Below, one piece after another: positions 1 to 64,000 of a stretch of DNA of 64,000 nucleotides. Position 1 is the first letter of the stretch, and each line of letters opens with the position of its first letter. Origin of the DNA: Akkermansiaceae bacterium (GTDB lineage Bacteria; Verrucomicrobiota; Verrucomicrobiia; Verrucomicrobiales; Akkermansiaceae); contig JANRFH010000006.1 in NCBI GenBank assembly GCA_030725745.1, positions 43,120 to 107,119 of the forward strand, in the 5' to 3' direction. Both the position numbers and the translations under genes were made by a program. The notes under the pieces are model-generated. The model was not told the DNA's origin. It saw only the letters and a list, made by a program, of their open reading frames with translations, and made no database searches.

Positions 1-32
1 CGCAAATCCGTTTCCGGGAGAGCGATAGGAAC

Positions 33-98
33 GTGGCGGCGGATTGCATCCGCCATGCCAAAACATGATAAGGCATGGCGGATGCGATCCGCCACCAC
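33..98. repeat. 27-bp inverted repeat just after miaA
   Basis: Arms at 33-59 and 72-98 pair over 27 bp with two mismatches around a 12-nt loop. The inner part is itself palindromic, with GGCGGAT and ATCCGCC blocks. It abuts the miaA stop codon (99-101), so it could end miaA transcription, but there is no clear run of T after it in the miaA direction. The structure resembles a REP-type mobile palindrome as much as a classical terminator. Confidence 0.7.
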
Positions 99-965
99 CT
101 ACAGCTCCACCCGCTGCAACCACTTCTCGCGCTTGAACCATGTCTCTTGACGCTTCGCATACTGGCGGGTGGCGAAGACGATGAGTTGCTCGCATTCGTC
201 GCGGGAAATCTCTCCGGCGATAAGGCGGCGGATCTCACCGACTCCGATAGCTTTTTCCCAGTTTCCATGGATGCCTGCGAGTGCTGCAACTTCCTCAATG
301 GCACCTTCGGAGAGCATTTGCTGAGTCCGTTGGGCGATGCGTGAGTGGAGCTCTGGCCGATCCCGGATGAGCCAAAAACCTTTGAGCGAACGCTCACGCT
401 CGCGGGTTTTCACTTCCCAGCCGTCGCGGAGTGCGGAGACTTTTTCCCCGGTGAGAAGGCAGATTTCCAATGAACGGGAAACAAAACGGCGGTTCGTGCG
501 GCTGACTTGGGCGGCTTCTAGCGGATCGAGCTTTTCTAAATCCGCCAGCAGATCCTCTAACGGGCGGGAATCCATTTCCGCACGAAGTTCCAGATCGCCT
601 TTCGGCAGCGGCGAGGCGCCGTGGGTGAGGAATTTCAGGTAGAGTCCCGAGCCGCCGACGACGATGGGAGTTTTTCCCCTACTCTGGATTTCTGAAATCA
701 CCGGCAGCGCTAGTTCGGAGAAACGTCCGGCATCGCATTTCTCGCCCGGCTCGAGGATGCCGAAGAGGCGGTGGGGAAACTGCGATTTTTCCTCTACCGA
801 GGGAGCCGCGCTGATGGTCTCAATGCCACGGAAAAGCTGGAAGGCGTCCCCGTTGACGATTTCACCGCCGAGCTCCCCGGCGAGTTTCAGGGCGTAGGCG
901 GTTTTGCCGGAGGCCGTGGCACCGCAGACGTAGATGGGCTCGTGCGCAGAATCAGATTTCACCAC
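99..965 (-). CDS. miaA: tRNA dimethylallyltransferase
   Basis: This 288-aa protein transfers a dimethylallyl group to the N6 of A37 in tRNAs that read UNN codons, in the cytoplasm. The P-loop GATASGKT lies near residues 15-22, followed by the family motif IVNGDAFQLFRG, where the usual sequence is SaDSmQvYrg. VVGGSGLYLKFL and the R-x-x-QxWF-like region FATRQYAKRQETWFKRE near the C-terminus also match MiaA. Length is normal for the shorter members of the family. Its start overlaps the end of rsgA by 14 bp, so the two are probably translationally coupled. The stop codon is followed immediately by a long inverted repeat. Confidence 0.95.
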   Translation of the reverse strand: MVKSDSAHEPIYVCGATASGKTAYALKLAGELGGEIVNGDAFQLFRGIETISAAPSVEEKSQFPHRLFGILEPGEKCDAGRFSELALPVISEIQSRGKTPIVVGGSGLYLKFLTHGASPLPKGDLELRAEMDSRPLEDLLADLEKLDPLEAAQVSRTNRRFVSRSLEICLLTGEKVSALRDGWEVKTRERERSLKGFWLIRDRPELHSRIAQRTQQMLSEGAIEEVAALAGIHGNWEKAIGVGEIRRLIAGEISRDECEQLIVFATRQYAKRQETWFKREKWLQRVEL

Positions 966-2055
966 GAAGATCTTTTTCGAGCTGGATGCGGTCGTCGAGG
1001 TTGCGCGCTTTCACCCGGTGATTGCGTTTGTGCCAACGTTCGGTGGCCATCTGGCGTTTTTTCGCACGTTTCTGCAGCGCGGCGATTTCCTCATCGAGAT
1101 TCAGGAAAGACTCGTAACGTGCGGGATCGAGCTTACCGCTCTCGACCGCCTCACGAATCGCGCAGCCTTTGTCGGTGCCGTGGCTGCAATCGGCGAACTT
1201 GCATTGCGAAGCAAGATCCGCGACATCCTCGAAACTGGCGCGAAGGATGTTTTCATCCATCCACATCTGGATCTCGCGCATCCCCGGATTGTCGATGAGC
1301 ATGCCGCCGCTATCGAGCGGGACTAGCTCGCGGCAGGTGGTGGTGTGGCGGCCTTTTCCGGTCGTCTCGTTCACCTCGCTCGTCCACTGCCATTCGTCGC
1401 CGTAGAGCTGGTTGACGAGGGTGGACTTTCCCACGCCGCTAGAACCTACGATGCACATCGTAATTCCCTTGCCGAGGTGCGAGCGAATCGCTTTCAGCCC
1501 CTCCCCCTTGAGTGCGGAGGTGATGTGCACGGTGGCATCTGGAGAAAGCGCGGAAATTTCAGCGGCAGCCGTTTTCAGTTCCTCTTTGGTGAAAAGGTCG
1601 GATTTGTTCAGCAGCACCACAGCCTTCGCACCACTGCGATTGATGAGCGTGAAATACCGCTCCATGCGGCGGAGATTGTAGTCCGATCCTGCATCGGTGA
1701 CGACAGTCACCACATCAATGTTCGCTCCGATGACCTGCGCTTGGCTGCTATTTCCCGGCATTTTCCGCGAAAACACCGTGCGTCTCGGTAACTGCACGCG
1801 GATGATGCTCGGTGTATTTTCATCACCCTCTTCGATGGCCACCCAATCTCCGACAGCGGGGAGATCCGAATCGATAGCGGCGGCGTTCCAGAGACGCCCG
1901 CAGAGGATGCAGTGTATTTCATCACCACCTTCGAGGATTGCGGAAAAATTGATGGAGGTCTCGCGGATCAGGCGTGCGGGGACGAGGCCTTTCCCGGCAT
2001 GTGGGGCGAAGGCTGCTTCGAGTTCTGGCGTCCATCCGAGTTCCTTGAGGGTCAT
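952..2055 (-). CDS. rsgA: ribosome small subunit-dependent GTPase A
   Basis: RsgA is a circularly permuted GTPase that helps late maturation of the 30S subunit. The 367-aa reading has an N-terminal OB-like part, then G4 (LLNKSDL), G1 (GSSGVGKSTLVNQL) and G3 (DNPGMRE) in the permuted order. A zinc-binding C-terminal segment follows with C-x5-C-x-H-x6-C spacing (QCKFADCSHGTDKGC). I chose the ATG at 2055 (MTLKELGW) because the 22 residues upstream do not resemble the family; an in-frame ATG at 2121 would give 389 aa. The gene overlaps miaA by 14 bp. No strong ribosome-binding site is visible for either start. Confidence 0.93.
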   Translation of the reverse strand: MTLKELGWTPELEAAFAPHAGKGLVPARLIRETSINFSAILEGGDEIHCILCGRLWNAAAIDSDLPAVGDWVAIEEGDENTPSIIRVQLPRRTVFSRKMPGNSSQAQVIGANIDVVTVVTDAGSDYNLRRMERYFTLINRSGAKAVVLLNKSDLFTKEELKTAAAEISALSPDATVHITSALKGEGLKAIRSHLGKGITMCIVGSSGVGKSTLVNQLYGDEWQWTSEVNETTGKGRHTTTCRELVPLDSGGMLIDNPGMREIQMWMDENILRASFEDVADLASQCKFADCSHGTDKGCAIREAVESGKLDPARYESFLNLDEEIAALQKRAKKRQMATERWHKRNHRVKARNLDDRIQLEKDLRGEI

Positions 2056-2204
2056 GCGTGGCTGGAATGTAATGCCTTTCCCTTCGGTTATCGAGAATTT
2101 CCCGTCCAGAATGGGGGGCACGGAAAAGGACGGAGCATTTCTGCCCCGCCCTTCGGTTTGATTTGAGGATTACGCTTCGGAAACTTTCCTGAAGTTGAAG
2201 CGGA

Positions 2205-2234
2205 ATCGGCAGACGCTCAGAGGTTTCTGCCGAT
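2205..2234 (-). terminator. hairpin downstream of the 2275-2694 gene
   Basis: A perfect 9-bp inverted repeat (2205-2213 with 2226-2234, ATCGGCAGA / TCTGCCGAT) sits about 40 bp beyond the stop of the minus-strand gene ending at 2275. It lacks a clear T tract in that direction, so rho-independent termination is only a possibility. Confidence 0.35.
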
Positions 2235-2274
2235 GCCGCACCAGTAAGGAGGCATCTTTCTGCGAATCCCGATG

Positions 2275-2694
2275 TTATATCCGGAACTGCCAGAGTCCTT
2301 CCGTCTCGCGGTCGCGCCATGCGGGCCTGCGTGAGATGGGATCCTGGAGTGTCCTGATGATTTTCCGTCCGCCTGCAAAGAGGAAGGAATAGCAATCGAT
2401 GACTACCACATCGAGACCCATGTAATAGGTATCGTTGAGGGTGGTCACGGATTCTGCTCCGAAAACACCGGCGAGGTGTTCTTGCAGCAGCAATGCTTCC
2501 TTTTTGCCGAGGAAAAGGAATGCCGGGGTTTCCCCGTCGTTACTTTTCGAGCGAACAAGACCGGATACAGCCTCGACATCCCAGATATCTGACATGGTCA
2601 GATCAGGGGTGACGGTTGCCACATCCGGCAGCGGTCCATGTTGTTGTGTGATGTTCATTTTTGTTTCGAGCAGTTCTTCTATTCTAATACTCAT
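2275..2694 (-). CDS. hypothetical protein, 139 aa
   Basis: I do not recognise this protein. It has no signal peptide or membrane span. It starts with a polar region (residues 1-45), followed by a compact mixed alpha/beta part. That part contains a hydrophobic core around AFLFLGKKEALLLQEHL and a GLDVVVIDCYSFLFAGG stretch. The C-terminus is charged and rich in Arg and Trp. The frame is judged real because it fills the space between rsgA and the divergent MotA-like operon, and its composition is plausible for a soluble protein. A second ATG at codon 13 is an alternative start. Nothing nearby suggests a function. Confidence 0.6.
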   Translation of the reverse strand: MSIRIEELLETKMNITQQHGPLPDVATVTPDLTMSDIWDVEAVSGLVRSKSNDGETPAFLFLGKKEALLLQEHLAGVFGAESVTTLNDTYYMGLDVVVIDCYSFLFAGGRKIIRTLQDPISRRPAWRDRETEGLWQFRI

Positions 2695-2876
2695 GTTTTC
2701 TTAAGCACCCGGCGTGCCAGCGGCTGAGCTGCTGCATCTCGGTGCATGAGACCGATTACTACGCAGCGAACCCCGCAAGTTTTTCACCAGACACGGTAAA
2801 CTTACCCAACGATTTATATCCAGCCACTTAACCTAGGTTGCAAAAGCGTCACATAAAAATTCCGGGACACATCTCG

Positions 2877-2970
2877 TTGAAAATATCACCCAAACTGGGG
2901 ATAGTAATTTTTTCTACACTAAAACAAGATCGCCACTACGGTTGTCACACAGTAAATAAGCGACTTAACT
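2877..2970 (+). promoter_or_regulatory. candidate promoters of the MotA/ExbD-like operon
   Basis: The 292-bp gap between the divergent gene at 2694 and the start at 2987 holds no gene. Two sigma70-like arrangements with 17-bp spacers are visible: TTGAAA (2877-2882) with GATAGT (2900-2905), and TTGTCA (2942-2947) with TTAACT (2965-2970). The first leaves a more usual leader length. Both are read by eye only. Confidence 0.25.
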
Positions 2971-2986
2971 TTCTTCCCAAAAATCC

Positions 2987-4282
2987 ATGCTAGTTCCATG
3001 CCCCCATTGCAAAACCGACCTTGATGCCTCGCCGGATCACTACGGTCAGACCGTCCAGTGCCCCGCTTGTAGCGGTCGCCTGCAGATTCCTGCCGCAGCA
3101 GACGAGCCAACAAAAACCGATCACTCTGGCACTGCACGCCCGAATCGCTCCGGCTGGGAGGAAACCGATCATGCCAACGTCGATTTCGGAAAAAGCCTCC
3201 TCATCGGAGGTGCCATCACAGTGGTCTTCCTAGGCGCGCTTTTCCCCTTTAAGGACAGTTTCGGAGCCATATTTATTAATCGTGGATGGGTCAACTGGGC
3301 GGAAACCTTCCTGTTCATATGGGGCATGACCATCCTCTTCATGAAACTGAAGAAAAATCAGCATCAGGAACGCGCCACCCTACTTGAGCTTTTCCCAGCC
3401 CGTATCGGATCGGAAATCCACCGCGAAAATGTCGGCGAGTTCATCGACAACATCTACAAAACCCCTCTCACCCTGCGCGACAGCTTGTTCGTCAACCGTA
3501 TACGCAAAGCCCTCGAACTCTTCGAAAAACGCGGCGACAATTCCGAGGTCGCTGCCTTCCTCTCCACCCAGTCAGACATCGATGCGAACCGCTCCTCAGG
3601 CTCCTACTCGCTGCTAAAAGTCTTCCTCTGGGCCATCCCTATCCTCGGTTTCATCGGCACGGTCATGGGGCTCTCCGTTGCCGTCGGCTCGCTCGCCATG
3701 GGCGACAACGCCGACCCCGAAGCACTCAAACAATCCATCAACAGCCTCACCGGAGGCCTTGGTGTCGCCTTCGATACCACCTTGCTCGGCCTCATTCTCT
3801 CCATGCTGATGAGTTTCCCCATGGCAGCTGTGCAGAAAAAGGAAGACGAGACACTCACCCTCATCGACGCCTTCACCACAGAGAAACTCCTGCCCAAGCT
3901 CAACGATAGTAAAAACCCCGTCTCAGATAGCCTACTAGAGCAGGCCGATAGCATCCCGCAGCTCGTCGCATCCCTCGCCCGCGCCCACGAGACTTTCCTA
4001 GTCAACCTCAACGAATCCACCCGCCAACTCAAAGAAAGCGGGAAGTTCATGGAAGATCGACTCAACAAGCATCAAGAAATCGTCCAAACAAACTTCACCA
4101 CCGCCGTGGAAAAACTCACCGATACCAGCGGCGAAGTCTTCATCAAATCACACATCGAACTGGCTAAGACCTTCGATAAAATCGCCAACGGCATCGACCT
4201 CATCAACCACGCCCTCCGCGATCTCGGCCAAAACAAGATCCCGGACAGCGCGAAAAGGAAGAAGGGCTTCTTCAGCAGGTAA
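2987..4282 (+). CDS. MotA/TolQ/ExbB-type proton channel with N-terminal zinc ribbon
   Basis: This 431-aa inner-membrane protein is predicted to form the ion-channel ring that drives a MotB/ExbD-like partner. Residues 1-35 form a small zinc ribbon with C5-x2-C8 and C25-x2-C28. Hydrophobic spans lie near 70-88, 104-119, 212-236 and 257-282. The last two carry the family signature: a GFIGTVMGLS segment, then GLGVAFDTTLLGL. A long helical cytoplasmic tail (about 290-410) follows and the C-terminus is basic. The N-terminal ribbon is not part of ordinary ExbB, TolQ or MotA. It is followed after 15 bp and then 6 bp by two single-span coiled-coil genes, so a three-component complex is likely. The force-receiving partner is unknown. 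Confidence 0.85.
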   Translation: MLVPCPHCKTDLDASPDHYGQTVQCPACSGRLQIPAAADEPTKTDHSGTARPNRSGWEETDHANVDFGKSLLIGGAITVVFLGALFPFKDSFGAIFINRGWVNWAETFLFIWGMTILFMKLKKNQHQERATLLELFPARIGSEIHRENVGEFIDNIYKTPLTLRDSLFVNRIRKALELFEKRGDNSEVAAFLSTQSDIDANRSSGSYSLLKVFLWAIPILGFIGTVMGLSVAVGSLAMGDNADPEALKQSINSLTGGLGVAFDTTLLGLILSMLMSFPMAAVQKKEDETLTLIDAFTTEKLLPKLNDSKNPVSDSLLEQADSIPQLVASLARAHETFLVNLNESTRQLKESGKFMEDRLNKHQEIVQTNFTTAVEKLTDTSGEVFIKSHIELAKTFDKIANGIDLINHALRDLGQNKIPDSAKRKKGFFSR

Positions 4283-4297
4283 CTCCTTTCCCGACCC

Positions 4298-5107
4298 ATG
4301 CCCAAGCGCAGAGACAGCAGCGGAGAAGGGGTTTCCCTCTTCCCTTTCATGAGCATCTTGGCATGCCTCATCGGTATCCTCACGCTCATGATCAGCGTCA
4401 CCATGCAGCTCAAGCAGATGGACAATGCCGGACGCACCGAAGAAGAAAAAGCCCGCGCCATTGAAAACCGCGACCTGAAAAAGGAAGCCGAAAAAATCGA
4501 AGCGGACATCAAAAAGTTAGAGGAAAAACTCGAACGCGAAAATGCCACCGCCTCCGAGCTCGCCAAACTGGAAGACCGCAAGATCATCCTCCGCACTCAG
4601 CTGGACGAAGCACAACAGGATCCAGAGCAAACGGATGCAGAGCTCCAGAAACTCATCGAACAACTCAAACAAGAAACCGTCGCTCTGAAAACATCGCGCC
4701 CCCCGTTGAACAAGCGCTTGGAAGAACTCAAAGCAGAGCTCGCGAAACGAAAAGACCCCCCGAAACCTGTCGAATCCGTCGTCATCAAGCCCGGTGGCAC
4801 AGGAGTTAGCGCAGCTAGCAGGCTGTTCTTCGTAGAATGCAATTCCTCTGGAATTGTCATCCTCAGTGGCCCGCTCACTTCGAAAAGCATTGCAACAAAT
4901 GCCATCGCCAAAAGCACCGACTACCGCTCCTTTGCAGAAGAAGTGAAACGCACCCGAGACTCCATGATCCTCTTTCTAGTCCGCAGATCCGGCAACGATG
5001 CCTATCGATGGGCGGCTGGCGTCGCTGAATCCGAATTCGAAGTCCTTATCGGCAAGCTCCCTGTCCCAAACGACGGGAAAATCGATCTATCACTTTTCCA
5101 AGAATAA
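4298..5107 (+). CDS. single-span coiled-coil protein, ExbD/MotB-like subunit lacking the membrane Asp
   Basis: This 269-aa protein has a short basic N-terminus, one membrane span (about residues 14-38), a long charged coiled coil (about 45-155) and a globular, presumably periplasmic C-terminal domain. The first 35 residues align without gaps to the next gene product (GVSLFPFMSIL here, GINLDSLMDAL there). The position equivalent to that protein's Asp20 is Ser19 here. By the logic of ExbD and MotB, this subunit could not carry the proton. It lies 15 bp after the MotA-like gene and 6 bp before its paralogue. The family assignment rests on topology and gene order rather than strong sequence similarity. 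Confidence 0.7.
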   Translation: MPKRRDSSGEGVSLFPFMSILACLIGILTLMISVTMQLKQMDNAGRTEEEKARAIENRDLKKEAEKIEADIKKLEEKLERENATASELAKLEDRKIILRTQLDEAQQDPEQTDAELQKLIEQLKQETVALKTSRPPLNKRLEELKAELAKRKDPPKPVESVVIKPGGTGVSAASRLFFVECNSSGIVILSGPLTSKSIATNAIAKSTDYRSFAEEVKRTRDSMILFLVRRSGNDAYRWAAGVAESEFEVLIGKLPVPNDGKIDLSLFQE

Positions 5108-5113
5108 CTACCG

Positions 5114-6229
5114 GTGGCACGCAAACGAAAGAACAGCTCCGACGGAGGGATCAATCTCGATTCCCTCATGGACGCACTCACCAACGTGGTGGCGGTGCTG
5201 ATCCTCGTGCTTCTTCTCGTGTCGGTCGATGCCGGCCGCAAAGTCCAACAATTCCTCGATGACCTAAAGCCAGCCACGCCCGAAGAAGTCATTGCATCCA
5301 AACAGCTCACCGAAGAACTCAAGAAGAAGCGCGAAGAAATCGAAGCCAAGATCAAGGAAGACCCTCCGTCACCCGAGCAGATTGAGGAAGAAAAACGCCG
5401 GATCGCACTTCTAGAGAAAAGCCTAGAGGAAAGTAAAGTCGCACTCGCCGACATCGATAAATTGCGCGAGTTGGAGAAAACGGTTCGCGAAGAACGAGAT
5501 AAGGAAAACGATACCAATACGGCCATACAGTTAGAAATTTCCGAACTTGAGGCGCTCTTGGATGAAACACCGGCTATCAAACCAGACACGCCGACTGTTG
5601 TGAACATCCCAAACAACCGGCCTATTCCAAGCGACGCAAACGTCTATTACGCCATCGCTGCAAAGGAACGCCTTCACATCATTGATCCGGTCACTCCGCT
5701 GAAAATCTTTGACGAAGAGTTTAAGAAAAACCGGCAGGAGTGGCTAGCCCAACGAATCCAACAAAAAGGCGCAGACCGCTACATCTACGATGGCAGGAAG
5801 ATTGCGAAGTATTTCGAAACCTTCGATTGGAAGAACCCTCGCGGGCAAAAAATCGAAATCCGCACCTATCCCACTTGGAACCGGCTCGAATTGGTGATTA
5901 CACCAGACCTCGAAAAGGGCGGCACTCCCACAGAGGAACTGTCTGTCAGGGGCAGTGAATTCTTCAACGCCGCCATCGCACTCAAACAGGATTTCAAAGC
6001 GGTTCTCATGTTCTACGTTAACACCGATTCCTTCCAAACCTACCTGGAAGCCCGGGCTCTTGCGGACAAGGCAAATATCGCCGCTGGTTGGGAGATCAAC
6101 GGATCGCGCGAGTACAAGGTCAGGCTCACTGAGATCGAGGTGAAGCGCCTCGAAGATCCTCCACCTCCTCCAGCCAATCCAGCTCCTCGCCCTCCTGGCC
6201 CGCCTCCCGTGAAGCCTAAGCTGGACTGA
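5114..6229 (+). CDS. ExbD/MotB-like coiled-coil stator subunit with conserved membrane Asp
   Basis: This 371-aa protein starts at a GTG codon. A basic N-terminus is followed by a span with an ExbD-like signature, SLMDALTNVVAVLILVLLLV, in which Asp20 is the likely proton carrier. A long Glu/Lys-rich coiled coil runs over about residues 60-165. An alpha/beta domain follows (about 175-345), and the tail is Pro-rich (PPPPPANPAPRPPGPPP). The Pro tail and coiled coil could span the periplasm, as in TolR or TonB-type partners, but this is inference. It is the last gene of the three-gene operon and converges on the GH2 gene with a 22-bp gap. Confidence 0.75.
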   Translation: MARKRKNSSDGGINLDSLMDALTNVVAVLILVLLLVSVDAGRKVQQFLDDLKPATPEEVIASKQLTEELKKKREEIEAKIKEDPPSPEQIEEEKRRIALLEKSLEESKVALADIDKLRELEKTVREERDKENDTNTAIQLEISELEALLDETPAIKPDTPTVVNIPNNRPIPSDANVYYAIAAKERLHIIDPVTPLKIFDEEFKKNRQEWLAQRIQQKGADRYIYDGRKIAKYFETFDWKNPRGQKIEIRTYPTWNRLELVITPDLEKGGTPTEELSVRGSEFFNAAIALKQDFKAVLMFYVNTDSFQTYLEARALADKANIAAGWEINGSREYKVRLTEIEVKRLEDPPPPPANPAPRPPGPPPVKPKLD

Positions 6230-6251
6230 CCCTCAGAAGCCGGCTTTTATA

Positions 6252-8165
6252 TTAGGGTTTCCACAAGCCTTTGAATACATCGCGCACCATCTTCGGCTCG
6301 CCATACTCGGTGTACATCCCCATGCGTGACCAGCCATTGTTGCCTTTGTTGCCGGTATAGGTCTTGCGGGATCGGTAGTCGGTCAGCAGCCAGTAGGTGT
6401 AGCCAGAAAGCGGCGGGGTGTGCTGCTTTAGGACATCATACTGCCTTTGTAGTAGATCCGCCTGCCAGTCTTCGGTGCCTTTCTGCAACTTGCCGCCACG
6501 TTTACCGAGCCGCGACCATCCGCCGTTTTCAAGGATGATGAGCGGCTTACCGGGATTCTTTTCGGCGACCTCGCGCATGTCCGGATCGAGCAATTCGAAG
6601 GGATCCATGGCACCGCGGTATTGGTTGAAACCCACGGCATCCGCATGCTCGAAGTGTGGCATTCCTTTCGTCGGGTGCCAGGCAGCCCACGTCACCGGTC
6701 GCTGCTGAAAATCATGCTGATCCACCAATTCATGGCCTTTTTTTACGAACTCCTCATACTCATCGCAGAACTGGTGGGACTCATTGTGCAGCCCCCACAT
6801 GACAACCGAAGGATGGTTCATGAGATCCCACAACGCACAACGAGCGAGCGACTGAAAGATCGACTTAGGGTCTTCTGCCTGCGCACCCATGGATTTCTCT
6901 TTGTACCAAAATCCACCCCACTCACCGCACAGCATAATCCCCTGCCGGTCGGCGAGTTGATACGTCAACGGATGGCGCTCGGCGACATGGAGACGGATAA
7001 AATTCGCATCCGCATCGGTGGCCATTTTGAAAAGGGCTTCGTGATCCTGCTTCGTCAGTGCGTTGCCCCGCTTCGGGTGTTCCTCGTAAAAAGCCACGCC
7101 TTTGAGAAACACGTTCTTCCCATTAAGCGTGAAGGTATTTCCCTCAGTGCGAAACTCGCGGATTCCAAAATCCGAGCAGAGCTGATCCTTCACTTCATCG
7201 CCCACACGAAGCGTTGCCTTCAGGTTGTGGACAATCGGCGTATCCGGGCTCCATTGCCCCGCGTTGGGATTCAGTGCCACATCAAAACGAAGCACAGCAT
7301 TCTCACCTGGCTCCAGGTCGAACGGTTTCGGATCTATATCGCCAATTGCATCAGAAGAAATATCGATCAATCCCTCCGCAGACTGCTCTGAATGATTACT
7401 GATACAAACTGCCGCTTCCAAACGTCTCCCAACTGTGCGTATCTGAGTTTTCGCAATCGACACCGGGTTTTCCGTCAGCAGCGAAACCGAGCGGGAAATC
7501 CCCCCATAAGGCCAGTTATCCGGAGCCTTCGGATGGCGGGTGTGCAGATACTCGATCTCATCAAAGCCTTTGCCATTTTCCTTTTCGCGAAAATTCGGCA
7601 GGCGGATAATCTGCACCGCGAGCTGGTTCTTGCCGCTTTTCAAAGACGAAGTCGCATCGATGGAAAACGGCTGCCCACCACCCTCGTGCATCTCCAAAAG
7701 CTTGCCGTTTAGGTAAATCCTCACCCGGTGCGGAACACCTAGAAATTCTAGGCGATGGCGTTTGCCCGCGACTGGCTCAAACTCGAAATCGCGCTGATAC
7801 CAAACCGCCCCATCATACATCGGGGGATTCTTCTCGCTACGATCGCTCCAGTCCCAGAAACGCCCGCCGGGCATCATGTCCCAGCAATGCGGAACGGTCA
7901 CCTCTGTCCATGATGTTTCAGCAGCGATGCCCAAGTTTTCAGAATCAAAACGAAAATCCCACGCCCCATCCAATGACATGCGCTCACGATGCGGGTTCTC
8001 GACACGATCTTCAAAATCCGGACGAATTTCCCCGTAGTGAAACACCACAGGAAAGCCATCGACCTTCTCCGTGCGAATATCCATCGCATGAGAAAACGCA
8101 GGCGTATCAGCGAAATCATCGGCGAAACCGAGGAGCGGAAGCAAAAAAAGGAACAAGATGCGCAC
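6252..8165 (-). CDS. secreted glycoside hydrolase family 2 enzyme
   Basis: This 637-aa GH2 enzyme is probably a beta-galactosidase or beta-glucuronidase type hydrolase exported to the periplasm or outside. A short signal peptide (residues 1-15, ending GFA) leads into the sugar-binding jelly-roll (about 50-230), an Ig-like domain (about 235-335) and a TIM barrel (about 340-637). The acid/base is predicted as Glu462 in WGLHNES, the Asn-Glu pair typical of GH2, and the nucleophile as Glu546 in IILENGGW. Substrate specificity cannot be read from the sequence. It is not next to other glycan genes; the nearest neighbour upstream is a secreted nuclease on the same strand. Confidence 0.9.
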   Translation of the reverse strand: MRILFLFLLPLLGFADDFADTPAFSHAMDIRTEKVDGFPVVFHYGEIRPDFEDRVENPHRERMSLDGAWDFRFDSENLGIAAETSWTEVTVPHCWDMMPGGRFWDWSDRSEKNPPMYDGAVWYQRDFEFEPVAGKRHRLEFLGVPHRVRIYLNGKLLEMHEGGGQPFSIDATSSLKSGKNQLAVQIIRLPNFREKENGKGFDEIEYLHTRHPKAPDNWPYGGISRSVSLLTENPVSIAKTQIRTVGRRLEAAVCISNHSEQSAEGLIDISSDAIGDIDPKPFDLEPGENAVLRFDVALNPNAGQWSPDTPIVHNLKATLRVGDEVKDQLCSDFGIREFRTEGNTFTLNGKNVFLKGVAFYEEHPKRGNALTKQDHEALFKMATDADANFIRLHVAERHPLTYQLADRQGIMLCGEWGGFWYKEKSMGAQAEDPKSIFQSLARCALWDLMNHPSVVMWGLHNESHQFCDEYEEFVKKGHELVDQHDFQQRPVTWAAWHPTKGMPHFEHADAVGFNQYRGAMDPFELLDPDMREVAEKNPGKPLIILENGGWSRLGKRGGKLQKGTEDWQADLLQRQYDVLKQHTPPLSGYTYWLLTDYRSRKTYTGNKGNNGWSRMGMYTEYGEPKMVRDVFKGLWKP

Positions 8166-8245
8166 AACAAAGGTTTCGTTGATTCCGACAATTTCGCAAG
8201 AAATTCGGAATCACTCTTCAGCTTTCCAATTTACAGGACAGAGCA

Positions 8246-8812
8246 TCACTTCGAGGAGTCCTTCCATACACCCACGTCACCGCGCTTCGCTTGGCTTTCC
8301 AGTGCGTGGAGTTTCCGCAAATAACGTTCAGGCTCCGTCCCTTCCGGCCATTCGGCACCCATCCCGAACGCCCGAGCCAGTCCGGCAGAAACGAGGGCTT
8401 CGTCCAGCCTTTCTCCATCCTCGTTGATCACGACTGCGTAGTATCGATTCTTCTTCGATTGCCCACCGGCCTTCTCTTTCTGCGTATGCACGGTAAAGGG
8501 TTTTTGGAGAAATTTCCTCACAAACTCCTGCGCCTCCTTCCCCCACTTCACCACCTCATCTGGCTCGATCCCGAACTCCTTGCCTTGGGCAATGAGACGA
8601 TCCGGATAACGGACATCCGTTTCACCGCAGTCTACCCCGTATAGGCGGAATATATAAGTGTAGCCGGTCTGCGCTCGGACATTGAACGAGTCCCCGTCAA
8701 AATAACTGTCATCCACCAAGGAACACTTTTCGTAGATGATCCATTCCTTTGCGGCGAGCCGTGGAGCGATGGTGCAAATCAGAAGCGCGGCCATGAGGAA
8801 AAATTTTCTCAT
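8246..8812 (-). CDS. secreted thermonuclease-like (SNase) protein
   Basis: This is a 188-aa member of the staphylococcal nuclease fold. I chose the ATG at 8812 because it gives a clean signal peptide (MRKFFLMAALLICTIAPRLA, then a cleavage region); a start at 8854 would add 14 unrelated residues. Recognisable elements are DGDSFNV, RLYGVDCGET (the Arg and acidic positions of the SNase site) and GLARAFG near the C-terminus. It probably cleaves nucleic acid outside the cytoplasm. Some SNase-fold proteins are non-catalytic, so activity is inferred. Confidence 0.85.
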   Translation of the reverse strand: MRKFFLMAALLICTIAPRLAAKEWIIYEKCSLVDDSYFDGDSFNVRAQTGYTYIFRLYGVDCGETDVRYPDRLIAQGKEFGIEPDEVVKWGKEAQEFVRKFLQKPFTVHTQKEKAGGQSKKNRYYAVVINEDGERLDEALVSAGLARAFGMGAEWPEGTEPERYLRKLHALESQAKRGDVGVWKDSSK

Positions 8813-8896
8813 GGCTGGAGCTTGCCCGGATGCACGGGGTGGGACAAGCAGCAAGGAGTAGTCGCGCGGAGAGATCCGCGCCCCCTTGCGTGTGTC

Positions 8897-9427
8897 TTAC
8901 GTCGCGAGTTCGCCGCGTGCCATGACGACCTTGCCGGTGCGCACGGTTTCGATGATCTCGTATTGCGAGAACATGGCGACTGCCGCGTCGATCTTAGGGC
9001 TATCTCCCGTGATCATGACGACCATAGAAGACGGTGTGAGATCCACGGTCTTCCCGGAGAAATGTTCGGTGATTTGTAGAGCGGCAGAGCGTTCCTCTGT
9101 CTTGCAGAGGAGCTTGATGAGAATCATTTCCTTCGTCACCGAGTCGTTGCTTGTGTGCTCGAAGCAATGGATCACATCGATAAGCTTGCCAACCTGCATG
9201 ATGATCTGATTCAGCCTCGCGGAGTCTCCGCTGATGCCGATGGTCATGCGCGAAAAGCGTGCGTCGCGACCTTGTGAAACAACAAGCGAGTCGATGTTAA
9301 ACGCGCGACGCGAAAACACCTGACAAATGCGCATGAGGACACCCGGCTCATTGTTTACGAGGATAGAGAGGGTGTGGACGGAACCCGTCGGCAGGATAAC
9401 AACGGGGGTGTCTGTGGTAGTAATCAT
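8897..9427 (-). CDS. ilvN: acetolactate synthase small (regulatory) subunit
   Basis: The 176-aa regulatory subunit binds valine and stimulates the large subunit in branched-chain amino acid synthesis. The N-terminal ACT domain begins HTLSILVNNEPGVLMRICQVFSRRAFNIDSL, a strongly conserved IlvN/IlvH sequence (described here in segments: NEPGVL, FSRRAFNIDSL). A second ACT-like region includes IMVQV-type MQVGKLIDVI. The full length is present. It follows ilvB on the same strand with a 133-bp gap that contains a dispersed inverted repeat. Confidence 0.95.
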   Translation of the reverse strand: MITTTDTPVVILPTGSVHTLSILVNNEPGVLMRICQVFSRRAFNIDSLVVSQGRDARFSRMTIGISGDSARLNQIIMQVGKLIDVIHCFEHTSNDSVTKEMILIKLLCKTEERSAALQITEHFSGKTVDLTPSSMVVMITGDSPKIDAAVAMFSQYEIIETVRTGKVVMARGELAT

Positions 9428-9452
9428 GGGGAAAGTTTTCTAGTGGGAAGTT

Positions 9453-9533
9453 TTCAGTTTTCAGGAAAGAAGCCGAATGAGGGAGTTTGCCGTTTCAGCG
9501 ATTGTTTGCCGATCAAATGACCTGAAAACTGAA
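9453..9533. repeat. inverted repeat between ilvB and ilvN
   Basis: A perfect 13-bp pair (TTCAGTTTTCAGG at 9453-9465, its complement at 9521-9533) encloses 55 bp. The AT-rich style resembles other intergenic repeats in the window near 18.3, 28.4 and 41.7 kb. It may be a mobile palindrome rather than an attenuator. Confidence 0.5.
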
Positions 9534-9560
9534 CACTTAAAACTAGCAAACTCAACCGAC

Positions 9561-11288
9561 TCAGGTCGATCCGATGGGCTTGGCCATTTTCGTCTTGGGT
9601 GCCTCGATGATCATGTCTTCGAGAGCAGCGCCGGCCGGGATCATCGGGAAAACGTTGTCGGTCTTGATGCACTCGGCGTGGATGAGGATGGGGCCGTCGT
9701 TGTAGGCGAGAGCTTTCTCAAGCTGCTTGGTGACATCCGCAGGGCGCTTGATGTAAACGGACGGGATGCCGTAGGCGGCGGCGAGTTTGCAGAAATCAGG
9801 GTTACCCACGAGATCCACTCCAGAGGTGCGGTCTTCGTAAAAAAGCTCCTGCCACTGGCGAACCATGCCGAGGTAGTGATTGTTGAGAACCACGATTTTC
9901 ACGGGAAGCTTGTGAATCGCCGCCGTCGCAAGCTCGAACAATGTCATCTGGAAGCCGCCGTCTCCGGAGATGGAGATGACCGTTTTCTTCGGACATGCAA
10001 GCTGTGCGCCGATAGCCGCCGGAAAGCCGAAGCCCATGGTGCCCGCGCCACCGGAAGAGAGCCAGTGGTAGGACTCGTGGTTTTTGTAAAACTGAGCCGC
10101 CCACATCTGGTGCTGGCCGACGTCTGTCGAGACAATCGCCTCGCCATTAGTGAGATGATAGAGTTCATCGATGACTTGCTGCATGCGCAGGCCGCCTTGC
10201 TTTTTATAGCCGAGAGGAAATTTCTTTTTGTAGCCATCCAGCTTCGCGATCCACTCCGTTGTTTCGAGCGGCCCGATCTTTTCGTTGATCTCTGCTAGGG
10301 CTGCCTTCGCATCGCCTACGATCATAACGTCTGGCTGAACCATCTTCCCCATTTCCGCAGGGTCGATGTCGATGTGGATGATCTTCGCGTCCTTACAGAA
10401 CTTATCTGGCTGGCCGATAATGCGGTCATCGAAGCGTGAGCCAACGTTGATCAGGAGGTCGCACTCGACCATTGCCTTGTTCGCGTAGGCCGTGCCGTGC
10501 ATGCCGAGCATGCCGAGCGAGAGCGCATGATTTTCTGGGAAAACACCTTTACCGAGCAGCGTAGAAGTCACCGGGCAATTCAGCGTTTCTGCGAGATGCA
10601 TCAGTTCCTTATCGGCGCGGGCGATCATGCAGCCCTGTCCGGCGAGAATTACGGGGCGCTTCGCCTGAGCGATGAGCGCCGCAGCTTCTTTCACTGCCGC
10701 AGCATCGATATTGAAAGCAGTCTCGGGATTATATCCAGGAAGCTGGAACGGCGGGTTCATCTCACCGGAGAAAGGCCCCTGTGAAATATCCTTGGGCACA
10801 TCGATCAACACCGGCCCCGGGCGACCCGTGGTGGCAATGTGATACGCCTCGCGAGCGATGCGCGGGAGGGCGTTGGTTTCCTTCACCAACCAGTTGTGCT
10901 TCACCACCGGTATGGTGATGCCGAAAATATCTGCCTCTTGGAAAGCATCCTTACCGAGCATCCACGTCACCGTCTGGCCGCAGATCACGATCATTGGAAC
11001 GGAATCCATCATCGCGGTCATCAGGCCGGTCACGGTATTTCCCGCTCCGGGGCCAGAGGTCACAAGAACCGCCGCTGGCCTGCCAGTCGCACGCGCATAG
11101 CCATCTGCCATGTGCACGGCTCCTTGCTCGTGGCGCACGAGGATGAATTTCATCTTCGTCTTCACTGTTTCCAAGGCATCGAAAATCGGAATCGCTGCAC
11201 CGCCGGAATATCCGAAGATGTATTCGATGCCGAGATCGTCGAGCGTCTTGATGAGCGCCTGTGCGCCGTCGATTTGTTGCTTGCTCAT
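9561..11288 (-). CDS. ilvB: acetolactate synthase large (catalytic) subunit
   Basis: This 575-aa ThDP- and FAD-dependent enzyme condenses pyruvate into acetolactate or acetohydroxybutyrate, the first common step of valine, leucine and isoleucine synthesis. The start at 11288 (MSKQQIDGAQ) matches the usual N-terminus; a start at 11327 would add 13 residues. The catalytic Glu lies in LVRHEQGAVHMADGYARATG. The ThDP-binding motif is GDGGFQMTLFELATA, with NNHYLGMVRQWQ following. All three domains are complete. ilvN follows in the same direction. The 297-bp upstream gap is shared with a divergent outer-membrane protein gene. Confidence 0.96.
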   Translation of the reverse strand: MSKQQIDGAQALIKTLDDLGIEYIFGYSGGAAIPIFDALETVKTKMKFILVRHEQGAVHMADGYARATGRPAAVLVTSGPGAGNTVTGLMTAMMDSVPMIVICGQTVTWMLGKDAFQEADIFGITIPVVKHNWLVKETNALPRIAREAYHIATTGRPGPVLIDVPKDISQGPFSGEMNPPFQLPGYNPETAFNIDAAAVKEAAALIAQAKRPVILAGQGCMIARADKELMHLAETLNCPVTSTLLGKGVFPENHALSLGMLGMHGTAYANKAMVECDLLINVGSRFDDRIIGQPDKFCKDAKIIHIDIDPAEMGKMVQPDVMIVGDAKAALAEINEKIGPLETTEWIAKLDGYKKKFPLGYKKQGGLRMQQVIDELYHLTNGEAIVSTDVGQHQMWAAQFYKNHESYHWLSSGGAGTMGFGFPAAIGAQLACPKKTVISISGDGGFQMTLFELATAAIHKLPVKIVVLNNHYLGMVRQWQELFYEDRTSGVDLVGNPDFCKLAAAYGIPSVYIKRPADVTKQLEKALAYNDGPILIHAECIKTDNVFPMIPAGAALEDMIIEAPKTKMAKPIGST

Positions 11289-11490
11289 AAAATTGGGGTT
11301 AAGGCGCAAAAAGTGATCGAATTTCACACGATTTTCAATCGAAAACTAATACTTTTGACGAAAAGACAAAAAATACTCCCTACCAATTCACCAAAAATCG
11401 CCAATTTTTTCAGAACCCTCGAAATTATGGACAAACTCTTCCAAATTCAAAACGTGCGATTTTTAGCCTATCTGAAAAAAAATTACATTT

Positions 11491-11547
11491 TTGACGATTT
11501 TTGATACAGCGTCATATTTTTCGTGTATCTATTTTCACGAAAGATAC
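11491..11547 (+). promoter_or_regulatory. promoter and overlapping palindromes upstream of the barrel gene
   Basis: The AT-rich gap 11289-11585 holds no gene. Candidate elements are TTGACG (11491-11496) with ATATTT (11514-11519), or TTGATA (11501-11506) with TGTATC (11524-11529), each with a 17-bp spacer. Two small palindromes overlap just downstream: TTCGTG/CACGAA (11520-11525, 11536-11541) and GTATCT/AGATAC (11525-11530, 11542-11547). They could be an operator. Confidence 0.3.
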
Positions 11548-11585
11548 TTCGCGCTAGAGAAGTCTCCTTTCCGTCTAATGAATCC

Positions 11586-12554
11586 ATGAAAACACACACT
11601 GCAATCGCCGTAGCCGGAGCGTTCATCGCAACGGCATCCACCGTCTCCGCTAACAGCATTTTCGAAGCGCTAGTGCCGGATAAACCGGCGAATGGTGCTT
11701 TCGAAGACGTGGTTCGCCCCATGACCAACACAACATTGTTCGATCTGGCACTACCGACGACGAACGTCAGGCCAATCTTCATACATCACAATCTGCCAGA
11801 TCGCGTGAGCGTCGGGCCGGGAGGTGCTGCCACCCTTCCGATGGGTGGCGATGTGCAAATTTATGCCCTTCAATTTGAAATTGCCCTCAGCGAAAGACTT
11901 TCCATCGTCGCGACGAAAGACGGATATGTGGACATCAATCCGGGTGACACCTCAATCTGGAGTGCACAATCCGGCTTCGCTAACATCGGAGCAGGTCTGA
12001 AATATGCGTTCATCTACGATCCAGCCAATGAGTTTGTCCTCAGCGGCTCGGCCACCTTCGAGCTTCCGACAGGAAATGACGATGTCTTCCAAGGCCAAGG
12101 TGATGGTGTGTTAAACCTCATCGTCTCCGGCCTCAAGATATGGGATGACTTCCAGCTCGCAAGCGGCGCAGGCCTGAGACTGGCCATGGACGACACTCAA
12201 TCGACTAGCTCCTTCGTAAGCGGACACGCCAGCTACAAGGTTCACGATTGGTTCATACCACTAGTAGAGCTAAACTGGCACCACGTGCTCGAGCCCGGCA
12301 ATGGCACGGCGGCCTTCAATTCGCAGGCTGGGGGCGCTGTCCCCGGAGCTGCCGCCTTCGAAGGCTCGGATCTACTGAACTTCGGAGCACAGCATGCGGG
12401 CTCCAATCGTGATCTTGTGACAGCGGCCGTTGGTTTCCGCTCGCAACTCACCGATTCAATGGAAGTCGGTGCAGCATACGAGATACCCCTCACCAATGAG
12501 CAAGACGGCATCATCGAAGACCGCTTCACTCTAGATCTGATCTACCGCTTCTAG
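11586..12554 (+). CDS. outer-membrane beta-barrel protein
   Basis: This is a 322-aa secreted protein. The ATG at 11586 gives a signal peptide (MKTHTAIAVAGAFIATASTV, then SAN). The mature part has alternating hydrophobic strands with Gly and aromatic residues, and it ends LDLIYRF with the C-terminal Phe typical of barrel proteins inserted by BamA. Segments such as FANIGAGLKYAF and GAGLRLAM resemble transporter-type or MetA-like barrels, but the substrate is unknown. A strong hairpin terminator follows. The gene is transcribed alone, divergently from ilvB. Confidence 0.75.
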   Translation: MKTHTAIAVAGAFIATASTVSANSIFEALVPDKPANGAFEDVVRPMTNTTLFDLALPTTNVRPIFIHHNLPDRVSVGPGGAATLPMGGDVQIYALQFEIALSERLSIVATKDGYVDINPGDTSIWSAQSGFANIGAGLKYAFIYDPANEFVLSGSATFELPTGNDDVFQGQGDGVLNLIVSGLKIWDDFQLASGAGLRLAMDDTQSTSSFVSGHASYKVHDWFIPLVELNWHHVLEPGNGTAAFNSQAGGAVPGAAAFEGSDLLNFGAQHAGSNRDLVTAAVGFRSQLTDSMEVGAAYEIPLTNEQDGIIEDRFTLDLIYRF

Positions 12555-12579
12555 TTTCAGCGGATAATGTCAGTTAGCT

Positions 12580-12611
12580 CCGGAAGACCATGTGTCTTCC
12601 GGGGCTTTTTT
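12580..12611 (+). terminator. rho-independent terminator of the barrel gene
   Basis: A perfect 9-bp GC-rich stem (CCGGAAGAC at 12580-12588 with GTCTTCCGG at 12594-12602) with a 5-nt loop is followed by GGC and a run of six T. It lies 25 bp after the stop codon at 12554. Confidence 0.9.
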
Positions 12612-12676
12612 GTTTCAAAATAGCTCGATGGGCGAAGCCTTGCGAAATTTCCGGGAAACGACAGCATCAGCCCTAG

Positions 12677-13162
12677 ATGAGCACCACAACCCTCATAAAA
12701 GCTGATCCCTCCCAGCCGGATCACGCCTCAGCCATCGTCCACTTGCTGGATATCTATGCCAGCAGCCCGACCGGCGGCGGAGAAGGCTTGCCAGATTTTA
12801 CCAAGGTCAACCTCTGCCACGAGCTTTCCAAAAAACCGGGAACCCATGTCATCCTAGCCTACGCCGATGAGCAACCCGCCGGTCTCATCATCTCCTTCGA
12901 GGGATTCTCCACCTTTCAGTGCAAACCCATTCTGAACATCCACGACGTCATCGTGCATCCCGATCACCGGGGCAAAGGGCTAGCGAAGCAACTGTTGGAG
13001 AAATGCGAGGAAGTCGCCCGCGAAATCGGTTGCTGCAAGCTCACCCTCGAAGTCCTGGAGGGAAACGACATCGCGAAACGCGCCTACACATCCTTCGGTT
13101 TCACCGGCTACGAACTTGATCCAGCTATGGGCAGGGCGATGTTCTGGGAGAAAAAACTCTGA
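12677..13162 (+). CDS. GNAT family N-acetyltransferase
   Basis: This is a 161-aa acetyltransferase of the GNAT fold. The acetyl-CoA-binding motif A is clear around residues 92-115: IHDVIVHPDHRGKGLAKQLL, matching V-x-P-x-x-R-G-x-G. It is followed by LTLEVLEGNDIAKRAYTSFGF (motif B, described in parts: LEVLEGN, AKRAYTSFGF). The substrate is unknown. The gene is complete and stands alone between a terminator and the protease gene 47 bp downstream. Confidence 0.9.
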   Translation: MSTTTLIKADPSQPDHASAIVHLLDIYASSPTGGGEGLPDFTKVNLCHELSKKPGTHVILAYADEQPAGLIISFEGFSTFQCKPILNIHDVIVHPDHRGKGLAKQLLEKCEEVAREIGCCKLTLEVLEGNDIAKRAYTSFGFTGYELDPAMGRAMFWEKKL

Positions 13163-13209
13163 GGCATACCGGTTGCGCACTCACCCGATCTGCCCTACCG
13201 AAGTGCCAG

Positions 13210-13845
13210 ATGTTCGAATTTAAGATTTTCAATATCCCCGTCCGCGTGGAGCCATGGTTTTGGATTACTCTCGCCTTCGTCAGCGGACAGCTGACACTCA
13301 ACAGCAAGGAAGGACTGATTCGCCTACTACTTTTCATTCTTGCCGGATTTATCTCAATACTCGTCCACGAACTGGGGCACGCACTGAGCGCCAGGCACTT
13401 CGGCCATCGGGTGCACATCGTCCTGCAGGCTTTCGGTGGCTACGCCGCTTATCAGGGTGGCAGCCATGCCCGGAAAAACACCTTCTTGATCACCGCCGCG
13501 GGTCCAGCCATCCAGATCGCACTGGGTCTTGTTGCTCTCGCGTTCGCGAAACAGTTCGATGGCTTCGGCCCACAGATATCCTATTTCGTCGGAGTTCTAT
13601 ACGTCATCAGTTTCTTCTGGGCCATTTTCAACCTTCTTCCAATCCTCCCTATGGACGGTGGCCGCATGTTGGAGACCATACTCGGCCCACGGAACATCAA
13701 GGCCACGCTTATCGTTTCGATAGCCACTGCAACCATTCTCTGCCTTCTGAGCCTGACATTTTCCAAGAGTTTCATCATACCCATTTTCATGGGATATTTG
13801 GCTTACCAATCATTCAAGGCGCTCCAGCAAAACTCCTGGCGCTAA
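13210..13845 (+). CDS. site-2 protease family membrane metalloprotease
   Basis: This 211-aa protein is a compact member of the S2P (M50) family, which cleaves peptides within membranes. The zinc-binding H53-E-L-G-H57 motif lies in a hydrophobic helix (ILVHELGHALSARHFGH), and the third ligand is Asp149 in NLLPILPMDGGRM. There are about five to six hydrophobic segments and no PDZ or CBS domain, as in minimal rhomboid-like M50B proteins. Its substrate is unknown. It converges on the TSUP gene, overlapping it by 4 bp. Confidence 0.88.
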   Translation: MFEFKIFNIPVRVEPWFWITLAFVSGQLTLNSKEGLIRLLLFILAGFISILVHELGHALSARHFGHRVHIVLQAFGGYAAYQGGSHARKNTFLITAAGPAIQIALGLVALAFAKQFDGFGPQISYFVGVLYVISFFWAIFNLLPILPMDGGRMLETILGPRNIKATLIVSIATATILCLLSLTFSKSFIIPIFMGYLAYQSFKALQQNSWR

Positions 13846-14567
13846 CCCCACAGAAGCCGCACCGCCGCAACTGCGGAGAAGCCCACGATCATCCACTCGA
13901 AGGCGACCTGAGGCACTCGTCCGATCAACCATCGGCCGACCACAATGCCGACGAACACAGCCGGTAGAAGCTTCGCATTTTCCCAAAGACTCTCCTGCGT
14001 GATCAGGGCGAGCCGGGCGTTTAGCGGCACCTTGATCAGGTTCACGAGTAGGAAAAACCGCGCGCCAATCCCAATCAGCTCCATCTTCGGAATGCGGCGC
14101 GTAAGCAGGTAGAGCTGGATCACCGGCCCAGCAGCATTTGCGAGCATCGTCGAGAATCCCCCGAGTACGCCCGCCCCGTTGCCGAATCCCCGCGACTCTG
14201 CCAAAACCTCGAAAGCCCCCGGTTTCCACCTCCTAAATGCCTGCACGAGCACCATGAAAAGCACACTACCGCCGATGATGCGCCGTGCCACCAAATCGCC
14301 GATCTCGCCAAGCAGCCACCAACCGATGAAAAGCCCAACCAAGGTCGCGGGTAGCAATTTCCAAACCGGCTTCCACGATCCGTGTTTCAAAAACGCCGGA
14401 TAAGCCATCAGATCCGCCGCGATCAACAACGGTAGCGCAAGCCCCACCGAAGCTTTCGCCCCATAGACCTCCGCCAACAGCACCACGGAAACCAAAGAAA
14501 TCCCGCTAAACCCCGCCTTGGAAAGCCCAATGCATACCGCCGCCACAAGGGCAAGTATCAGCATCAT
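13842..14567 (-). CDS. TSUP (TauE/SafE) family permease
   Basis: This is a 241-aa membrane protein of the sulfite exporter TauE/SafE family, with about eight hydrophobic segments. The N-terminal GLSKAGFSG, like the repeat LAESRGFGNGAGVLGG..., matches the family's duplicated motif around G-x-G-G. Tandem ATG codons at 14567 and 14564 fit the conserved N-terminus. The open frame continues upstream to 14921, but that extension lies opposite the ABC exporter gene and does not look like this family. Members export sulfite, organosulfonates or other anions; the substrate here is unknown. It is divergent from the ABC gene with a 91-bp gap. Confidence 0.85.
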   Translation of the reverse strand: MMLILALVAAVCIGLSKAGFSGISLVSVVLLAEVYGAKASVGLALPLLIAADLMAYPAFLKHGSWKPVWKLLPATLVGLFIGWWLLGEIGDLVARRIIGGSVLFMVLVQAFRRWKPGAFEVLAESRGFGNGAGVLGGFSTMLANAAGPVIQLYLLTRRIPKMELIGIGARFFLLVNLIKVPLNARLALITQESLWENAKLLPAVFVGIVVGRWLIGRVPQVAFEWMIVGFSAVAAVRLLWG

Positions 14568-14658
14568 CGGATCGTCGAGCACGCTGGGAGCCTGCACACC
14601 GCCAACACGCCATGGAAGTGAATTGCGATCTTCCGCCACTCGTTCATCATCACACCGC

Positions 14659-16371
14659 ATGCTCCGCATCATCCGCCACACCCTGCGCTTCCCGCTCCTC
14701 AGCGGGATCTCACTTTTGCTCGCTGTCGCCTGCACCTCGCTGGTGCTCGTCCTCCCGGCGATCACCATGCGCTTCATCGATGTCATCATCGGCCAAAACC
14801 GTGCTGACCTGATCCTCCCCACCGCACTCATCGGCGCGGGAGCAATATTCGCACGGCAACTCCTTTTCACCCTCCGCTCCTTTCTCAATAACCACCTGGA
14901 GCTGAAACTCACCCACGTCATCCGCGTCGAGCTTTACGACAAGCTCCAGCGTCTCCCCATTCCGTGGTTCGATAAAAACTCGTCAGGGGAAATCATGTCC
15001 CGCGTCTCCAGCGACGTCCCGGCTACAAACCGTGTCATCATCGAAGGCCTCGACCAAGCCATCGCCGCCGTCCTCCAGTTCCTCATCGTGCTTGGCTTCA
15101 TGCTCTATCAGTCATGGGAGCTGACCCTCATCGTCCTCGCTCCCCTCCCCTTCATCGGTGCCATCACTGTCTGGTGGTCGAAAAAGGCGGAACCGAAATG
15201 GACGGCATCATCCGAAGCCTCATCCGCACTCAACGCCATCCTCCACGACAACCTCGCAGGCATCCGTCAGATCAAAGCCTATACGGTCGAGCCACAGGCG
15301 CTCTCCGATTTCGACGAAGCCTCCCAGCTCGCCGGCGACAAGCAGATGGATGTCATGAAAGGCCAAGCCATCGTCTGGCCGACGGTTTCCTTCATCGCCG
15401 AATCCGGCATCATCCTCATGGTCGCCTTCGGCGCGTATTGGACGCTTGAAGGCAAGCTCCCCGAGACCGGCGGCACGGTCATCGCCTTCCTCGTCGCATG
15501 GGGTTTCCTCTTCGAGCCGATCTCGAAAATTAACCCACTCTCCCAGACATTTACGAAAGGTCTAGTATCTGCAAAACGCGTCTTCGCCATCATTGACAGC
15601 CCGGATGAAACTCATCTTACCGAAGGCAAACGCCCCGCCACTTTCACCGGAGAAATCGAATTCCGCGGCGTTTCCTTCTCCTACAATCCGGAAACCACCG
15701 CCCTCCGAAACATCAATCTAACCGCCCAGCCCGGCAAGACCATCGCCCTCGTCGGCTCCACCGGCTCCGGGAAATCCACCTTACTCAACCTCCTTTCCCG
15801 CTTTTACGAACCCACCTCCGGAGAAATCCTCCTCGACGGAAATCCAATTTCAGAAATCTCCAAGGAATGGCTGCGCGACCACATCGGCTTCGTCACCCAG
15901 GAACCGTTCCTCTTCAACACCACCCTGCGCGAAAACCTCACCCTCGCGAAACACGAAGCCACCGAAGCCGAGCTCTGGGCCATTCTCGAAGCAGCAAACG
16001 CAGCAGAGTTCATCCGCGAACTCCCCGAAGGCCTCGACACCGTCGCCGGTGAGCGCGGCATCCGTTTCTCCGGCGGCGAAAAACAACGCCTCTCCATCGC
16101 CCGAGCTCTTCTCAAAAATCCACCTCTCCTCCTGCTCGACGAAGCGACCTCCGCGCTCGACAACACCACCGAGAAACTCGTCCAGCAAGCCCTTGACAAC
16201 CTCCGCGCGCACCGCACCTCCTTCGTCATCGCCCACCGGCTCTCAACCATCCGCAACGCCGATCTCATCTGCGTCCTCGACCACGGCGAACTCGTCGAAC
16301 GCGGCACGCATGATGAGCTATTGGAAAAAGCAGGCCACTACGCAAAGCTCCAGCTCGGCAAGAAGTCCTGA
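14659..16371 (+). CDS. MsbA-like ABC exporter (permease-ATPase fusion)
   Basis: This is a 570-aa half-transporter. The N-terminal domain (about 1-300) has six membrane helices. The nucleotide-binding domain has Walker A GSTGSGKST, Q-loop VTQEPFLFN, signature FSGGEKQRLSIARALL (SGGEK rather than SGGQ) and Walker B LLLLDEATSALD. The H-loop is IAHRLSTI. It should work as a dimer, exporting a lipid or hydrophobic compound. The ATG at 14659 (MLRIIRHTLRF) is preferred; the frame is open to 14518 but that part overlaps the divergent permease and looks non-coding. Specificity is unknown. Confidence 0.9.
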   Translation: MLRIIRHTLRFPLLSGISLLLAVACTSLVLVLPAITMRFIDVIIGQNRADLILPTALIGAGAIFARQLLFTLRSFLNNHLELKLTHVIRVELYDKLQRLPIPWFDKNSSGEIMSRVSSDVPATNRVIIEGLDQAIAAVLQFLIVLGFMLYQSWELTLIVLAPLPFIGAITVWWSKKAEPKWTASSEASSALNAILHDNLAGIRQIKAYTVEPQALSDFDEASQLAGDKQMDVMKGQAIVWPTVSFIAESGIILMVAFGAYWTLEGKLPETGGTVIAFLVAWGFLFEPISKINPLSQTFTKGLVSAKRVFAIIDSPDETHLTEGKRPATFTGEIEFRGVSFSYNPETTALRNINLTAQPGKTIALVGSTGSGKSTLLNLLSRFYEPTSGEILLDGNPISEISKEWLRDHIGFVTQEPFLFNTTLRENLTLAKHEATEAELWAILEAANAAEFIRELPEGLDTVAGERGIRFSGGEKQRLSIARALLKNPPLLLLDEATSALDNTTEKLVQQALDNLRAHRTSFVIAHRLSTIRNADLICVLDHGELVERGTHDELLEKAGHYAKLQLGKKS

Positions 16372-16405
16372 GCAAGACGGCGGGCTGAAGACCCGCGCTC
16401 CATAC

Positions 16406-17980
16406 TCACGATCCGCAAGCCGCCGCCGCGCATTTCAGCCCGTCCAACGCCGCCGAGACGATCCCTCCCGCATATCCCGCACCCTCACCACAGGGGAAAA
16501 AACCGGAGACTTCCGGGTGCTGGAGAGTCACCGGATCGCGAGGGATTCGCAAAGGCGATGAAGTCCGCGTTTCAAAACCGAGCAACAACGCCTCGGACGA
16601 CGCGTAGTTTTTGATCTGACGGTTGAAAAGCTTAAGCCCGGCGCGCATGCGGGAGGTGATTTCCTTCGAGAGCAGCTCATGCAGCGGCGCGGGATTCAAT
16701 CCGGGGAAGTACGAGGTTTTCGGTAGATCCGCAGAAATTTTCCCGACCAAGTAATCCGCCGCCCTTTGCGCCGGTGCCACCTGCCCGAGTTCGCCGTTGC
16801 CACCCGCCACCTTTGCGCTGCGCTCAAGCATTTCCTGGTAAACAATGCCCGCCATAATCCCGTGCTCCGGGATGAGATGGACGATGTCCTCCGGCTCGAT
16901 AGTCGTCACCAACCCGGAGTTTGCAAACGGAGAGTCGCGACGCGAGAGCGACATGCCATTGACCACCACCTGATTATTCTCCGTCGCCGCCGGGACAACC
17001 CAGCCGCCCGGGCACATGCAGAAGGAGTGCACGCCTCGGTCGTCGATCTTCGTCGCCAGACGGTAGCGCGCCGCTGGCAGAAGATCCGGACGCGGGGCAT
17101 TATATGGCATGTGATATTGCTGCCTATCGATGAATGGCTGTGGGTGCTCGATGCGGAAGCCAATCGCGAAAGGCTTGTGCTCCATCAGGATGCTTTTTCG
17201 CGCCAACAAGCGGTAGATATCCCGCGCCGAGTGACCGGTCGCAAGGATGGTCGCATCGGCGAGAAACTCTTGCCCATCCGTTGTCGTGACGCCCCGGATT
17301 TTCCCTCCCGATACCAGCAGGTCAGACACCTTCGTCTGGAAATGCACTTCACCTCCATGCTCAATCACCGACTGCCGCATCGCCTTCACCACGTTAGGCA
17401 AAAGGTTCGAGCCGATGTGCGGGTGTGCATCCGTTAGGATTTTTTCCGGAGCGCCATGCGCCACCAACACACGGTAAACCTCCGCCACCGGCCCGCGTTT
17501 TTTCGCACGTGTGTAGAGTTTCCCATCGGAGAAAGTCCCCGCCCCGCCTTCGCCGAAGCAGTAGTTCGATTCCTCGATCACCCGCCCCTCGCGCAGGATA
17601 GGCGCGAGATCGAAACGCCGCGCGGAAGCATCTTTCCCCCGCTCAAGCACGATGGGCTTCGCGCCCAGCTCCAAGCATTTCAGCGCCGCGAAAAGCCCTG
17701 CTGGCCCAGCGCCGACGATCAGCACACGCCTCGCGTTTTCCGCCAGCGCCGGAGCCGACCACACGGGCGTCACCTCTTCCGGCAAATCCTCATCCACCGC
17801 CACCTCAAGCCGCAGCTGCACTTTGACCTCACGCTGCCGCGCATCGATGGAATGTTTGCGCAAGCGCAAGCCCTTCACCCGGTCGGGCGATAAACCCAGC
17901 ACCCGTGCCACCTCAGCCTTGCGATCATCATCGCTTTCCGAGCGAGCGAGCGGCAGGACGATATCGAGTGTGTGGATCAT
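16406..17980 (-). CDS. uncharacterised FAD-dependent dehydrogenase (COG2509 type)
   Basis: This is a 524-aa soluble flavoprotein. After an N-terminal 85-residue domain (RPELs-like, with many charged residues) comes the dinucleotide-binding motif VLIVGAGPAGLFAALKCLELG, followed by LERG. Later features include CFGEGGAGTFSDGKL, typical of this family, ILATGHSARD, and a C-terminal PCGEGAGYAGGIVSAA FAD-binding segment. The family is widespread in bacteria, but its substrate is not established. It lies 12 bp downstream of the thioesterase gene on the same strand, suggesting cotranscription. Confidence 0.88.
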   Translation of the reverse strand: MIHTLDIVLPLARSESDDDRKAEVARVLGLSPDRVKGLRLRKHSIDARQREVKVQLRLEVAVDEDLPEEVTPVWSAPALAENARRVLIVGAGPAGLFAALKCLELGAKPIVLERGKDASARRFDLAPILREGRVIEESNYCFGEGGAGTFSDGKLYTRAKKRGPVAEVYRVLVAHGAPEKILTDAHPHIGSNLLPNVVKAMRQSVIEHGGEVHFQTKVSDLLVSGGKIRGVTTTDGQEFLADATILATGHSARDIYRLLARKSILMEHKPFAIGFRIEHPQPFIDRQQYHMPYNAPRPDLLPAARYRLATKIDDRGVHSFCMCPGGWVVPAATENNQVVVNGMSLSRRDSPFANSGLVTTIEPEDIVHLIPEHGIMAGIVYQEMLERSAKVAGGNGELGQVAPAQRAADYLVGKISADLPKTSYFPGLNPAPLHELLSKEITSRMRAGLKLFNRQIKNYASSEALLLGFETRTSSPLRIPRDPVTLQHPEVSGFFPCGEGAGYAGGIVSAALDGLKCAAAACGS

Positions 17981-17992
17981 ACCGCCGGAAAA

Positions 17993-18337
17993 TCAGATTT
18001 CCGCTTTCTGCCCGCGGTCATTCACGGAGACGAAGGTCACGCTCGTTTCGAAAATCGACAGATCAGGCGAGTGTTTTACATCCGTGACGGAGACTTTGTA
18101 GGTGACCGAGGTCTTCCCTTTCCACGCTTTCTCACAATGGATGCGCAGGATCGTGCCATCGCCCACGCCATGGCGGAACTCGACCTTGTCCATGCCTATC
18201 GTCACGAACTGGCAGTGCGGGAACTCAGCCGAGGCGGCAATCCATGCAGCCTCATCTACCCACGAGAGCAAGCGGCCACCGAAGAGTGAACCGTAGTGGT
18301 TGAGGTCTCCGGGAAGGACGAGTCGGTGGGTTTCCAA
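17993..18337 (-). CDS. hotdog-fold acyl-CoA thioesterase
   Basis: This is a 114-aa single hotdog domain of the acyl-CoA thioesterase group (YciA/BACH type). The N-terminus METHRLVLPGDLNHYGSLFGGRLLSWVDEAA contains the family motif N-x-x-G-x-x-F-G-G-x-x-x-x-x-x-D (N13, G16, D28 approximately). It is expected to hydrolyse acyl-CoA to free acid and CoA as a multimer. It is on the shorter side for the group but looks complete. It lies just upstream of the FAD dehydrogenase gene, and an AT-rich repeat directly abuts its start codon. Confidence 0.88.
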   Translation of the reverse strand: METHRLVLPGDLNHYGSLFGGRLLSWVDEAAWIAASAEFPHCQFVTIGMDKVEFRHGVGDGTILRIHCEKAWKGKTSVTYKVSVTDVKHSPDLSIFETSVTFVSVNDRGQKAEI

Positions 18338-18367
18338 AACTTTAAATCTTAAACTTTAAAACTCAAA
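18336..18367. repeat. AT-rich dispersed repeat, copy 1
   Basis: A TTTAAA-rich segment upstream of the thioesterase start reads, on the minus strand, TTTGAGTTTTAAAG then TTTAAGATTTAAAGTTTT. Closely related segments occur at 28362-28383 and 41738-41765, all intergenic. Confidence 0.55.
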
Positions 18368-18378
18368 GAAGAGGGGAC

Positions 18379-18849
18379 TCACCAACTGCTGCGGCGGCGG
18401 CGGCCTTCTTTGAGGATGGAGGCATCGACAGAGTATTGGCCGGCGCCTGAGAGAAGGATTGCCACGGCGGGGACGAGGTAGAGCAATGCCATTTCCTTAG
18501 AAGGGCCGCTCATCGAAAACCATGGTGCGCCACCATGGATGGCGAATGCTGCAACGGTCATGGTGAAGGCGAAAATAAATGCCGCAGGCCGCGTCGCCAG
18601 ACCGAGGATGATCAAGATTGAGCATCCCACTTCCGCGCCGATGGTCGCCATCAGGCTGACAGGGTGCGACATCAAGTTCAGCGGGAAAAAGTCCGGCACG
18701 GGAAAGCCGTCCTTCTTTTCGGCGAAGTTCTGTATCTTTCCAAGCCCATGGCCGAAGAACATCAGTAGGCCAATGCAAACGCGCAGAAACAGGAGCCCGA
18801 GGGAGGCGGTCGCATCGCGCGTTCCGCAATCGAAAAAGAATTTCTTCAT
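18379..18849 (-). CDS. DoxX family membrane protein
   Basis: This is a 156-aa membrane protein with four hydrophobic spans, matching the DoxX family. LGLLFLRVCIGLLMFFGHGLGK is the typical first helix (LLRixxGxxFxxHGxxK), and GRxEV-like SLMATIGAEVGCSILIILGLATR follows. A DoxX relative in Sulfolobus is a thiosulfate:quinone oxidoreductase subunit, but most bacterial members have no known role. A TTG two codons upstream (18855) is an alternative start. It lies 25 bp after the KH-domain gene on the same strand. Confidence 0.88.
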   Translation of the reverse strand: MKKFFFDCGTRDATASLGLLFLRVCIGLLMFFGHGLGKIQNFAEKKDGFPVPDFFPLNLMSHPVSLMATIGAEVGCSILIILGLATRPAAFIFAFTMTVAAFAIHGGAPWFSMSGPSKEMALLYLVPAVAILLSGAGQYSVDASILKEGRRRRSSW

Positions 18850-18874
18850 GGTCAAAAATGGGGTTGAGTGATTT

Positions 18875-19324
18875 CTACTTCGGCGAAATGGAGATGCGCT
18901 TCAGCCTGTCATCGCCTGAGGGAGAGGTGGCGGAGACGGCAGAATCTGTTGAGATCGCGTTATAAGCGAGGCGACGGTAGTATGCATTGAGAGGGCGCAT
19001 GCGATAGGTTTTTTGCTGCGATTTCACCAGCTCCACGAGTTCGCGCACCTCTTCCTTGAGCTGATCTTCCTGCATGGAGCGGAAATGCTCGCAGTCCACC
19101 TTCACTCGCTCAGCATCCGGCATTTGGCGGCGGAGGATGCGGTTTACGAGATACTGGATGTCATCGAGGCGGTCGCCGTTGTTGCCGATGATGGTTTCTT
19201 TTTCCGAGGAAAAGATCTGAAGGCTAGGGCCGTCCGTTGTCTCCTGGATCTCGATCTCAGCGGCGATCCCCAAGTGGCCAAGCATGGCATCGAGGATTTT
19301 GGAGGCGATTTGTGCAGAAGTCAT
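18875..19324 (-). CDS. Jag-like KH/R3H RNA-binding protein
   Basis: This 149-aa protein resembles the C-terminal half of Jag/SpoIIIJ-associated proteins. A KH domain comes first (GNNGDRLDDIQYLVNRILRR, the Jag signature around the GxxG loop). An R3H-like domain follows, with R-x-x-M-x-P-L-N-x-x-x-R-R, seen as TYRMRPLNAYYRR followed by the HxA-like YNA. The Jag-N domain is absent, as in many Gram-negative homologues. The start at 19324 (MTSAQIASKIL) is preferred over 19360. Jag is usually next to yidC, but no yidC is seen here. It probably binds RNA. Confidence 0.8.
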   Translation of the reverse strand: MTSAQIASKILDAMLGHLGIAAEIEIQETTDGPSLQIFSSEKETIIGNNGDRLDDIQYLVNRILRRQMPDAERVKVDCEHFRSMQEDQLKEEVRELVELVKSQQKTYRMRPLNAYYRRLAYNAISTDSAVSATSPSGDDRLKRISISPK

Positions 19325-19412
19325 ATGCGTGAACTCTAGCCGAAAGCCCCATGGGGTCAACTTCCGGTCATTTTATATTGAAGCGGAGCCAGAAGGACGG
19401 AAAATTCCGCCC

Positions 19413-19808
19413 ATGAGCAACATCCCATGGAGCAAGATCCTTGCCGTAACGCCCTTCGATATCGTGAAAGTGTTGCTCACCGCAGTCATTATACTTTTCG
19501 TCACGAAAATCCAGGTCTTCAGCGATAAACTCTCCGCCCTCCTCATCGCCCTCCCGCTGACTTCCATCCTCGCGATGATCTGGATGTGGCAGGCGGGGCA
19601 GCCTTCGGAAAAAATCGCCGGCCACGCCGAAGGCACATTCTGGTTCGTCCTGCCCACCCTGCCGATGTTTCTCATCATCCCGTGGATGATGCGCAACGGC
19701 TGGTCTTTCTGGGCCACCCTCACCGCGAACTGCCTGCTCACCGCCGGCTTTTTCTGGATCATGGTTTTCTCACTGCGGAAGTTCGGCATCGATCTCATGC
19801 CGAAATGA
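19413..19808 (+). CDS. DUF3147-like membrane protein
   Basis: This is a 131-aa protein with four hydrophobic segments (about residues 15-33, 42-62, 80-98 and 104-124). The organisation and motifs such as FVTKIQVFSDKLSALLIALPLTSILAMIWMW (read in parts) are typical of DUF3147. Function is unknown. The ATG at 19413 starts MSNIPWSKIL; upstream in-frame codons overlap the divergent KH-domain gene. A 111-bp gap separates it from rpoZ. Confidence 0.75.
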   Translation: MSNIPWSKILAVTPFDIVKVLLTAVIILFVTKIQVFSDKLSALLIALPLTSILAMIWMWQAGQPSEKIAGHAEGTFWFVLPTLPMFLIIPWMMRNGWSFWATLTANCLLTAGFFWIMVFSLRKFGIDLMPK

Positions 19809-19919
19809 AGATTTTCGGAAAAAACCTAGGAAATTCGTAAAAACAACCCAGATTGGACTTGCAAACGCGGGCTAGCTCTGGTTTCACACCCAGCCCGCAT
19901 CTATCCTACCTTTTTTGTT

Positions 19920-20213
19920 TTGAGCGATACTCCCCAACCTGAAGTTCCGGAGAACATCGTATCATTCGATCAGGAACGGAAAAAACCGCACCTTCCCGGC
20001 TCCACCATGAAAAGCGATCTTGTCGACCAAGCTTCCGAAATTGTTACAGACCCATTGGTTCTTATCAACCTTGTCTCCCAGCGCGTACGCCAGCTTAACA
20101 GCGGTCGTTCCCCACTTATCCCCACCGTCCCTAGCATGGGCGCGGCAGACATCGCCCTGACCGAGATCATCGAGGGCAAGCTGAAGCTCATCGAGCGTCC
20201 GCTTCCCCAATAA
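19920..20213 (+). CDS. rpoZ: DNA-directed RNA polymerase omega subunit
   Basis: This small subunit assists folding and assembly of beta-prime. The conserved block runs from MKSDLVDQASEIVTDPLVLINLVSQRVRQL through GADIALTEIIEGKL, as separate recognisable pieces: DPLVLINLVSQRVRQL and ADIALTEI. The 97-aa reading starts at TTG 19920 and includes a polar 29-residue extension. An internal ATG at 20007 would give a more standard length of 68 aa. Neither start has a clear Shine-Dalgarno sequence. smpB follows after 21 bp, so the two are likely cotranscribed. Confidence 0.82.
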   Translation: MSDTPQPEVPENIVSFDQERKKPHLPGSTMKSDLVDQASEIVTDPLVLINLVSQRVRQLNSGRSPLIPTVPSMGAADIALTEIIEGKLKLIERPLPQ

Positions 20214-20234
20214 AAAGGAGGGCTTAGCCTCCCC

Positions 20235-20693
20235 ATGAGCGCCGAGATCGCCACAAACCGCAAGGCACTGCGGGATTTCCACATCCACGATAAATACGAG
20301 GCGGGTCTTGAACTGAAAGGCACCGAGGTGAAATCCATTCGTGCCGGCAAGATCAATGTCTCCGACGCCTTTGCACGTGTCGAAGGTGGTCAGCTTTTCC
20401 TCTACGGCTGTGACATCCAGCCGTGGCAGACGGCAGGAGAGTGGTTCAACCACATGTCCAAGCGCCCGCGCCGCCTGCTCCTCCATAAAAAAGAGATCCT
20501 CAAGCTCTCTGCTGAGACCGCCATCAAAGGCTGCACCCTGCCACTCCTGCGCATGTATTGGAAAGACCGCCGCGTGAAGGTCGAGATCGGTGTCGGAAAA
20601 GGCAAAACCCATGCGGATCAGCGCCACGACCTCAAGAAAAAGGTCGAGATGCGCGAAGCCCAGCGCGAGATGTCACGCTTCAACCAGCGGTAG
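20235..20693 (+). CDS. smpB: tmRNA-binding protein SmpB
   Basis: SmpB is a 152-aa protein that brings tmRNA to stalled ribosomes. NRKALRDFHIHDKYEAGLELKGTEVKSIRAGKINVSDAF contains the hallmark pieces AGLELKGTEVKS and G-K-x-N-x-x-D-AF. The C-terminal basic tail, KGKTHADQRHDLKKK, inserts in the mRNA channel. The strong AAGGAGG (20216-20222) lies 12 bases before the ATG, and part of it can pair with GCCTCC just downstream in a small hairpin. The upstream neighbour is rpoZ. The tmRNA gene was not found in this window. Confidence 0.95.
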   Translation: MSAEIATNRKALRDFHIHDKYEAGLELKGTEVKSIRAGKINVSDAFARVEGGQLFLYGCDIQPWQTAGEWFNHMSKRPRRLLLHKKEILKLSAETAIKGCTLPLLRMYWKDRRVKVEIGVGKGKTHADQRHDLKKKVEMREAQREMSRFNQR

Positions 20694-20705
20694 AACATCT
20701 GGCGG

Positions 20706-20736
20706 TCACATCCGTTTAAAACGTTCACATCCGTTT
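20706..20736. repeat. two direct repeats upstream of pta
   Basis: TCACATCCGTTT occurs at 20706-20717 and again at 20725-20736, a 19-bp period, in the 105-bp gap before pta. The spacing, near two helical turns, could suit a dimeric regulator, but chance is possible. Confidence 0.35.
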
Positions 20737-20798
20737 CAGGGATTGATTCGACCGCTCAAGGAGGTCAGCATCCCGACCACGCTACACCAGAGAAATCC

Positions 20799-21866
20799 AT
20801 GCCAGATACCACCCCAGAGGCGCCGAACGTCGTCACCCACCAGCTCATCGAGCAACTACGCCGCCATCCCAAACGCGTCGTTTTCACCGAGGGCGAGGAT
20901 CTCCGCGTGATCGAAGCCGCCGCCCGCCTCGTCGAGCAAGAGGCGGTCATTCCCATCCTCCTCGGGCGGCGCACACGCATCCGAGCGATGGCTGGGCAGA
21001 ACCAAATTTCGCTGAAGTTCATCAAAATCATCAACCCGGTGAAGTCATCGGATCTTCCACTTTTCGTAAAACGTGCACAAAACATGGCGCGATACAGGGC
21101 GAGTGGTCAGATCGATACCGAGGAAACGATCATCCGCCCGCACTATTTCGGCTCTATGATGGTACAATACGGTCACGCAGACGCCATCGTCGGCGGTAAC
21201 CAAGCGATCCCCGCCTCTTATTTCCGCGCCCTCCTGCACAATATTAAGCCACTCAAAGATGTCCCGCGCATCTTCGGTGTCTCGCTTCTCACCGCCCCGC
21301 ACTTCCCGCTACTTGGCGAAAACGGCATGCTTTTCCTCGCCGATACCGGGCTCATCCCGCAGCCGGATGTGACACAACTCTCCAGTATCGCTATCGAAAC
21401 AGGGAAACTCGCCCACCACTTCCTAGGCCGTAGGCCAATCGTCGATCTCCTCAGCCACTCCACCAAAGGCACCTCGACCACCCAAGACGCACAGAAAGTC
21501 GCCGCCGCCACCGCTCTCGCAAAAGCACGAATTACTGCCGAGCACCTCGACATCGAGCTTGATGGCGAACTTCAGGCAGACGTCGCCATCGACCCCGAAG
21601 CCGCCGAGACCAAGCTCCCAGACGCCGCACGCCGCAAGGCCGCCGACGTCCTCGTTTTCCCCAATCTCGACGCCGGGCACATTTCCCTAAAACTCCTCCA
21701 GCATCTCGCCGGAGCACAGGTCTATGGGAAACTCATCCTCGGCCTCGCGCGCCCCGCCGCGCAGATCCCCCGCACCTCCTCTGTCGAATCCATCTTCGGC
21801 ACAGCCGCTGCCGTCGCCGTAGAGGCGATCAAATACCACGAGCTACACCCGGAAAGCGACTTCTAG
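20799..21866 (+). CDS. pta: phosphate acetyltransferase
   Basis: This is a 355-aa enzyme of the phosphate acetyl/butyryltransferase family, interconverting acetyl-CoA and acetyl phosphate. Segments such as VVFTEGEDLRVIEAAARLVEQE, IVGGNQAIPASYFRALLHNI, RPIVDLLSHSTKGT and VLVFPNLDAGHISLKLLQHLAGAQVYG are typical, although the last normally reads PDLNTGN. This short version lacks the N-terminal DRTGG regulatory domain of the enterobacterial enzyme. No ackA is visible. It may also act in a trimmed malic-enzyme-like context, but the enzyme appears stand-alone. It converges with the universal stress protein gene, with the stop codons 1 bp apart. Confidence 0.88.
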   Translation: MPDTTPEAPNVVTHQLIEQLRRHPKRVVFTEGEDLRVIEAAARLVEQEAVIPILLGRRTRIRAMAGQNQISLKFIKIINPVKSSDLPLFVKRAQNMARYRASGQIDTEETIIRPHYFGSMMVQYGHADAIVGGNQAIPASYFRALLHNIKPLKDVPRIFGVSLLTAPHFPLLGENGMLFLADTGLIPQPDVTQLSSIAIETGKLAHHFLGRRPIVDLLSHSTKGTSTTQDAQKVAAATALAKARITAEHLDIELDGELQADVAIDPEAAETKLPDAARRKAADVLVFPNLDAGHISLKLLQHLAGAQVYGKLILGLARPAAQIPRTSSVESIFGTAAAVAVEAIKYHELHPESDF

Positions 21867-21867
21867 A

Positions 21868-22314
21868 TCACTCGGACTCGCGAGCAGGTACCACCAGCGT
21901 CGGCACCACGGATTTCCTGACCAAGCCTTCTGCCACGCTGCCTAATAGCAACGCCGCCACCACGCCGTGGCCATGTGAGCCTAGCACGACCAAATCCACG
22001 CCCAGCTCCTCTACTTTTTCCACAAGGACATGCAGCGGGCTACCATCGCCGAGGTGGGTGATCGCTCCCGGCACCTTGGCAGCGGTATCATCCAAGGTCT
22101 TCTGCGCACGAGTGCGAGTCTCTTCGTGAAAAGTATGGATCGCCGGAAACTCATCCGGCGTGAAACCATAAGCCGTGTAAGTCGGCTCAGGCTCTATGAC
22201 ATGGAGCAAGTGAAGCTCGGCTCCGAAGGCCGCAGCCATATCAGCAGCCATGCTTACGACACCTGCACTAGCATTAGAGAAATCAACGGCAGCAAGAATC
22301 TTTTTCATATCCAA
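21868..22314 (-). CDS. universal stress protein family protein
   Basis: This is a 148-aa single UspA domain. The N-terminus KKILAAVDFSNASAGVVSMAADMAAAFGAELHLLHV is typical. The ATP-binding motif G-x2-G-x9-G-S/T appears as GSHGHGVVAALLLGSVAEGL near residues 112-131, so this member is predicted to bind ATP. A second ATG two codons in (22308) is possible. It lies downstream of a 179-bp gap that contains an 11-bp perfect hairpin. Confidence 0.92.
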   Translation of the reverse strand: MDMKKILAAVDFSNASAGVVSMAADMAAAFGAELHLLHVIEPEPTYTAYGFTPDEFPAIHTFHEETRTRAQKTLDDTAAKVPGAITHLGDGSPLHVLVEKVEELGVDLVVLGSHGHGVVAALLLGSVAEGLVRKSVVPTLVVPARESE

Positions 22315-22401
22315 ATATAGGACAAGAAACCCCCATCAGGGAAGACAAAGGATTATAAACCGTCTGCGGCTGCCAAAATTTATCGCAGCGCTGTTAAGAA
22401 A

Positions 22402-22438
22402 ATGTCGCTGCGATGGACGAACTCATGCGCAGCGACAT
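22402..22438. repeat. perfect 11-bp hairpin between two minus-strand genes
   Basis: ATGTCGCTGCG (22402-22412) pairs perfectly with CGCAGCGACAT (22428-22438) around a 15-nt loop. A further CGCAGCG copy lies at 22384-22390. It is downstream of the gene at 22494-22784 and upstream of the universal stress gene. No T run follows, so a regulatory or REP-type role is as likely as termination. Confidence 0.5.
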
Positions 22439-22493
22439 ATTGGAAGAGTCAGTGAAAACCGACCCTTCGTGACAAAAACTTAGTCGAGTAGAA

Positions 22494-22784
22494 CTAAGGA
22501 GCTTGGAACTCACCGCTCTCGATCTGCGCGGCCATGCCTGCACCAGCGATGATATTTCCGATGACTGAGAGACCGATACATACCGACCAGATCATCATGA
22601 TTTTCTTGAGACCCTGTGCATCGGCCTTCATCCAGCCCCAGATGAACGCCCACAAGCTGCACAAGATGCCCAATACGGCGATCAGCGGCTTTTCGGCTTT
22701 GAACATTTTGATCAAGACCATGATCCAGCAAATAATTGATCCAATTCCTCCGACGACGAGTAATGCTATTCCAATGGCAGACAT
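22494..22784 (-). CDS. small membrane protein, unknown function
   Basis: This is a 96-aa protein with three hydrophobic segments: about 4-27 (IGIALLVVGGIGSIICWIMVLIKMF), 33-50 (LIAVLGILCSLWAFIWGW) and 63-84. KADAQGLKK links the second and third. It has no signal peptide with a cleavage site. The pattern resembles small integral membrane proteins common in Planctomycetota and Verrucomicrobiota, but no named family is assigned. The start at 22784 is the only ATG that keeps the first helix. A 62-bp gap separates it from the upstream DUF2752 gene. Confidence 0.7.
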   Translation of the reverse strand: MSAIGIALLVVGGIGSIICWIMVLIKMFKAEKPLIAVLGILCSLWAFIWGWMKADAQGLKKIMMIWSVCIGLSVIGNIIAGAGMAAQIESGEFQAP

Positions 22785-22846
22785 ATTTTTATTTTTGGTT
22801 GTGGTTGATGAGGAGCTGAAATGTTTCTCACTCCCTTAATGCATAT

Positions 22847-23284
22847 CTAGCGAAACCAGATCCATCGGGTCAAGCTATAGATCGCTAAACCTACGCCAAC
22901 CCAACCTGCCCAGCGCGTTTTTTGCTCAAATTTCCCCAGCTTCCGGGAAAATCGTTCACGCCAAGGCAAGGGAAGCACCACCCCGAAGCCCACAACCGCC
23001 CAGAACACCGCAAACACCGGGCCGAATGGATTTAAACGCAAGACCCCAGCCCAATCCCCCCGAAGCCCTGCAAAGCACGACCGAGTCATCCCACAGCCCG
23101 GGCAAGGCAAACCCGTTACCTCCAGGAAAGGGCAGGGCAGGACATACAACCCACTGTATGCGAGAGCGAAATACAACAATCCGCCACCTAACATCACCAA
23201 ACCTAAACGCCTATCCTTGATAAGGTATGCCGCAAGCTCCCATCGACTCCCCGAATCCTTAGTTTTGTCAGCTTCTTCGTCCAT
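22847..23284 (-). CDS. DUF2752 membrane protein
   Basis: This is a 145-aa protein with a DUF2752 core: LPCPFLEVTGLPCPGCGMTRSCFAGLRGDW, with the family's P-C-P-x-C-G-x-T-R motif. The next helix starts RLNPFGPVFAVF, also typical. There are three to four membrane segments. The clustered cysteines suggest metal or redox interaction, but the function of the family is unknown. It stands before the DUF1501 operon on the same strand but 113 bp away. Confidence 0.88.
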   Translation of the reverse strand: MDEEADKTKDSGSRWELAAYLIKDRRLGLVMLGGGLLYFALAYSGLYVLPCPFLEVTGLPCPGCGMTRSCFAGLRGDWAGVLRLNPFGPVFAVFWAVVGFGVVLPLPWRERFSRKLGKFEQKTRWAGWVGVGLAIYSLTRWIWFR

Positions 23285-23397
23285 TCAACTTCTACCCTAC
23301 TAGTTTCTCCCACCGCCCTGTGCCAGCGTCAAGGATCTGCGAACTTCATCTTTTCACTCCGCTCCACAATAACGACGGAGTGATGAGGAGGAGACCG

Positions 23398-24858
23398 CTA
23401 TGCAAACAGATCGTGAATCACTTTTGCCGGGTTTACCCCGGTAAGACGCTCATCAAGCCCCTGCGCCTTGAAGCTCAGCATCAGATGATCCAAGCCCATC
23501 GCATGTAGGATGGTCGCATGCAGATCGCGGACGTGTACTGGATTCTCCGTAATGTTGTAACTAAGTTCGTCCGTCTCTCCATAGACCTGCCCTCCTTTCA
23601 CACCAGCACCGGCCATCCACATACTGAAACAGCGTGGATGGTGATCTCTTCCGTAATTCGTTTCCGTCAAGGCGCCCTGAGAGTAAACCGTCCGGCCAAA
23701 CTCTCCACCCCAGACAACTAGAGTATCATCAAGCATACCACGCTGCTTGAGATCCTGGATCAGTGCATAACAGCCCTGATCCACATCCTTGCACTGCGAT
23801 GTGATGTCGCGCGGGAGGTTATTGTGCTGATCCCATCCACGGTGGAAAATCTGCACAAACCTCACGCCTCTTTCCACTAGCCTCCTTGCCATCAGTGCAG
23901 AGGCGGCAAATGTTCCGTCCTTTCTACTATCTTCACCGTAGAGCTCATAGGTATGCTCGCTCTCACCACTGGTATCCGCAAGCTCCGGCACGGAAGTCTG
24001 CATGCGATAAGCCAGCTCATATTGCTGCATACGCGTCTGGATATCTGGATCACCCACCGCATCAAAAGAGCGCTGGTTCATTTTTCCTAAACCATCAAGC
24101 ATCGCGCGCCGCAATTCACGCGGAACACCCGGCGCGTCTTTAAGGAACAGAACTGGATCGCCCGCAGAACGAAGCGACACTCCAGAATATTTCCCAGGCA
24201 GATACCCTGAGCTCCAGAGGCGATTGGAAATGGCCTGCACATTCGAAAACGGAGAGCTGTGTTGGGCGTTAAGCACGACAAACGCAGGAAGGTCTTCATT
24301 CATCGATCCCAAGCCGTAGGACAACCAAGAACCCATCGACGCTTTCCCATTCTGCATCGAACCCGTGCAGATCAGCTGGTTCGCAGGCTCGTGGTTAATC
24401 GCATCCGTATGCATCGATTTGATCACACAGATGTCATCCGCCATTTTTCCATGCCATGGCAGCAGCTCGCTGATCCACGTCCCGGATTCGCCGTGTTGAG
24501 AAAACTCAAATCGCGATGGCGCGAGCGGGAAGCTCGCTTGTCCCGAAGTCATCCCCGTTAGGCGCTGGCCTTCCTTCGCAAGGTAGTCTGTAAGGTTTTC
24601 TTGAAAACGTTTCTGTAGCTCCGGCTTGTAGTCAAAAGTTTCAAACTGAGACGGCGCACCGATGAGGGAGATGTAGATCACTCGCTTTGCCTTCGGAGCA
24701 AAATGAGGAACACCAGCTCTGGGAGCCGGTGCTCCATCGGCGCCAAGAATGCGCCCGCCTAACAAAGATGCTAAGGCAGCAGCACCCAGCCCAGTGCCGG
24801 ATTTCCGAAAAAACTGCCGCCTCGTGAGAGCGTCGTTGTAGGTCTTGATGGGATCCAT
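23398..24858 (-). CDS. DUF1501 family exported protein
   Basis: This is a 486-aa sulfatase/phosphatase-fold protein of the DUF1501 family. The N-terminus has a twin-arginine signal (TRRQFFRKSGTGLGAAALASLLGG). Later blocks typical of the family are YISLIGAPSQFETFDYKPEL, SWLSYGLGSMNEDLPAFVVL, RFVQIFHRGWDQHNN and VVWGGEFGRTVYSQG..GRDHHPRCFSMWMAGAGVKGG. The ATG at 24858 is 17 bp after the stop of the DUF1549/1553 gene, a pairing that is nearly invariant in Planctomycetota and Verrucomicrobiota. Its reaction is unknown; roles in breaking down sulfated or complex polymers have been suggested only from context. Confidence 0.93.
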   Translation of the reverse strand: MDPIKTYNDALTRRQFFRKSGTGLGAAALASLLGGRILGADGAPAPRAGVPHFAPKAKRVIYISLIGAPSQFETFDYKPELQKRFQENLTDYLAKEGQRLTGMTSGQASFPLAPSRFEFSQHGESGTWISELLPWHGKMADDICVIKSMHTDAINHEPANQLICTGSMQNGKASMGSWLSYGLGSMNEDLPAFVVLNAQHSSPFSNVQAISNRLWSSGYLPGKYSGVSLRSAGDPVLFLKDAPGVPRELRRAMLDGLGKMNQRSFDAVGDPDIQTRMQQYELAYRMQTSVPELADTSGESEHTYELYGEDSRKDGTFAASALMARRLVERGVRFVQIFHRGWDQHNNLPRDITSQCKDVDQGCYALIQDLKQRGMLDDTLVVWGGEFGRTVYSQGALTETNYGRDHHPRCFSMWMAGAGVKGGQVYGETDELSYNITENPVHVRDLHATILHAMGLDHLMLSFKAQGLDERLTGVNPAKVIHDLFA

Positions 24859-24875
24859 AAAAGATAGATGAAAAT

Positions 24876-27800
24876 TTATTTTGTGATGGTCTCGTCTAGA
24901 TTGAAAATCTGGGTGGCCACCAACGTCCACGCTGCCAGCTCGGGAGCTGGTAGGGATTCATCGGGTTTTGACTCACCCACTAGCAATGCCGTGACGGCTT
25001 CACTTGGCTTCGCGGAATAGTACTCGATGGCTGTATCCAAGGTCTCCTTCACCGCTTCTCTCTCCGGCATCTCCAGTTTCCGCGAAAGCACTCGGACAGT
25101 GATCAAATCAATCCGCTCATCAAAGCCTGAGGCCGCCTTGAGCGTCTTAGTAGCGAGAAGGCGAGCCGCCTCGACAATCTGCTCGTCATTCATGAGGGCA
25201 AGAGCCTGGAGAGGGGTGTTTGTCACATCGCGCCCCACACAGAAACGTTCGCGAGATGGCGCATCAAACACCACCATCGCTGCCGGAGGCGCAGTCCGTT
25301 TCCACAAAGAATAGAAAGACCTACGATACAGGGCATCGCCGGTGTCACGCCTGTAGTCCTTTGTGTTAGATTGAGGCATAGCCACAGCCTCCCAGATACC
25401 TTCCGGCTGATAGGGCTTCACGGATGGGCCGCCGACCTTCTCGGAGAGAATCTCCGCACTGGCTAGCGCTAGATCGCGGATCTGCTCCGCATCCAGGCGC
25501 GTACGCGGCCCACGGGAAATGAGCGTATTGGTAGGATCCTTCTCAAGCTTCTCCGGGCTAACTACACCGGACTGACGATACGCCTTTGATGTGACGATCG
25601 TTTTCACCATATGGCGGAAGTCCCACTCGCTTTCGACAAACTCGGCAGCAAGCCAATCAAGAAGTTTCGGATGAGTCGGGCGGGCACCCATGATGCCAAA
25701 GTCACCAGCGGACTCCACAATTCCCGTTCCGAAAAAGTAAGACCAGAGGCGGTTCATCGTGACACGTGCAGGAAGCGGATTAGCAGGATCATTCAGCCAT
25801 GTTGCGAGCCCAAGACGATCTTTTGGAGCATCTTTATCCATAGGAGGGAGCATGGCGGGAGTATCAGGAAACACCTTTTCCCCCTTCGATGCGTATGCCC
25901 CACGAACCAAGATATGTGCAAAAGGCTCCGAATTTTTCTTTTCCTCAAAAACGAGGGACTTCGCTCCTTTACCGAGGAATGGCGCCTGCTTGCCCAGAAT
26001 GGATTGCCTCTCACGAAGCAACTCAAGCGAAGGCGGATCGACCCTTGTGATGAAATAATCGAAGAGCGCCTTGTTCTGAGCCGGCGTCCGCTTTGCCGCA
26101 GGAAGAGCAAACGAAGCCTCGATCATAGGGACGCTCGCGAGGCGGTTGATTTCAACCGGAGCAAGAAGCCGACGATAGAAACGAAAATCCTGAAGCACGA
26201 CTTTTGAATCGAGTTTCGTAGCGCCATTATCGCGTGAACCAAGTCGCAGCGGAATGGTGGTTTCGATCATAGCACCGACGGAATTGGGTGCCGCAGGCGC
26301 ACCGACCTTCCTGCCGTCAATGAAGACGCTCAAGACCTGATGGCTGCTCTTTGTTCCATCGAAGGTGATCATCACATGATGCCATTGCTTCGGTTTTAAT
26401 ACCGGATTTCCAATAACCTTTGTCGCAGACTTGTCCCAGCTATCGATGACATGGGCTCCTACTTTCCCGTCCTGAAGCCAAAGATCCCAGCCCCGATGGC
26501 CTTCGTCTACATTCATTTTTGCAACGACCGCGCCGCTCGGGCTTCCCTCGATCCAGATGAAACCACCGTAGCTAACTTGATCGCCGCGAGAAAAATTTCC
26601 GATATCACCGAGCTCGATATCACCGTTTGAAATAACAACCGCTTTTCCAAAGAGGCCGTCAACGCGCTCGGGCTCAATCGGCCACTCGCGTGGCTCACCG
26701 TCTACCGTTCCTCTAATGTTTCCCACGGACTCAGCAAGAGGCAGGTGAATCGAAAGCGTGGAGTCTGCCACCTCAGACTTTTCAACACCTGAACCAGATA
26801 GCCACTCATTGAAGTCACCTCTCGCCTCCTTGGTTCGGCTCGCGATGCGCAGATCCACACTCTGCATTTGCTGATCGAGCAAACTCCATTCTTCCCTGTC
26901 ATCCAGCTGCGGGACGAAAACTGCTGGCGGATGATCCACCTGATTACCATCGAGCGCAGTCATCGTGTTGTTCCTGAAAAATGCGGTTAGCTGATAAAAC
27001 TCCTTCGTCGAAAAAGGATCGAACTTGTGGTCGTGGCAGGAAGCACAACTCGCCGTCAGACCCAACCAAGCAGCACCCATCGTATCCACACGATCAGCGG
27101 CATAAATCGCCTCATACTCCTCAGCAATCGCACCGCCCTCGCCAGTCGTAGGCGAGCTTCGCAAAAACCCAGTCGCCACATGCTGGTCGAGCGTCGCATT
27201 CTCAAGAAGATCTCCTGCCAGCTGCTCGGTCGTGAACTGATCCCATTTCATATTCGAATGGAACGCCCGCACCACCCAATCGCGATACGGCCAGATCGAG
27301 CGGTAGTTATCAATGTGTATGCCATGCGTGTCCGCGTATCGAGCTACATCCAGCCAGTGCCTCGCAAACTGCTCCGCACTCTGAATCGTCCCCAGCATCC
27401 TATCAGCCTCCGCAGAAACCGCTGCATCCGCATCTTTTTCATAGCCCACGACAAACGCGTCCGTCTCCCCAGGCTCTGGCGGAAGCCCCGTCAGATCCAA
27501 GGACATCCTCCGATGCAGCCGCCGCGCATCCTCCTCTGGATTCGGCTCAAATCCCTCCTCCTTCAGTTTCTCCAAAACAAAGCCATCAATCGGATTCGCC
27601 GACCACTCACTCTTCGGAGCTTCTGGCTTCACAACAGGCTCGTAAGACCAGTGATCTTCGTAAACCGCCCCTTGTGAGATCCATTTTTCCACCAGCGCAA
27701 TCTCGCGCTCATTCATTACCTTGTGACTCTCCGGCGGAGGCATCACCTCACTCTTATCATCCGAGCGCATCAGATAAATGATCTCAGATTCCTCCGGCTT

Positions 27801-28100
27801 CCCTTTCACAATCACAGGAGCGCCAAAATCGCGCATCTTGAACGCCTCCTCCTCCAGATCGAGCCTTAGAGGCTCCTTTTCCGGCATCCGCGTACTGCTG
27901 TCCGGCCCGTGGCAATGGTAGCAGTATTCAGAAAGAATCGGCTGAATGTGCTCATTGAAAGTCACCTCATCAGGCAACTCAACAGCCCCCTGCTTTTTTG
28001 AAACCGCCTCCCCAGCCCCCTTGCCAACGGCATCGGAAAGCACCCCCGCCGCTAGCATGGCTAGGAGGATCGAAGAATAGACAAAATAGCTGGGTTTCAT
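24876..28100 (-). CDS. DUF1549/DUF1553 protein with planctomycete-type cytochrome and LamG domain
   Basis: This is a 1074-aa exported protein. The ATG at 28100 gives a signal peptide ([21 protein letters not shown]). A PSCyt1 cytochrome-like domain follows, with haem motif CYHCH near residue 68, and a MPPPESH segment that could supply the axial Met. DUF1549 covers about 160-370 ([53 protein letters not shown]). A LamG/concanavalin-like insert covers about 480-690, and DUF1553 about 760-1050 ([69 protein letters not shown]). It is cotranscribed with DUF1501. Function is unknown. Confidence 0.93.
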   Translation of the reverse strand: [1074 protein letters not shown]

Positions 28101-28329
28101 GAGAAATTCGTAGAAGAGCGGCTTCTTATTTCCTAAAAGTAATACTACCACATCTTGTAGTCTCTATCATCTTCACCCAAATGAAGGGATCCCTATTTTT
28201 GCGGATCTCGAAGCAAAAGCCCCGCAATGCTAACCAGAAAAAGCCTCCCAAAATCCATTTCCTCCAAATTCTCAAAAGTCACCCATCCCTCCCCCCGAAC
28301 CAAAACTTCTTCATTGGAGTTTATCTTGC

Positions 28330-28383
28330 CCTGAGCCTGTCGAAGGGAGCTTGTCGAAGGGAGTTTAAAATTTAAAGTTTCCC
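28330..28383. repeat. palindromic repeat plus AT-rich repeat upstream of polA
   Basis: CCCTGAGCCTGTCGAAGGGA (28330-28349) is followed by a partial second copy, GCTTGTCGAAGGGAG (28350-28364). This CCCTGAGC/TCGAAGGG type of palindrome is a common intergenic repeat in many bacterial genomes. It runs into an AT-rich segment (28362-28383) related to those at 18336 and 41738, ending 4 bp before the polA ATG. Most of the 287-bp gap between the DUF1549 gene and polA is otherwise featureless. Confidence 0.6.
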
Positions 28384-28387
28384 CCAC

Positions 28388-31171
28388 ATGAAACGCCTCT
28401 TCCTCCTCGACGGCATGGCCCTGATCTACCGGGCACACTTTGCCTTTATCCAAAATCCCATCCGCAACTCCAAAGGCGTCAACACCTCCGCCCTCTACGG
28501 CTTTATCAACACCCTCCTCTCCATCTTGGAAAAGGAAAACCCCACCCACCTCGGCGTCGCTTTCGATACCTCCGCGCCCACCCCACGCCACATCAAATAC
28601 CCCGCCTACAAAGCCCAGCGCGACGAAATGCCCGAGGAACTCGCCGCCTCCATCCCCCACGTCAAAGCCCTCTGCCGCGCCTTCGCCATCCCCGTCCTCG
28701 AAATCGACGGCTTCGAGGCCGACGACCTCATCGGCACCCTCGTCAAACGCGCCGAGCCAGATGGCTTCGAGTCCTACATGGTCACGCCCGACAAGGACTT
28801 CGCCCAACTCATTTCCCCCACCACCTACATGTGGAAGCCCGGCCGCAAAGGCGCGGACTTCGAAATCATCGGTATGCAGCAGCTCGAAAGCATCTGGGGC
28901 GTCTCCGAGCCGCACCAGATCATCGATCTACTCGGCCTCATGGGCGATGCCGCCGACAACATCCCCGGCATCCCCGGAATCGGCCCAAAGACCGCCCAAA
29001 AACTCATCTCCGAGTATGGCAGCATGGAAAATCTCCTCGCCAACACCTCCAAACTCAAAGGCAAACAGAAAGAAAACGTCGAAGCCAACAAAGACCAAGC
29101 CCTCCTCTCCAAAGACCTCGCCACCATCATCATCGACTGCCCTCTAGAAGTCACATGGGACGATCTCCTCGTCTCCCAACGCGACGACGAAGCCATCAAG
29201 CAACTCTTCACCGACTTCGAATTCCGCACCCTCACCAAACGCCTCTTCGGAGACGACGTAGGGAGCGCTGCCTTCAGGCGGCGTGAGGATGAGCAACAAC
29301 CAGAAACAATCTTCGACACCTTCAAAACCATCAAAGAAGTCCCCCACACCTACCACCTCGCCAACACCAAAGCCCTCAAGCAAACCCTTTTCAAATCCCT
29401 AGCCGAGCAAAAATCCTTCTGCTTCGATATCGAAACCACCTCACTCGACCGCCATTCCGCCAAGCTCCTCGGCATCGCCTTCTCTTGGAAAGCCCACGAA
29501 GCTTGGTATCTCCCATTTTCCGAAGACCTCCTCCCGGAAATCAAAACCCTTCTCAACAGCCCTGCGGAAAAGATCGGCCACAACCTGAAATACGACCTCT
29601 CCGTCCTCCACTCCCACCAAATTTCCGTCACCGGCCCCTTCTTCGACACCATGCTCGCCGATGCCCTCGCCGCCCCCGAGCGCCGCCACAGCATGGACTA
29701 CCTTTCGGAAATCCTCCTCGGCTACACCCCGGTGAAACTCGCCGACATCGCCGCCGCACCCGTCGACGATTCCGCCCAAGACGACCTCTTCGCCCACGCC
29801 GAGAAGAAAGCCTCAAAATCCAAGGAACTCGACATAGCGAGCATCCCCTTGGAAATCATGGCCGAATACGCCGCCGAGGACGCCGACGTCACCTTCCAAC
29901 TCGCCGCGAAACTCCGCCCCCTCGTCAAAGAAACCGGCCAAGACAAAATCTTCTCCGAAATCGAAGCCCCCCTCCTCCCCGTCCTCGTCCGCATGGAAAT
30001 GGAAGGCATCGCCATCGATGAAGAAGCCCTCGAAACCATCGGCGTCGATCTCCAACAAACCATCGACCAGCTCGCCAAATCCATCGAGCAACACGCCGGC
30101 ACCCCCTTCAACATCGCTTCACCAAAACAACTCGGCCAAATCCTCTTCGATCACCTCAAGCTCCTCGACAAGCCCAAGAAAACCAAAACCGGCCAATACA
30201 AAACCGACGAGCAAACCCTATCCACCCTCCTCGGCATCCACCCCATCATCGAGGAAATCCTCTCCTACCGCGAGGCCACCAAACTCAAATCCACCTACCT
30301 CGACGCCCTCCCCACCCACATCGCCCCGGAGACCGGCCGCATCCACACCCACTACCACCAGCTCCTCGCCGCCACCGGCCGCCTCGCCTCCTCTGATCCC
30401 AACCTCCAGAACATCCCCGTCCGCTCCGAGGCAGGCCGCAAAATCCGCCAAGCCTTCGTCCCGCGCAAAGGCTTCACCCTCCTCTCCTGCGACTACTCCC
30501 AGATCGAGCTCCGCGTCATGGCCGCCCTCGCCTGCGATCCCACCATGATCTCCGCCTTCCAGGACGGCGCAGACATCCACACCATCACCGCCGCGAAAGT
30601 CCACGGAGTCACCCCAGAGGAAGTCACCCGCGACATGCGCTCCGGCGCGAAAATGGTCAACTTCGGCATCATCTACGGCATCTCCGCCTTCGGCCTCTCG
30701 CAACGATTGGCAATCCCCCGATCAGACGCAGCGGAAATCATCGACGCCTATTTCCGCGAGTATCCCGCCATCAAGCAATACATGGATCGCACCATCGCCG
30801 AGTCCCGCGACAAAGGCTACGCCGAAACCCTAGCAGGCCGCCGCCGCCACTACCCCGACCTTACCTCCGGAAACGCCGGCCTACGCCAGAACGCCGAACG
30901 CGCCGCCATCAACATGCCCATCCAAGGCACCTCCGCCGACATGATCAAACTCGCCATGATCAAGATCGACGACCTCCTCCGCAAAAAGCCTTACCAAACC
31001 AAAATGCTCCTCCAAGTCCACGACGAACTCGTCTTCGACCTCCACCCCGACGAGGAATCCGAGCTAGTCCCGAAAATCCTCCACATCATGGAATCCGCCC
31101 TCCCCCTCCCGCATGGAGTCCCCATCCTCGTGGAAAAAGGCACCGGGAAAAACTGGCTGGCGGCGCACTAA
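28388..31171 (+). CDS. polA: DNA polymerase I
   Basis: This is a 927-aa replication and repair polymerase with three domains. The 5' nuclease (about 1-290) has LLDGMALIYRAHFAF, FEADDLIGTL, TPDKDFAQLI and GDAADNIPGIPGIGPKTA. A 3'-5' exonuclease domain begins FCFDIETTSLDRHSAK with the metal-binding Asp and Glu in DIETT, followed by IGHNLKYDLSVL. The polymerase domain has motif A DYSQIELRVMAALA, the O-helix RSGAKMVNFGIIYG and motif C QVHDELVFDL. Proofreading looks intact. Codons 292-298, in the linker after the nuclease domain, derive from a dispersed palindromic repeat. The coding strand is unusually C-rich. Confidence 0.96.
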   Translation: MKRLFLLDGMALIYRAHFAFIQNPIRNSKGVNTSALYGFINTLLSILEKENPTHLGVAFDTSAPTPRHIKYPAYKAQRDEMPEELAASIPHVKALCRAFAIPVLEIDGFEADDLIGTLVKRAEPDGFESYMVTPDKDFAQLISPTTYMWKPGRKGADFEIIGMQQLESIWGVSEPHQIIDLLGLMGDAADNIPGIPGIGPKTAQKLISEYGSMENLLANTSKLKGKQKENVEANKDQALLSKDLATIIIDCPLEVTWDDLLVSQRDDEAIKQLFTDFEFRTLTKRLFGDDVGSAAFRRREDEQQPETIFDTFKTIKEVPHTYHLANTKALKQTLFKSLAEQKSFCFDIETTSLDRHSAKLLGIAFSWKAHEAWYLPFSEDLLPEIKTLLNSPAEKIGHNLKYDLSVLHSHQISVTGPFFDTMLADALAAPERRHSMDYLSEILLGYTPVKLADIAAAPVDDSAQDDLFAHAEKKASKSKELDIASIPLEIMAEYAAEDADVTFQLAAKLRPLVKETGQDKIFSEIEAPLLPVLVRMEMEGIAIDEEALETIGVDLQQTIDQLAKSIEQHAGTPFNIASPKQLGQILFDHLKLLDKPKKTKTGQYKTDEQTLSTLLGIHPIIEEILSYREATKLKSTYLDALPTHIAPETGRIHTHYHQLLAATGRLASSDPNLQNIPVRSEAGRKIRQAFVPRKGFTLLSCDYSQIELRVMAALACDPTMISAFQDGADIHTITAAKVHGVTPEEVTRDMRSGAKMVNFGIIYGISAFGLSQRLAIPRSDAAEIIDAYFREYPAIKQYMDRTIAESRDKGYAETLAGRRRHYPDLTSGNAGLRQNAERAAINMPIQGTSADMIKLAMIKIDDLLRKKPYQTKMLLQVHDELVFDLHPDEESELVPKILHIMESALPLPHGVPILVEKGTGKNWLAAH
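29262..29282. repeat. dispersed palindromic repeat inside polA
   Basis: The 21-bp segment begins GGAGCGCTGCC and ends AGGCGGC. It is nearly identical to the first arm at 50951-50971 in priA and related, in reverse, to 41698-41718. It adds a few residues in frame (GSAAFRR) in the flexible linker between the 5' nuclease and the 3'-5' exonuclease domains. Confidence 0.6.
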
Positions 31172-31292
31172 TCCCAGCATCCCCAATTTTGAGGATACAA
31201 AACCGCTTTGCGCAAAATGCTCTACGCTCTACGTTTCCCAATGTTGCCCAATGTTGCCCAAGCAACAAGCCCACTAACTCCTCAAAAAAACT

Positions 31293-32183
31293 ATGAAATC
31301 TTTTAAGAAAAACGCCACGTTCGCAGCTTTTGCGGTTCTGTCATCTGTGCCATCTGATGCAGCCACAATCTCTTATTCCAGCAACGTGGCAGGCAGCGAC
31401 TATGCAGTTGGGACAAACTGGAATGGTGGCTCTATCCCGGGAACCACCCCCGGCGATGGAGGACTAATCAATGCCAACAAAAGCACGACGGTCAGTTCGG
31501 TTATTACGACGAATCCTGCTTCCCTCCAAATTCAGAATGCGCTTGGCACTGCGACGATTAACGTCACCACCGGCGGGAGTTTGACCACATCGTCAACCAA
31601 CGTGGGACATAACCGCACCGGCACTGTAGCTGACGGAATTGGCGTTCTGAACATTACCGGTGGAACCTACAGCGGCGGCACCGTCATCGTCGGTAATGCC
31701 GGCATCGCAGAAGGAATCATCAATGTGAGTGGCGCTGGCACCTTTAATTTTGGCACAATGACTGTCGATAGAATTGCAGGCACAAAGGGCACTATCAACG
31801 TGACAGGTAGTAGCGCATCCATCAACGGCACAAGCATGACGTTGAACGACAATGCCTTCCTTAACTTTACCCTGGGTAGTGCTGGAGTGGCTTCCATAAG
31901 CCTTTCCAATGCATTTACCTTAAATGCACTCGCTAATCTCTCTATTGACGCAAGTCTCTACGCGGGCGGCGTAGGAATCATTGATTTGGTCACATTCGCC
32001 ACTAACACCGGAACGACATGGAATAGTGTTGCTATCAACAACCTGGATCCAGCGTATGCAGGTGTGGTTAAGTTCGATACCGATAGCATGTATCTCGAAA
32101 TTTCACCCATCCCGGAACCTTCGGCTTTCGTTCTTCTCGGACTTTCCGTTATGGGCTTTACCGCCACTCGTCGACGCCGATAA
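31293..32183 (+). CDS. PEP-CTERM surface protein with beta-solenoid-like repeats
   Basis: This is a 296-aa secreted protein. A signal peptide (MKSFKKNATFAAFAVLSSV to about residue 24, ending DAA) precedes a Gly/Thr/Ser/Asn-rich body with repeated G-x-I-N-V-T/S-G-x-G units (for example GILNITGGTYSGG, GIINVSGAGTFNFG, GTINVTGSSASING). That pattern is typical of passenger beta-solenoids. The C-terminus is a PEP-CTERM sorting signal: PEPSAFVLLGLSVMGF followed by TATRRRR. It should be processed by an exosortase and anchored or released at the cell surface. Function is unknown. Its base composition is lower in GC than neighbouring polA. No terminator is clear after it. Confidence 0.88.
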   Translation: MKSFKKNATFAAFAVLSSVPSDAATISYSSNVAGSDYAVGTNWNGGSIPGTTPGDGGLINANKSTTVSSVITTNPASLQIQNALGTATINVTTGGSLTTSSTNVGHNRTGTVADGIGVLNITGGTYSGGTVIVGNAGIAEGIINVSGAGTFNFGTMTVDRIAGTKGTINVTGSSASINGTSMTLNDNAFLNFTLGSAGVASISLSNAFTLNALANLSIDASLYAGGVGIIDLVTFATNTGTTWNSVAINNLDPAYAGVVKFDTDSMYLEISPIPEPSAFVLLGLSVMGFTATRRRR

Positions 32184-32297
32184 TCCACTCACCCCGATTT
32201 ACCGTGGTCGGCTGCCAATCGATTTCTTGATAAGTCTTCAGAGATTCCAAGAAAATCACCTCTCATTACGATCTGAAAAGATCATAGGTTTTCAGCC

Positions 32298-32320
32298 AAG
32301 AAAAACCTCAAACAAATGAC
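32298..32320 (+). repeat. leader-like direct repeat, copy 1
   Basis: This 23-nt segment is 21/23 identical to 38137-38159, including the shared 15-mer CCTCAAACAAATGAC. In copy 2 the internal ATG is the start of the GH43-like gene. Here the ATG (32316) opens only a short frame that ends at 32408, so this looks like a fossil leader. Confidence 0.5.
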
Positions 32321-32338
32321 CACTCAGGCCGTCTGTAA

Positions 32339-32488
32339 GGTCATCAGATCCTCTCGGACAACCGGGTGGTCTTCAATATCGGTGGAAACAAGTTCCGGCT
32401 GGTGGTGATCGCTTACTACTCGGCCGGAATCCTGAAAATCGATCGGATCGGAACCCACGCGGAATACGACAAATGGAATCTCAAATGA
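32339..32488 (+). pseudogene. 5'-truncated higB toxin remnant
   Basis: Read in the frame ending with TGA at 32486-32488, this segment encodes about 49 residues that match the C-terminal half of HigB mRNA interferases: LSDNRVVFNIGGNKFRLVV, IAYYSAGILKIDRIGTHAEYDK (read in parts). The frame opens right after a TAA at 32336, with no start codon, and the N-terminal half normally expected (about 50 residues) is missing. The stop overlaps the higA start as ATGA, the arrangement of intact higBA operons. It is therefore a decayed toxin. Confidence 0.8.
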
Positions 32489-32886
32489 TCCCAACCAAGC
32501 ACAACACCATGAACAAGCTCATCAAAACCCATCAGGAACATGAAGCCGCCCTCGCGCGTCTCGAAGAGCTCATGCTCAAAAATCCCATCCCGGATTCGGA
32601 AGGGGCGAACGAGCTGGAACTCCTCGCGCTCCTCATCAAATCCTTCGAAGACAAAAACATCGTCATTGATCCCCCGACCCCTCTCGAAGCCATCCAGTTT
32701 CGAATGGAACAAGCCGGATTGAAGCAGAAGGATCTGATTCCTTTCATCGGATCAAAAAGCCGCGTGTCGGAAGTGCTCGCAGGAAAACGCCCGCTCACTC
32801 TTGCCATGGCGCGGAAGTTGCACAAAGGCCTAGGGATACCTGCTGAAATTCTCTTGGAAGATGCTTTTTCTTCCTCAGCTGCCTGA
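32485..32886 (+). CDS. higA: HigA-type antitoxin with HTH domain (toxin partner broken)
   Basis: This is a 133-aa protein. The C-terminal half carries an Xre-type helix-turn-helix (AIQFRMEQAGLKQKDLIPFIGSKSRVSEVLAGKRPL, seen as QAGLKQKDLIPFIGS and SRVSEVLAGKR), typical of HigA antitoxins of the longer class. The start ATG at 32485 overlaps the stop of the higB remnant, which is why I prefer it to 32473. The antitoxin appears complete and might still repress its own promoter. With no intact toxin next to it, it may now be an orphan regulator or an anti-addiction factor. Confidence 0.8.
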   Translation: MIPTKHNTMNKLIKTHQEHEAALARLEELMLKNPIPDSEGANELELLALLIKSFEDKNIVIDPPTPLEAIQFRMEQAGLKQKDLIPFIGSKSRVSEVLAGKRPLTLAMARKLHKGLGIPAEILLEDAFSSSAA

Positions 32887-32903
32887 ATATCGCGCTAAAG
32901 CCC

Positions 32904-33254
32904 ATGTCCCCCTCCACCCTCGGCAAGCTCCTCCTCTCCCTCCCCCACGTCGAGCAATCCGAGCCCTTCGGCCCCGGGGTATTTGTCCAGAAAGTCGGCG
33001 GGAAAATGTTCGCGCTCTACACGTATGATGACGACGGCCTGCGCATGAACCTGAAGTGCGATCCCGACCGCGCCATCGAGCTTCGCGAGCAACATGAATC
33101 CATCATCCCCGGCTACCACATGAGCAAGAAGCACTGGAACACCCTCATCCTCGACGGTTCGCTTGATGCCGTGTTCGTGAAGGAACTGATCCAGCACTCC
33201 TACGATCTAGTCTTCGCCTCACTGACGAAAAAACTCCGCGAATCCCTTTCCTGA
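32904..33254 (+). CDS. MmcQ/YjbR family protein
   Basis: This is a 116-aa small alpha/beta protein of the MmcQ/YjbR (CyaY-like fold) family. The segments GGKMFALYTYDDDGLRMNLKCDP and PGYHMSKKHWNTLILDGSL are diagnostic (described in parts: KMFALY, LRMNLKCDP, GYHMSKKHWNT). The final helix LIQHSYDLVFASLTKK is also conserved. A DNA-binding role has been proposed for the family, but the exact function is unknown. It lies 17 bp after higA and may be cotranscribed with it. Confidence 0.9.
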   Translation: MSPSTLGKLLLSLPHVEQSEPFGPGVFVQKVGGKMFALYTYDDDGLRMNLKCDPDRAIELREQHESIIPGYHMSKKHWNTLILDGSLDAVFVKELIQHSYDLVFASLTKKLRESLS

Positions 33255-33361
33255 ACTGAGGGGGAGACTACAAAAACTATCCGTGTGAAAAAACGGGAAG
33301 TATGAACAGACGATGATCCGTAAGGTTTGGAGACACATTCACGTATTCGAGCTGCCTAACC

Positions 33362-36300
33362 ATGATGAATCGCAAGAATAGAGATAAAAATTTGGAGAAT
33401 ACGAATGACCCTAAAAAGGTAGGGTTTCCATCAGAAACGAGCTCATCATTTTCTCGGAGAAAGTTTCTCAAGACCGGAGCCAGCATGGGCATGTTTGCAT
33501 CTGCGATGAGCTTCATGAATCGTCCGGTCATGGCGGGGCCTTTTGAGGTGGATCCGAACAATCCGTATCTAAGCCTAATCCCTGCGGATAAGAAGCTGGA
33601 TCCGGCTTGGGTGAAGTCACTCTTCGAGCGTGGGGAGAAGGAGGTCTACACGTCTGATGTAGCATTGAAGCAAATGGGTATGCCGATTGGCGGCCTCTTT
33701 ACCGGCACTTTGTATTTGAGTGGTGATGGCAGGCTTTGGCATTGGGACATTTTTAACGCTGAGTCTCTGGGTATTGGTAAGGGAGAATTTGAATTTGAAG
33801 GGCGGAAGCATCCATACTCCCACGGAGCCAATTTCGCCTATCCATTGGACTCGGCTCCTAAGTTTCAACAAGGATTTGTGATCCGCTCGGGCGGTAAGGA
33901 AGTGGCGTTGGATCGCACGGGGTTCAAGGACGTGAGCTTCAGCGGAGAATACCCTCGTGCTGTGGTTACTTTTAAAAATGCGGATCTGCTGGTTAGTGCG
34001 CAGTTAGAAGCGTTCTCGCCGTTCATTCCGCTTGATCAGGACGACTCAGGTCTTCCTCTAACGATGATGCAATACCGGATTAAGAACGAGGATTCATCCG
34101 CGCTGGATATTGATGTCGTGGGCACTTTGCAAAACGCGATCTGTCACCATACCAAGCCGATTCAATCGGGGATCATTCGTAACAAGACCGTCCAAGGGGA
34201 TGGCTTTACAGGTGTGGAATGCTCTGCGGAGTCATTTAACCAAAGTCCCGCGAAAGCCAAAGGCAGGGAAGACATTGTCTTTGAGGACTTTGATAGGAAG
34301 GCCGTTGATCGCTGGGTGGCTGAAGGGAACGCTTTTAAAGATGGGATTTTCACTTCGGTAAAACCAGGACAGATCAATACTTACAGAGCTCCGAAATTGG
34401 AAGAAGGCCAGAAGCAGGATCGTTTTGCAGGTCTCAAAAGAACAGGCACGCTTACGAGCCAACCTTTCAAAATCGAACGTCGCTTCATTACCGCGCAAGT
34501 GTTCGGAGACTATAACTACCTGCAGGCTGGTCTCTGCGTCGTCGTGGACGGGAAAAAGGTGGCGGCAATGACAGGGCCAGCTGGCAACAAGGCGATTCCT
34601 ACTTCACTGGATGTTTCTCAATTCGAGGGCAAAATGGCTCATATCGAAATCTACGATCAAGCTAGTATAAGGGAGCCTCACCTTAACCAGCAGGGAGGAA
34701 TCGGTGTTGAACAAATCACCTTCTCGGATACGCCCGCTGCCGAGCTGGTGACCCTTGAGTCACTTGCGGATCATGGAACGATGACTCTGGCTTTGCTAGG
34801 TGACGGCAAAACAGATCGCGCGTCCGCATTGCGCGGAAAGTCCGAGACGGCCGCCGAGGCAGGGCTGAAAGATACGCTGATCGGCGAAGTCGGGCGTTCT
34901 GTCACTCTTGCTCCGGGTGAGGAGCAGGTCTTCACCTTTGCGGTATCCTGGTTTTTCCCAAATTACCGGAATATCCATCTGAGGAATGAAGTCGTCGGCC
35001 GCTTCTATGCTTCACGTTTTAACTCATCGACGGAGGTCACCAGTTACTTTGCTAAGAACATGGATCGACTCGCCTCGCAGACACGCAAGTGGGTCGATAC
35101 CTGGTATGATTCCACGCTGCCCTATTGGTTCTTAGATCGCACGATGGCGAACACTTCGACCTTGGCTACCTCGACCAGCCTGCGTTTCAAAGACGGTCGT
35201 TTCTGGGGCTGGGAGGGTGAAACCTGCTGCAGTGGTACCTGCACCCATGTCTGGCAATATGCTCAGGCAGTCGCTCGTCTGTTCCCAGAAATTGAGAAAG
35301 AAAGCCGGGATAAATATGATTTCGGAGTTGGGCAAGATCCTAAGACCGGAGGAATCAATCATCGGGTCAATACCAGCCCCGGATTAGTAGCTGATGATGG
35401 CCAACTGGGGCGGATTCTATCCGTTTACCGCGAGCACCAGATGACCACGGATGATACCTTCTTGAAAGGCATCTGGCCGAGAGTGAAGCAGGGGATGGAT
35501 TTCATCATCGTTCAGGATAAAGACCAAGATGGCATCCTCGAAGGGCCGCAGCGCAACACGCTGGATGGCGAATGGAATGGCAAGATTTCCTGGATCAGCT
35601 CGCTCTACATCGCAGGGCTCAGAGCCTGTGAAGCTATGGCAAACGAGGTCGGCGACACGGCCTATGCGGTACACTGCAAGAAGCTCGCGGACTCGGGCTC
35701 TGAGAAGATCAAAGAGCTTTTTGATGGTGAATACTTCATCCAGGATGTTGACCCGACCCTAACGAGTGCTTCGTCTGACAAGGGCTGTCTGATCGATCAA
35801 GTCTTCGGCCAGTCATGGGCATACTGGGTCGGTCTTGGTGAAATTTTTGACCGGAAGATGCAGCTCAGTGCGTTGCGTGCTCTTTATCGCTACAACTTCG
35901 TCCCTGACATGGGGCCATTTAGAGAAAAGTTCAAACAAGGTCGCATCTACGCTCTCGCGGGTGATGCCGGACTGCTGATGTGCACGTGGCCGAAGACACA
36001 GCTCAGACGCCAGAATGGGATGATTTACTTCTACGAGTTTATGACCGGCTTTGAGTGGCAGGTCGCTTCACACATGATTTATGAGGGTCTGGATAACCCG
36101 GATCTGCTCGAGCATGGTCTCGCTGTTTCACGAGCCATTCACGACCGCTACAGCGCGGAAATGCGCAACCCGTATAATGAGATCGAGTGCGGCAATCACT
36201 ATGCCCGTGCGATGGCGAGTTACGGCACTTACCAATCCATGTGCGGCTACCAATATCATGGGCCGAAGCGTGAGCTTTCGTTTGCGCCGCGCCTGACTCC

Positions 36301-36589
36301 GGAGGACTTCCGCGCCGCCTTCACCGTGGCCAAAGGTTGGGGCAGCTTTGCGCAGAAGGTCATAAACGGCACACAGTCTGCGGAAATCGACATGCGTTAT
36401 GGAACGCTGGAGTTGCAGCAATTGAGACTTGGGCAGGTCAAAGGGACGAATGCCACTGGCGCATCCGTAACGGTCAATGGAAAATCCGTTGCTGCGAAGT
36501 TCAGCCTTAAAGACGGCCACTACATTGTGAGCATCGACATCCCTGTCCGTGTGAACGAAGGCCAACGCCTCGCAGTCATCTTCGGGTAA
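33362..36589 (+). CDS. exported GH116-like glycoside hydrolase with inserted domain
   Basis: This is a 1075-aa enzyme resembling GBA2-type GH116 beta-glucosidases. A twin-arginine signal (SRRKFLKTGASMGMFASAMS) suggests Tat export. The N-terminal GGLFTGTLYLSGDGRLWHWDIFN block is typical. Within that domain, residues about 305-458 form an extra beta-sandwich-like insert (FEDFDRKAVDRWVAEGNAF ... HIEIYDQASI ... GGIGVEQITFSD). The catalytic (alpha/alpha)6 domain starts near 580. By alignment to human GBA2, Glu618 (WEGETCCSGTCTHVW) would be the nucleophile and Asp735 (NTLDGEWNG) the acid. The next gene is a sulfatase 11 bp downstream, so the substrate may be a sulfated beta-glycan. Confidence 0.85.
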   Translation: MMNRKNRDKNLENTNDPKKVGFPSETSSSFSRRKFLKTGASMGMFASAMSFMNRPVMAGPFEVDPNNPYLSLIPADKKLDPAWVKSLFERGEKEVYTSDVALKQMGMPIGGLFTGTLYLSGDGRLWHWDIFNAESLGIGKGEFEFEGRKHPYSHGANFAYPLDSAPKFQQGFVIRSGGKEVALDRTGFKDVSFSGEYPRAVVTFKNADLLVSAQLEAFSPFIPLDQDDSGLPLTMMQYRIKNEDSSALDIDVVGTLQNAICHHTKPIQSGIIRNKTVQGDGFTGVECSAESFNQSPAKAKGREDIVFEDFDRKAVDRWVAEGNAFKDGIFTSVKPGQINTYRAPKLEEGQKQDRFAGLKRTGTLTSQPFKIERRFITAQVFGDYNYLQAGLCVVVDGKKVAAMTGPAGNKAIPTSLDVSQFEGKMAHIEIYDQASIREPHLNQQGGIGVEQITFSDTPAAELVTLESLADHGTMTLALLGDGKTDRASALRGKSETAAEAGLKDTLIGEVGRSVTLAPGEEQVFTFAVSWFFPNYRNIHLRNEVVGRFYASRFNSSTEVTSYFAKNMDRLASQTRKWVDTWYDSTLPYWFLDRTMANTSTLATSTSLRFKDGRFWGWEGETCCSGTCTHVWQYAQAVARLFPEIEKESRDKYDFGVGQDPKTGGINHRVNTSPGLVADDGQLGRILSVYREHQMTTDDTFLKGIWPRVKQGMDFIIVQDKDQDGILEGPQRNTLDGEWNGKISWISSLYIAGLRACEAMANEVGDTAYAVHCKKLADSGSEKIKELFDGEYFIQDVDPTLTSASSDKGCLIDQVFGQSWAYWVGLGEIFDRKMQLSALRALYRYNFVPDMGPFREKFKQGRIYALAGDAGLLMCTWPKTQLRRQNGMIYFYEFMTGFEWQVASHMIYEGLDNPDLLEHGLAVSRAIHDRYSAEMRNPYNEIECGNHYARAMASYGTYQSMCGYQYHGPKRELSFAPRLTPEDFRAAFTVAKGWGSFAQKVINGTQSAEIDMRYGTLELQQLRLGQVKGTNATGASVTVNGKSVAAKFSLKDGHYIVSIDIPVRVNEGQRLAVIFG

Positions 36590-36600
36590 GACCTACGATC

Positions 36601-38079
36601 ATGAAAAAGAAGACCTTACTCTCCGCAATGAGTTTGCTGCTACTCGCAGCAAATGCCTTTGCTCAAACGGAAACGAACAAGAGGCCGAACATCGTCTTCC
36701 TCATGACCGATGACCAGCGTTGGGACATGCTGGGTTGTTACGGGAGGACGGATGTGATCACGCCGCACATCGACAAGCTCGCCGAGCAAGGCGTGACTTT
36801 CGACAAGGCTTATTACGCGGTGGCCATCTGCATGCCGAGCCGCACGACCATGTTCACCGGTCGCTATTTCTCAGACCACCGGGTGGGTTTCACCTATCCC
36901 TACAACCGCACCCTGCCAGCAGCAGAGTTTGCCGATAGCTATCCCGCTAAAATGAAAGAAGCAGGCTATCGCACCGGCTTCGTAGGCAAGTTTGGTATTC
37001 GATTGGAAGCGATGGAGCCGACAACGAAGAAGCACTTCGATTTCTTCGTTCAGGGAGGGAAAATTTGGCCGAGAGAAGATGGGGAATTAGTGAAGATCGT
37101 CAAGAGACGTCCACCAGAAGAACGGACTCTTATAAAGGGCGATGCGATGATTCGTTTCCTAGAGACGCAGCCAGTGGATCAACCCTTCTGCCTCTCCATC
37201 AGTTTCGATGCCGTGAAGAATGATCGTGATTCTCAGATGTACACCCCACATGTGGAGCTTTTTAAGGATAAGAAAATGTGGGTTCCTGAGAATTATGTTG
37301 AAGGTAAAAACGAGGCGCTCCCCAAGGTGCTCGACTACTGGCGCGGCACCGGGCTTCACCAGGCGCTCAGCTCTACCCCTGAGTTACAACAAAATGTGAC
37401 CCGTCGTTTCGCCGTGCAGGGCTACACTGTCGATCAGCAAGTAGGTCGCCTAATGGCAAAGCTCGAAGAGATGGGAGTGCTGGAGAATACCATCGTCATC
37501 TACACCAGCGATAACGGTCGCTTCCAAGGCTCGCACGGGCTTTTTGGAAAATCCATCCTCTACGAAGAAGCGATCAAGGCACCGTTTATTGTATTCGATG
37601 GAAGGGTGCCTCAAGAACAACGTGGCCGCAGAGAAAACACCCTCGTTTCCTCCGTCGACTTCGCCCCGACGATGCTTTCAATGGCGGGTCTGGAAGTGCC
37701 GGAGAGTATGCGAGGGAAGAACCTGAAAGGAGTCCTGAATGGCACCGAGGATAAATCGCAATGGCGCAGCGCGGTGTTGATCGAGAGCCTATTTCTTCAG
37801 GAAATCCACACCGCCACCGAGAAGGAGCATCCCGACATTCCCGGGCTCAATGAAAAGATCATCGCCGGGAACCGATCCTACCGTAGCCGTGGCGTAACGA
37901 CAGACCGCTACAAGTATTTCAAATACTTTGAGCACGATCCAGCCATCGAAGAACTCTACGATCTGGAAAACGATCCCCACGAAATGAACAACCTCATCTC
38001 CAATCCAGAATACGCCGAGGTTTTATCGAAACTCCGCAAGCAAACGGAGGAGCTTCATGCTGAGGCGACAACTCACTAA
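36601..38079 (+). CDS. exported type I sulfatase
   Basis: This is a 492-aa arylsulfatase-family enzyme. The signal peptide (MKKKTLLSAMSLLLLAANAFA) is followed by the metal-binding pair in PNIVFLMTDDQRWDMLGCYG. The active-site motif C-x-P-S-R (Cys77-Met-Pro-Ser-Arg81 in ICMPSRTTMFTG) should be converted to formylglycine by a maturase, which is not in this window. VIYTSDNGRFQGSHGLFGKSILYEEAIKAPFIVFDG (in parts) covers the C-terminal half of the metal site. It probably removes sulfate esters from a polysaccharide. It lies 11 bp after the GH116-like gene and 75 bp before the GH43-like gene, so an operon is likely. Confidence 0.93.
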   Translation: MKKKTLLSAMSLLLLAANAFAQTETNKRPNIVFLMTDDQRWDMLGCYGRTDVITPHIDKLAEQGVTFDKAYYAVAICMPSRTTMFTGRYFSDHRVGFTYPYNRTLPAAEFADSYPAKMKEAGYRTGFVGKFGIRLEAMEPTTKKHFDFFVQGGKIWPREDGELVKIVKRRPPEERTLIKGDAMIRFLETQPVDQPFCLSISFDAVKNDRDSQMYTPHVELFKDKKMWVPENYVEGKNEALPKVLDYWRGTGLHQALSSTPELQQNVTRRFAVQGYTVDQQVGRLMAKLEEMGVLENTIVIYTSDNGRFQGSHGLFGKSILYEEAIKAPFIVFDGRVPQEQRGRRENTLVSSVDFAPTMLSMAGLEVPESMRGKNLKGVLNGTEDKSQWRSAVLIESLFLQEIHTATEKEHPDIPGLNEKIIAGNRSYRSRGVTTDRYKYFKYFEHDPAIEELYDLENDPHEMNNLISNPEYAEVLSKLRKQTEELHAEATTH

Positions 38080-38136
38080 CCCAACACATGAAAACTTCTC
38101 TCGTTGTAATCCAGAAAAGCCAATAGGGTCGCAGAT

Positions 38137-38159
38137 AAGAAATCCCTCAAACAAATGAC
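38137..38159 (+). repeat. leader-like direct repeat, copy 2
   Basis: This segment is 21/23 identical to 32298-32320. It contains the ATG (38155) of the GH43-like gene. The same-strand copy upstream lies 5.8 kb away, before the higB remnant. Confidence 0.5.
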
Positions 38160-39255
38160 GAAAAACTCCGAGCAACTTCATTCTCTCCACCACCACGGCT
38201 TATTCCATTTAGCCAAAAGTCTGATCATCTCCCTCATAGCTCTGCCCACGTTTTGCACGGCGGAGATTACCGATTTTGATTTTGAATATATCGGCCCTGC
38301 CGTGCAGACGGAAGGCATGCACGTGTGGGGATCTTCACCGGTGATCGGTGCGGACGAGAAAGTGCATCTTTATGTGGCTCGCTGGCCAATCGCGACGCAA
38401 AAGGATTTCAACGGTTGGTATAAGGATTGCGAGATCGCGCACTATGTCGGTGATACACCCGAAGGGCCATTCGAATTCGTCCGTGTCGCCGTGCACGATC
38501 AGGATGGAACCTTCAACTCACCCCACAACCCGACGATCCAAAAGATCGATGGAAAATATGTGCTCTGTTTCATCGTCAATGAAAACGACAAGCTAAAGAC
38601 CCAACGTATCATCATGATGGTCGCCGATGACTTGAACGATGAGTGGAGACCCGCTGCCGGTGCTGAGGAGGATGGAACGATCCTTCGAAAATCCAGCGAA
38701 CCCAGTGACTGGAACTTCGAGGCGAAGCTCGGTGTCTCAAATCCTTCGTTGATCAAATACAAGGGCAAATACATGCTCTACATTAAATCTGTCATTCCGA
38801 ATGGTGGATACAGCTACGGTGTCGCGGTCTCAGACAAGCTTGAAGGGCCTTACAAAAATCATCCAAAAAAGGTCACCGACGGAGGAATCGAAGATGCCTA
38901 TGCGTTTACGATGGGCGAGACGGTTTATCTCCTGAGTCGTAATTTCGGGCACTTGCTAGGAGGCTCGCACGGCGGCGGTCTCCTTTGGAGATCCAAGAAT
39001 GGTTTATGGTTCCCGAAGAAAGATGTGAAACTGTCTTTCAAACCTTTGGCCGAATACACCGGCGCAGAAGATTTGAAAAACGGAACGAAATACCGACCAC
39101 CCGCCAAGGTGAATGACTACTCCGGCCGCTTGGAACGTCCTCAGATCCTGATGATGGATGGACAGCCCGCGTATGTTTATATGGCGACCGGGATCAGCAC
39201 CAGAGAGGGCTACGGCAGTTGCTCACATGTCTTTCGGATGACAAAGAAAGATTGA
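38155..39255 (+). CDS. exported GH43-like five-bladed propeller glycosidase
   Basis: This is a 366-aa protein. It has an N-terminal extension, a hydrophobic signal segment (LAKSLIISLIALPTFCTA) and then blades with repeated patterns such as DEKVHLYVARWP, DGKYVLCFIVNEND, KGKYMLYIKSV and GETVYLLSRNFG. These fit the GH43/GH32-type propeller clan. Glycosyl hydrolases of this clan use acidic residues on separate blades; SPHNPTI and GVSNPSLI could frame two of them, but I cannot assign them. With the adjacent GH116-like enzyme and sulfatase it forms a small glycan-degrading set. Possible remote alternatives are GH117 or a related exo-acting propeller family. Confidence 0.75.
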   Translation: MTKNSEQLHSLHHHGLFHLAKSLIISLIALPTFCTAEITDFDFEYIGPAVQTEGMHVWGSSPVIGADEKVHLYVARWPIATQKDFNGWYKDCEIAHYVGDTPEGPFEFVRVAVHDQDGTFNSPHNPTIQKIDGKYVLCFIVNENDKLKTQRIIMMVADDLNDEWRPAAGAEEDGTILRKSSEPSDWNFEAKLGVSNPSLIKYKGKYMLYIKSVIPNGGYSYGVAVSDKLEGPYKNHPKKVTDGGIEDAYAFTMGETVYLLSRNFGHLLGGSHGGGLLWRSKNGLWFPKKDVKLSFKPLAEYTGAEDLKNGTKYRPPAKVNDYSGRLERPQILMMDGQPAYVYMATGISTREGYGSCSHVFRMTKKD

Positions 39256-39256
39256 G

Positions 39257-40027
39257 CTACGGCTTCTCCTTCACCCGGCACTCCCGCACCACCTGCTCCC
39301 AGGTGAAAGGCTTCGTAAGCATATCTGCGAGGAAATTATTCTTCGCCGAGAGCCGCGTCGCATTTTTGAGTCCTCCAGTATTGTCCAAGCGACTGAATAA
39401 CACCCTCCTGATCTCGGATTTCTCCGCAGTCTTCCGCCCATAGCCTCCGGTGACATTCGAAGACCAGTAGCGAATCGTATCGCCGCTTTGTCCGAGATAC
39501 ACCACCAGATGCCCGCGCTCCCTGCCGCCGATCTCATCCGTCCACCAGATCTTCATGAAATCCCCCGGCCTCGCGCTCTCGTAGTCAGTGAAATTCGTCC
39601 CACAGCCGAGCTCCGCGAAAAGCTTCGCCGTCCCGGGGCCGTTCGCATTCCACCTTCCGAAAATCTCCGTCCCATCCTGCTCCACCACCTTCGCGTAGCG
39701 CTGCATCGCCACATCGCTGAGCACCAGCCCCTCGCGTTCACGCAGCAGATCGATCGTGCGGAGGAAAACCACATACGTCGCCCCGGAGCAGAACGAAGCC
39801 CCGCACTTCCCTAGATCCTCCTGAAGCCCACCACCATTTGCTGAAACACTCGCCGCCAGCCGTTGCACCGCCGCCGGTGAAGCATCGTAACCACCCCCAC
39901 CCGGCATCGTTTTCACTGCCGCGAGCACATAGGCGTTCTCATCTCCCCCGACCGGCTGCGGGCTAGGGGCACAACTCGCTAGAACCAAGGCAAGTGCACC
40001 AGATGTAGCTTTCACTAAAATTTTCAT
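39257..40027 (-). CDS. lipoprotein with NlpC/P60- or CHAP-like cysteine peptidase fold
   Basis: This is a 256-aa lipoprotein. The ATG at 40027 gives a lipobox signal (MKILVKATSGALALVLASC, Cys19 as the lipid-attached residue). A start at 40087 would hide it. Downstream, a Cys in KCGASFCSGATYVVFLRTIDLL and a His in RERGHLVVYLGQ (with ARPGDFMKIWW before it) are spaced like the catalytic Cys and His of CHAP or NlpC/P60 peptidases. These act on peptidoglycan or amide bonds. The overall match is weak. It converges on the GH43-like gene with a 1-bp gap and is separate from that operon. Confidence 0.7.
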   Translation of the reverse strand: MKILVKATSGALALVLASCAPSPQPVGGDENAYVLAAVKTMPGGGGYDASPAAVQRLAASVSANGGGLQEDLGKCGASFCSGATYVVFLRTIDLLREREGLVLSDVAMQRYAKVVEQDGTEIFGRWNANGPGTAKLFAELGCGTNFTDYESARPGDFMKIWWTDEIGGRERGHLVVYLGQSGDTIRYWSSNVTGGYGRKTAEKSEIRRVLFSRLDNTGGLKNATRLSAKNNFLADMLTKPFTWEQVVRECRVKEKP

Positions 40028-40106
40028 CACACAGACATTGAGCGCGTTCCGTAGGGAATGCGATCTTCGACTTCCCTTGCTTTCCAAATCATGCTTAATT
40101 GCTCAC

Positions 40107-40295
40107 ATGCAAAACGTTAAGGAAAGGGTCTTGCAAGCTATCCAGCGCCTTCCCGATGACGCTGGCTACCGGGATGTGAGCGAGGAAATCGCCCTCCTCG
40201 CCGCTGTGGCCGACGCGGAGGAGGAAATCAAAAAAGGAAATCTCGTTTCCAGCGAGACGATGGAATTGCGCCTTGAGTCATGGCTCAATGGATAG
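40107..40295 (+). CDS. small antitoxin-like protein
   Basis: This is a 62-aa acidic helical protein. VKERVLQAIQRLPDDAGYRDVSEEIALLAAV resembles the RelB/ParD-like antitoxin type that starts VKxxVLxxxxxLPDDA in many Verrucomicrobiota and Cyanobacteria. The ATG at 40107 fits that N-terminus. Its stop overlaps a short frame (40288) at the place where a toxin gene normally begins. The expected ParE/RelE-like toxin is not present as an intact gene; a 163-bp inverted-repeat element follows instead. Confidence 0.65.
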   Translation: MQNVKERVLQAIQRLPDDAGYRDVSEEIALLAAVADAEEEIKKGNLVSSETMELRLESWLNG

Positions 40296-40407
40296 CCGGA
40301 TCGAGATCCGTGAATTTTCGCAAAAACGGGCAGGGATGGTCGCTCCGCGCCGTCCGCTCTGTGGTACCGATTCACCACCCGCCTGCATACTATCCCAATG
40401 CCTGTAA
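40288..40407 (+). pseudogene. possible truncated toxin start
   Basis: An ATG at 40288 overlaps the antitoxin stop by 8 bp and reads MDSRIEIREFSQKR before entering an inverted-repeat element at 40331; the frame stops at 40407. The position and length of overlap fit the toxin of an antitoxin-toxin pair, and the IEI...FSQKR start could be a ParE/RelE N-terminus. Similarity is too short to be sure. Confidence 0.3.
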
Positions 40408-40493
40408 ACATCCGGCTTGGTAGGCGGGAGGATTCCACTTTCTCCCGGAATCGTGCCGCACCTTTTTCCGGACGGCGCGGAGCGCCATCCCTG
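40331..40493. repeat. 163-bp element with 25-bp inverted ends
   Basis: The ends (40331-40356 and 40469-40493) are near-perfect inverted repeats (CAGGGATGG..CGCTCCGCGCCGTCCG with one single-base indel). A second, internal inverted pair, CCCGCCT with AGGCGGG, lies inside. It carries no open frame. This arrangement is like a MITE or paired REP unit. It sits in the 257-bp gap between the antitoxin gene and the methyltransferase gene; the rest of the gap is GC-rich and contains a second small palindrome, GGCGCGGGGACGCGCC (about 40530-40545). Confidence 0.65.
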
Positions 40494-40552
40494 CCGTATC
40501 GGGGCGGCGACGCCCGTGGAACTCATGGCGCGGGGACGCGCCAACTCCCTAC

Positions 40553-41605
40553 TCACGCCTTCTCGAAGAACAGCGTGAACTCGTTCCTGTTGTAGGTGAG
40601 GTGGGTTTGCTCGATGAGGGAGAGGCCGCCGGCTTCTGCGGCGGTGAGCACATCCTTTTCGAGCTTGCTGATCTCGGCGATGGATTCTGCGCCGGTGGTT
40701 TTGAGGGTGAAGATGACCAGGCCACCGGGGTTGAGGAAGTCTTTGAGCCGCGTCACGTGGCCGATGGCTTGCACCGGCATGCCGTTCAGATCGGAGAGGA
40801 TCGCGTCATACCTTGCGCCGCGTGGCGGGATGAATTCGCCGACGTCTGAGCGGATGAAGGTGAGTCTTTCCGCGCTGCTGAGGCGGGGGTGGAGCGATGC
40901 GCGGTCGATGGCAGTGACTGCATACCGTCGCTTGAGCAGCTCGGAGGTCATGCCGCCGGGACTGGCACCCAGCTCAAGCCAGTGAGCGCCTCTGCCGGGC
41001 AGCTGGCGCTTCATGGAGATGAAATGCAGTGCTTCGGCGACTTTGGCACCGGCACGGCTGACGGTTTCCTCGGCGCTCTGGCTGATGTATTTCGTGCCGC
41101 CCGGATAGATGCCGCCGGCGGCGGTGGGGGTGGAGATGCCGCAGAAGAGGCCTTCTTTGCCGAGGAGGCAGAAGAGGGTTTCCTTATTCGGATCCTGCTC
41201 TTCGGCGATTTTCGGGGAGCCTTCGGGGAGTTCGAAGACTTGGAGAGCGCGGCCACGGAGATTCGAGGCGAGGGCTTTGTAGTAGGGCTTTTGCGAGCCG
41301 GGATCGAGTCGCCCAACGAGGAGGGTCTGCGGGTTGCGGCTCTCGAATTTGTAGTAGATCGACTGTGAGGCTTTTTCGATGAAGCCGTCCATTTTCTCAG
41401 GATTGCACGGCCATGAATGCTCCACGGGGATGTGGAAACGCACGAAGCGCGCGGCGGGGGAGTCCTTGATGAACTCGGGTGTCGCCGTCTGAAACAGGAA
41501 ATACTCCGTTCCTAGTTTCTTCACCTTCTCCGCACCGAGCATGCCGAGGATTTCCGGAACGAGGCCGGAAAACACTTCGGAGATGCGGATGAGGTGGGAG
41601 GTCAT
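40553..41605 (-). CDS. RlmM/FtsJ-like RNA 2'-O-methyltransferase
   Basis: This is a 350-aa protein. The C-terminal SAM-binding domain has the FtsJ/RlmM signature GAHWLELGASPGGMTSELLKR followed by an Asp (AIDRASLHPRL), SDLNGMP and a Lys in GLVIFTLKTTG. That is close to the K-D-K-E catalytic set of 2'-O-methyltransferases such as RlmM (23S rRNA C2498). The N-terminal half (about 1-200) resembles the THUMP-like RNA-binding region of RlmM only weakly. The target is most likely rRNA. It is monocistronic, 157 bp from typA. Confidence 0.8.
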   Translation of the reverse strand: MTSHLIRISEVFSGLVPEILGMLGAEKVKKLGTEYFLFQTATPEFIKDSPAARFVRFHIPVEHSWPCNPEKMDGFIEKASQSIYYKFESRNPQTLLVGRLDPGSQKPYYKALASNLRGRALQVFELPEGSPKIAEEQDPNKETLFCLLGKEGLFCGISTPTAAGGIYPGGTKYISQSAEETVSRAGAKVAEALHFISMKRQLPGRGAHWLELGASPGGMTSELLKRRYAVTAIDRASLHPRLSSAERLTFIRSDVGEFIPPRGARYDAILSDLNGMPVQAIGHVTRLKDFLNPGGLVIFTLKTTGAESIAEISKLEKDVLTAAEAGGLSLIEQTHLTYNRNEFTLFFEKA

Positions 41606-41697
41606 GGAAGAAGTGCCGAGTGATCAGTGGACAGTGGACAGTGGAAGACGTTGCTAGTGCTGAAGAAACTGAAAGCCAAGCTCGCCAAGGAAGAAAC

Positions 41698-41718
41698 GCC
41701 GGCTGAAGCCAGCGCTCC
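41698..41718. repeat. dispersed palindromic repeat, intergenic copy
   Basis: GCCGGCTGAAGCC then AGCGCTCC, in reverse orientation, matches the GGAGCGCTG...GGC family found in polA (29262-29282) and priA (50951-51009). It lies between the methyltransferase gene and typA. A short GTGGACA tandem at about 41628-41644 precedes it. Confidence 0.55.
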
Positions 41719-41737
41719 GAACGACGCTCTTCCTTCG

Positions 41738-41765
41738 AGTTTAAAGTTTAAAACTTAAAGTTTCA
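41738..41765. repeat. AT-rich dispersed repeat, copy 3
   Basis: GAGTTTAAAG then TTTAAAACTTAAAGTTTC, next to the typA stop codon (41763), matches the AT-rich repeats at 18336-18367 and 28362-28383. Confidence 0.55.
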
Positions 41766-43610
41766 CTTCCCCCGGTTGCTGCGGTCTTCGCCTTTGACGC
41801 CTTTTGCGGCGCGTTTGCGGGCGCCTTCGTCGAGGAGGCGTTTGCGGAGGCGGATGTTGAGCGGGGTGGCTTCGACGAGCTCGTCGGCATCGATGTATTC
41901 GATGGCGCGCTCGAGGGAGAAGCGGAGTGGCGGGGAGAGCTTGGAGGTCTTGTCCTTTCCGGAGGAGCGCATGTTGTCGAGGTGCTTCTCTTTGACGGGG
42001 TTCACCGGCATGTCGCCGACGCGTGGGTTTTCTCCAACCAACATGCCGCCGTAGATCGCATCGTTCGCACCGACGAAGAGGATGCCGCGATCCTCGAGGG
42101 CTTGCAGGGAGTAAGTGGTGGCGACTCCTGAATCCATGGAGACGAGCGTTCCGGTGGTGCGGGTGACGATTTCGCCGGCGTGTGGGCCATACTCACGGAA
42201 AAGGTGGGACATGATGCCGTGGCCGGAGGTGAGGTTGACGATTTCCGTTTCGAAGCCGATGAGGCCACGGGTCGGGATGAGGGCGGTGATGAGCGTTTCG
42301 CCAGAAGGCTCGGTCTCCATGTTCTCCATCATGCCTTTGCGGTTGATGAGCAATTTGAGGATGCCTTGGGCGTAGTCGCCCGGAGACTCGATGTAGAGGG
42401 TCTCGTAGGGCTCCTGGAGTTTGCCGGCTTCATCGCGACGATAGATCACGGTCGGACGGGAAACGCAGAGCTCGAAGCCCTCGCGGCGCATCGTTTCCAC
42501 AAGGACGGCGATTTGCATCGCGCCGCGTGCGGAGACGTTGAAGACGCCGGCTTGGTCGGTGTCTTCGACTTGGAGGGAGACGTTGGTCTTGACCTCGTGC
42601 ATCAGGCGCTCGCGGATGGCGCGGGAGGTGACGTGCTTGCCTTCCTTGCCGGCGAGGGGGCCGTCGTTGATGGAGAACTCCATGGAAATGGTTGGCGGAT
42701 CGATTTCCACGAAAGGAAGGGCTTCCTGCTCCTTGGTGGCGGCGAGGGTTTCACCGATGTCGATGTCCTCGATGCCTGCCGCGATGCCGACGATGCCGCC
42801 AGCGCCGCAACCTTCCGAGTCCTCTGTTGAGAGGCCGGAGTAGGTGAAGGTCTTCATGACCTTGGACTGTTGCTTGGTGCCGTCTTTGCGGTGGAGCCAG
42901 ATGGTATCGCCTTTCTTGACGGCTCCGCCGAGGACTTTTCCGACAGCCACACGACCGACGAAGCTGTCCCACTCGATGTTCGAGACGAGCATATGGAAAG
43001 GTGCTTCCGGATCTGCGGCTGGCTCGGGGATGAACTCGATGATTTTTTTGATGAGCGGGATGCAGTCCTTACGCTCGTCATCGGGATGATCCATGAAGTA
43101 TCCGTCGCGGGCGGAGCCGTAGGAGAATGGGGCTTCGAACTGCTCTTCGGTGGCGTCGAGGTCGAGAAAAAGTTCCAAGACCTGGTCGTGGACTTTTAGC
43201 GGGTTGGAAAGCGGGCGGTCGATTTTGTTGACGACGACGATTGGCTTGAGGCCTTCCTGGAGCGCTTTGCGGAGCACGAAACGTGTCTGCGCCTGTGGGC
43301 CGCCTGCTGCATCGACAACGAGGAGGACGCCGTCGACCATTTTCATGACGCGCTCCACCTCCGCACCGAAGTCGGCGTGGCCCGGGGTATCGACGATGTT
43401 GATGGTGTAGCCGTCGTAAAGAATCGCGGTGTTCTTCGCCTTGATGGTGATGCCTTTTTCCCGCTCAAGATCCATGGAGTCCATGGCGCGCTCGGCCTTC
43501 TCTTGGTTTTCACGGTAGGTGCCTCCAGCCTGCAGGAGTTGGTCGACGAGGGTGGTTTTGCCGTGGTCAACGTGAGCGATGATGGCGAGGTTACGGATCT
43601 TGAGTGACAT
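41763..43610 (-). CDS. typA: translational GTPase TypA/BipA
   Basis: This is a 615-aa ribosome-binding GTPase that helps growth under stress and large-subunit assembly. The G1 motif AHVDHGKTTLVDQLL, the switch I segment RAMDSMDLEREKGITIKAKNT, G3 DTPGHADFG and G4 NKIDRP are all present. The C-terminal half has the BipA-specific repeats (RRELEG-like, then SPGDYAQGILKLLINRKGMMENM and SGHGIMSHLFREYG). It is full length. It is preceded by a 231-bp gap containing a repeat. It is monocistronic. Confidence 0.96.
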   Translation of the reverse strand: MSLKIRNLAIIAHVDHGKTTLVDQLLQAGGTYRENQEKAERAMDSMDLEREKGITIKAKNTAILYDGYTINIVDTPGHADFGAEVERVMKMVDGVLLVVDAAGGPQAQTRFVLRKALQEGLKPIVVVNKIDRPLSNPLKVHDQVLELFLDLDATEEQFEAPFSYGSARDGYFMDHPDDERKDCIPLIKKIIEFIPEPAADPEAPFHMLVSNIEWDSFVGRVAVGKVLGGAVKKGDTIWLHRKDGTKQQSKVMKTFTYSGLSTEDSEGCGAGGIVGIAAGIEDIDIGETLAATKEQEALPFVEIDPPTISMEFSINDGPLAGKEGKHVTSRAIRERLMHEVKTNVSLQVEDTDQAGVFNVSARGAMQIAVLVETMRREGFELCVSRPTVIYRRDEAGKLQEPYETLYIESPGDYAQGILKLLINRKGMMENMETEPSGETLITALIPTRGLIGFETEIVNLTSGHGIMSHLFREYGPHAGEIVTRTTGTLVSMDSGVATTYSLQALEDRGILFVGANDAIYGGMLVGENPRVGDMPVNPVKEKHLDNMRSSGKDKTSKLSPPLRFSLERAIEYIDADELVEATPLNIRLRKRLLDEGARKRAAKGVKGEDRSNRGK

Positions 43611-43720
43611 AGAAATAAGGCGGTTTGACGCTTTGGGGGCGGGGCTATGCAGGACTTTTCCCCGGATGGCAAGGCGGGAATGAGGTGAAACGGCGCGGAA
43701 AGGGGATGTTGGTGTGTTTC

Positions 43721-43820
43721 AACCGCGAATGGACGCTAATTTACGCAAATGAAGAGTCTCTAAATTGGATTTCTTTTTGAAAACCGAGGAATTCGCGGCC
43801 ATTGGCGTAAATTCGCGGTT
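43721..43820. repeat. inverted repeat with AACCGCGAAT ends
   Basis: AACCGCGAAT (43721-43730) and AATTTACGC (43738-43746) pair with ATTCGCGGTT (43811-43820) and GCGTAAATT (43805-43813). A further ATTCGCGG lies at 43791-43798. The element occupies most of the 231-bp gap upstream of typA and has no open frame. It looks like a dispersed intergenic repeat. Confidence 0.5.
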
Positions 43821-43841
43821 AAAAATCGAAATGACGTGCGA

Positions 43842-46049
43842 TCAGAAAGCACCATTCAGCTTCCTGCCGACCCAGAAGAGTCCGAGTAGGAAAACGAGCA
43901 CGGCCACCGTCGCCCAATGCGACCAGAGGGGGATGCGGTTCTCGATGGGGCGGGGCATGGGCAGGGCTTCGATTTCATCGATGAGGCCGGGGAGTTGATC
44001 GGGTAGGATGAGGCGACCGCGCGAGACTTTGGCCATTTCCTCAAGGACTTCGGGTCTGGCGGGCTGGCCGGTTTTTTCGATATCCACGCCTTGGGCGAGG
44101 ATGGTCGTTTCCGTGGGTAAATCCGAGGCGCCGGAGACGGTGGCGCGGAGTTTCCATGCCCCGGGAAGCTCGATTTTGAAACGCCCGGTGTAGGCACCCC
44201 ACTCGGATTCGTTTTTCTGAAGCTCGATGCGGCGCGTATCCCCTGTGGGCGAGGTGACATCTACGAAAACGGAACCTTCTTTGAGCGGAGCGCCGTTTTC
44301 ATCGAAGGCGTTGGCATTCAGGGTCACTGTGGCTCCCGGCTCGGGGCGCTCGGGAGTGTAGAAGAGTCGCACGCGCTGGCCTGCGGCCATGTTTCGCTGA
44401 TAGCTCATCCATCGCGCGACCTGGCCCCAGAAACGGTAGTGATAAAGATCCTCCACCCCGCGCCTCCAGCGCCATGCGGAGTCGATGCCCATGAAAAGCA
44501 CTTTCCCGCTACCTGCTGCCTTCGTGACGAGCAGGGGGATGGGGCCGTATGCACCGCGACGGTTCGCGTGCGTCGCCAGCACCTCCGTGCCGCCCTTCGC
44601 GCGCACGACGGGAGCGTGCCAGAAAAAGCCGGGAAGCTGCCGCCAGATCTCCGGATTTTCCTCCTCGGAATCGCCCAGCATTGTCAGTAGGGAGGCGCGG
44701 CCTTCGGTGGTGAGATTGAGCGGGGTGGCAAGGGTTTCGGGGAATCCGGTCTTATTCTGATCATCCAGCAATACCGGCAGCAGGTCGGAAAGCGCGGTGT
44801 CTAGTAGGGTGAACTGGTTGCCATTTCGCCCCGGCAGGAAAACCACTCCAGAGGCTTGGTTTTCCACCAGCCCGCGGATCTGCTCGCACTGCTCCGCCGT
44901 CAGCTGATCTGGCCCCACGCCGATATCGCCGATGAATACGACATCGAACTTCGATAGCTCCTCCAAGGTTTCGGGGAATTTTTCAATGTAGTCGAGCCCC
45001 TCGGCTGGCCCCAGCTCGGGTCGCATCAGGAGGCATGAAAGCTGGACTCCCGGATCGCGCTGGAGCGCATTTCGCAGGAAGCGGAATTCCCAACGCGGCA
45101 GGGTCTCGAGGATCAGCACGCGGATCTGCTCGGGTTTCCCCACGATGGTGAATTTCCGTGAATTATTCGCCGCCACCAACTCGCCGTCCTCCACAGGCAC
45201 GGAGAGGGTCAGAGTCGAGGAGCCTTCGCTTTGCAGCCTCCAGAGGATGGAATCGTAGGTCTCGGAGTTCGGGGCAAGGATGATGCTCTTTGTCCGTTCG
45301 CGGCCGGATTCATCGCGCAGGCGAACCACCGTGCGCACCTGCCTGTCCAGTGAGGAGCGGATGGTGAAAGGGATCTGCACATTTTCGCCGACAATCCCGT
45401 AGGTCGGGGCAGTAACCGTGAGCAGGTCGAGATCGGGCAAACGTGTTTCGCTGCCCACCGGTATGGTGAAAATCGGCACACCCCGCAATCGGTATTTCTG
45501 CGCAGCAGCCACTGGTGGATCTCCGAGGTTGAAGTCGCCGTCTCCCAGCACGACCACTGCGCGGAGGTTGTTGTCTTTCTCCAAAAGCTCGGAAAGTGGC
45601 TCGCTCATGTCTGTGCCGGTCAGTCCTTCGGCGGATGGCGTCGCGAAAGGCAGTGAAACGAGATCATTCGCGCCGTCGGATTTCAGCGGTGTCCACAGAT
45701 CCGAGCCCAGCGCTTTCTCCACCCAATCTTTCCGTGAAACAATTTCTTCCTTCTCCTTTTCACCAAGCAGCACCTCCGGGAGGGCTGCATCGAGCGTCTC
45801 CATCGAGCGAGAATCATCCCACAACACCACAATTTTCGGCTTCGTCGTCGGGTGGATCACCGTTTTCCACTCCGGCTGCCAGAGCAGCATCACGACAAGC
45901 ACCGCGATGAAAAACCTCAGAATTTCGAGCGTCGCCGTGCGCCCCGGATGCGGGCTGCGTTTCCAAGAAAGGAAGCAGAGAAACGCCACCCCGAGCAGAG
46001 CGGCAATGCCAATCCAGAGGGTGAGGGGTGTTGGGTTGAGGTGGAGCAA
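43842..46049 (-). CDS. large VWA-like membrane protein
   Basis: This is a 735-aa inner-membrane protein of unknown function. Two N-terminal helices (about 10-28 and 40-62) are followed by a von Willebrand A-like domain with a MIDAS-type D-x-S-x-S (LWDDSRSME) and GDGDFNLG later. A region at about 330-520 resembles the glutamine-amidotransferase-like domain of this type (VLILETLPRWEFRFLRNALQRD ... VVFIGDIGVGP). The C-terminus has an Ig-like part and one last helix (VAVLVFLLGLFWVG). Such proteins are usually encoded near MoxR and BatA/B genes; none are visible here. It is alone between typA and an aminotransferase gene. Confidence 0.75.
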   Translation of the reverse strand: MLHLNPTPLTLWIGIAALLGVAFLCFLSWKRSPHPGRTATLEILRFFIAVLVVMLLWQPEWKTVIHPTTKPKIVVLWDDSRSMETLDAALPEVLLGEKEKEEIVSRKDWVEKALGSDLWTPLKSDGANDLVSLPFATPSAEGLTGTDMSEPLSELLEKDNNLRAVVVLGDGDFNLGDPPVAAAQKYRLRGVPIFTIPVGSETRLPDLDLLTVTAPTYGIVGENVQIPFTIRSSLDRQVRTVVRLRDESGRERTKSIILAPNSETYDSILWRLQSEGSSTLTLSVPVEDGELVAANNSRKFTIVGKPEQIRVLILETLPRWEFRFLRNALQRDPGVQLSCLLMRPELGPAEGLDYIEKFPETLEELSKFDVVFIGDIGVGPDQLTAEQCEQIRGLVENQASGVVFLPGRNGNQFTLLDTALSDLLPVLLDDQNKTGFPETLATPLNLTTEGRASLLTMLGDSEEENPEIWRQLPGFFWHAPVVRAKGGTEVLATHANRRGAYGPIPLLVTKAAGSGKVLFMGIDSAWRWRRGVEDLYHYRFWGQVARWMSYQRNMAAGQRVRLFYTPERPEPGATVTLNANAFDENGAPLKEGSVFVDVTSPTGDTRRIELQKNESEWGAYTGRFKIELPGAWKLRATVSGASDLPTETTILAQGVDIEKTGQPARPEVLEEMAKVSRGRLILPDQLPGLIDEIEALPMPRPIENRIPLWSHWATVAVLVFLLGLFWVGRKLNGAF

Positions 46050-46097
46050 AAGGGCGCGGGTGCGTGTGTTAGGTAAATGGCTAGCCGATCCAGCACC

Positions 46098-47378
46098 CTA
46101 GGGCAAGGGGCGATGAAGGCTGCGTATCATCTCTTCCACTGCGAAGGCGATTTCCTCCTCTGTCACGGAAAATGGCGGAGTCAGCGCCAAAACATCACCC
46201 ACCGGCCCATCCGGCAGCGCGATCACCCCCGCCCGCAGCATGCTTTTCACCGCCTCCAGCACCCGCTCGCCACTGTCTGTCACCACCCCCATCATCAGGC
46301 CGCGCCCCCTCACACATTTCACAAAATCCAGCCCATCTAGGCTCTTCAGTGCTTTTTTCAGCTTCGTCGCAGCATCATTCACCATCATTTCCGTCGCAGG
46401 CTCCCGATACCGCCGGATCGCCTCCAGCGCCATCGCGCAACCCATCGGATTACCCAGAAAAGTGCTCGTATGCAGCGCCTCTCCATTGCTCGCCGGCCAT
46501 TTGTCCATCACCTCCGCCTTGCCCACGCACACGGAAATAGGAAATCCACCGCTCAACGCCTTCCCCAGACAAATTAGATCCGGGAAAACACCCTCCCACT
46601 CGCACGCGAACATTTTCCCCGTCCGCCAGAAGCCCGTGTAAATCTCATCGAAAATCAACACAGCACCCACCTCATCGCACCACTCTCTGAGCATTTTTAG
46701 AAATCCCTCCGGCGGCACCACAATCCCACCCCGCCCCTGAATCGGCTCCACCAACACCGCACCAATCCCACTGCCATCCACCTGCGAAAGCTCCTCACGG
46801 AACCCTTCAAGATCATCTTCCGGGAACTTCAGCCGCTCCGTCACCCTCGCCAACTGCCCATCAAACGGCTCTCGGAACCACCCAATCCCCGCCCCCAGCA
46901 GCGCCCCATACCCCAGCCCATGATACCCGCCCTCAAACGATAAAATCCCGCTCCGCCCCGTCGCCACCACCGCCGTCTTCAGCGCCGCCTCGACCGCCTC
47001 GAAGCCCGAATTCCCGAACAAACATTTCCCCTTCTCCCCCGTCCATTTTTCAAACGTGATCTCAGAAAGCGCCTCGCAAAGCTCCACCTTCACCCGCGCC
47101 GGATGCACATCACCCATCGCGTGCATCAGCACCTCGCTCTGCCCACGCAACGCCTCCCCAGTGAACCCATAACCCAGCGCCGCCACACCAAACCCACTGG
47201 TCATGTCTAAAAACCGATTCCCATCCACATCCCACACATTCACCCCCTCCGCACGCTCCCAAAAAATCGGCCAGTCATCTCCCAGATACGTCGTATTCCT
47301 ACACTCCACTTCCGCCAGCCTCCGCCCCATCGCAAAGGACTTTTCTTCGGGCACTTTCGTTGAAATCTCTGGCAACAT
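46098..47378 (-). CDS. class III aminotransferase
   Basis: This is a 426-aa PLP enzyme. Key parts are DGNRFLDMTSGFGVAALGYG near the N-terminus, GNSGFEAVEAALKTA (phosphate-binding), FDEIYTGFWRTGKMFACEWEG with the Asp that contacts the pyridine nitrogen, and the Lys in CLGKALSGGFPISVCVG that forms the Schiff base. It belongs to the group containing 4-aminobutyrate, acetylornithine and putrescine aminotransferases; I cannot choose among them. It has no obvious partner gene. The downstream neighbour is a broken toxin locus, 11 bp away. Confidence 0.87.
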   Translation of the reverse strand: MLPEISTKVPEEKSFAMGRRLAEVECRNTTYLGDDWPIFWERAEGVNVWDVDGNRFLDMTSGFGVAALGYGFTGEALRGQSEVLMHAMGDVHPARVKVELCEALSEITFEKWTGEKGKCLFGNSGFEAVEAALKTAVVATGRSGILSFEGGYHGLGYGALLGAGIGWFREPFDGQLARVTERLKFPEDDLEGFREELSQVDGSGIGAVLVEPIQGRGGIVVPPEGFLKMLREWCDEVGAVLIFDEIYTGFWRTGKMFACEWEGVFPDLICLGKALSGGFPISVCVGKAEVMDKWPASNGEALHTSTFLGNPMGCAMALEAIRRYREPATEMMVNDAATKLKKALKSLDGLDFVKCVRGRGLMMGVVTDSGERVLEAVKSMLRAGVIALPDGPVGDVLALTPPFSVTEEEIAFAVEEMIRSLHRPLP

Positions 47379-47389
47379 CTCTCGCGAAG

Positions 47390-47644
47390 CTATCTGTCAG
47401 CAGGGTGAATTTCCATCACTTTCACATGCCGATCCGCATCATCGATTCAGTAAATCAAAGCATTCTCACCCTCTATCGCGATATGCATCAACCGCCCGAC
47501 GCTATCATATTCGATAGCTTCAGAGCTTCCCAGCGGATCGTCCTCAATCCTCCCAATCAAATCACGCAGACCTCTTCTAGTCGGAGCTTTCAGCCCTACA
47601 AGGTAAGTCACCACTTCCATGGAGAGCAGAAGCTTATATCTCAT
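47390..47644 (-). pseudogene. RelE-family toxin with in-frame stop at a conserved Trp position
   Basis: From the ATG at 47644 the frame reads MRYKLLLSMEVVTYLVGLKAP ... LMHIAIEGENALIY, then TGA (47449-47447), then IDDADRHVKVMEIHPADR and a second stop at 47390. The sequence before and after the TGA together matches the RelE/ParE ending ALIYWIDDADRHVKVMEI, where the TGA sits exactly in the usual Trp position. The frame would be about 84 aa long if the TGA were TGG. The antitoxin gene abuts it upstream with no gap. It is probably a recent nonsense mutation. Confidence 0.75.
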
Positions 47645-47842
47645 TCAGCTCCGTTTGCTCTTTTTATCAAAATCCTCAAGAGACATCCAGTTCTCAGGAT
47701 TCTTGTCATCAATCATCGACGACATCCGCTCTTTGAAACCCTCCGATTCTTCATGCCTCAGTGAGACCAGAAACGCAGTGAGTTCACGACGTTCCTCCGC
47801 AGGCAGCTTCGCAAGCTCACGTTTAATTTCCAAAACACTCAT
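47645..47842 (-). CDS. addiction-module antitoxin
   Basis: This is a 65-aa acidic protein (MSVLEIKRELAKLPAEERRELTAFLVSL ...) of the short antitoxin type, with LPAEERRELTAFL and a tail of the form WMSLEDFDKKSKRS. It is directly followed by the toxin frame (stop TGA then ATG). The partner toxin carries a nonsense codon, so the antitoxin may no longer have a target in this locus. The gene overlaps nothing else. Confidence 0.7.
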   Translation of the reverse strand: MSVLEIKRELAKLPAEERRELTAFLVSLRHEESEGFKERMSSMIDDKNPENWMSLEDFDKKSKRS

Positions 47843-47896
47843 CAGTTTTAAGTTAACGAATCTGACCCATTCGGCAAGTCCATAGACTATCCCGCC

Positions 47897-48268
47897 TCAC
47901 TGAACCTTTCGCAACCGTATCGTCCCCTTCGCCGTCGATGCATCCACCACCTTCCCCTTTTGTAAAATCTCCACCTTCCCCGCATCCACCAGCCGCCGCG
48001 CAGCACTACGCACCCGCTCCATTTCACCTCTCCAGTCATCTTCTCCGAAAAACTCACGCGCCACCTCACTCGGACACGCGGTCGCCCCAGAAGCCCTTTT
48101 CCCGAGTAACTCTAAAATCGCCGCCTCCAGCCCAACATCCACCTCCGAGACCTTCTTCTTCCGGCATCCTGCCGAGCAGTATTTCACCTCATCCCAGCAA
48201 TCCTCCCACTTCTTCCTCCAAGAAATCACCCGCCCGCAGCTCGCACAAATTTTGGTTTCTCTATTCAT
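47897..48268 (-). CDS. DUF2256-DUF3253 fusion protein
   Basis: This is a 123-aa protein. The first 36 residues match DUF2256: ICASCGRVISWRKKWEDCWDEVKYCSAGCRKKK, with paired Cys motifs (C-x2-C and C-x3-C) and conserved Trp residues, likely a zinc-binding module. Residues about 40-123 match DUF3253 (VGLEAAILELLGKRASGATACPSEVAREFFG, RSAARRLVDAGKVEILQKGKVV), a winged-helix-like domain. Start: ATG at 48268. Neither domain has a known function; their fusion is common. The TIGR03643 gene is divergent, 48 bp away. Confidence 0.85.
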   Translation of the reverse strand: MNRETKICASCGRVISWRKKWEDCWDEVKYCSAGCRKKKVSEVDVGLEAAILELLGKRASGATACPSEVAREFFGEDDWRGEMERVRSAARRLVDAGKVEILQKGKVVDASTAKGTIRLRKVQ

Positions 48269-48316
48269 CGTTAAAAAGCGGATGCGCCCTCGAAAATCCA
48301 ACTTAGCTTCACACCC

Positions 48317-48562
48317 ATGACAGAGCAGCAGCAAAACCAGATCATACGCATGGCGTGGGAAGATCGCTGCACCTTTGATGAGATCAAGGAAAAGACCGGC
48401 TTTCCGGAAGCGGAAGTCATCAAGCTCATGCGAAAAGAAATGAAGCCCTCCAGCTTCCGAATGTGGCGAAAAAGAGTCACAGGCCGAGTCACAAAACATC
48501 GCAAGCTATTCGAGGCCAACCGAGCAGAGCTCAAAAGACGCAGGATCTGCCCCACGGAATGA
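48317..48562 (+). CDS. TIGR03643 family protein
   Basis: This is an 81-aa protein with the strongly conserved TIGR03643 core: IIRMAWEDRCTFDEIKEKTGFPEAEVIKLMRKEMKPSSFRMWRKRVTGRVTKH (read in parts: MAWEDR, FPEAEVIKLMRKEMKPSSFRMWRKRVTGR). Members are small, conserved in mainly marine bacteria, and unexplained. Being next to DUF2256 is a recurring arrangement, in my recollection sometimes near photolyase-like genes; none is seen here. The helix-turn-helix look of the core suggests nucleic-acid binding, but this is not shown. Confidence 0.85.
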   Translation: MTEQQQNQIIRMAWEDRCTFDEIKEKTGFPEAEVIKLMRKEMKPSSFRMWRKRVTGRVTKHRKLFEANRAELKRRRICPTE

Positions 48563-48630
48563 AAGATGCACACCAAAATTGAGTATTTTTCATGACACAC
48601 AGTCGGAACCTCGTGAATACTTCTAACGTA

Positions 48631-49269
48631 ATGAAACTCATCCCCATCTTCCTCACCGCACTTTTCACCGCATCAGCCTTCGCCGAAGAAGCAGAATCTG
48701 GATTTGTCCCGCTCTTCGACGGCAAAACCACTGAAGGCTGGGTAAACCCTTATAAATGGGGCAAAATCGCCGTAGTGGATGGCGAGATCCACCTCACCGC
48801 CGAGCAAAAATTTTTCCTACTCACCGAAAAAGAATACTCCAATTTCATCTTCGAAGGCGAAGTCCACCTCCCAGAAGGCAAAGCCAACAGCGGCTTCCTT
48901 TTCCGCGCCCAGATCGGCGACAAAGGCGCATTCGGCTACCAAGCAGAAGTCGATGGCGACCCTACACGCGGCTGGTCTGGCGGATTTTACGATGAAGGCC
49001 GCCGCAAATGGTTCGTCAGCCCGATCAAAGGTGACGCCGAAAGCGAAGCCGCTTTCAAAGCACGCGCCGGTGACACCTTTAAGCGCAACGGCTGGAACAC
49101 CTACCGAATCACCTGCAAAGACGATCACATCACCATCGAAGTCAACGGCGTCGTCACCAGTGATGTCCACGACGCAGAGGACGCCAAGGGCTTCATAGGC
49201 ATCCAGCACCACGGTGAAAAAGGAGCCACCTATCGCTTCCGCAATCTGCGTATCAAAGAGCTCGAATGA
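48631..49269 (+). CDS. secreted DUF1080 protein
   Basis: This is a 212-aa protein with a signal peptide (MKLIPIFLTALFTASAFA) and one DUF1080 / 3-keto-disaccharide hydrolase-like jelly roll. FVPLFDGKTTEGWVNP at the start of the domain and GFIGIQHHGEKGATYRFRNLRIKEL at the end are diagnostic. The family is abundant in Planctomycetota and Verrucomicrobiota and includes enzymes that hydrolyse 3-keto-glycosides. The ATG at 48631 begins the signal; the frame is open to 48592. Its stop overlaps the next gene's start by 4 bp (ATGA), implying cotranslation. Confidence 0.9.
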   Translation: MKLIPIFLTALFTASAFAEEAESGFVPLFDGKTTEGWVNPYKWGKIAVVDGEIHLTAEQKFFLLTEKEYSNFIFEGEVHLPEGKANSGFLFRAQIGDKGAFGYQAEVDGDPTRGWSGGFYDEGRRKWFVSPIKGDAESEAAFKARAGDTFKRNGWNTYRITCKDDHITIEVNGVVTSDVHDAEDAKGFIGIQHHGEKGATYRFRNLRIKELE

Positions 49270-50258
49270 GCCCCACTGCCGCCCGCCGACTCATACCCTG
49301 GTTCATCTGGCTCGGTGCATTCTACTGCATCTGGCTAGCCATCGTCATCGCCGGGAATCACTGGCACACCCTCCGGGAAAACTGGGGCATCGCCCTCGCC
49401 ATGGCCATGGGCTCCTACGCCGCAGGATCCACTCCCATGGGCGGAGGCACCGTCGGCTTCCCTGTCCTCGTTTTGCTTTTTAAACAAAGCGCCATGCTCG
49501 GGCGCGATTTCTCCTTCGCAGTCCAGAGCATCGGCATGACCAGCGCCGCCATCCTCATCATCTGCCGCCGCCAACCCGTCGAGTGGCCGATGGTGCGCTG
49601 GGCCATGCTAGGATCACTCATCGGCACACCCCTCGGCATCCTTTTCATCGCGCCCCTAGTCCCGCCGCTCATCATCAAAATCCTCTTCGCCGTCGTCTGG
49701 TGCTCATTCGGCGTTCTCCACCTCTACCGCCTTAAAGAACTCGCCCGCCACGAAGGCCTCGCCCCCGGCGCACACCGCTTCGACCGCAATGCCGGCATCC
49801 TCGTCGGCCTGTTCGCCGGAGCCACCGTAGCCGCCATCACCGGCGTCGGCATCGACATGGTGCTCTACGCCGTCCTCGTCCTTCTCTGCCAGGCGGATCT
49901 GAAAATCGCCATCCCCAGCTCCGTCATCATCATGGCCTTCACCTCCCTCGTCGGCATCGCCACCAAAAACCTCTTCGGCGGAGTCCAGCCGGGCGTCTTC
50001 GAAAACTGGCTCGCCGCCGCACCCGTTGTCGCCCTCGGCGCACCCCTCGGCGCCTTCATCGTCGATAAAGTCGGCCGCGCCCCCACCCTCCTCCTCGTCT
50101 CCATCCTCTGCATCGGCCAATTCGCATGGACTATGACCGACGAATGGGCACGCCTCGGCCTCCTCGGCCTCACCGCCTCCCTCGGCGGCGTCCTCCTTTT
50201 CAACCTCGCCTTCGAATGGCTTCACAGAAAAGGCAATCGCCTCGGCCGCAGGTCTTGA
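49266..50258 (+). CDS. TSUP (TauE/SafE) family permease
   Basis: This is a 330-aa membrane protein with about nine to ten hydrophobic segments. The first half contains GSYAAGSTPMGGGTVGFPVLVLLF, a TSUP-like loop with multiple Gly, and the second half GATVAAITGVGIDMVLYAVLV repeats the arrangement. A short N-terminal cytoplasmic leader precedes the first helix. The ATG overlaps the DUF1080 stop by 4 bp. It is longer than the TSUP gene at 13842 and likely transports a different small anion. The substrate is unknown. Confidence 0.85.
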   Translation: MSPTAARRLIPWFIWLGAFYCIWLAIVIAGNHWHTLRENWGIALAMAMGSYAAGSTPMGGGTVGFPVLVLLFKQSAMLGRDFSFAVQSIGMTSAAILIICRRQPVEWPMVRWAMLGSLIGTPLGILFIAPLVPPLIIKILFAVVWCSFGVLHLYRLKELARHEGLAPGAHRFDRNAGILVGLFAGATVAAITGVGIDMVLYAVLVLLCQADLKIAIPSSVIIMAFTSLVGIATKNLFGGVQPGVFENWLAAAPVVALGAPLGAFIVDKVGRAPTLLLVSILCIGQFAWTMTDEWARLGLLGLTASLGGVLLFNLAFEWLHRKGNRLGRRS

Positions 50259-50320
50259 TCCACCATCTTCCTTGAGAATTGAAATTTGATGTTTGAGAGT
50301 TAGATGCGCAGCATCGCCAC

Positions 50321-52564
50321 GTGATCGCCCGCGTCCTCATCGACGGCCCTTCCGAGCTTGTTTTCGACTACGCCATCCCCGCCGACCTCCCCGTCGTCGA
50401 GGGCTGCCGCGTGCGCGTGCCGATCCGGCAAAAATCAACCTCGGGAACCGTCCTCTCGGTCAATCCCCCGCCCGAACAATCCGAATTCGCCATGCGGGAA
50501 ATCCAGTCCCTTATCGACCCCGAACCACTCATCACACCGGTTCTCCTCAAAGTCGCTCGCTGGATATCAAATTACTACGGCTCCAGTATCGAAAGCGTCA
50601 TACGCTCCATCCTCCCCGAAGCCGTCCGCACCGAGGACAACTCCGCCAAGACCCGCCGCATTGCCACAGCGAACGAAAACATCCCCGCAGAAGACCTAGA
50701 AAAACTCGAAAAACGCGCGCCCAAGCAACACATCATCCTCACCCTCCTCCTAGCCGCCGAAAACCGCACCCTCCCCACCACAGAGCTTGGCGATGGCTCC
50801 GCCCCATCCCTCAAAAGCCTCGAGTCCAAAGGCTTGGTGAAAATTTCCACCGAAGAAGTCCGCCGCGACCCCGAAGCCGCCGATGAAATCATCCCCTCCC
50901 AACCCCTCACCCTCAACGACCAGCAACAAGAGGCGTTTGAAGCCATCAAAGGAGCGCTGCCTTTAGGCGGCGAGTCACAAGAAGACCCGCCGCTAAACGG
51001 CAGCGCTCCATTTCTCCTCCTCGGCGTCACCGGCTCCGGAAAAACCGAAGTCTACCTCCAGTCAGCCCAAGCCGCCCTCGACCTCGGTAAAACCGTCCTC
51101 GTCCTCGTCCCAGAAATCGCCCTCACCCCCCAGACCGTCCGCCGTTTCAAAGCCCGTTTCTCCCAGCTCAACGACCAAGTCGCCGTCCTCCACTCAAACC
51201 TCTCCCAAGGCGAGCGTTTCGACGAATGGCACCGCATCCGCACCGGCAAAGCCCGCATCGTCATCGGCGCAAGATCCGCCGTCTTCGCCCCCCTCCCGGA
51301 TCTCGGCCTCATCATCATCGATGAGGAACACGAATCCACCTACAAGCAGGAAAACGTCCCCCGCTACCAAGCCCGCGACGTCGCCGTCCTCCGCGCCGCC
51401 TTCGAGCCATGCACCATCGTCCTAGGCTCCGCCACACCATCCCTAGAGAGCTGGCAAAACACCCAGAACGGGAAATACCAGCTCCTCCGCCTCGACAAAC
51501 GCGCCGACGCACACTCCATGCCCCTCGTCCGAGTCATCGACATGCGTTTGGAAAAACAAAAGCAGAAAGGCCAGACACCCATCCTCTCAGACCGACTCCG
51601 AACCGCCCTCGAACAACGCCTCGAAAAAGGCGAGCAATCCATCCTATTCCTCAACCGCCGCGGCTTCGCCCGCTCCCTCCAATGCCACGGCTGCGGCCAC
51701 ACCTGCGAGTGCCCACACTGCGCCGTCGCCCTCACCTACCACCGCACCGATGAAAGGCTGGTCTGCCACGTCTGCGGCCACCAATCCATCGTCCCGAGGA
51801 AATGTCCGGAGTGTAAAAACGCCGGCATCGCCCTCCAAGGTTACGGCACCCAAAAGGTCGAAGAAGTCCTCCAAAAAGTCCTGCCCGAAGCACGCTTCGC
51901 CCGCATCGATGCCGATGCAATGCGCCGCAAAAACACCCTCAAAGACATCCTCCGGAAATTCAAATCGCAAAAAATCGACATCCTCATCGGCACCCAGATG
52001 ATCGCCAAGGGACTCCATTTCCCCAACGTCACCCTCGTCGGAATCCTCAACGCCGACCTCGGCCTCCACGTCCCGGACTTCCGCGCCGGTGAACGCACCT
52101 TCCAGCTCATCACCCAAGTCGCCGGACGCGCCGGGCGTGGCGAACTCGAAGGCGAAGTCATCGTGCAAACCTTCACCCCCCACAGCCCCAGCATCCAGTT
52201 CGCCCGCAAGCACGACTTCGATGGCTACGCCGAACAGGAAATGGAAATGCGCCACCAATTCCGCTTCCCCCCCTTCGCCCACTGCGGCGTTCTCACCGCC
52301 CGCTCCACCCACGAGCGCCGCGCCGAGTTCACCCTCCAAACCCTCCACCTCCGCCTCAAAGAAAACCTCCCCCAAGGCATCACCCTCGGGGAAGTCCTAC
52401 CCAGCCCCCTCATCCGCTCCCACGACCAGTTCCGCTTCCAGATCACCCTCCGCTCAAACAAAGCCCGCCCCCTCACCAACCACATCCAGGCCATCCTCCA
52501 GAAAACCACCCTCCCCGAAGACGTCACTGTCGTCTTCGACATGGATGCTTATAATTTTTCGTAA
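50321..52564 (+). CDS. priA: primosomal protein N' (replication restart helicase)
   Basis: This is a 747-aa helicase that restarts stalled replication forks. It begins at a GTG (MIARVLIDGP). The N-terminal DNA-binding domain (about 1-190) is followed by Walker A GVTGSGKTEVYL, DEEH in LIIIDEEHESTYKQ, and the C-terminal helicase domain with TQMIAKGLHFPNVTLVGIL. Two zinc-binding pairs lie in CHGCGHTCECPHC and CHVCGHQSI..CPEC. A palindromic dispersed repeat (50951-51009) is read in frame just before Walker A, adding about 20 residues (KGALPLGGESQEDPPLNGSAP) in a variable loop. The rest looks intact. Confidence 0.95.
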   Translation: MIARVLIDGPSELVFDYAIPADLPVVEGCRVRVPIRQKSTSGTVLSVNPPPEQSEFAMREIQSLIDPEPLITPVLLKVARWISNYYGSSIESVIRSILPEAVRTEDNSAKTRRIATANENIPAEDLEKLEKRAPKQHIILTLLLAAENRTLPTTELGDGSAPSLKSLESKGLVKISTEEVRRDPEAADEIIPSQPLTLNDQQQEAFEAIKGALPLGGESQEDPPLNGSAPFLLLGVTGSGKTEVYLQSAQAALDLGKTVLVLVPEIALTPQTVRRFKARFSQLNDQVAVLHSNLSQGERFDEWHRIRTGKARIVIGARSAVFAPLPDLGLIIIDEEHESTYKQENVPRYQARDVAVLRAAFEPCTIVLGSATPSLESWQNTQNGKYQLLRLDKRADAHSMPLVRVIDMRLEKQKQKGQTPILSDRLRTALEQRLEKGEQSILFLNRRGFARSLQCHGCGHTCECPHCAVALTYHRTDERLVCHVCGHQSIVPRKCPECKNAGIALQGYGTQKVEEVLQKVLPEARFARIDADAMRRKNTLKDILRKFKSQKIDILIGTQMIAKGLHFPNVTLVGILNADLGLHVPDFRAGERTFQLITQVAGRAGRGELEGEVIVQTFTPHSPSIQFARKHDFDGYAEQEMEMRHQFRFPPFAHCGVLTARSTHERRAEFTLQTLHLRLKENLPQGITLGEVLPSPLIRSHDQFRFQITLRSNKARPLTNHIQAILQKTTLPEDVTVVFDMDAYNFS
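50951..51009. repeat. 59-bp palindromic repeat inside priA
   Basis: Two 21-bp arms (50951-50971 and 50989-51009) form an inverted repeat around a 17-bp centre; the outer 11 bases of each arm pair perfectly (GGAGCGCTGCC / GGCAGCGCTCC). It is translated as part of PriA, between QQEAFEAI and FLLLGVTGSGK. Related single arms occur in polA (29262) and at 41698. Confidence 0.7.
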
Positions 52565-52599
52565 GCGGGCTGGCGCTCGGCCCTGCCAAAAAGCAGCGA

Positions 52600-52848
52600 C
52601 TAGATCCGGTTCAGCAGATCCGTCTTCTTGTCGTTGAATTCCTGATCGGTGAGGATGCCCGAGTCGCGGAGTTTCCCGAGGTTTCCGAGAAGCTCCATGA
52701 TCTCCGAGGAATCTTGCTTGGGCGCTTGAGAAGGCTGGCTTTGGAAGCCGGATGACTGCTGAGGGCTGGAAGCTGGAGCGAAGTTCTGTGGCTCGGCGAA
52801 ATTGGTGGGCGCCTGCGGAGCGGATGGAATGAGGCCGGGGCCTTGCAC
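52600..52848 (-). CDS. SHOCT-domain protein
   Basis: This is an 82-aa protein with a Pro/Gln/Ser-rich first half and a C-terminal SHOCT (short C-terminal) motif: LLGNLGKLRDSGILTDQEFNDKKTDLLNRI, read as LGKLRDSGILTDQEFNDKK. SHOCT domains are about 30 residues, often at the end of proteins that bind other partners. It begins at GTG 52848 and lies divergent to the thioredoxin-like gene 27 bp away; an upstream CTG at 52863 is less likely. Confidence 0.75.
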   Translation of the reverse strand: MQGPGLIPSAPQAPTNFAEPQNFAPASSPQQSSGFQSQPSQAPKQDSSEIMELLGNLGKLRDSGILTDQEFNDKKTDLLNRI

Positions 52849-52875
52849 GAGCGGAAGATTCAGGGTGGCCCTTCA

Positions 52876-53373
52876 GTGACTCCTATTAGTGAGGTGGACT
52901 TCGACCATTTCATCGCCGAGCCAGGAAAACTCAACATCGTGGATTTCCATGCCGACTGGTGCGGCCCATGCAAAACCCTAGGCCCCATCCTTGAGCAGGT
53001 AGTGACGGAAAACGGATTGAAGGCTCGACTTGGAACTTTCGATGTCGATCAGGGAAAGGAGTTTGCGCGCGACCAAGGAGTTTCAGGTATTCCAGACGTG
53101 CGGTTTTACATCGACGGCAAGATGGTTGACCGCTTTGTCGGAGGTGAATCCAAGGCACGTGTGGAGGAGCTGATCGCAAAGCACACTGCAGGAATCATCC
53201 CTGCGAACGATTTCGCAGGACAGCTCAATGCGGGCATCGACAGCCTAGGAATGCCTAACACGACGACCGAAGAGATTCCCGCAAGACCTGAAGCCGCCAA
53301 TACGAAGCCGCTCGAAGAAGCGATGGCGCCGATGGATGAAGAGTGGCTCCCGCCCGGCATGAGCCGGAAATAG
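52876..53373 (+). CDS. thioredoxin-like protein
   Basis: This is a 165-aa thiol-disulfide oxidoreductase. The active site is DFHADWCGPCKTLGPILEQV (WCGPC), and GVSGIPDVRFYIDGKMVDRFVGG supplies the cis-Pro loop in the thioredoxin position. The thioredoxin domain covers about residues 1-105. The C-terminal 60 residues are a polar extension (NAGIDSLGMPNTTTEEIPARPE...) of unknown role. There is no signal peptide, so it is cytoplasmic. I chose GTG 52876 to avoid overlap with the divergent SHOCT gene; a TTG at 52843 would add 11 residues. The gene ends 3 bp before the helicase gene stop on the opposite strand. Confidence 0.85.
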   Translation: MTPISEVDFDHFIAEPGKLNIVDFHADWCGPCKTLGPILEQVVTENGLKARLGTFDVDQGKEFARDQGVSGIPDVRFYIDGKMVDRFVGGESKARVEELIAKHTAGIIPANDFAGQLNAGIDSLGMPNTTTEEIPARPEAANTKPLEEAMAPMDEEWLPPGMSRK

Positions 53374-53376
53374 ATT

Positions 53377-56106
53377 TCACCCAAGTAGCTCGCGGATCAT
53401 TGAGGCATTCAGCTTCCTGACGACATCTGCGTCTGCCAGCAGGCCTTCGGCGAGCTTTGCTTTCTCCTGCTGGAGGCGATGGATGCGTTCCTCGACGGTT
53501 TCTTGGCAGAGAAGTTTGTGCACGAAAACGGGTTTATCTTGGCCGATGCGGTAGGCTCGGTCGGTGGCTTGGGCTTCGGCGGCGGGGTTCCACCATGGAT
53601 CGTAGTGGATGACGGTATCGGCGGCGGTGAGGTTGAGACCGGTGCCACCGGCTTTTAGGGAAATGAGGAACAGCGGGACTTCGCCAGTCTGGAATTGCTC
53701 GACGAGTTTGCCGCGATCCTTCGATCCGCCAGTGAGCTTCAGGTAGCCGATCTTTTCCTTCACCAAGTGCTCCTCAATGAGCGAGAGCATGGTGGTGAAC
53801 TGTGAGAAAAGAAGGATACGGCGGCCTTCCTCGATGAGGGTGGCGAGAAGTTCGGTGAGAAATTTCAGTTTCGCGGAATTCCGGACGCCTGCGGAAAAAT
53901 CCTCCGGGAGCAGGCGTGGGTCGCAGCAGATTTGACGGAGTTTCAGCAGTGCATCGAGGAAGACGATTTGGGATTGCTCAATGCCACGTGCGGCGATGGC
54001 TTCGCGGACGCGCTTGTCCATGGTGGCGCGCACGGTTTCGTAGAGATCCTTCTGATCGGAATGCAGCTCGATGAGATGGACGAGTTCCGTCTTCGGCGGC
54101 AGTTCCGTGGCGACTTGGTCTTTGGTGCGGCGCAGGACAAGGGGAGCGATGCGTTTTTTCAGCAGGGCGTTTTTTTCCGCATCGCCTTCCTCCTCGATGG
54201 GTTTGCGGAAACGGGTGTTGAAACCGTCCTCCGTGCCGAGGTAACCGGGGATAAGGAAATTCATCAGGCTCCACAGCTCGCCGAGGTGATTCTCAATGGG
54301 TGTGCCGGAGAGACAAAGACGGTGGCGAGCGACGACGCGGCAAGCTGCCTGCGTGACCTTAGCGCGCGGGTTCTTGATATACTGCGCCTCATCGAGAACA
54401 AATAGGTGATACTGGAAGCCTAGTATCTTCTCAATGTCGCGCTGGAGCAGCGCGAAGGATGTGATGACCACCTCGGCATGGGGGATGGAGCGGTAATATT
54501 TCCTGCGCTCCGCTCCGTTCAGCACGAGTACAGTTAAACCCGGAGCAAACTTGCGAGCCTCTGCCTGCCAGTTTGGCACAACAGAAGTGGGGGCGATGAC
54601 TAGGGAGGGCTTGCCACCGCTGCGTCCAGAGGTTTTTTCCGCCATCAGGTGGGCTAGGGTCTGGAGGGTTTTGCCCAAGCCCATGTCATCGGCGAGGATG
54701 CCGTGCAGGCCGTGTTGCGAGAGGAACTGCATCCATTCGTAGCCCGCCTTCTGATAGTCGCGCAGCGTCGCCTTGATTTCTACAGGTGTTTCCACCTCCT
54801 CGACTTGCGAGAAATTTTCTAGGCGCTTCCTGAGCTCCGCGAGGCCTTTCGGCGTGGCTAGTCCAAGGCCTTCCAGCCCGCCAAGCGCCGCCGCATCGAG
54901 GGCGTGGACTTGCACCTTTCCGAAAAACTTCGGGTCGATGAGTGCGGATAAGTGGCGGAGGATGCGGCGCACGCGCCCGGTGGGGAGCTTGAGCGCATCG
55001 CCGTTGGGCAGAGGCGCATAGACATGACCGGCATCGGGTCTATCGAGGGTTTCTTCGAGGAAATCCTGTTTCAGCAAGCCCGCGAGGATGGGCATGAGGT
55101 CATACCTCTCCCCTTCCACATCGAAGCCAACCGAGAGGCTGAACCATCCCCCGTCAGAGAAATCCCCTTCGTAAGGTTCCTCACCGTCGGTGTCCTGAGA
55201 GAGCTTTGTATCCCATTTTTCTGGATCGGCATCGTGGACTTCATGGCCGACCCCCGGCTCGATGACCACGCTCCATCCACGCGCTTCAAGTTCGGCAACC
55301 GTTTCGCCACGAAAGCGGTGCCAGAAGGCATCCACCGGCATGCGTCCGGGATCGGGGAACCACTTGTCAGTTCCAGCAGTGACGGATCGGGACTTCATGC
55401 TGAGGAGAAATCGCCAGGCGGGGTTCGACTTCATCGAGGACAACCCGGTTTCACGTAGCTGACGGGTCGCACGCATCTCCGCAGGTGTGGAGCCGCCCTC
55501 TCCAGCCGCATCGAGCGGCCTACGGTCTTTCCCGTAGGTGGCAGATGCCTCGGCGTAAATCCACTCGCCCGGATCTTTTTCCCCGAGGGATTGGAGGAGA
55601 AGCTTTGTCGCCTTGTCCACCTCTCCCTTGCGGACGACGAGCTCGAATTTTGCATCCGGCATTTCTGCGACGACCTGCGGCTGCCCTTTACCGCTCAGAG
55701 CGATTTCCACCGCCTCCTTGGGCGACCTCCCGAAATAGCGGCTCAGCTTGCGCTCCTTCGCCATTTTCCCGACGACCGCGAAGCCGTGTTCACAGAAAGC
55801 CCCAACCTCACAGGGGCAGGTGGTTTCAAATCCGAAACTCCCGCCCTCTTCCCAGAAAGCCCCGTCGACCTCGGCTCCGGCAACGTCAGCCGAGAAACAA
55901 ATTTCCCCCGCGCCCTCATCGAGACGCAGTGCCTTGACCTTCGGGATCATTTTCCCGCCAAGACCCCGCACCTCTTCCTCGAACCTCTCGACCCAGGCGC
56001 CTTCAGCCAGATATTCCTCCAATGCCCCGATGATCTCCACGTGGGGCGAGGCTATTTTCCAAGCCCCGCAGCGTCCATCCTGATTTAAAAACCGGGAAAT
56101 TGACAA
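53377..56106 (-). CDS. SNF2-family DEAD/H helicase with SWIM zinc finger
   Basis: This is a 909-aa SF2/SNF2 protein. The N-terminal part contains a SWIM-type zinc finger (C97-x-C99-x5-C105-x-H107 in TTCPCEVGAFCEHGFAV). The ATPase core has motif I LADDMGLGKTLQTLAHL, motif II DEAQYIKN, motif III CLSGTPIENHLGELWSLMNFL and motif VI ATDRAYRIGQDKPVFVHKLL. It likely moves along double-stranded DNA, remodelling protein-DNA complexes in repair or replication. Length and domain order resemble the SNF2-SWIM type common in bacteria. It converges on the thioredoxin-like gene. The Phd/VapC pair begins 29 bp upstream on the opposite strand. Confidence 0.92.
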   Translation of the reverse strand: MSISRFLNQDGRCGAWKIASPHVEIIGALEEYLAEGAWVERFEEEVRGLGGKMIPKVKALRLDEGAGEICFSADVAGAEVDGAFWEEGGSFGFETTCPCEVGAFCEHGFAVVGKMAKERKLSRYFGRSPKEAVEIALSGKGQPQVVAEMPDAKFELVVRKGEVDKATKLLLQSLGEKDPGEWIYAEASATYGKDRRPLDAAGEGGSTPAEMRATRQLRETGLSSMKSNPAWRFLLSMKSRSVTAGTDKWFPDPGRMPVDAFWHRFRGETVAELEARGWSVVIEPGVGHEVHDADPEKWDTKLSQDTDGEEPYEGDFSDGGWFSLSVGFDVEGERYDLMPILAGLLKQDFLEETLDRPDAGHVYAPLPNGDALKLPTGRVRRILRHLSALIDPKFFGKVQVHALDAAALGGLEGLGLATPKGLAELRKRLENFSQVEEVETPVEIKATLRDYQKAGYEWMQFLSQHGLHGILADDMGLGKTLQTLAHLMAEKTSGRSGGKPSLVIAPTSVVPNWQAEARKFAPGLTVLVLNGAERRKYYRSIPHAEVVITSFALLQRDIEKILGFQYHLFVLDEAQYIKNPRAKVTQAACRVVARHRLCLSGTPIENHLGELWSLMNFLIPGYLGTEDGFNTRFRKPIEEEGDAEKNALLKKRIAPLVLRRTKDQVATELPPKTELVHLIELHSDQKDLYETVRATMDKRVREAIAARGIEQSQIVFLDALLKLRQICCDPRLLPEDFSAGVRNSAKLKFLTELLATLIEEGRRILLFSQFTTMLSLIEEHLVKEKIGYLKLTGGSKDRGKLVEQFQTGEVPLFLISLKAGGTGLNLTAADTVIHYDPWWNPAAEAQATDRAYRIGQDKPVFVHKLLCQETVEERIHRLQQEKAKLAEGLLADADVVRKLNASMIRELLG

Positions 56107-56135
56107 TCAGGCCAGACCAGACCAGACTTATATTC

Positions 56136-56423
56136 ATGAAAAACATCCAAGAAGCCAAGACTCACCTCTCCCGCTTGGTGGAGCAGGCGGCGGCGGGTAA
56201 GGAAATCATCATCGCCAAGGCGGGCAGGCCGATGGCGAAGCTCGTGCCGTATATTCCGCCGCGCCCGGCACGTATCGGCGGATTTCTGGCAGGGCAGATC
56301 CAAGAGGCGCCGGATTGCTGGGAGCCGGATGAAAGCTTGCTGGAAGCCATGACCGGTGGATCGGTTTTCCCTGCCGAAAGAGCGTCCAAAGTCGCGGAAA
56401 ACGAAGCCCCCTACCGTTCCTGA
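56136..56423 (+). CDS. Phd/YefM-family antitoxin
   Basis: This is a 95-aa antitoxin. MKNIQEAKTHLSRLVEQAAAGKEIIIAKAGRPMAKLVPY is the typical Phd/YefM N-terminal DNA-binding and dimerisation region (read as EAKTHLSRLVEQAAAGKEI and AGRPMAKLVP). The rest is a toxin-binding tail. The ATG at 56136 fits the family start; a start at 56100 adds 12 unrelated residues. The stop is 1 bp before the toxin ATG, so the two form one operon. Confidence 0.93.
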   Translation: MKNIQEAKTHLSRLVEQAAAGKEIIIAKAGRPMAKLVPYIPPRPARIGGFLAGQIQEAPDCWEPDESLLEAMTGGSVFPAERASKVAENEAPYRS

Positions 56424-56424
56424 A

Positions 56425-56802
56425 ATGAGAATCCTGTTAGACAGCCATGCCCTGCTCTGGTGGATGGGCGAGCCTTCGAAGCTCTCCCCTGCCGCTCGCG
56501 CTGCCATCGCCAACCCTGAAAACGAGGTCTTCGCCAGTGCCGTTTCCATCTGGGAGATCGGCCTAAAACGATCGAAGGGGAAGCTCGTTGTCCCGGAAAA
56601 CTTCGTCGATTTCCTGCCGGAGAATGGGATCGCCGAACTCCCTTTCACCTCCGCCCATGCGCAGTCCTCGGTTCTGCTTCCGACGATCCACGGTGATCCA
56701 TTCGACCGTGCATTGATCGCGCAGTGCCAGCATGAGTCGCTGACCTTCGCGACGCGTGACAAGGTAATGGCGGATTACAATATCGCCGTGCTGGAGGTTT
56801 GA
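56425..56802 (+). CDS. vapC: PIN-domain toxin (VapC-like)
   Basis: This is a 125-aa PIN-domain ribonuclease. The start MRILLDSHALLWWMGEPSKLS contains the first catalytic Asp (D6). SIWEIGLKRSKGKL has the Glu of the site, HGDPFDRALIAQCQHESLTFATRDKVM has two more acidic residues (GDPFDRALIAQ is typical). All four acidic positions of a working PIN nuclease appear to be present. It is the only one of the four toxin-antitoxin loci in the window whose toxin looks complete. Its RNA target is unknown, though VapC proteins often cut tRNA. Confidence 0.92.
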   Translation: MRILLDSHALLWWMGEPSKLSPAARAAIANPENEVFASAVSIWEIGLKRSKGKLVVPENFVDFLPENGIAELPFTSAHAQSSVLLPTIHGDPFDRALIAQCQHESLTFATRDKVMADYNIAVLEV

Positions 56803-56806
56803 GCGA

Positions 56807-57481
56807 TCAGCCCCTCCTGCGCTCTAGCAGGACGAGCATGAGATAGGAGAGAATCAGGTTCAGCTCCTCGCGCGGGGAGAGTTCACCGAGTTTTTCGATG
56901 CCGAATTTCCCCTCGAAAAAGGCGGGCTGCTTGGTGAGGCGCATCACCGGCTCTCCGCTGGTGCGGGTAGCGAGGTATTTCGGGTGGAAAAGGTATCCGG
57001 TGGCGAGGCCTACCAATGGGATTTCTCCGAGGATGGAGTCCATGACCTTTGCTCCGGGGTTTTCCTCGCGGATGGAGAAATCCGGATTTTCATCGCCGGG
57101 GTTGAAGGTGTTGTAGTTGGCGCGCCAGATTGAGCGCCAGCCTTTGCGACCGACCGATCCAATGGGCTGTCCGTCGGCATCGGTGGATTCGTAGCGAGCC
57201 GACCAGTCGATGATTTTTTTCGTACGGATGTCAGCGAGTTTGGTCGCCTTGGTCTTGTCGGTGAAGAGTTCCACGTGCTCGCGGAACTTGAAGAGCTTCT
57301 GCTTGGTGTAGAGCACCGTTTTCCCCGAGGCATCGGTGACTGTCGCTTGGCTCGCGAAGGCGATCACTTTGAACGAGAGTTGGAGTGGATACTGAAGCCC
57401 TGAGAGATGGCTGGCGATGTTTCCTGTCGGCGGGGTTCCTTCGAATCTCTGAGCGGCTGTCTGGTGAGAGTTGCCTTCCAT
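56807..57481 (-). CDS. LURP-one/tubby-like domain protein
   Basis: This is a 224-aa protein. After a short polar N-terminus, segments such as LSFKVIAFASQATVTDASGKTVLYTKQKLFKFREHVELFTD and IGSVGRKGWRSIWRANYNTF follow the strand pattern of the LURP-one-related (tubby C-terminal-like) fold, which in bacteria has no defined role and may bind lipids. The end (LSPREELNLILSYLMLVLLERR) is helical and hydrophobic and could contact a membrane. It converges on the PIN-toxin gene with a 4-bp gap. A role at the membrane is an inference. Confidence 0.6.
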   Translation of the reverse strand: MEGNSHQTAAQRFEGTPPTGNIASHLSGLQYPLQLSFKVIAFASQATVTDASGKTVLYTKQKLFKFREHVELFTDKTKATKLADIRTKKIIDWSARYESTDADGQPIGSVGRKGWRSIWRANYNTFNPGDENPDFSIREENPGAKVMDSILGEIPLVGLATGYLFHPKYLATRTSGEPVMRLTKQPAFFEGKFGIEKLGELSPREELNLILSYLMLVLLERRRG

Positions 57482-57554
57482 GGCTAAATGAAAGACAACG
57501 TGCTCTAGAAAACCAAGTCGGAAAGAACAGCGGGATCATTTACTGCTCCTTTCC

Positions 57555-59288
57555 TTAACGATGTGTCGGACGTTCAGGACGGTTGTCCTCACCATCGGAG
57601 AGCGTGAACACATGATCTTGGATTTCATCGCTGATATCGGTGTTGCGGCGGATGATTTTCGCAAGAGTCTGGGATCTCACGAAGCCCTGCATTTCGCGTG
57701 ACAATACGCTTTCATACCAGAACCTGTCGCCATCGCGGAGGAGGGTGAACTGACGAGCGAGGATACGGTGGAATACGGGGCCGACCATGGAGTCTTCGAC
57801 ATGTTCTTCGGAAAGTCCGCCGACCCAAAGATCGATATCATCAGGCGTTTCGTAGGCTTCAGCGAGCGCTGCGGCGACTTCTTCATCCGAATTCACATCC
57901 TCGAAGGTGGCGGCACGCTCCATACCGAGCGCTTCTCTGGCGTCGTTATAGGATACCAGTCCGTGATCGCGACCGCGCTGGATGTTGAGCGATGCGAGGT
58001 CGAGTCCACCTGATCCCGGAGCGCCGAAGAGGAAGTTCCGCAGGGCATCGACGATTTTTCCGTCAAGCTCCTGGCACTGCTGGGAGGCGAGGCCGCGAAG
58101 GAGGTTATCGATGCCGTCTTCCTCGACGATGGTGGGATCAAAAAATGCATCCGCTAGCTCAAGATCACCGGACTCGGCGGTTTCCCCATCCGCATCGACA
58201 CGGCGGACGATACTAGGCAGGAGGCTGTGTCCGAAACGGAAGGCGGCGGTAGCGAACTCGTTGGTGATACTCGGATCCGCATCTTCGCGGAAGCCGCGGT
58301 AAGGCTTGATCGCCTTACGGCCTAGCAGCATGGGGAGGAATTCCGTGTAGGTGATGTGCTGGATTTCCGCGCCGACAACCATGCGGGCGTGCTGGTAAAT
58401 TTCTTCGTCAGAAGCCTTGGGATGCTTTTCTGCGAATTTCGTAGCGACGAAATTGTGTTCGCGGACGAAAAGCGTGTGCATGGCGGTGAGTGCCGCTTGC
58501 TCATTGGCACGGATGTCTCCAGCGAGGAACCAAGTAGAGGTGGTGGATGGCGCGTTTTCCTCACCGACTTCATTGTAGGGCAAAAGATCGCCGAATTCGG
58601 AATCGGTGGTCAACAGCTCACCACTGCCGTCCATTTTTCGGAGGTTATCCGCGCGCTCCGCATCCGATCCGTAGACCATCGAGGCATCGATGAAAGAGGT
58701 GATCTCGTTCACCTGCTCGCGAACGCCATCCTCGTATTCGTAGTATGAACGATTCATCGGAATGTTCACCCCACCTGCATAAGAAGGGTCGAACCATTCA
58801 TCGCCGACTGGCACTTCGATATCGAAGACTTCGGCTGGGCTGATCGTAGGAGTCTCGGTGATGTCGTGATCGATGAACTGAGCCCACTGCCAGAGGAAAT
58901 CCGTAGCCATGCGCTCGTTTGGGATGTCTTCAGATTGAGCGACCACCGCGTTGCTGATGACGCGTGCTGAGACACGATCTCCACCTGCGGGCTCCTCCAC
59001 GCCGTCCGCATAATCATTTCCGAACATGCGCGCGAAGGTCTCACATGCACTGCCTAGCTCGGGATCGTCTTCATGATTTCCATATCCATCGATGCTGCGG
59101 AATTCAGGATCGCCGCGCCTCCTTGGTTTCTTCCTATCATGGCTGTCCTCACGTGAGCGCTCCTGCTTGTCGGCTTGGTCGCGGCTGAGTTCATGCGGTG
59201 CTTCTGGAGAGAAGTTCTTGGTGCCCTGTTCTGCGGCGAGAGGAAGGGAGAGAGAAACGAATAAAATGGCGGTCGCTGGTTTTTTCAT
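57555..59288 (-). CDS. secreted animal-type haem peroxidase
   Basis: This is a 577-aa peroxidase of the peroxidase-cyclooxygenase superfamily. A signal peptide (MKKPATAILFVSLSLPLAAE) is followed by an acidic linker and FRSIDGYGNHEDDPELGSA. The distal His141 is in FLWQWAQFIDHDIT, and the proximal His354 in AAFRFGHSLL. The C-terminal LNIQRGRDHGLVSYNDAREALG is a strong family signature. It should use hydrogen peroxide to oxidise halides or organic substrates outside the cytoplasm. Bacterial members are uncommon and mostly uncharacterised. I chose ATG 59288, which starts the signal peptide, over 59309. Confidence 0.9.
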   Translation of the reverse strand: MKKPATAILFVSLSLPLAAEQGTKNFSPEAPHELSRDQADKQERSREDSHDRKKPRRRGDPEFRSIDGYGNHEDDPELGSACETFARMFGNDYADGVEEPAGGDRVSARVISNAVVAQSEDIPNERMATDFLWQWAQFIDHDITETPTISPAEVFDIEVPVGDEWFDPSYAGGVNIPMNRSYYEYEDGVREQVNEITSFIDASMVYGSDAERADNLRKMDGSGELLTTDSEFGDLLPYNEVGEENAPSTTSTWFLAGDIRANEQAALTAMHTLFVREHNFVATKFAEKHPKASDEEIYQHARMVVGAEIQHITYTEFLPMLLGRKAIKPYRGFREDADPSITNEFATAAFRFGHSLLPSIVRRVDADGETAESGDLELADAFFDPTIVEEDGIDNLLRGLASQQCQELDGKIVDALRNFLFGAPGSGGLDLASLNIQRGRDHGLVSYNDAREALGMERAATFEDVNSDEEVAAALAEAYETPDDIDLWVGGLSEEHVEDSMVGPVFHRILARQFTLLRDGDRFWYESVLSREMQGFVRSQTLAKIIRRNTDISDEIQDHVFTLSDGEDNRPERPTHR

Positions 59289-59370
59289 GGTTCGATCATC
59301 GCCCCACAACCATTAGGAAGTGATGTCGAAGCAGCCCTATTTTTGTTAATCTTCTGTAAAGCCAATCATG

Positions 59371-59679
59371 CTAATCTTCCTCAGCGGAGCGAAAACCGCG
59401 CGAGCTGATGATCGTTTCAAGGCGGTCGGCAGGCTTTTTCTTCCAAGCGGCGTATAGATCAGGGCGCTGCTGGTCGAAGACCTTGAAAATATGTTCCGCG
59501 AAGCCTGCCCCGGCTTCAGAATAAAGGTTGAAAGCGGTGTCGAGACCTAGACCGCGCAGCTCTCGCACCTCGTCATCAAATTTACCGGTGCCGACCACGA
59601 TGCCCTCGAATTCATGGCGCTTGACGGTGCGGGCAGCGAGGAGGAGCCGAAAGTCGCCTATAACGAAATCCCCAAGGAT
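59371..59679 (-). pseudogene. C-terminal remnant of a Kef-type cation/proton antiporter
   Basis: This minus-strand frame, open from 59679 to the stop at 59371, reads AARTVKRHEFEGIVVGTGKFDDEVRELRGLGLDTAFNLYSEAGAGFAEHIFKVF in pieces that resemble the end of the NAD-binding C-terminal domain of Kef/CPA2-like antiporters (GLDTAFNLYSEAGAGFAEHIF). There is no start codon with a sensible beginning and no transporter part; a GTG at 59598 starts only 75 residues. The upstream part would have to continue to the right, where an unrelated plus-strand reading frame begins instead. It is a decayed gene fragment. Confidence 0.55.
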
Positions 59680-60168
59680 CTAAAAGGCTTCGCACAAAAG
59701 GAGTTTAAACAGAAAAACGACGGCAAAATCGCGAGCCTACTGACTCTGGATGTTGCCGGGAAATCCATATCCAACACAGCGACAACCTTCTTTTCGGAAA
59801 ACAGTGGCACCCTTTTCTACAAAGGTGATGACTTCTTCGTGGTCACCTACGGAAACGTCAACGCCAAGGTGAATCCTGCCGGTGAGCTTTCACTCTTTGA
59901 ACTCGGAAACAGCTACAACTACGGCATCGGCACCTCACGTGACAACAGCGTGATCCTCACGGGCGGACTGCGGAATCTTTGCATCACAACCGTTGATACC
60001 ATGGCTGCGGGCAAAGGTGAGATCGACAAGATCGATGGCTGGCCAGAATATTGGAAAGGCTTCAGCGGCACTGATGACGGCTCCGCCCTCTATGGCGGAA
60101 CCAGTGCCTATCGCGTCGCAAAAATAGGCGCAGATGGCGCTGTTTTGAAAAAGACAGAGGGACACTGA
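59614..60168 (+). CDS. hypothetical protein, probable C-terminal fragment
   Basis: This reading has 184 aa, or roughly 172 if only the part after the overlap with the antiporter remnant is counted. The body contains repeated short strands (SGTLFYKGDDFFVVTYGNVNAKV, ELSLFELGNSYNYGIG, SVILTGGLRNLCITT) that suggest a beta-propeller or beta-rich secreted domain. No signal peptide exists at its N-terminus. The first ~12 residues (MALDGAGSEEEP) lie opposite the antiporter remnant and are unlike the rest. This looks like the 3' end of a gene whose start was lost. An intact protein of this length cannot be ruled out. Confidence 0.5.
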   Translation: MALDGAGSEEEPKVAYNEIPKDLKGFAQKEFKQKNDGKIASLLTLDVAGKSISNTATTFFSENSGTLFYKGDDFFVVTYGNVNAKVNPAGELSLFELGNSYNYGIGTSRDNSVILTGGLRNLCITTVDTMAAGKGEIDKIDGWPEYWKGFSGTDDGSALYGGTSAYRVAKIGADGAVLKKTEGH

Positions 60169-60248
60169 AGCGACATTTTGAAGGAAGAGGGAAAGCTTGA
60201 AGGAGGTGCTGCCGTATGCCTTCTTTAAGAAAAATCTAGCTTTCATCC

Positions 60249-61754
60249 ATGATCCGCCTTTTCACCCTGCTGAGCCTCATTTCTGTCACGGCTCCCATCT
60301 CGGTGGTGCGAGGGGCGGAAATTGAGCACGATATCGGGCTGCAGATGGCGGAGAACCCGCCGATGATCATCCAGACAAGCAATCCGCCGCCGGCACCTGA
60401 GCCCACGGAGGAGTTTGAAATCCGGGAGGGCTACAGACTTGTGACAACTCTCGATGATTTCCGCAAGGCGATCAAAATGGACAACCAGCGAGTCAGGATG
60501 AAGCCGGGGATCTACCGGGCGGACAGCTTCGATCCACAGATTGAACTTCCAATAAAAGAAGCACCCGGGATAGGCCGAAACCGCAAGGAGGGCATTCAGC
60601 AGCAAATTTTCGCCGTCACAGGATCGCATAACATCTTCGATCTGCGCGGAGTGGTGATCGAGACTCCGGTGTCAGTGCAGAACAAGCTTACGCGGCGTCC
60701 ACATGTCTCGGACTGCTGGAGCATTCTCGGGACGAAGAATACGTTCATCGGCGGGTATTTCCGAAACGTGATCGACATGAAATATCCAGACTACGGAGTG
60801 TGCGACAACGAGTTTGAAATCAAGGGAGACGGCAACCGCTTTTTCGACTGCGTTTTCGTGGTCAAGGGGTCGTTTCCCTATGGCTATTCGGATTACTTCG
60901 GCAAGGGAGCAGGCAGCTTCGGGCGTCTCAACAAGCATTGCTTCATGTCCATCGACCACGCAAACGGCACCGAGCTAATACGCTGCAAGGTCTTCCAGCA
61001 ATCCTTCGGCCACTGCGTGCATTTCCACACCGTGGACGGGGCGCTTATCCAGGATTGCTTCTTCACCGGCACCATCCGGCCGACCGATGACATCTACCGT
61101 GAAAGGGTCGGCAACGCGGTAGACAATGATTTCAATATTCTTTTCCGTGGAAAAAGGCCGATACCTAAAAACGAAGTGATCCCGCTCACCGAAGACGGCA
61201 TCCGCTCCTATGAGGATGTGAAAAACATCACGGTCATCAACACCACCGTGGAGCGCATGCGCGGCGCGATCCAGCTGCTTTGCACGGGGGATGTCATTTT
61301 AGAAAATGTCACGGTGCGTGAGCCGGGCGATTTCTCCTTCGATGTCTCTGCGGTGGAGGGCTCGAGGATCGTCATGAAAAACTGCCGCAGCGATGTGGCC
61401 TACAATCCTGTATTCAATCTTACACGCGGAGAAATCCCGAAGAGTGCCAGCTACGAGGTCACATTGCTAAATGCTCCCGAGGGCACGAAGCACACAGTGA
61501 GATCCAGCTTGGGAAGAATCTGCGGTGAGGACTGCACCTTCATTTTCAGAGATGGAACCACCCGGCCACTCGATGAAAAAGTGAATTTCCTAGTGTGCGG
61601 GGGCACCCAACCGCTCACCGATTCCACCGTCGAGAACCACACCACCGCCAAGCTGATCCTTGAGGAAAACGTGAAGAACTGCGTGATACGCTCCGCCGGG
61701 CCGGTGGAGGACAAAGGCAGCGGAAATCGCGTAGAAACGATCCCGCTGAAATAA
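60249..61754 (+). CDS. secreted right-handed beta-helix protein
   Basis: This is a 501-aa protein with a signal peptide (MIRLFTLLSLISVTAPISVV to about residue 22). Residues about 120-400 have beta-helix features: repeated strands ending in G or N such as NIFDLRGVVIETP, NTFIGGYFRNVID, NRFFDCVFVVKG, DGALIQDCFFTG, VKNITVINTTVERM and GDVILENVTVREP. This is the pattern of polysaccharide lyases (for example PL6) and other parallel beta-helix enzymes. I cannot find a recognisable lyase site, so binding or hydrolase roles remain open. It is monocistronic and converges with the ABC ATPase gene, 8 bp away. Confidence 0.75.
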   Translation: MIRLFTLLSLISVTAPISVVRGAEIEHDIGLQMAENPPMIIQTSNPPPAPEPTEEFEIREGYRLVTTLDDFRKAIKMDNQRVRMKPGIYRADSFDPQIELPIKEAPGIGRNRKEGIQQQIFAVTGSHNIFDLRGVVIETPVSVQNKLTRRPHVSDCWSILGTKNTFIGGYFRNVIDMKYPDYGVCDNEFEIKGDGNRFFDCVFVVKGSFPYGYSDYFGKGAGSFGRLNKHCFMSIDHANGTELIRCKVFQQSFGHCVHFHTVDGALIQDCFFTGTIRPTDDIYRERVGNAVDNDFNILFRGKRPIPKNEVIPLTEDGIRSYEDVKNITVINTTVERMRGAIQLLCTGDVILENVTVREPGDFSFDVSAVEGSRIVMKNCRSDVAYNPVFNLTRGEIPKSASYEVTLLNAPEGTKHTVRSSLGRICGEDCTFIFRDGTTRPLDEKVNFLVCGGTQPLTDSTVENHTTAKLILEENVKNCVIRSAGPVEDKGSGNRVETIPLK

Positions 61755-61762
61755 CCGGCAAA

Positions 61763-62695
61763 TCAGTCCTTCCGCGTCATTTCCACGAAAACATCCTCCA
61801 ACGTGGCCTCATGGCGGAAGAGAGAACGCAGAGGCCAGCCTTTTTCTGAAGCGACATTGGCGACGGATTGGCGGGTATCAGTGCCGGAATCCGACCACAG
61901 AGTGTGCCTCACCCAGCCTTCTTCGAGATCTTCGGAGGTGACTTTTTTTACGTTTGGCAGTCCGGAGACCTCCGCTGCGACTTCATCAGCAGGAGCCAAG
62001 ATCTCGCATTGCACGCGACCTGCGGCACGCATCTCCGCGATGAGATTCTGTGGAGTGTCGGCGGCCTTGATTTTCCCGGAATCGATGATGATGACGCGGT
62101 TGGCGATCATTTCTACCTCGCTGAGGATGTGGGAGGAAATGAGCACCGTATGATTGAGCGCGAGGTGCTTGATGAGCTCGCGGATCTGGCGGATCTGGAT
62201 GGGATCGAGGCCATTCGTCGGCTCGTCGAGGATGAGCAGCTCCGGCTGGTGGACGAGGGCATCCGCGAGCCCGACGCGCTGGCGGAAGCCCTTGGAAAGC
62301 GTCTTGATCATCTTGCGTTTCACCGCGTCCAGCCCGCATGTATCGACGACGTGGGCGACGCGGCGGCGGGCATCTCCATTGGAAAGCCCTTTGATGCGGG
62401 CGCGGAAGGATAGGTATTCGCGCACACGCATATCGTCATACAGGGGCACGTTTTCCGGCATGTAGCCGATGCGTTTCCGCGCCTCGATGGATTGGCGGAA
62501 AATATCGAAGCCCGCAATGCTAGCGGAGCCACTGGATGGGGGCAGAAAGCCCGTCAGCATACGGATTGTGGTGGTTTTCCCGGCTCCGTTCGGGCCCAGG
62601 AAGCCGACGATTTCGCCTTTCTCCACGGAAAATGTGGCATCCTTCACGGCGAGATGGCGGCCGTAGCGTTTGGAGAGGTTACTGACTTCGATCAT
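61763..62695 (-). CDS. ABC transporter ATP-binding protein (ABC-2 type)
   Basis: This is a 310-aa nucleotide-binding subunit. The ATG at 62695 starts MIEVSNLSKRYGRHLAVKDATFSVEKGEIVGFLGPNGAGKTTTIRML, with Walker A GPNGAGKTT. The signature is LSKGFRQRVGLADALVHQP, Walker B LLILDEPTNGLDP, and the H-loop SSHILSEVEM. A C-terminal domain (about 220-310) is as in the CcmA/drug-efflux and gliding-motility (GldA-like) ATPases. It needs an ABC-2 permease partner, but the next genes are a beta-helix protein on the opposite strand and sucA divergent upstream. The permease must be encoded elsewhere or lost. Confidence 0.88.
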   Translation of the reverse strand: MIEVSNLSKRYGRHLAVKDATFSVEKGEIVGFLGPNGAGKTTTIRMLTGFLPPSSGSASIAGFDIFRQSIEARKRIGYMPENVPLYDDMRVREYLSFRARIKGLSNGDARRRVAHVVDTCGLDAVKRKMIKTLSKGFRQRVGLADALVHQPELLILDEPTNGLDPIQIRQIRELIKHLALNHTVLISSHILSEVEMIANRVIIIDSGKIKAADTPQNLIAEMRAAGRVQCEILAPADEVAAEVSGLPNVKKVTSEDLEEGWVRHTLWSDSGTDTRQSVANVASEKGWPLRSLFRHEATLEDVFVEMTRKD

Positions 62696-62829
62696 TCTTG
62701 TTTGGGGCGGAGGGATATTTTCACCCTGCAATGATTGACGCAAGCCTGCGAGGACATTAACTAAGGCGCGTTTGCGGCACGTAGCGGGTAAGAATTCGCG
62801 GAATGCCACTTTTTCCCAATGACATATCC

Positions 62830-64000
62830 ATGAATTCCTCGGTCTCAGCGCGGCTCAACGCCGACCTCCTCGATGAAAAATACGCGCTCTGGTGCGAAGA
62901 TCCTAACTCGGTTGAAGGCACTTGGTCGGCGTTTTTCGAAGGATTCGAGCTCGGCGTCTCCCAAGCGAAGGTGAAAGGCGAGGCCGCGCAGAAGCAGGCA
63001 ATCCCCGGTTCTGAGGCCATGCCGGATCTAGAATTCAACGGCAAGGTCGTCGGGCTAGTCTACAACTACCGCACTCTCGGTCACACCCAGGCAGCGATCA
63101 ACCCTCTCGACGAAAAGCCGGAGATCAACCCGCGCCTGAACCTCAGCGAATACAAGTTCACCGAAGAGGAAATGAGCCGCGAGGCCTCGAATCCCTTCTT
63201 TTTCAATGGAGCGAAGATGCCGCTCAAGAACATGGTGACAGCCCTGAAGGCCACCTACTCGGGTCACATCGGCTTCGAGTTCATGCACATCCACAATACG
63301 ACCGTGCGCCACTGGGTGCGCGAGCGAATCGAGCAACACGGCTCGAAGGGCGCGGAGAAAACCATGGATATGCAGGTGAAATCCCTGCGCTGGCTGCTTG
63401 AGGCCGAGACTTTCGAGAACTTCCTCGCGAAGAAATTCCTCGGCGAGAAACGCTTCTCCCTCGAAGGCGGCGAAGGCACGATGGTGCTGCTCAACGCCCT
63501 TTTGGAAAACTGCCCGAAGCAAGGCGTATTAGAAATCGAGATGGGCATGGCTCACCGCGGTCGCCTCAATGTCCTCGCAAATTTCGTCAGAAAATCCCTC
63601 ACCACCCTGCTCTACGAGTTCACCCCGAACTACGAGCCCGGCCTCGTCGCCGGAGATGGCGATGTGAAATACCACCTCGGATACGAAAGCGTCCGTGAGT
63701 TTCCAGAAGGAAATGTCCGCGTCAGCCTCGCTGCGAACCCATCCCACCTTGAAGCAGTCAATCCTGTCGTCGAAGGCAAAGCCCGCGCACGCCAGCGCGT
63801 CCTCGGAGACGATGGCGCCGCCACTGATCGCAAGCGTGTCCTCCCCATCCTCCTCCACGGAGACGCCGCCTTCGCTGGCCAAGGCTCAGTCGCGGAGGTG
63901 CTAAATCTTTCCCAGCTCCCCGGCTACCGCACCGGCGGCACCATCCACCTCATCATTAATAATCAGATCGGCTTCACCACGATGCCGGCCGATGCACGCT
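62830..64000 (+). CDS. sucA: 2-oxoglutarate dehydrogenase E1 component (partial, runs off the end)
   Basis: The frame opens here and continues past the window end, giving the first 390 codons. Motifs follow SucA: SVEGTWSAFFEGFELG and NPFFFNGAKMPLKNMVTAL near the N-terminus, TYSGHIGFEFMHIHNTTVRHWVRERIE, then EMGMAHRGRLNVLANFV with the His-Arg-Gly pattern, ANPSHLEAVNPVVEG and the ThDP motif GDAAFAGQGSVAEVLNLSQLPGYR. The enzyme decarboxylates 2-oxoglutarate as part of the Krebs-cycle complex. The ATG at 62830 (MNSSVSARL) and an in-frame ATG at 62803 (MPLFPNDIS) are both possible. It is divergent from the ABC ATPase. Confidence 0.95.
   Translation, partial: MNSSVSARLNADLLDEKYALWCEDPNSVEGTWSAFFEGFELGVSQAKVKGEAAQKQAIPGSEAMPDLEFNGKVVGLVYNYRTLGHTQAAINPLDEKPEINPRLNLSEYKFTEEEMSREASNPFFFNGAKMPLKNMVTALKATYSGHIGFEFMHIHNTTVRHWVRERIEQHGSKGAEKTMDMQVKSLRWLLEAETFENFLAKKFLGEKRFSLEGGEGTMVLLNALLENCPKQGVLEIEMGMAHRGRLNVLANFVRKSLTTLLYEFTPNYEPGLVAGDGDVKYHLGYESVREFPEGNVRVSLAANPSHLEAVNPVVEGKARARQRVLGDDGAATDRKRVLPILLHGDAAFAGQGSVAEVLNLSQLPGYRTGGTIHLIINNQIGFTTMPADAR

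Follow-up and report, generated by a model that had tools for sequence, protein, structure and literature searches.

According to the published 5:2 model of ion-driven inner-membrane motors, two identical axle helices carry one acid each and alternate, with a 36-degree step per ion (PMC9389320). ZorA-ZorB of Zorya is described as such a 5:2 motor, in which ZorB has the Asp as well as a cell-wall domain resembling Pal (PMC11890865), GldL-GldM is a 5:2 motor with a long shaft in the periplasm (PMC9389320), and TolA and TonB are bound laterally to their motors (PMC12204202). Systems with two different B-type subunits have also been described. In Myxococcus gliding, AglR-AglQ-AglS combines a single MotA-like subunit with two that are MotB-like; whether AglQ and AglS form hetero- or homodimers was stated as not known (PMC9389320), and the AglQ proton site was reported as essential (PMC9120999). 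In PVC bacteria, tolQ with paired heterologous tolR genes has already been published, together with vWA proteins described as transducers, and the section of that report on the paired tolR genes makes no mention of a missing Asp (PMC12204202).

The window analysed here, a stretch of 64,000 nucleotides from an Akkermansiaceae bacterium, contains an operon at 2987-6229 with a likewise tolQ-like gene (A) followed by two different tolR-like genes (B1 and B2; Table 1). Compared with the PVC system as described (PMC12204202), it differs in the zinc ribbon on A, in the lack of an adjacent vWA or TPR gene and in the lack of the Asp in the first TolR-like protein. The three ORFs lie on one strand with gaps of 15 bp (A-B1) and 6 bp (B1-B2), which agrees with the single operon originally predicted, and, also as predicted, no Tol or Ton partner is encoded within it. 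Both neighbours, at 2278-2694 (no Pfam family) and 6255-8165 (GH2), are found on the opposite strand. Where Pfam assigned a family to a window neighbour, it pointed to housekeeping or to sugar metabolism, and Pfam detected no vWA or TPR gene beside the operon. A promoter and terminator scan returned counts close to the mean of shuffled sequence.

Table 1. Features of the A-B1-B2 operon (positions within the window)
Feature	Position	Strand	Basis or remark
Gene A, zinc-ribbon MotA/TolQ/ExbB-like channel subunit	2987..4282	+	431 aa; PF01618 E 5.3e-11; PADLOC ZorA2 E 3.5e-14
Zinc-ribbon cysteines C5, C8, C25, C28 of A (CPHC...CPAC)	2999..3070	+	Sequence
TM3-TM4 pore region of A, residues 204-284	3596..3838	+	Hydropathy; conserved FIGTV, AFDTTLLGL
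D263-T264-T265 of A	3773..3781	+	Residue 264 Thr with B1 Ser, Ala with B1 Asp
Conserved tip of cytoplasmic tail of A	4184..4279	+	Alignment of 22 rows
Gene B1, ExbD/TolR-like subunit without Asp	4298..5107	+	269 aa
Ser19 codon of B1, ion-site position	4352..4354	+	Sequence; aligned with B2 Asp20
Helical stalk of B1, residues 45-152	4430..4753	+	AlphaFold2 secondary structure; stalk length
Presumed periplasmic TolR/ExbD-like domain of B1, residues 165-257	4790..5068	+	VIA-align
Gene B2, ExbD/TolR-like subunit with Asp	5114..6229	+	371 aa; GTG start
Asp16 codon of B2, second acid	5159..5161	+	One turn before Asp20
Asp20 codon of B2, presumed ion-binding acid	5171..5173	+	Asp in 75/75 rows read
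Helical stalk of B2, residues 56-151	5279..5566	+	Predicted model; stalk length
Presumed periplasmic, enlarged TolR/ExbD-like domain of B2, residues 163-340	5600..6133	+	VIA-align
Proline-rich C-terminal tail of B2	6164..6226	+	Sequence

The assignment of A as a MotA/ExbB channel subunit was upheld by Pfam, where MotA_ExbB (PF01618) scored 42.8 bits against a curated cut-off of 22.9 and covered the TM3-TM4 core. The zinc ribbon noticed on A is real and conserved: the CxxC-CxxC pattern is found near its start in 76 of 79 dereplicated relatives and, in the 22 rows of alignment A1, C25 and C28 are invariant and C5 and C8 are kept in at least 90%. Provided that the N-terminus is inside, the ribbon would lie on the cytoplasmic side. 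The tail of A measures about 145 residues in the window and more than 500 in three relatives, and its tip is conserved, with N407 and L410 invariant and G402 and L413 kept in at least 90% of the same 22 rows. When A was compared with solved structures by profile search, the tail alone was matched, to apolipoprotein A-IV and ZorA (8qyd). In one relative (L121), the A gene is split across two ORFs.

The B1 and B2 family profiles align with an hhalign probability of 99.1 (E 1.8e-18, 241 columns), which confirms the gap-free N-terminal match seen earlier and identifies the two proteins as paralogues. In the predicted models, both have a single N-terminal TM helix and a presumed periplasmic TolR/ExbD fold. 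Re-alignment with VIA-align placed TolR (5by4) first and ExbD (8pek) second for both, among 999 PDB chains for B1 (Z 7.6 and 6.5) and 995 for B2 (Z 8.2 and 7.2), scores that are middling, refer to predicted models and, below 8, may reflect a common arrangement. Foldseek also ranked TolR first for B1 and gave no credible match for B2 (TolR rank 7, E 0.4); the TolR likeness of B2 is thus owed to VIA-align and not to Foldseek. The alignments used for folding (A2, A3) left out L033 and L076 (B1) and L049 (B2), which lack the motif pattern, and, by choice, several other rows. Profile searches against solved structures returned mostly coiled-coil proteins for B1 and nothing convincing for B2.

The original prediction regarded B1 and B2 as an ExbD-like pair, with unrelatedness to ExbD in a profile search named beforehand as counting against it; the predicted fold agreed with this reading, whereas the profile search did not. 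Pfam ExbD (PF02472) was absent among the matches of the window B1 and B2 up to E 1, and a whole-genome ExbD search at E up to 0.01 did not detect them. It was also absent among the best 25 of 157 families for 51 B1 relatives and the best 25 of 59 for 50 B2 relatives, in which single ExbD-matching members could be hidden, since the best 25 families are what was listed. Additionally, the B1 and B2 profiles matched the eight ExbD proteins of their own genome with probabilities of 7 and 1 percent. The B1 of one cyanobacterial relative (L252) matched Pfam ExbD at E 0.0036 and 17.8 bits, below the cut-off of 25.4, and that of another (L253) gave no Pfam ExbD match. The link of the window B1 and B2 to ExbD therefore appears to rest on the predicted fold and one weak bridging match. 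Compared with ExbB-ExbD and TolQ-TolR, the operon shares the channel family and the predicted TolR/ExbD-like domain, but it has two different B genes undetected by PF02472, one of them lacking the Asp, as well as helical stalks of about 100 residues and the zinc ribbon.

The long stalks of the original prediction were found to be conserved and can be likened to the GldL-GldM shaft (PMC9389320). From ion site to stalk end, they span 135-151 residues in B1 and 143-150 in B2, differing by at most 8 in each of the 73 loci measured. Their lengths do not covary by rank (Spearman 0.03), and a Pearson correlation of 0.30 (p 0.01) was attributed to four loci (L121, L132, L137 and L141). Thus, near-equal stalk length may reflect common descent, and stalk-length covariation was dropped as support for a heterodimer. 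NCBIfam includes models for GldL and GldM, and neither was among the NCBIfam matches listed.

Relatives were dereplicated because the loci of the two genome collections overlap (e.g., L035 and L063, whose contigs are equally long); of 117 A rows that differed in their cores and were no shorter than 280 aa, 97 were kept after dropping those at least 93% identical to a kept row. A search for zinc-ribbon A genes with both partners, as the original prediction had proposed, recovered the full A-B1-B2 operon from 62 of 63 dereplicated loci (excluding loci with A at or below 370 bits or with less than 3 kb downstream), and B1 is present in the exception as well. No general partner gene or constant neighbour appeared among the 14 largest clusters listed when neighbouring ORFs of 75 loci were clustered. 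The largest cluster, with 11 loci, reflects the ribBA context of one group, and others were judged by eye to be short-chain dehydrogenases and sulfatases; a first clustering also grouped numerous shadow ORFs of the opposite strand, which were disregarded.

As originally predicted, only B2 carries the canonical Asp, Ser19 of B1 being aligned with Asp20 of B2. Across the dereplicated zinc-ribbon rows, window included, the B1 site is Ser in 61 of 78 (Ser-type) and Asp in 17 (Asp-type) and nothing else, and the B2 site is Asp in all 75 rows read (79 rows, four without a readable B2). Haloferula rosea has an operon of the Ser-type and Brevifollis gellanilyticus one of the Asp-type. A further acid, absent from the original prediction, is Asp16 of B2, found in 59/59 Ser-type operons read and replaced by Val in 15/15 Asp-type operons read of the zinc-ribbon family. 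Full ion-site sets were read in 74 of the 79 rows, the other five being L046, L049, L126, L131 and L139; in L046, A has Asn-Thr-Thr and its contig holds no B1 or B2. At B1 position 16, Ser replaces Pro in 2 of 77 rows. Judged from these sequences, the Ser/Asp asymmetry is no chance feature, and it is an old state of a large family rather than unique to the window operon.

On the tree, one loss and one regain of the B1 Asp suffice, and the asymmetry is apparently reversible. Of 1058 columns, 13 separate Asp-type from Ser-type operons absolutely. Every one of these falls within a membrane segment, and they are spread over A, B1 and B2, which is expected if the three proteins meet in one pore; as joint pore changes on one branch, they count as about one event and not many. 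Close relatives carry either a Ser- or an Asp-type operon at the same syntenic position, as though one had been exchanged there for the other. In a duplicate operon within one genome, A (94.7%) and the B TM starts were kept, and the stalks and periplasmic domains drift.

Beyond the zinc-ribbon operons, two further groups were labelled types II and III in this analysis, with ion sites read by pattern (type II, 33 of 36 loci for B1 and 32 of 36 for B2; type III, 17 of 22 and 21 of 22). In type III, the 17 operons whose B1 could be read all lack the B1 Asp and have the B2 Asp, the B1 site varying among Cys, Asn, Ala and Ser. In type II, Asp is found in B1 in 33/33 read and in B2 in 31/32 read; the remaining operon, L197, has the B1 Asp and Gly in B2, so across the wider family it is not always the same partner that retains the acid. 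Type II operons fit the published PVC tolQ/tolR layout (PMC12204202). Some have a downstream membrane-anchored Gly-rich protein; of three such proteins tested, that of L190 contains a vWA domain according to Pfam.

Taken together, A, B1 and B2 are somewhat more probably than not the parts of a single ion-driven motor in the inner membrane, akin to ExbBD, TolQR and MotAB, with a ring of A around a B1-B2 heterodimer. This reading is favoured by the near-complete conservation of the operon, by the B1-B2 paralogy, by the closeness of both folds to TolR and then ExbD among the re-aligned chains, by stalks of near-equal length in each locus and by the duplicate that keeps A and the TM starts. The A5:B1:B2 arrangement is inferred from single-chain predictions and sequence. 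By analogy, five A subunits would encircle the heterodimeric axle, in which B2 Asp20 alone, with Asp16 one turn away, would load and release the ion against a Thr ring of A (T225, T265), and B1 Ser19 would be a passive pore residue. With one acid per axle, a turn would need five ions and advance by 72 degrees with each, whereas the published model has ten steps of 36 degrees; the single acid is favoured by the pattern of B1 without and B2 with Asp shared by type III and by two cyanobacterial plasmid operons. The two stalks, about 146 residues from ion site to stalk end, would carry the TolR/ExbD-like domains towards the cell wall, where these fast-diverging domains probably set the target, and the zinc ribbon and tail tip of A may act on a partner on the cytoplasmic side. 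The role would most likely be force or signal transmission from the cytoplasm to the cell wall or outer membrane.

The composition of the axle could be explained differently. The motor could be a conventional 5:2 one with two acids, in which the axle is a B2 homodimer and B1 is an accessory outside the ring or a cap, like TonB/TolA or an inhibitor. The unbroken conservation of B2 Asp20, the absence of the acid from B1 in most lineages and the lateral position of TolA and TonB (PMC12204202) would fit such an arrangement, which is nevertheless quite unlikely, given that B1 has an ExbD-like TM start and a TolR-like predicted domain ordered as in B2, with no TonB/TolA layout, that its site is Asp again where the A and B2 pore residues changed too, and that type II has Asp in both proteins. 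That B1 is a decaying paralogue and its asymmetry functionless is very improbable: the loss of its Asp and the variable type III site could be so explained, but B1 is kept even in the one incomplete locus, only Ser or Asp occupies its site in 78/78 rows of the zinc-ribbon set, and F17, G26 and R229 are invariant in 51 aligned rows. As for the role, it is rather unlikely that the motor serves general upkeep of the envelope or transport in the manner of Tol-Pal or Ton, working through a TonB/TolA-like or vWA transducer whose gene lies outside the operon. The Gly-rich and vWA proteins downstream of some type II operons, the transducer function described for vWA proteins (PMC12204202) and the type III operons adjoining genes that by eye resemble fabZ, lpxA, gspD or lolC/lolD argue for it; against it, the window operon encodes no transducer, the L190 vWA query gave only short, weak matches in the window's own genome (E 0.002 and 0.004), and eight separate ExbD and eight other MotA/ExbB matches in a whole-genome profile search could serve Ton/Tol duties.

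It is also conceivable, though unlikely, that the operon encodes a Zorya-like anti-phage sensor, in which envelope damage would be felt by the periplasmic domains and relayed through the ring and the A tail to a cytoplasmic effector. The proposed comparison with ZorA/ZorB gave a divided result. ZorA2 was the best PADLOC match of A, which also has a cytoplasmic tail in common with ZorA, and the NCBIfam ZorA model reached 34.3 bits against a cut-off of 100; in contrast, no ZorB was among the PADLOC matches of B1 (best 25 of 30) or B2 (8 of 8), and no ZorC, ZorD, ZorE or other Zor match was found in nine neighbouring proteins (E 0.001). A tails that vary in length with a conserved tip, and two divergent operon forms that swap at one locus, a pattern that conflict could produce, would also suit a sensor. 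The defence link originally raised is possible in two cyanobacterial plasmid relatives, which also have Ser in B1 and Asp in B2 and lie among defence genes: the copy of Anabaena cylindrica PCC 7122 follows type III-B CRISPR genes and one for a CARF-HEPN protein, with viperin nearby, and the Microcystis copy adjoins a methylase, a helicase and DUF559. Nevertheless, such plasmid examples number only two, the window copy does not lie among defence genes, its Pfam-assigned neighbours being those noted above, and some relatives show a ribBA-nusB-ftsY context. A viral or phage origin was rejected, with no match in a phage collection or in viral contigs, which were scanned twice by pattern.

The paired tolR layout of PVC bacteria was known (PMC12204202), and the present sequences would add to it a B1 without Asp and one- and two-acid versions at one locus. 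Far more tentatively, and with doubt, these operons may represent the first recognised asymmetric ion motor family, with an obligate heterodimeric single-acid axle, an acid lost and regained, one- and two-acid alleles swapping at one locus, and a cyanobacterial version, without zinc ribbon and stalk, that is anti-phage beside type III CRISPR. The two cyanobacterial copies do point to a candidate defence role. If the reading is true, a natural one-acid-per-pair family that has two-acid counterparts in the same genomic position would reveal whether the helices need to alternate, the expected ions and steps per turn would change, and the question of whether other motors with a pair of B genes, among them AglQ/AglS, likened here by description, work as heterodimers would be affected as well (PMC9389320). 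Since related bacteria carry the one-acid or the two-acid version at the same chromosomal spot, the purpose of the second acid would become testable.

The tight A-B1-B2 gene order of the original prediction was confirmed, with intergenic gaps of 15 and 6 bp and all genes on the + strand. The zinc-ribbon channel subunit A passes the Pfam MotA_ExbB threshold, carries four cysteines in a CxxC-CxxC arrangement in its sequence and presents hydropathic segments at residues 63-97, 204-240 and 253-284, to which, in our reading, a putative fourth one near residue 110 may be added. Hydropathy places one segment near the N-terminus of each of its paralogous partners, B1 and B2, whose AlphaFold models start with a single helix, continue into a long stalk that is also helical and end in an alpha/beta domain.

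Coordinates of the operon genes and related operons, with the alignment columns differing absolutely between Asp-type and other operons
Feature	Location	Strand	Evidence	Absolute-difference columns
A	2987-4282	+	ORF; MotA_ExbB by Pfam	99, 100, 106, 212, 238, 264
B1	4298-5107	+	ORF	13, 15, 19
B2	5114-6229	+	ORF	14, 16, 17, 37
Second operon of the same genome (contig C16)	L033:6999-10281			
Type II exception	L197:5304-7033			
Operon on Anabaena cylindrica plasmid pANACY.03	L252:6372-10562			

At the B1 ion site (Ser19 in the window, aligned with Asp20 of B2), the dereplicated zinc-ribbon set carries Ser in 61 of 78 cases and Asp in 17. All sites were readable in 74 of 79 rows, and these fell into two combinations: B1 Ser with Asp-Thr-Thr in A and Asp16/Asp20 in B2 (59/74), or B1 Asp with Asp-Ala-Thr in A and Val16/Asp20 in B2 (15/74), no mixed combination being found among the fully read rows. 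Since the Asp-type rows form a single clade inside the Ser-types (SH-aLRT 99 in one tree; ultrafast bootstrap 100 and SH-aLRT 99 in another), the 74 rows do not represent independent events. With the short-A class as outgroup, two Asp/not-Asp changes in B1 are enough for the tree; we interpret them as a loss of Asp and its regain, a direction that depends on the short-A root. Of 1058 columns, 13 separate the Asp clade absolutely from the rest, and every one of them is located in the membrane segments (set by us as 210 of the 1058 columns), as would be expected of three proteins sharing a single pore. For five control groupings on the same tree the count was 0, 2, 10, 7 and 0, of which 0, 1, 0, 3 and 0 lay in membrane segments.

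Both operon types occur in the same chromosomal context, downstream of ribBA-like and nusB-like genes in 13 loci, a count that omits the short duplicate records L143-L145; nine of the 13 also have an ftsY-like gene. In locus L109, RibBA and an SRP54-type GTPase were backed by Pfam, the nusB and ribH-like genes of this context being named by eye. Between the Ser-type L109 and the Asp-type L112, L116 and L125, RibBA is 96-98% identical and A 69-71%; between L050 (Ser) and L051 (Asp), the values are 96% and 71%. At the DNA level, L109 and L116 share 86-92% identity upstream, except for the first 400 bases, 62-81% across the operon and 80-86% beyond it, whereas the same-type pairs L109/L114 and L112/L116 mostly retain 78-88% across the operon; L109 and L114 have nothing in common past it. 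This cross-type dip between conserved flanks suggests in-place replacement of entire operons.

The proposed ExbD likeness of B1 and B2 did not hold by Pfam profile, ExbD being absent among the matches of the window proteins up to E 1, but was supported by predicted fold. Elsewhere in the genome PF02472 gave eight matches, seven above cut-off. Foldseek ranked E. coli TolR first for the B1 model (E 0.013, probability 0.98) and alone gave no credible match for B2. After VIA-align re-alignment, TolR 5by4 came first and ExbD 8pek second for both models, with Z values that are middling and taken from predicted models: 7.6 (86 residues, 3.8 Å) and 6.5 for B1, 8.2 (88 residues, 2.7 Å) and 7.2 for B2, against 6.1 and 6.0, respectively, for the next-best other chains. 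Thus, both proteins are probably ExbD-like by fold. Additionally, their family profiles match each other across 241 columns. The 153-aa B1 of the Anabaena plasmid operon reaches Pfam ExbD with E 0.0036, under the curated cut-off, and appears to be a bridge between B1 and this family; its Microcystis counterpart has no Pfam ExbD match. Both cyanobacterial proteins match the B1 profile as a TM start plus C-terminal domain, without the stalk, with E-values of 5e-22 and 4e-15 when six proteins were searched.

The ion site also varies in two wider classes of the phylum, which we label types II and III. In type II, where A has about 280-370 aa and no zinc ribbon, Asp was read in 33/33 B1 and 31/32 B2; the exception, L197, is a mirror image, with Asp in B1 and Gly in B2. 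Several type II operons are followed by a Gly/Ser-rich anchored protein; of three such proteins run against Pfam, one has a vWA domain. In type III (A about 440-570 aa), B1 carries Cys (6), Asn (6), Ala (3) or Ser (2) and never Asp in the 17 of 22 loci read, while B2 has Asp in 21/21. By eye, the type III loci L205-L208 have a beta-propeller-like gene of about 650-680 aa between the A and B genes, and in the type III loci L196, L201, L202 and L204 the motor operon precedes fabZ, lpxA, gspD and gspE-like genes, in L204 lysS and lolC/lolD-like genes.

Plasmid tblastn with the window A returned five records, each covering <80% of the query. The Anabaena and Microcystis records contain A-B1-B2, in which B1 has Ser and B2 has two Asp; the Rhizobium match looks differently arranged by eye. 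The Anabaena operon has type III-B cmr genes and a CARF-HEPN gene directly upstream and viperin ~4 kb downstream, and the Microcystis operon is surrounded by N-6 methylase, SLATT, helicase and DUF559 genes. These two plasmid cases amount to a lead rather than a statistic, the Anabaena operon being a putative defence candidate.

In the window, the neighbours are by Pfam IPP transferase, RsgA, GH2, SNase, acetolactate synthase subunits and an acetyltransferase, two having no family; PADLOC gave one GH2-part and one nuclease-part match and no Zor gene among them. The C-terminal tip of A is conserved (N407 and L410 invariant in 22 rows), and in L132, L137 and L141 (A of 944, 951 and 813 residues; two of them run against Pfam) a long, helical-looking, presumed cytoplasmic tail with a similar tip recalls ZorA, but the PADLOC matches listed for the operon genes and nine window neighbours included neither ZorB nor Zorya effectors.

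The second operon of this genome is 94.7% identical to the window copy in A, 63.1% in B1 and 59.3% in B2. Identity stays high across A and over the opening 30 residues of both B1 (87%) and B2 (100%), then drops to 40-73%, where the stalks and periplasmic domains have diverged. The near-identical A could alternatively result from gene conversion of A; we read the two copies as one motor core that would drive two different periplasmic targets.

Regarding distribution, A matched at E 1e-3 in 44 of 59 related genomes, with long matches in 27 rows from 26 of them (E 5e-58 or better), and its profile matched at E 1e-20 in 92 of 387 genomes of the phylum sample, a count that takes in wider classes and ordinary MotA/ExbB relatives. 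Among the best 80 of 555 confirmed loci, all titles refer to Verrucomicrobiota groups, apart from a single one that reads just Bacterium. Genus g18, of the window's family (genomes 2.2-3.3 Mb), has no long A match among the rows listed, so this sister genus may be without the system. B1 then B2 follow A in 62 of 63 dereplicated loci with A >370 bits and at least 3 kb downstream; in the exception, L131, B1 is present and B2 missing in the MAG. Beyond its B1 (after 7194), transposase-like remnants were seen by eye.

PMC12204202 describes tolQ with paired heterologous tolR genes in PVC bacteria, in a section that does not mention Asp loss, and no description of a one-Asp axle was found among the open-access papers listed. 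In the best reading, A-B1-B2 would be an old variant of the ExbBD/TolQR motor, asymmetric and built from three components, in which each axle has a single canonical acid to carry the ion, and for which we infer the heterodimer, the rotation and the target.
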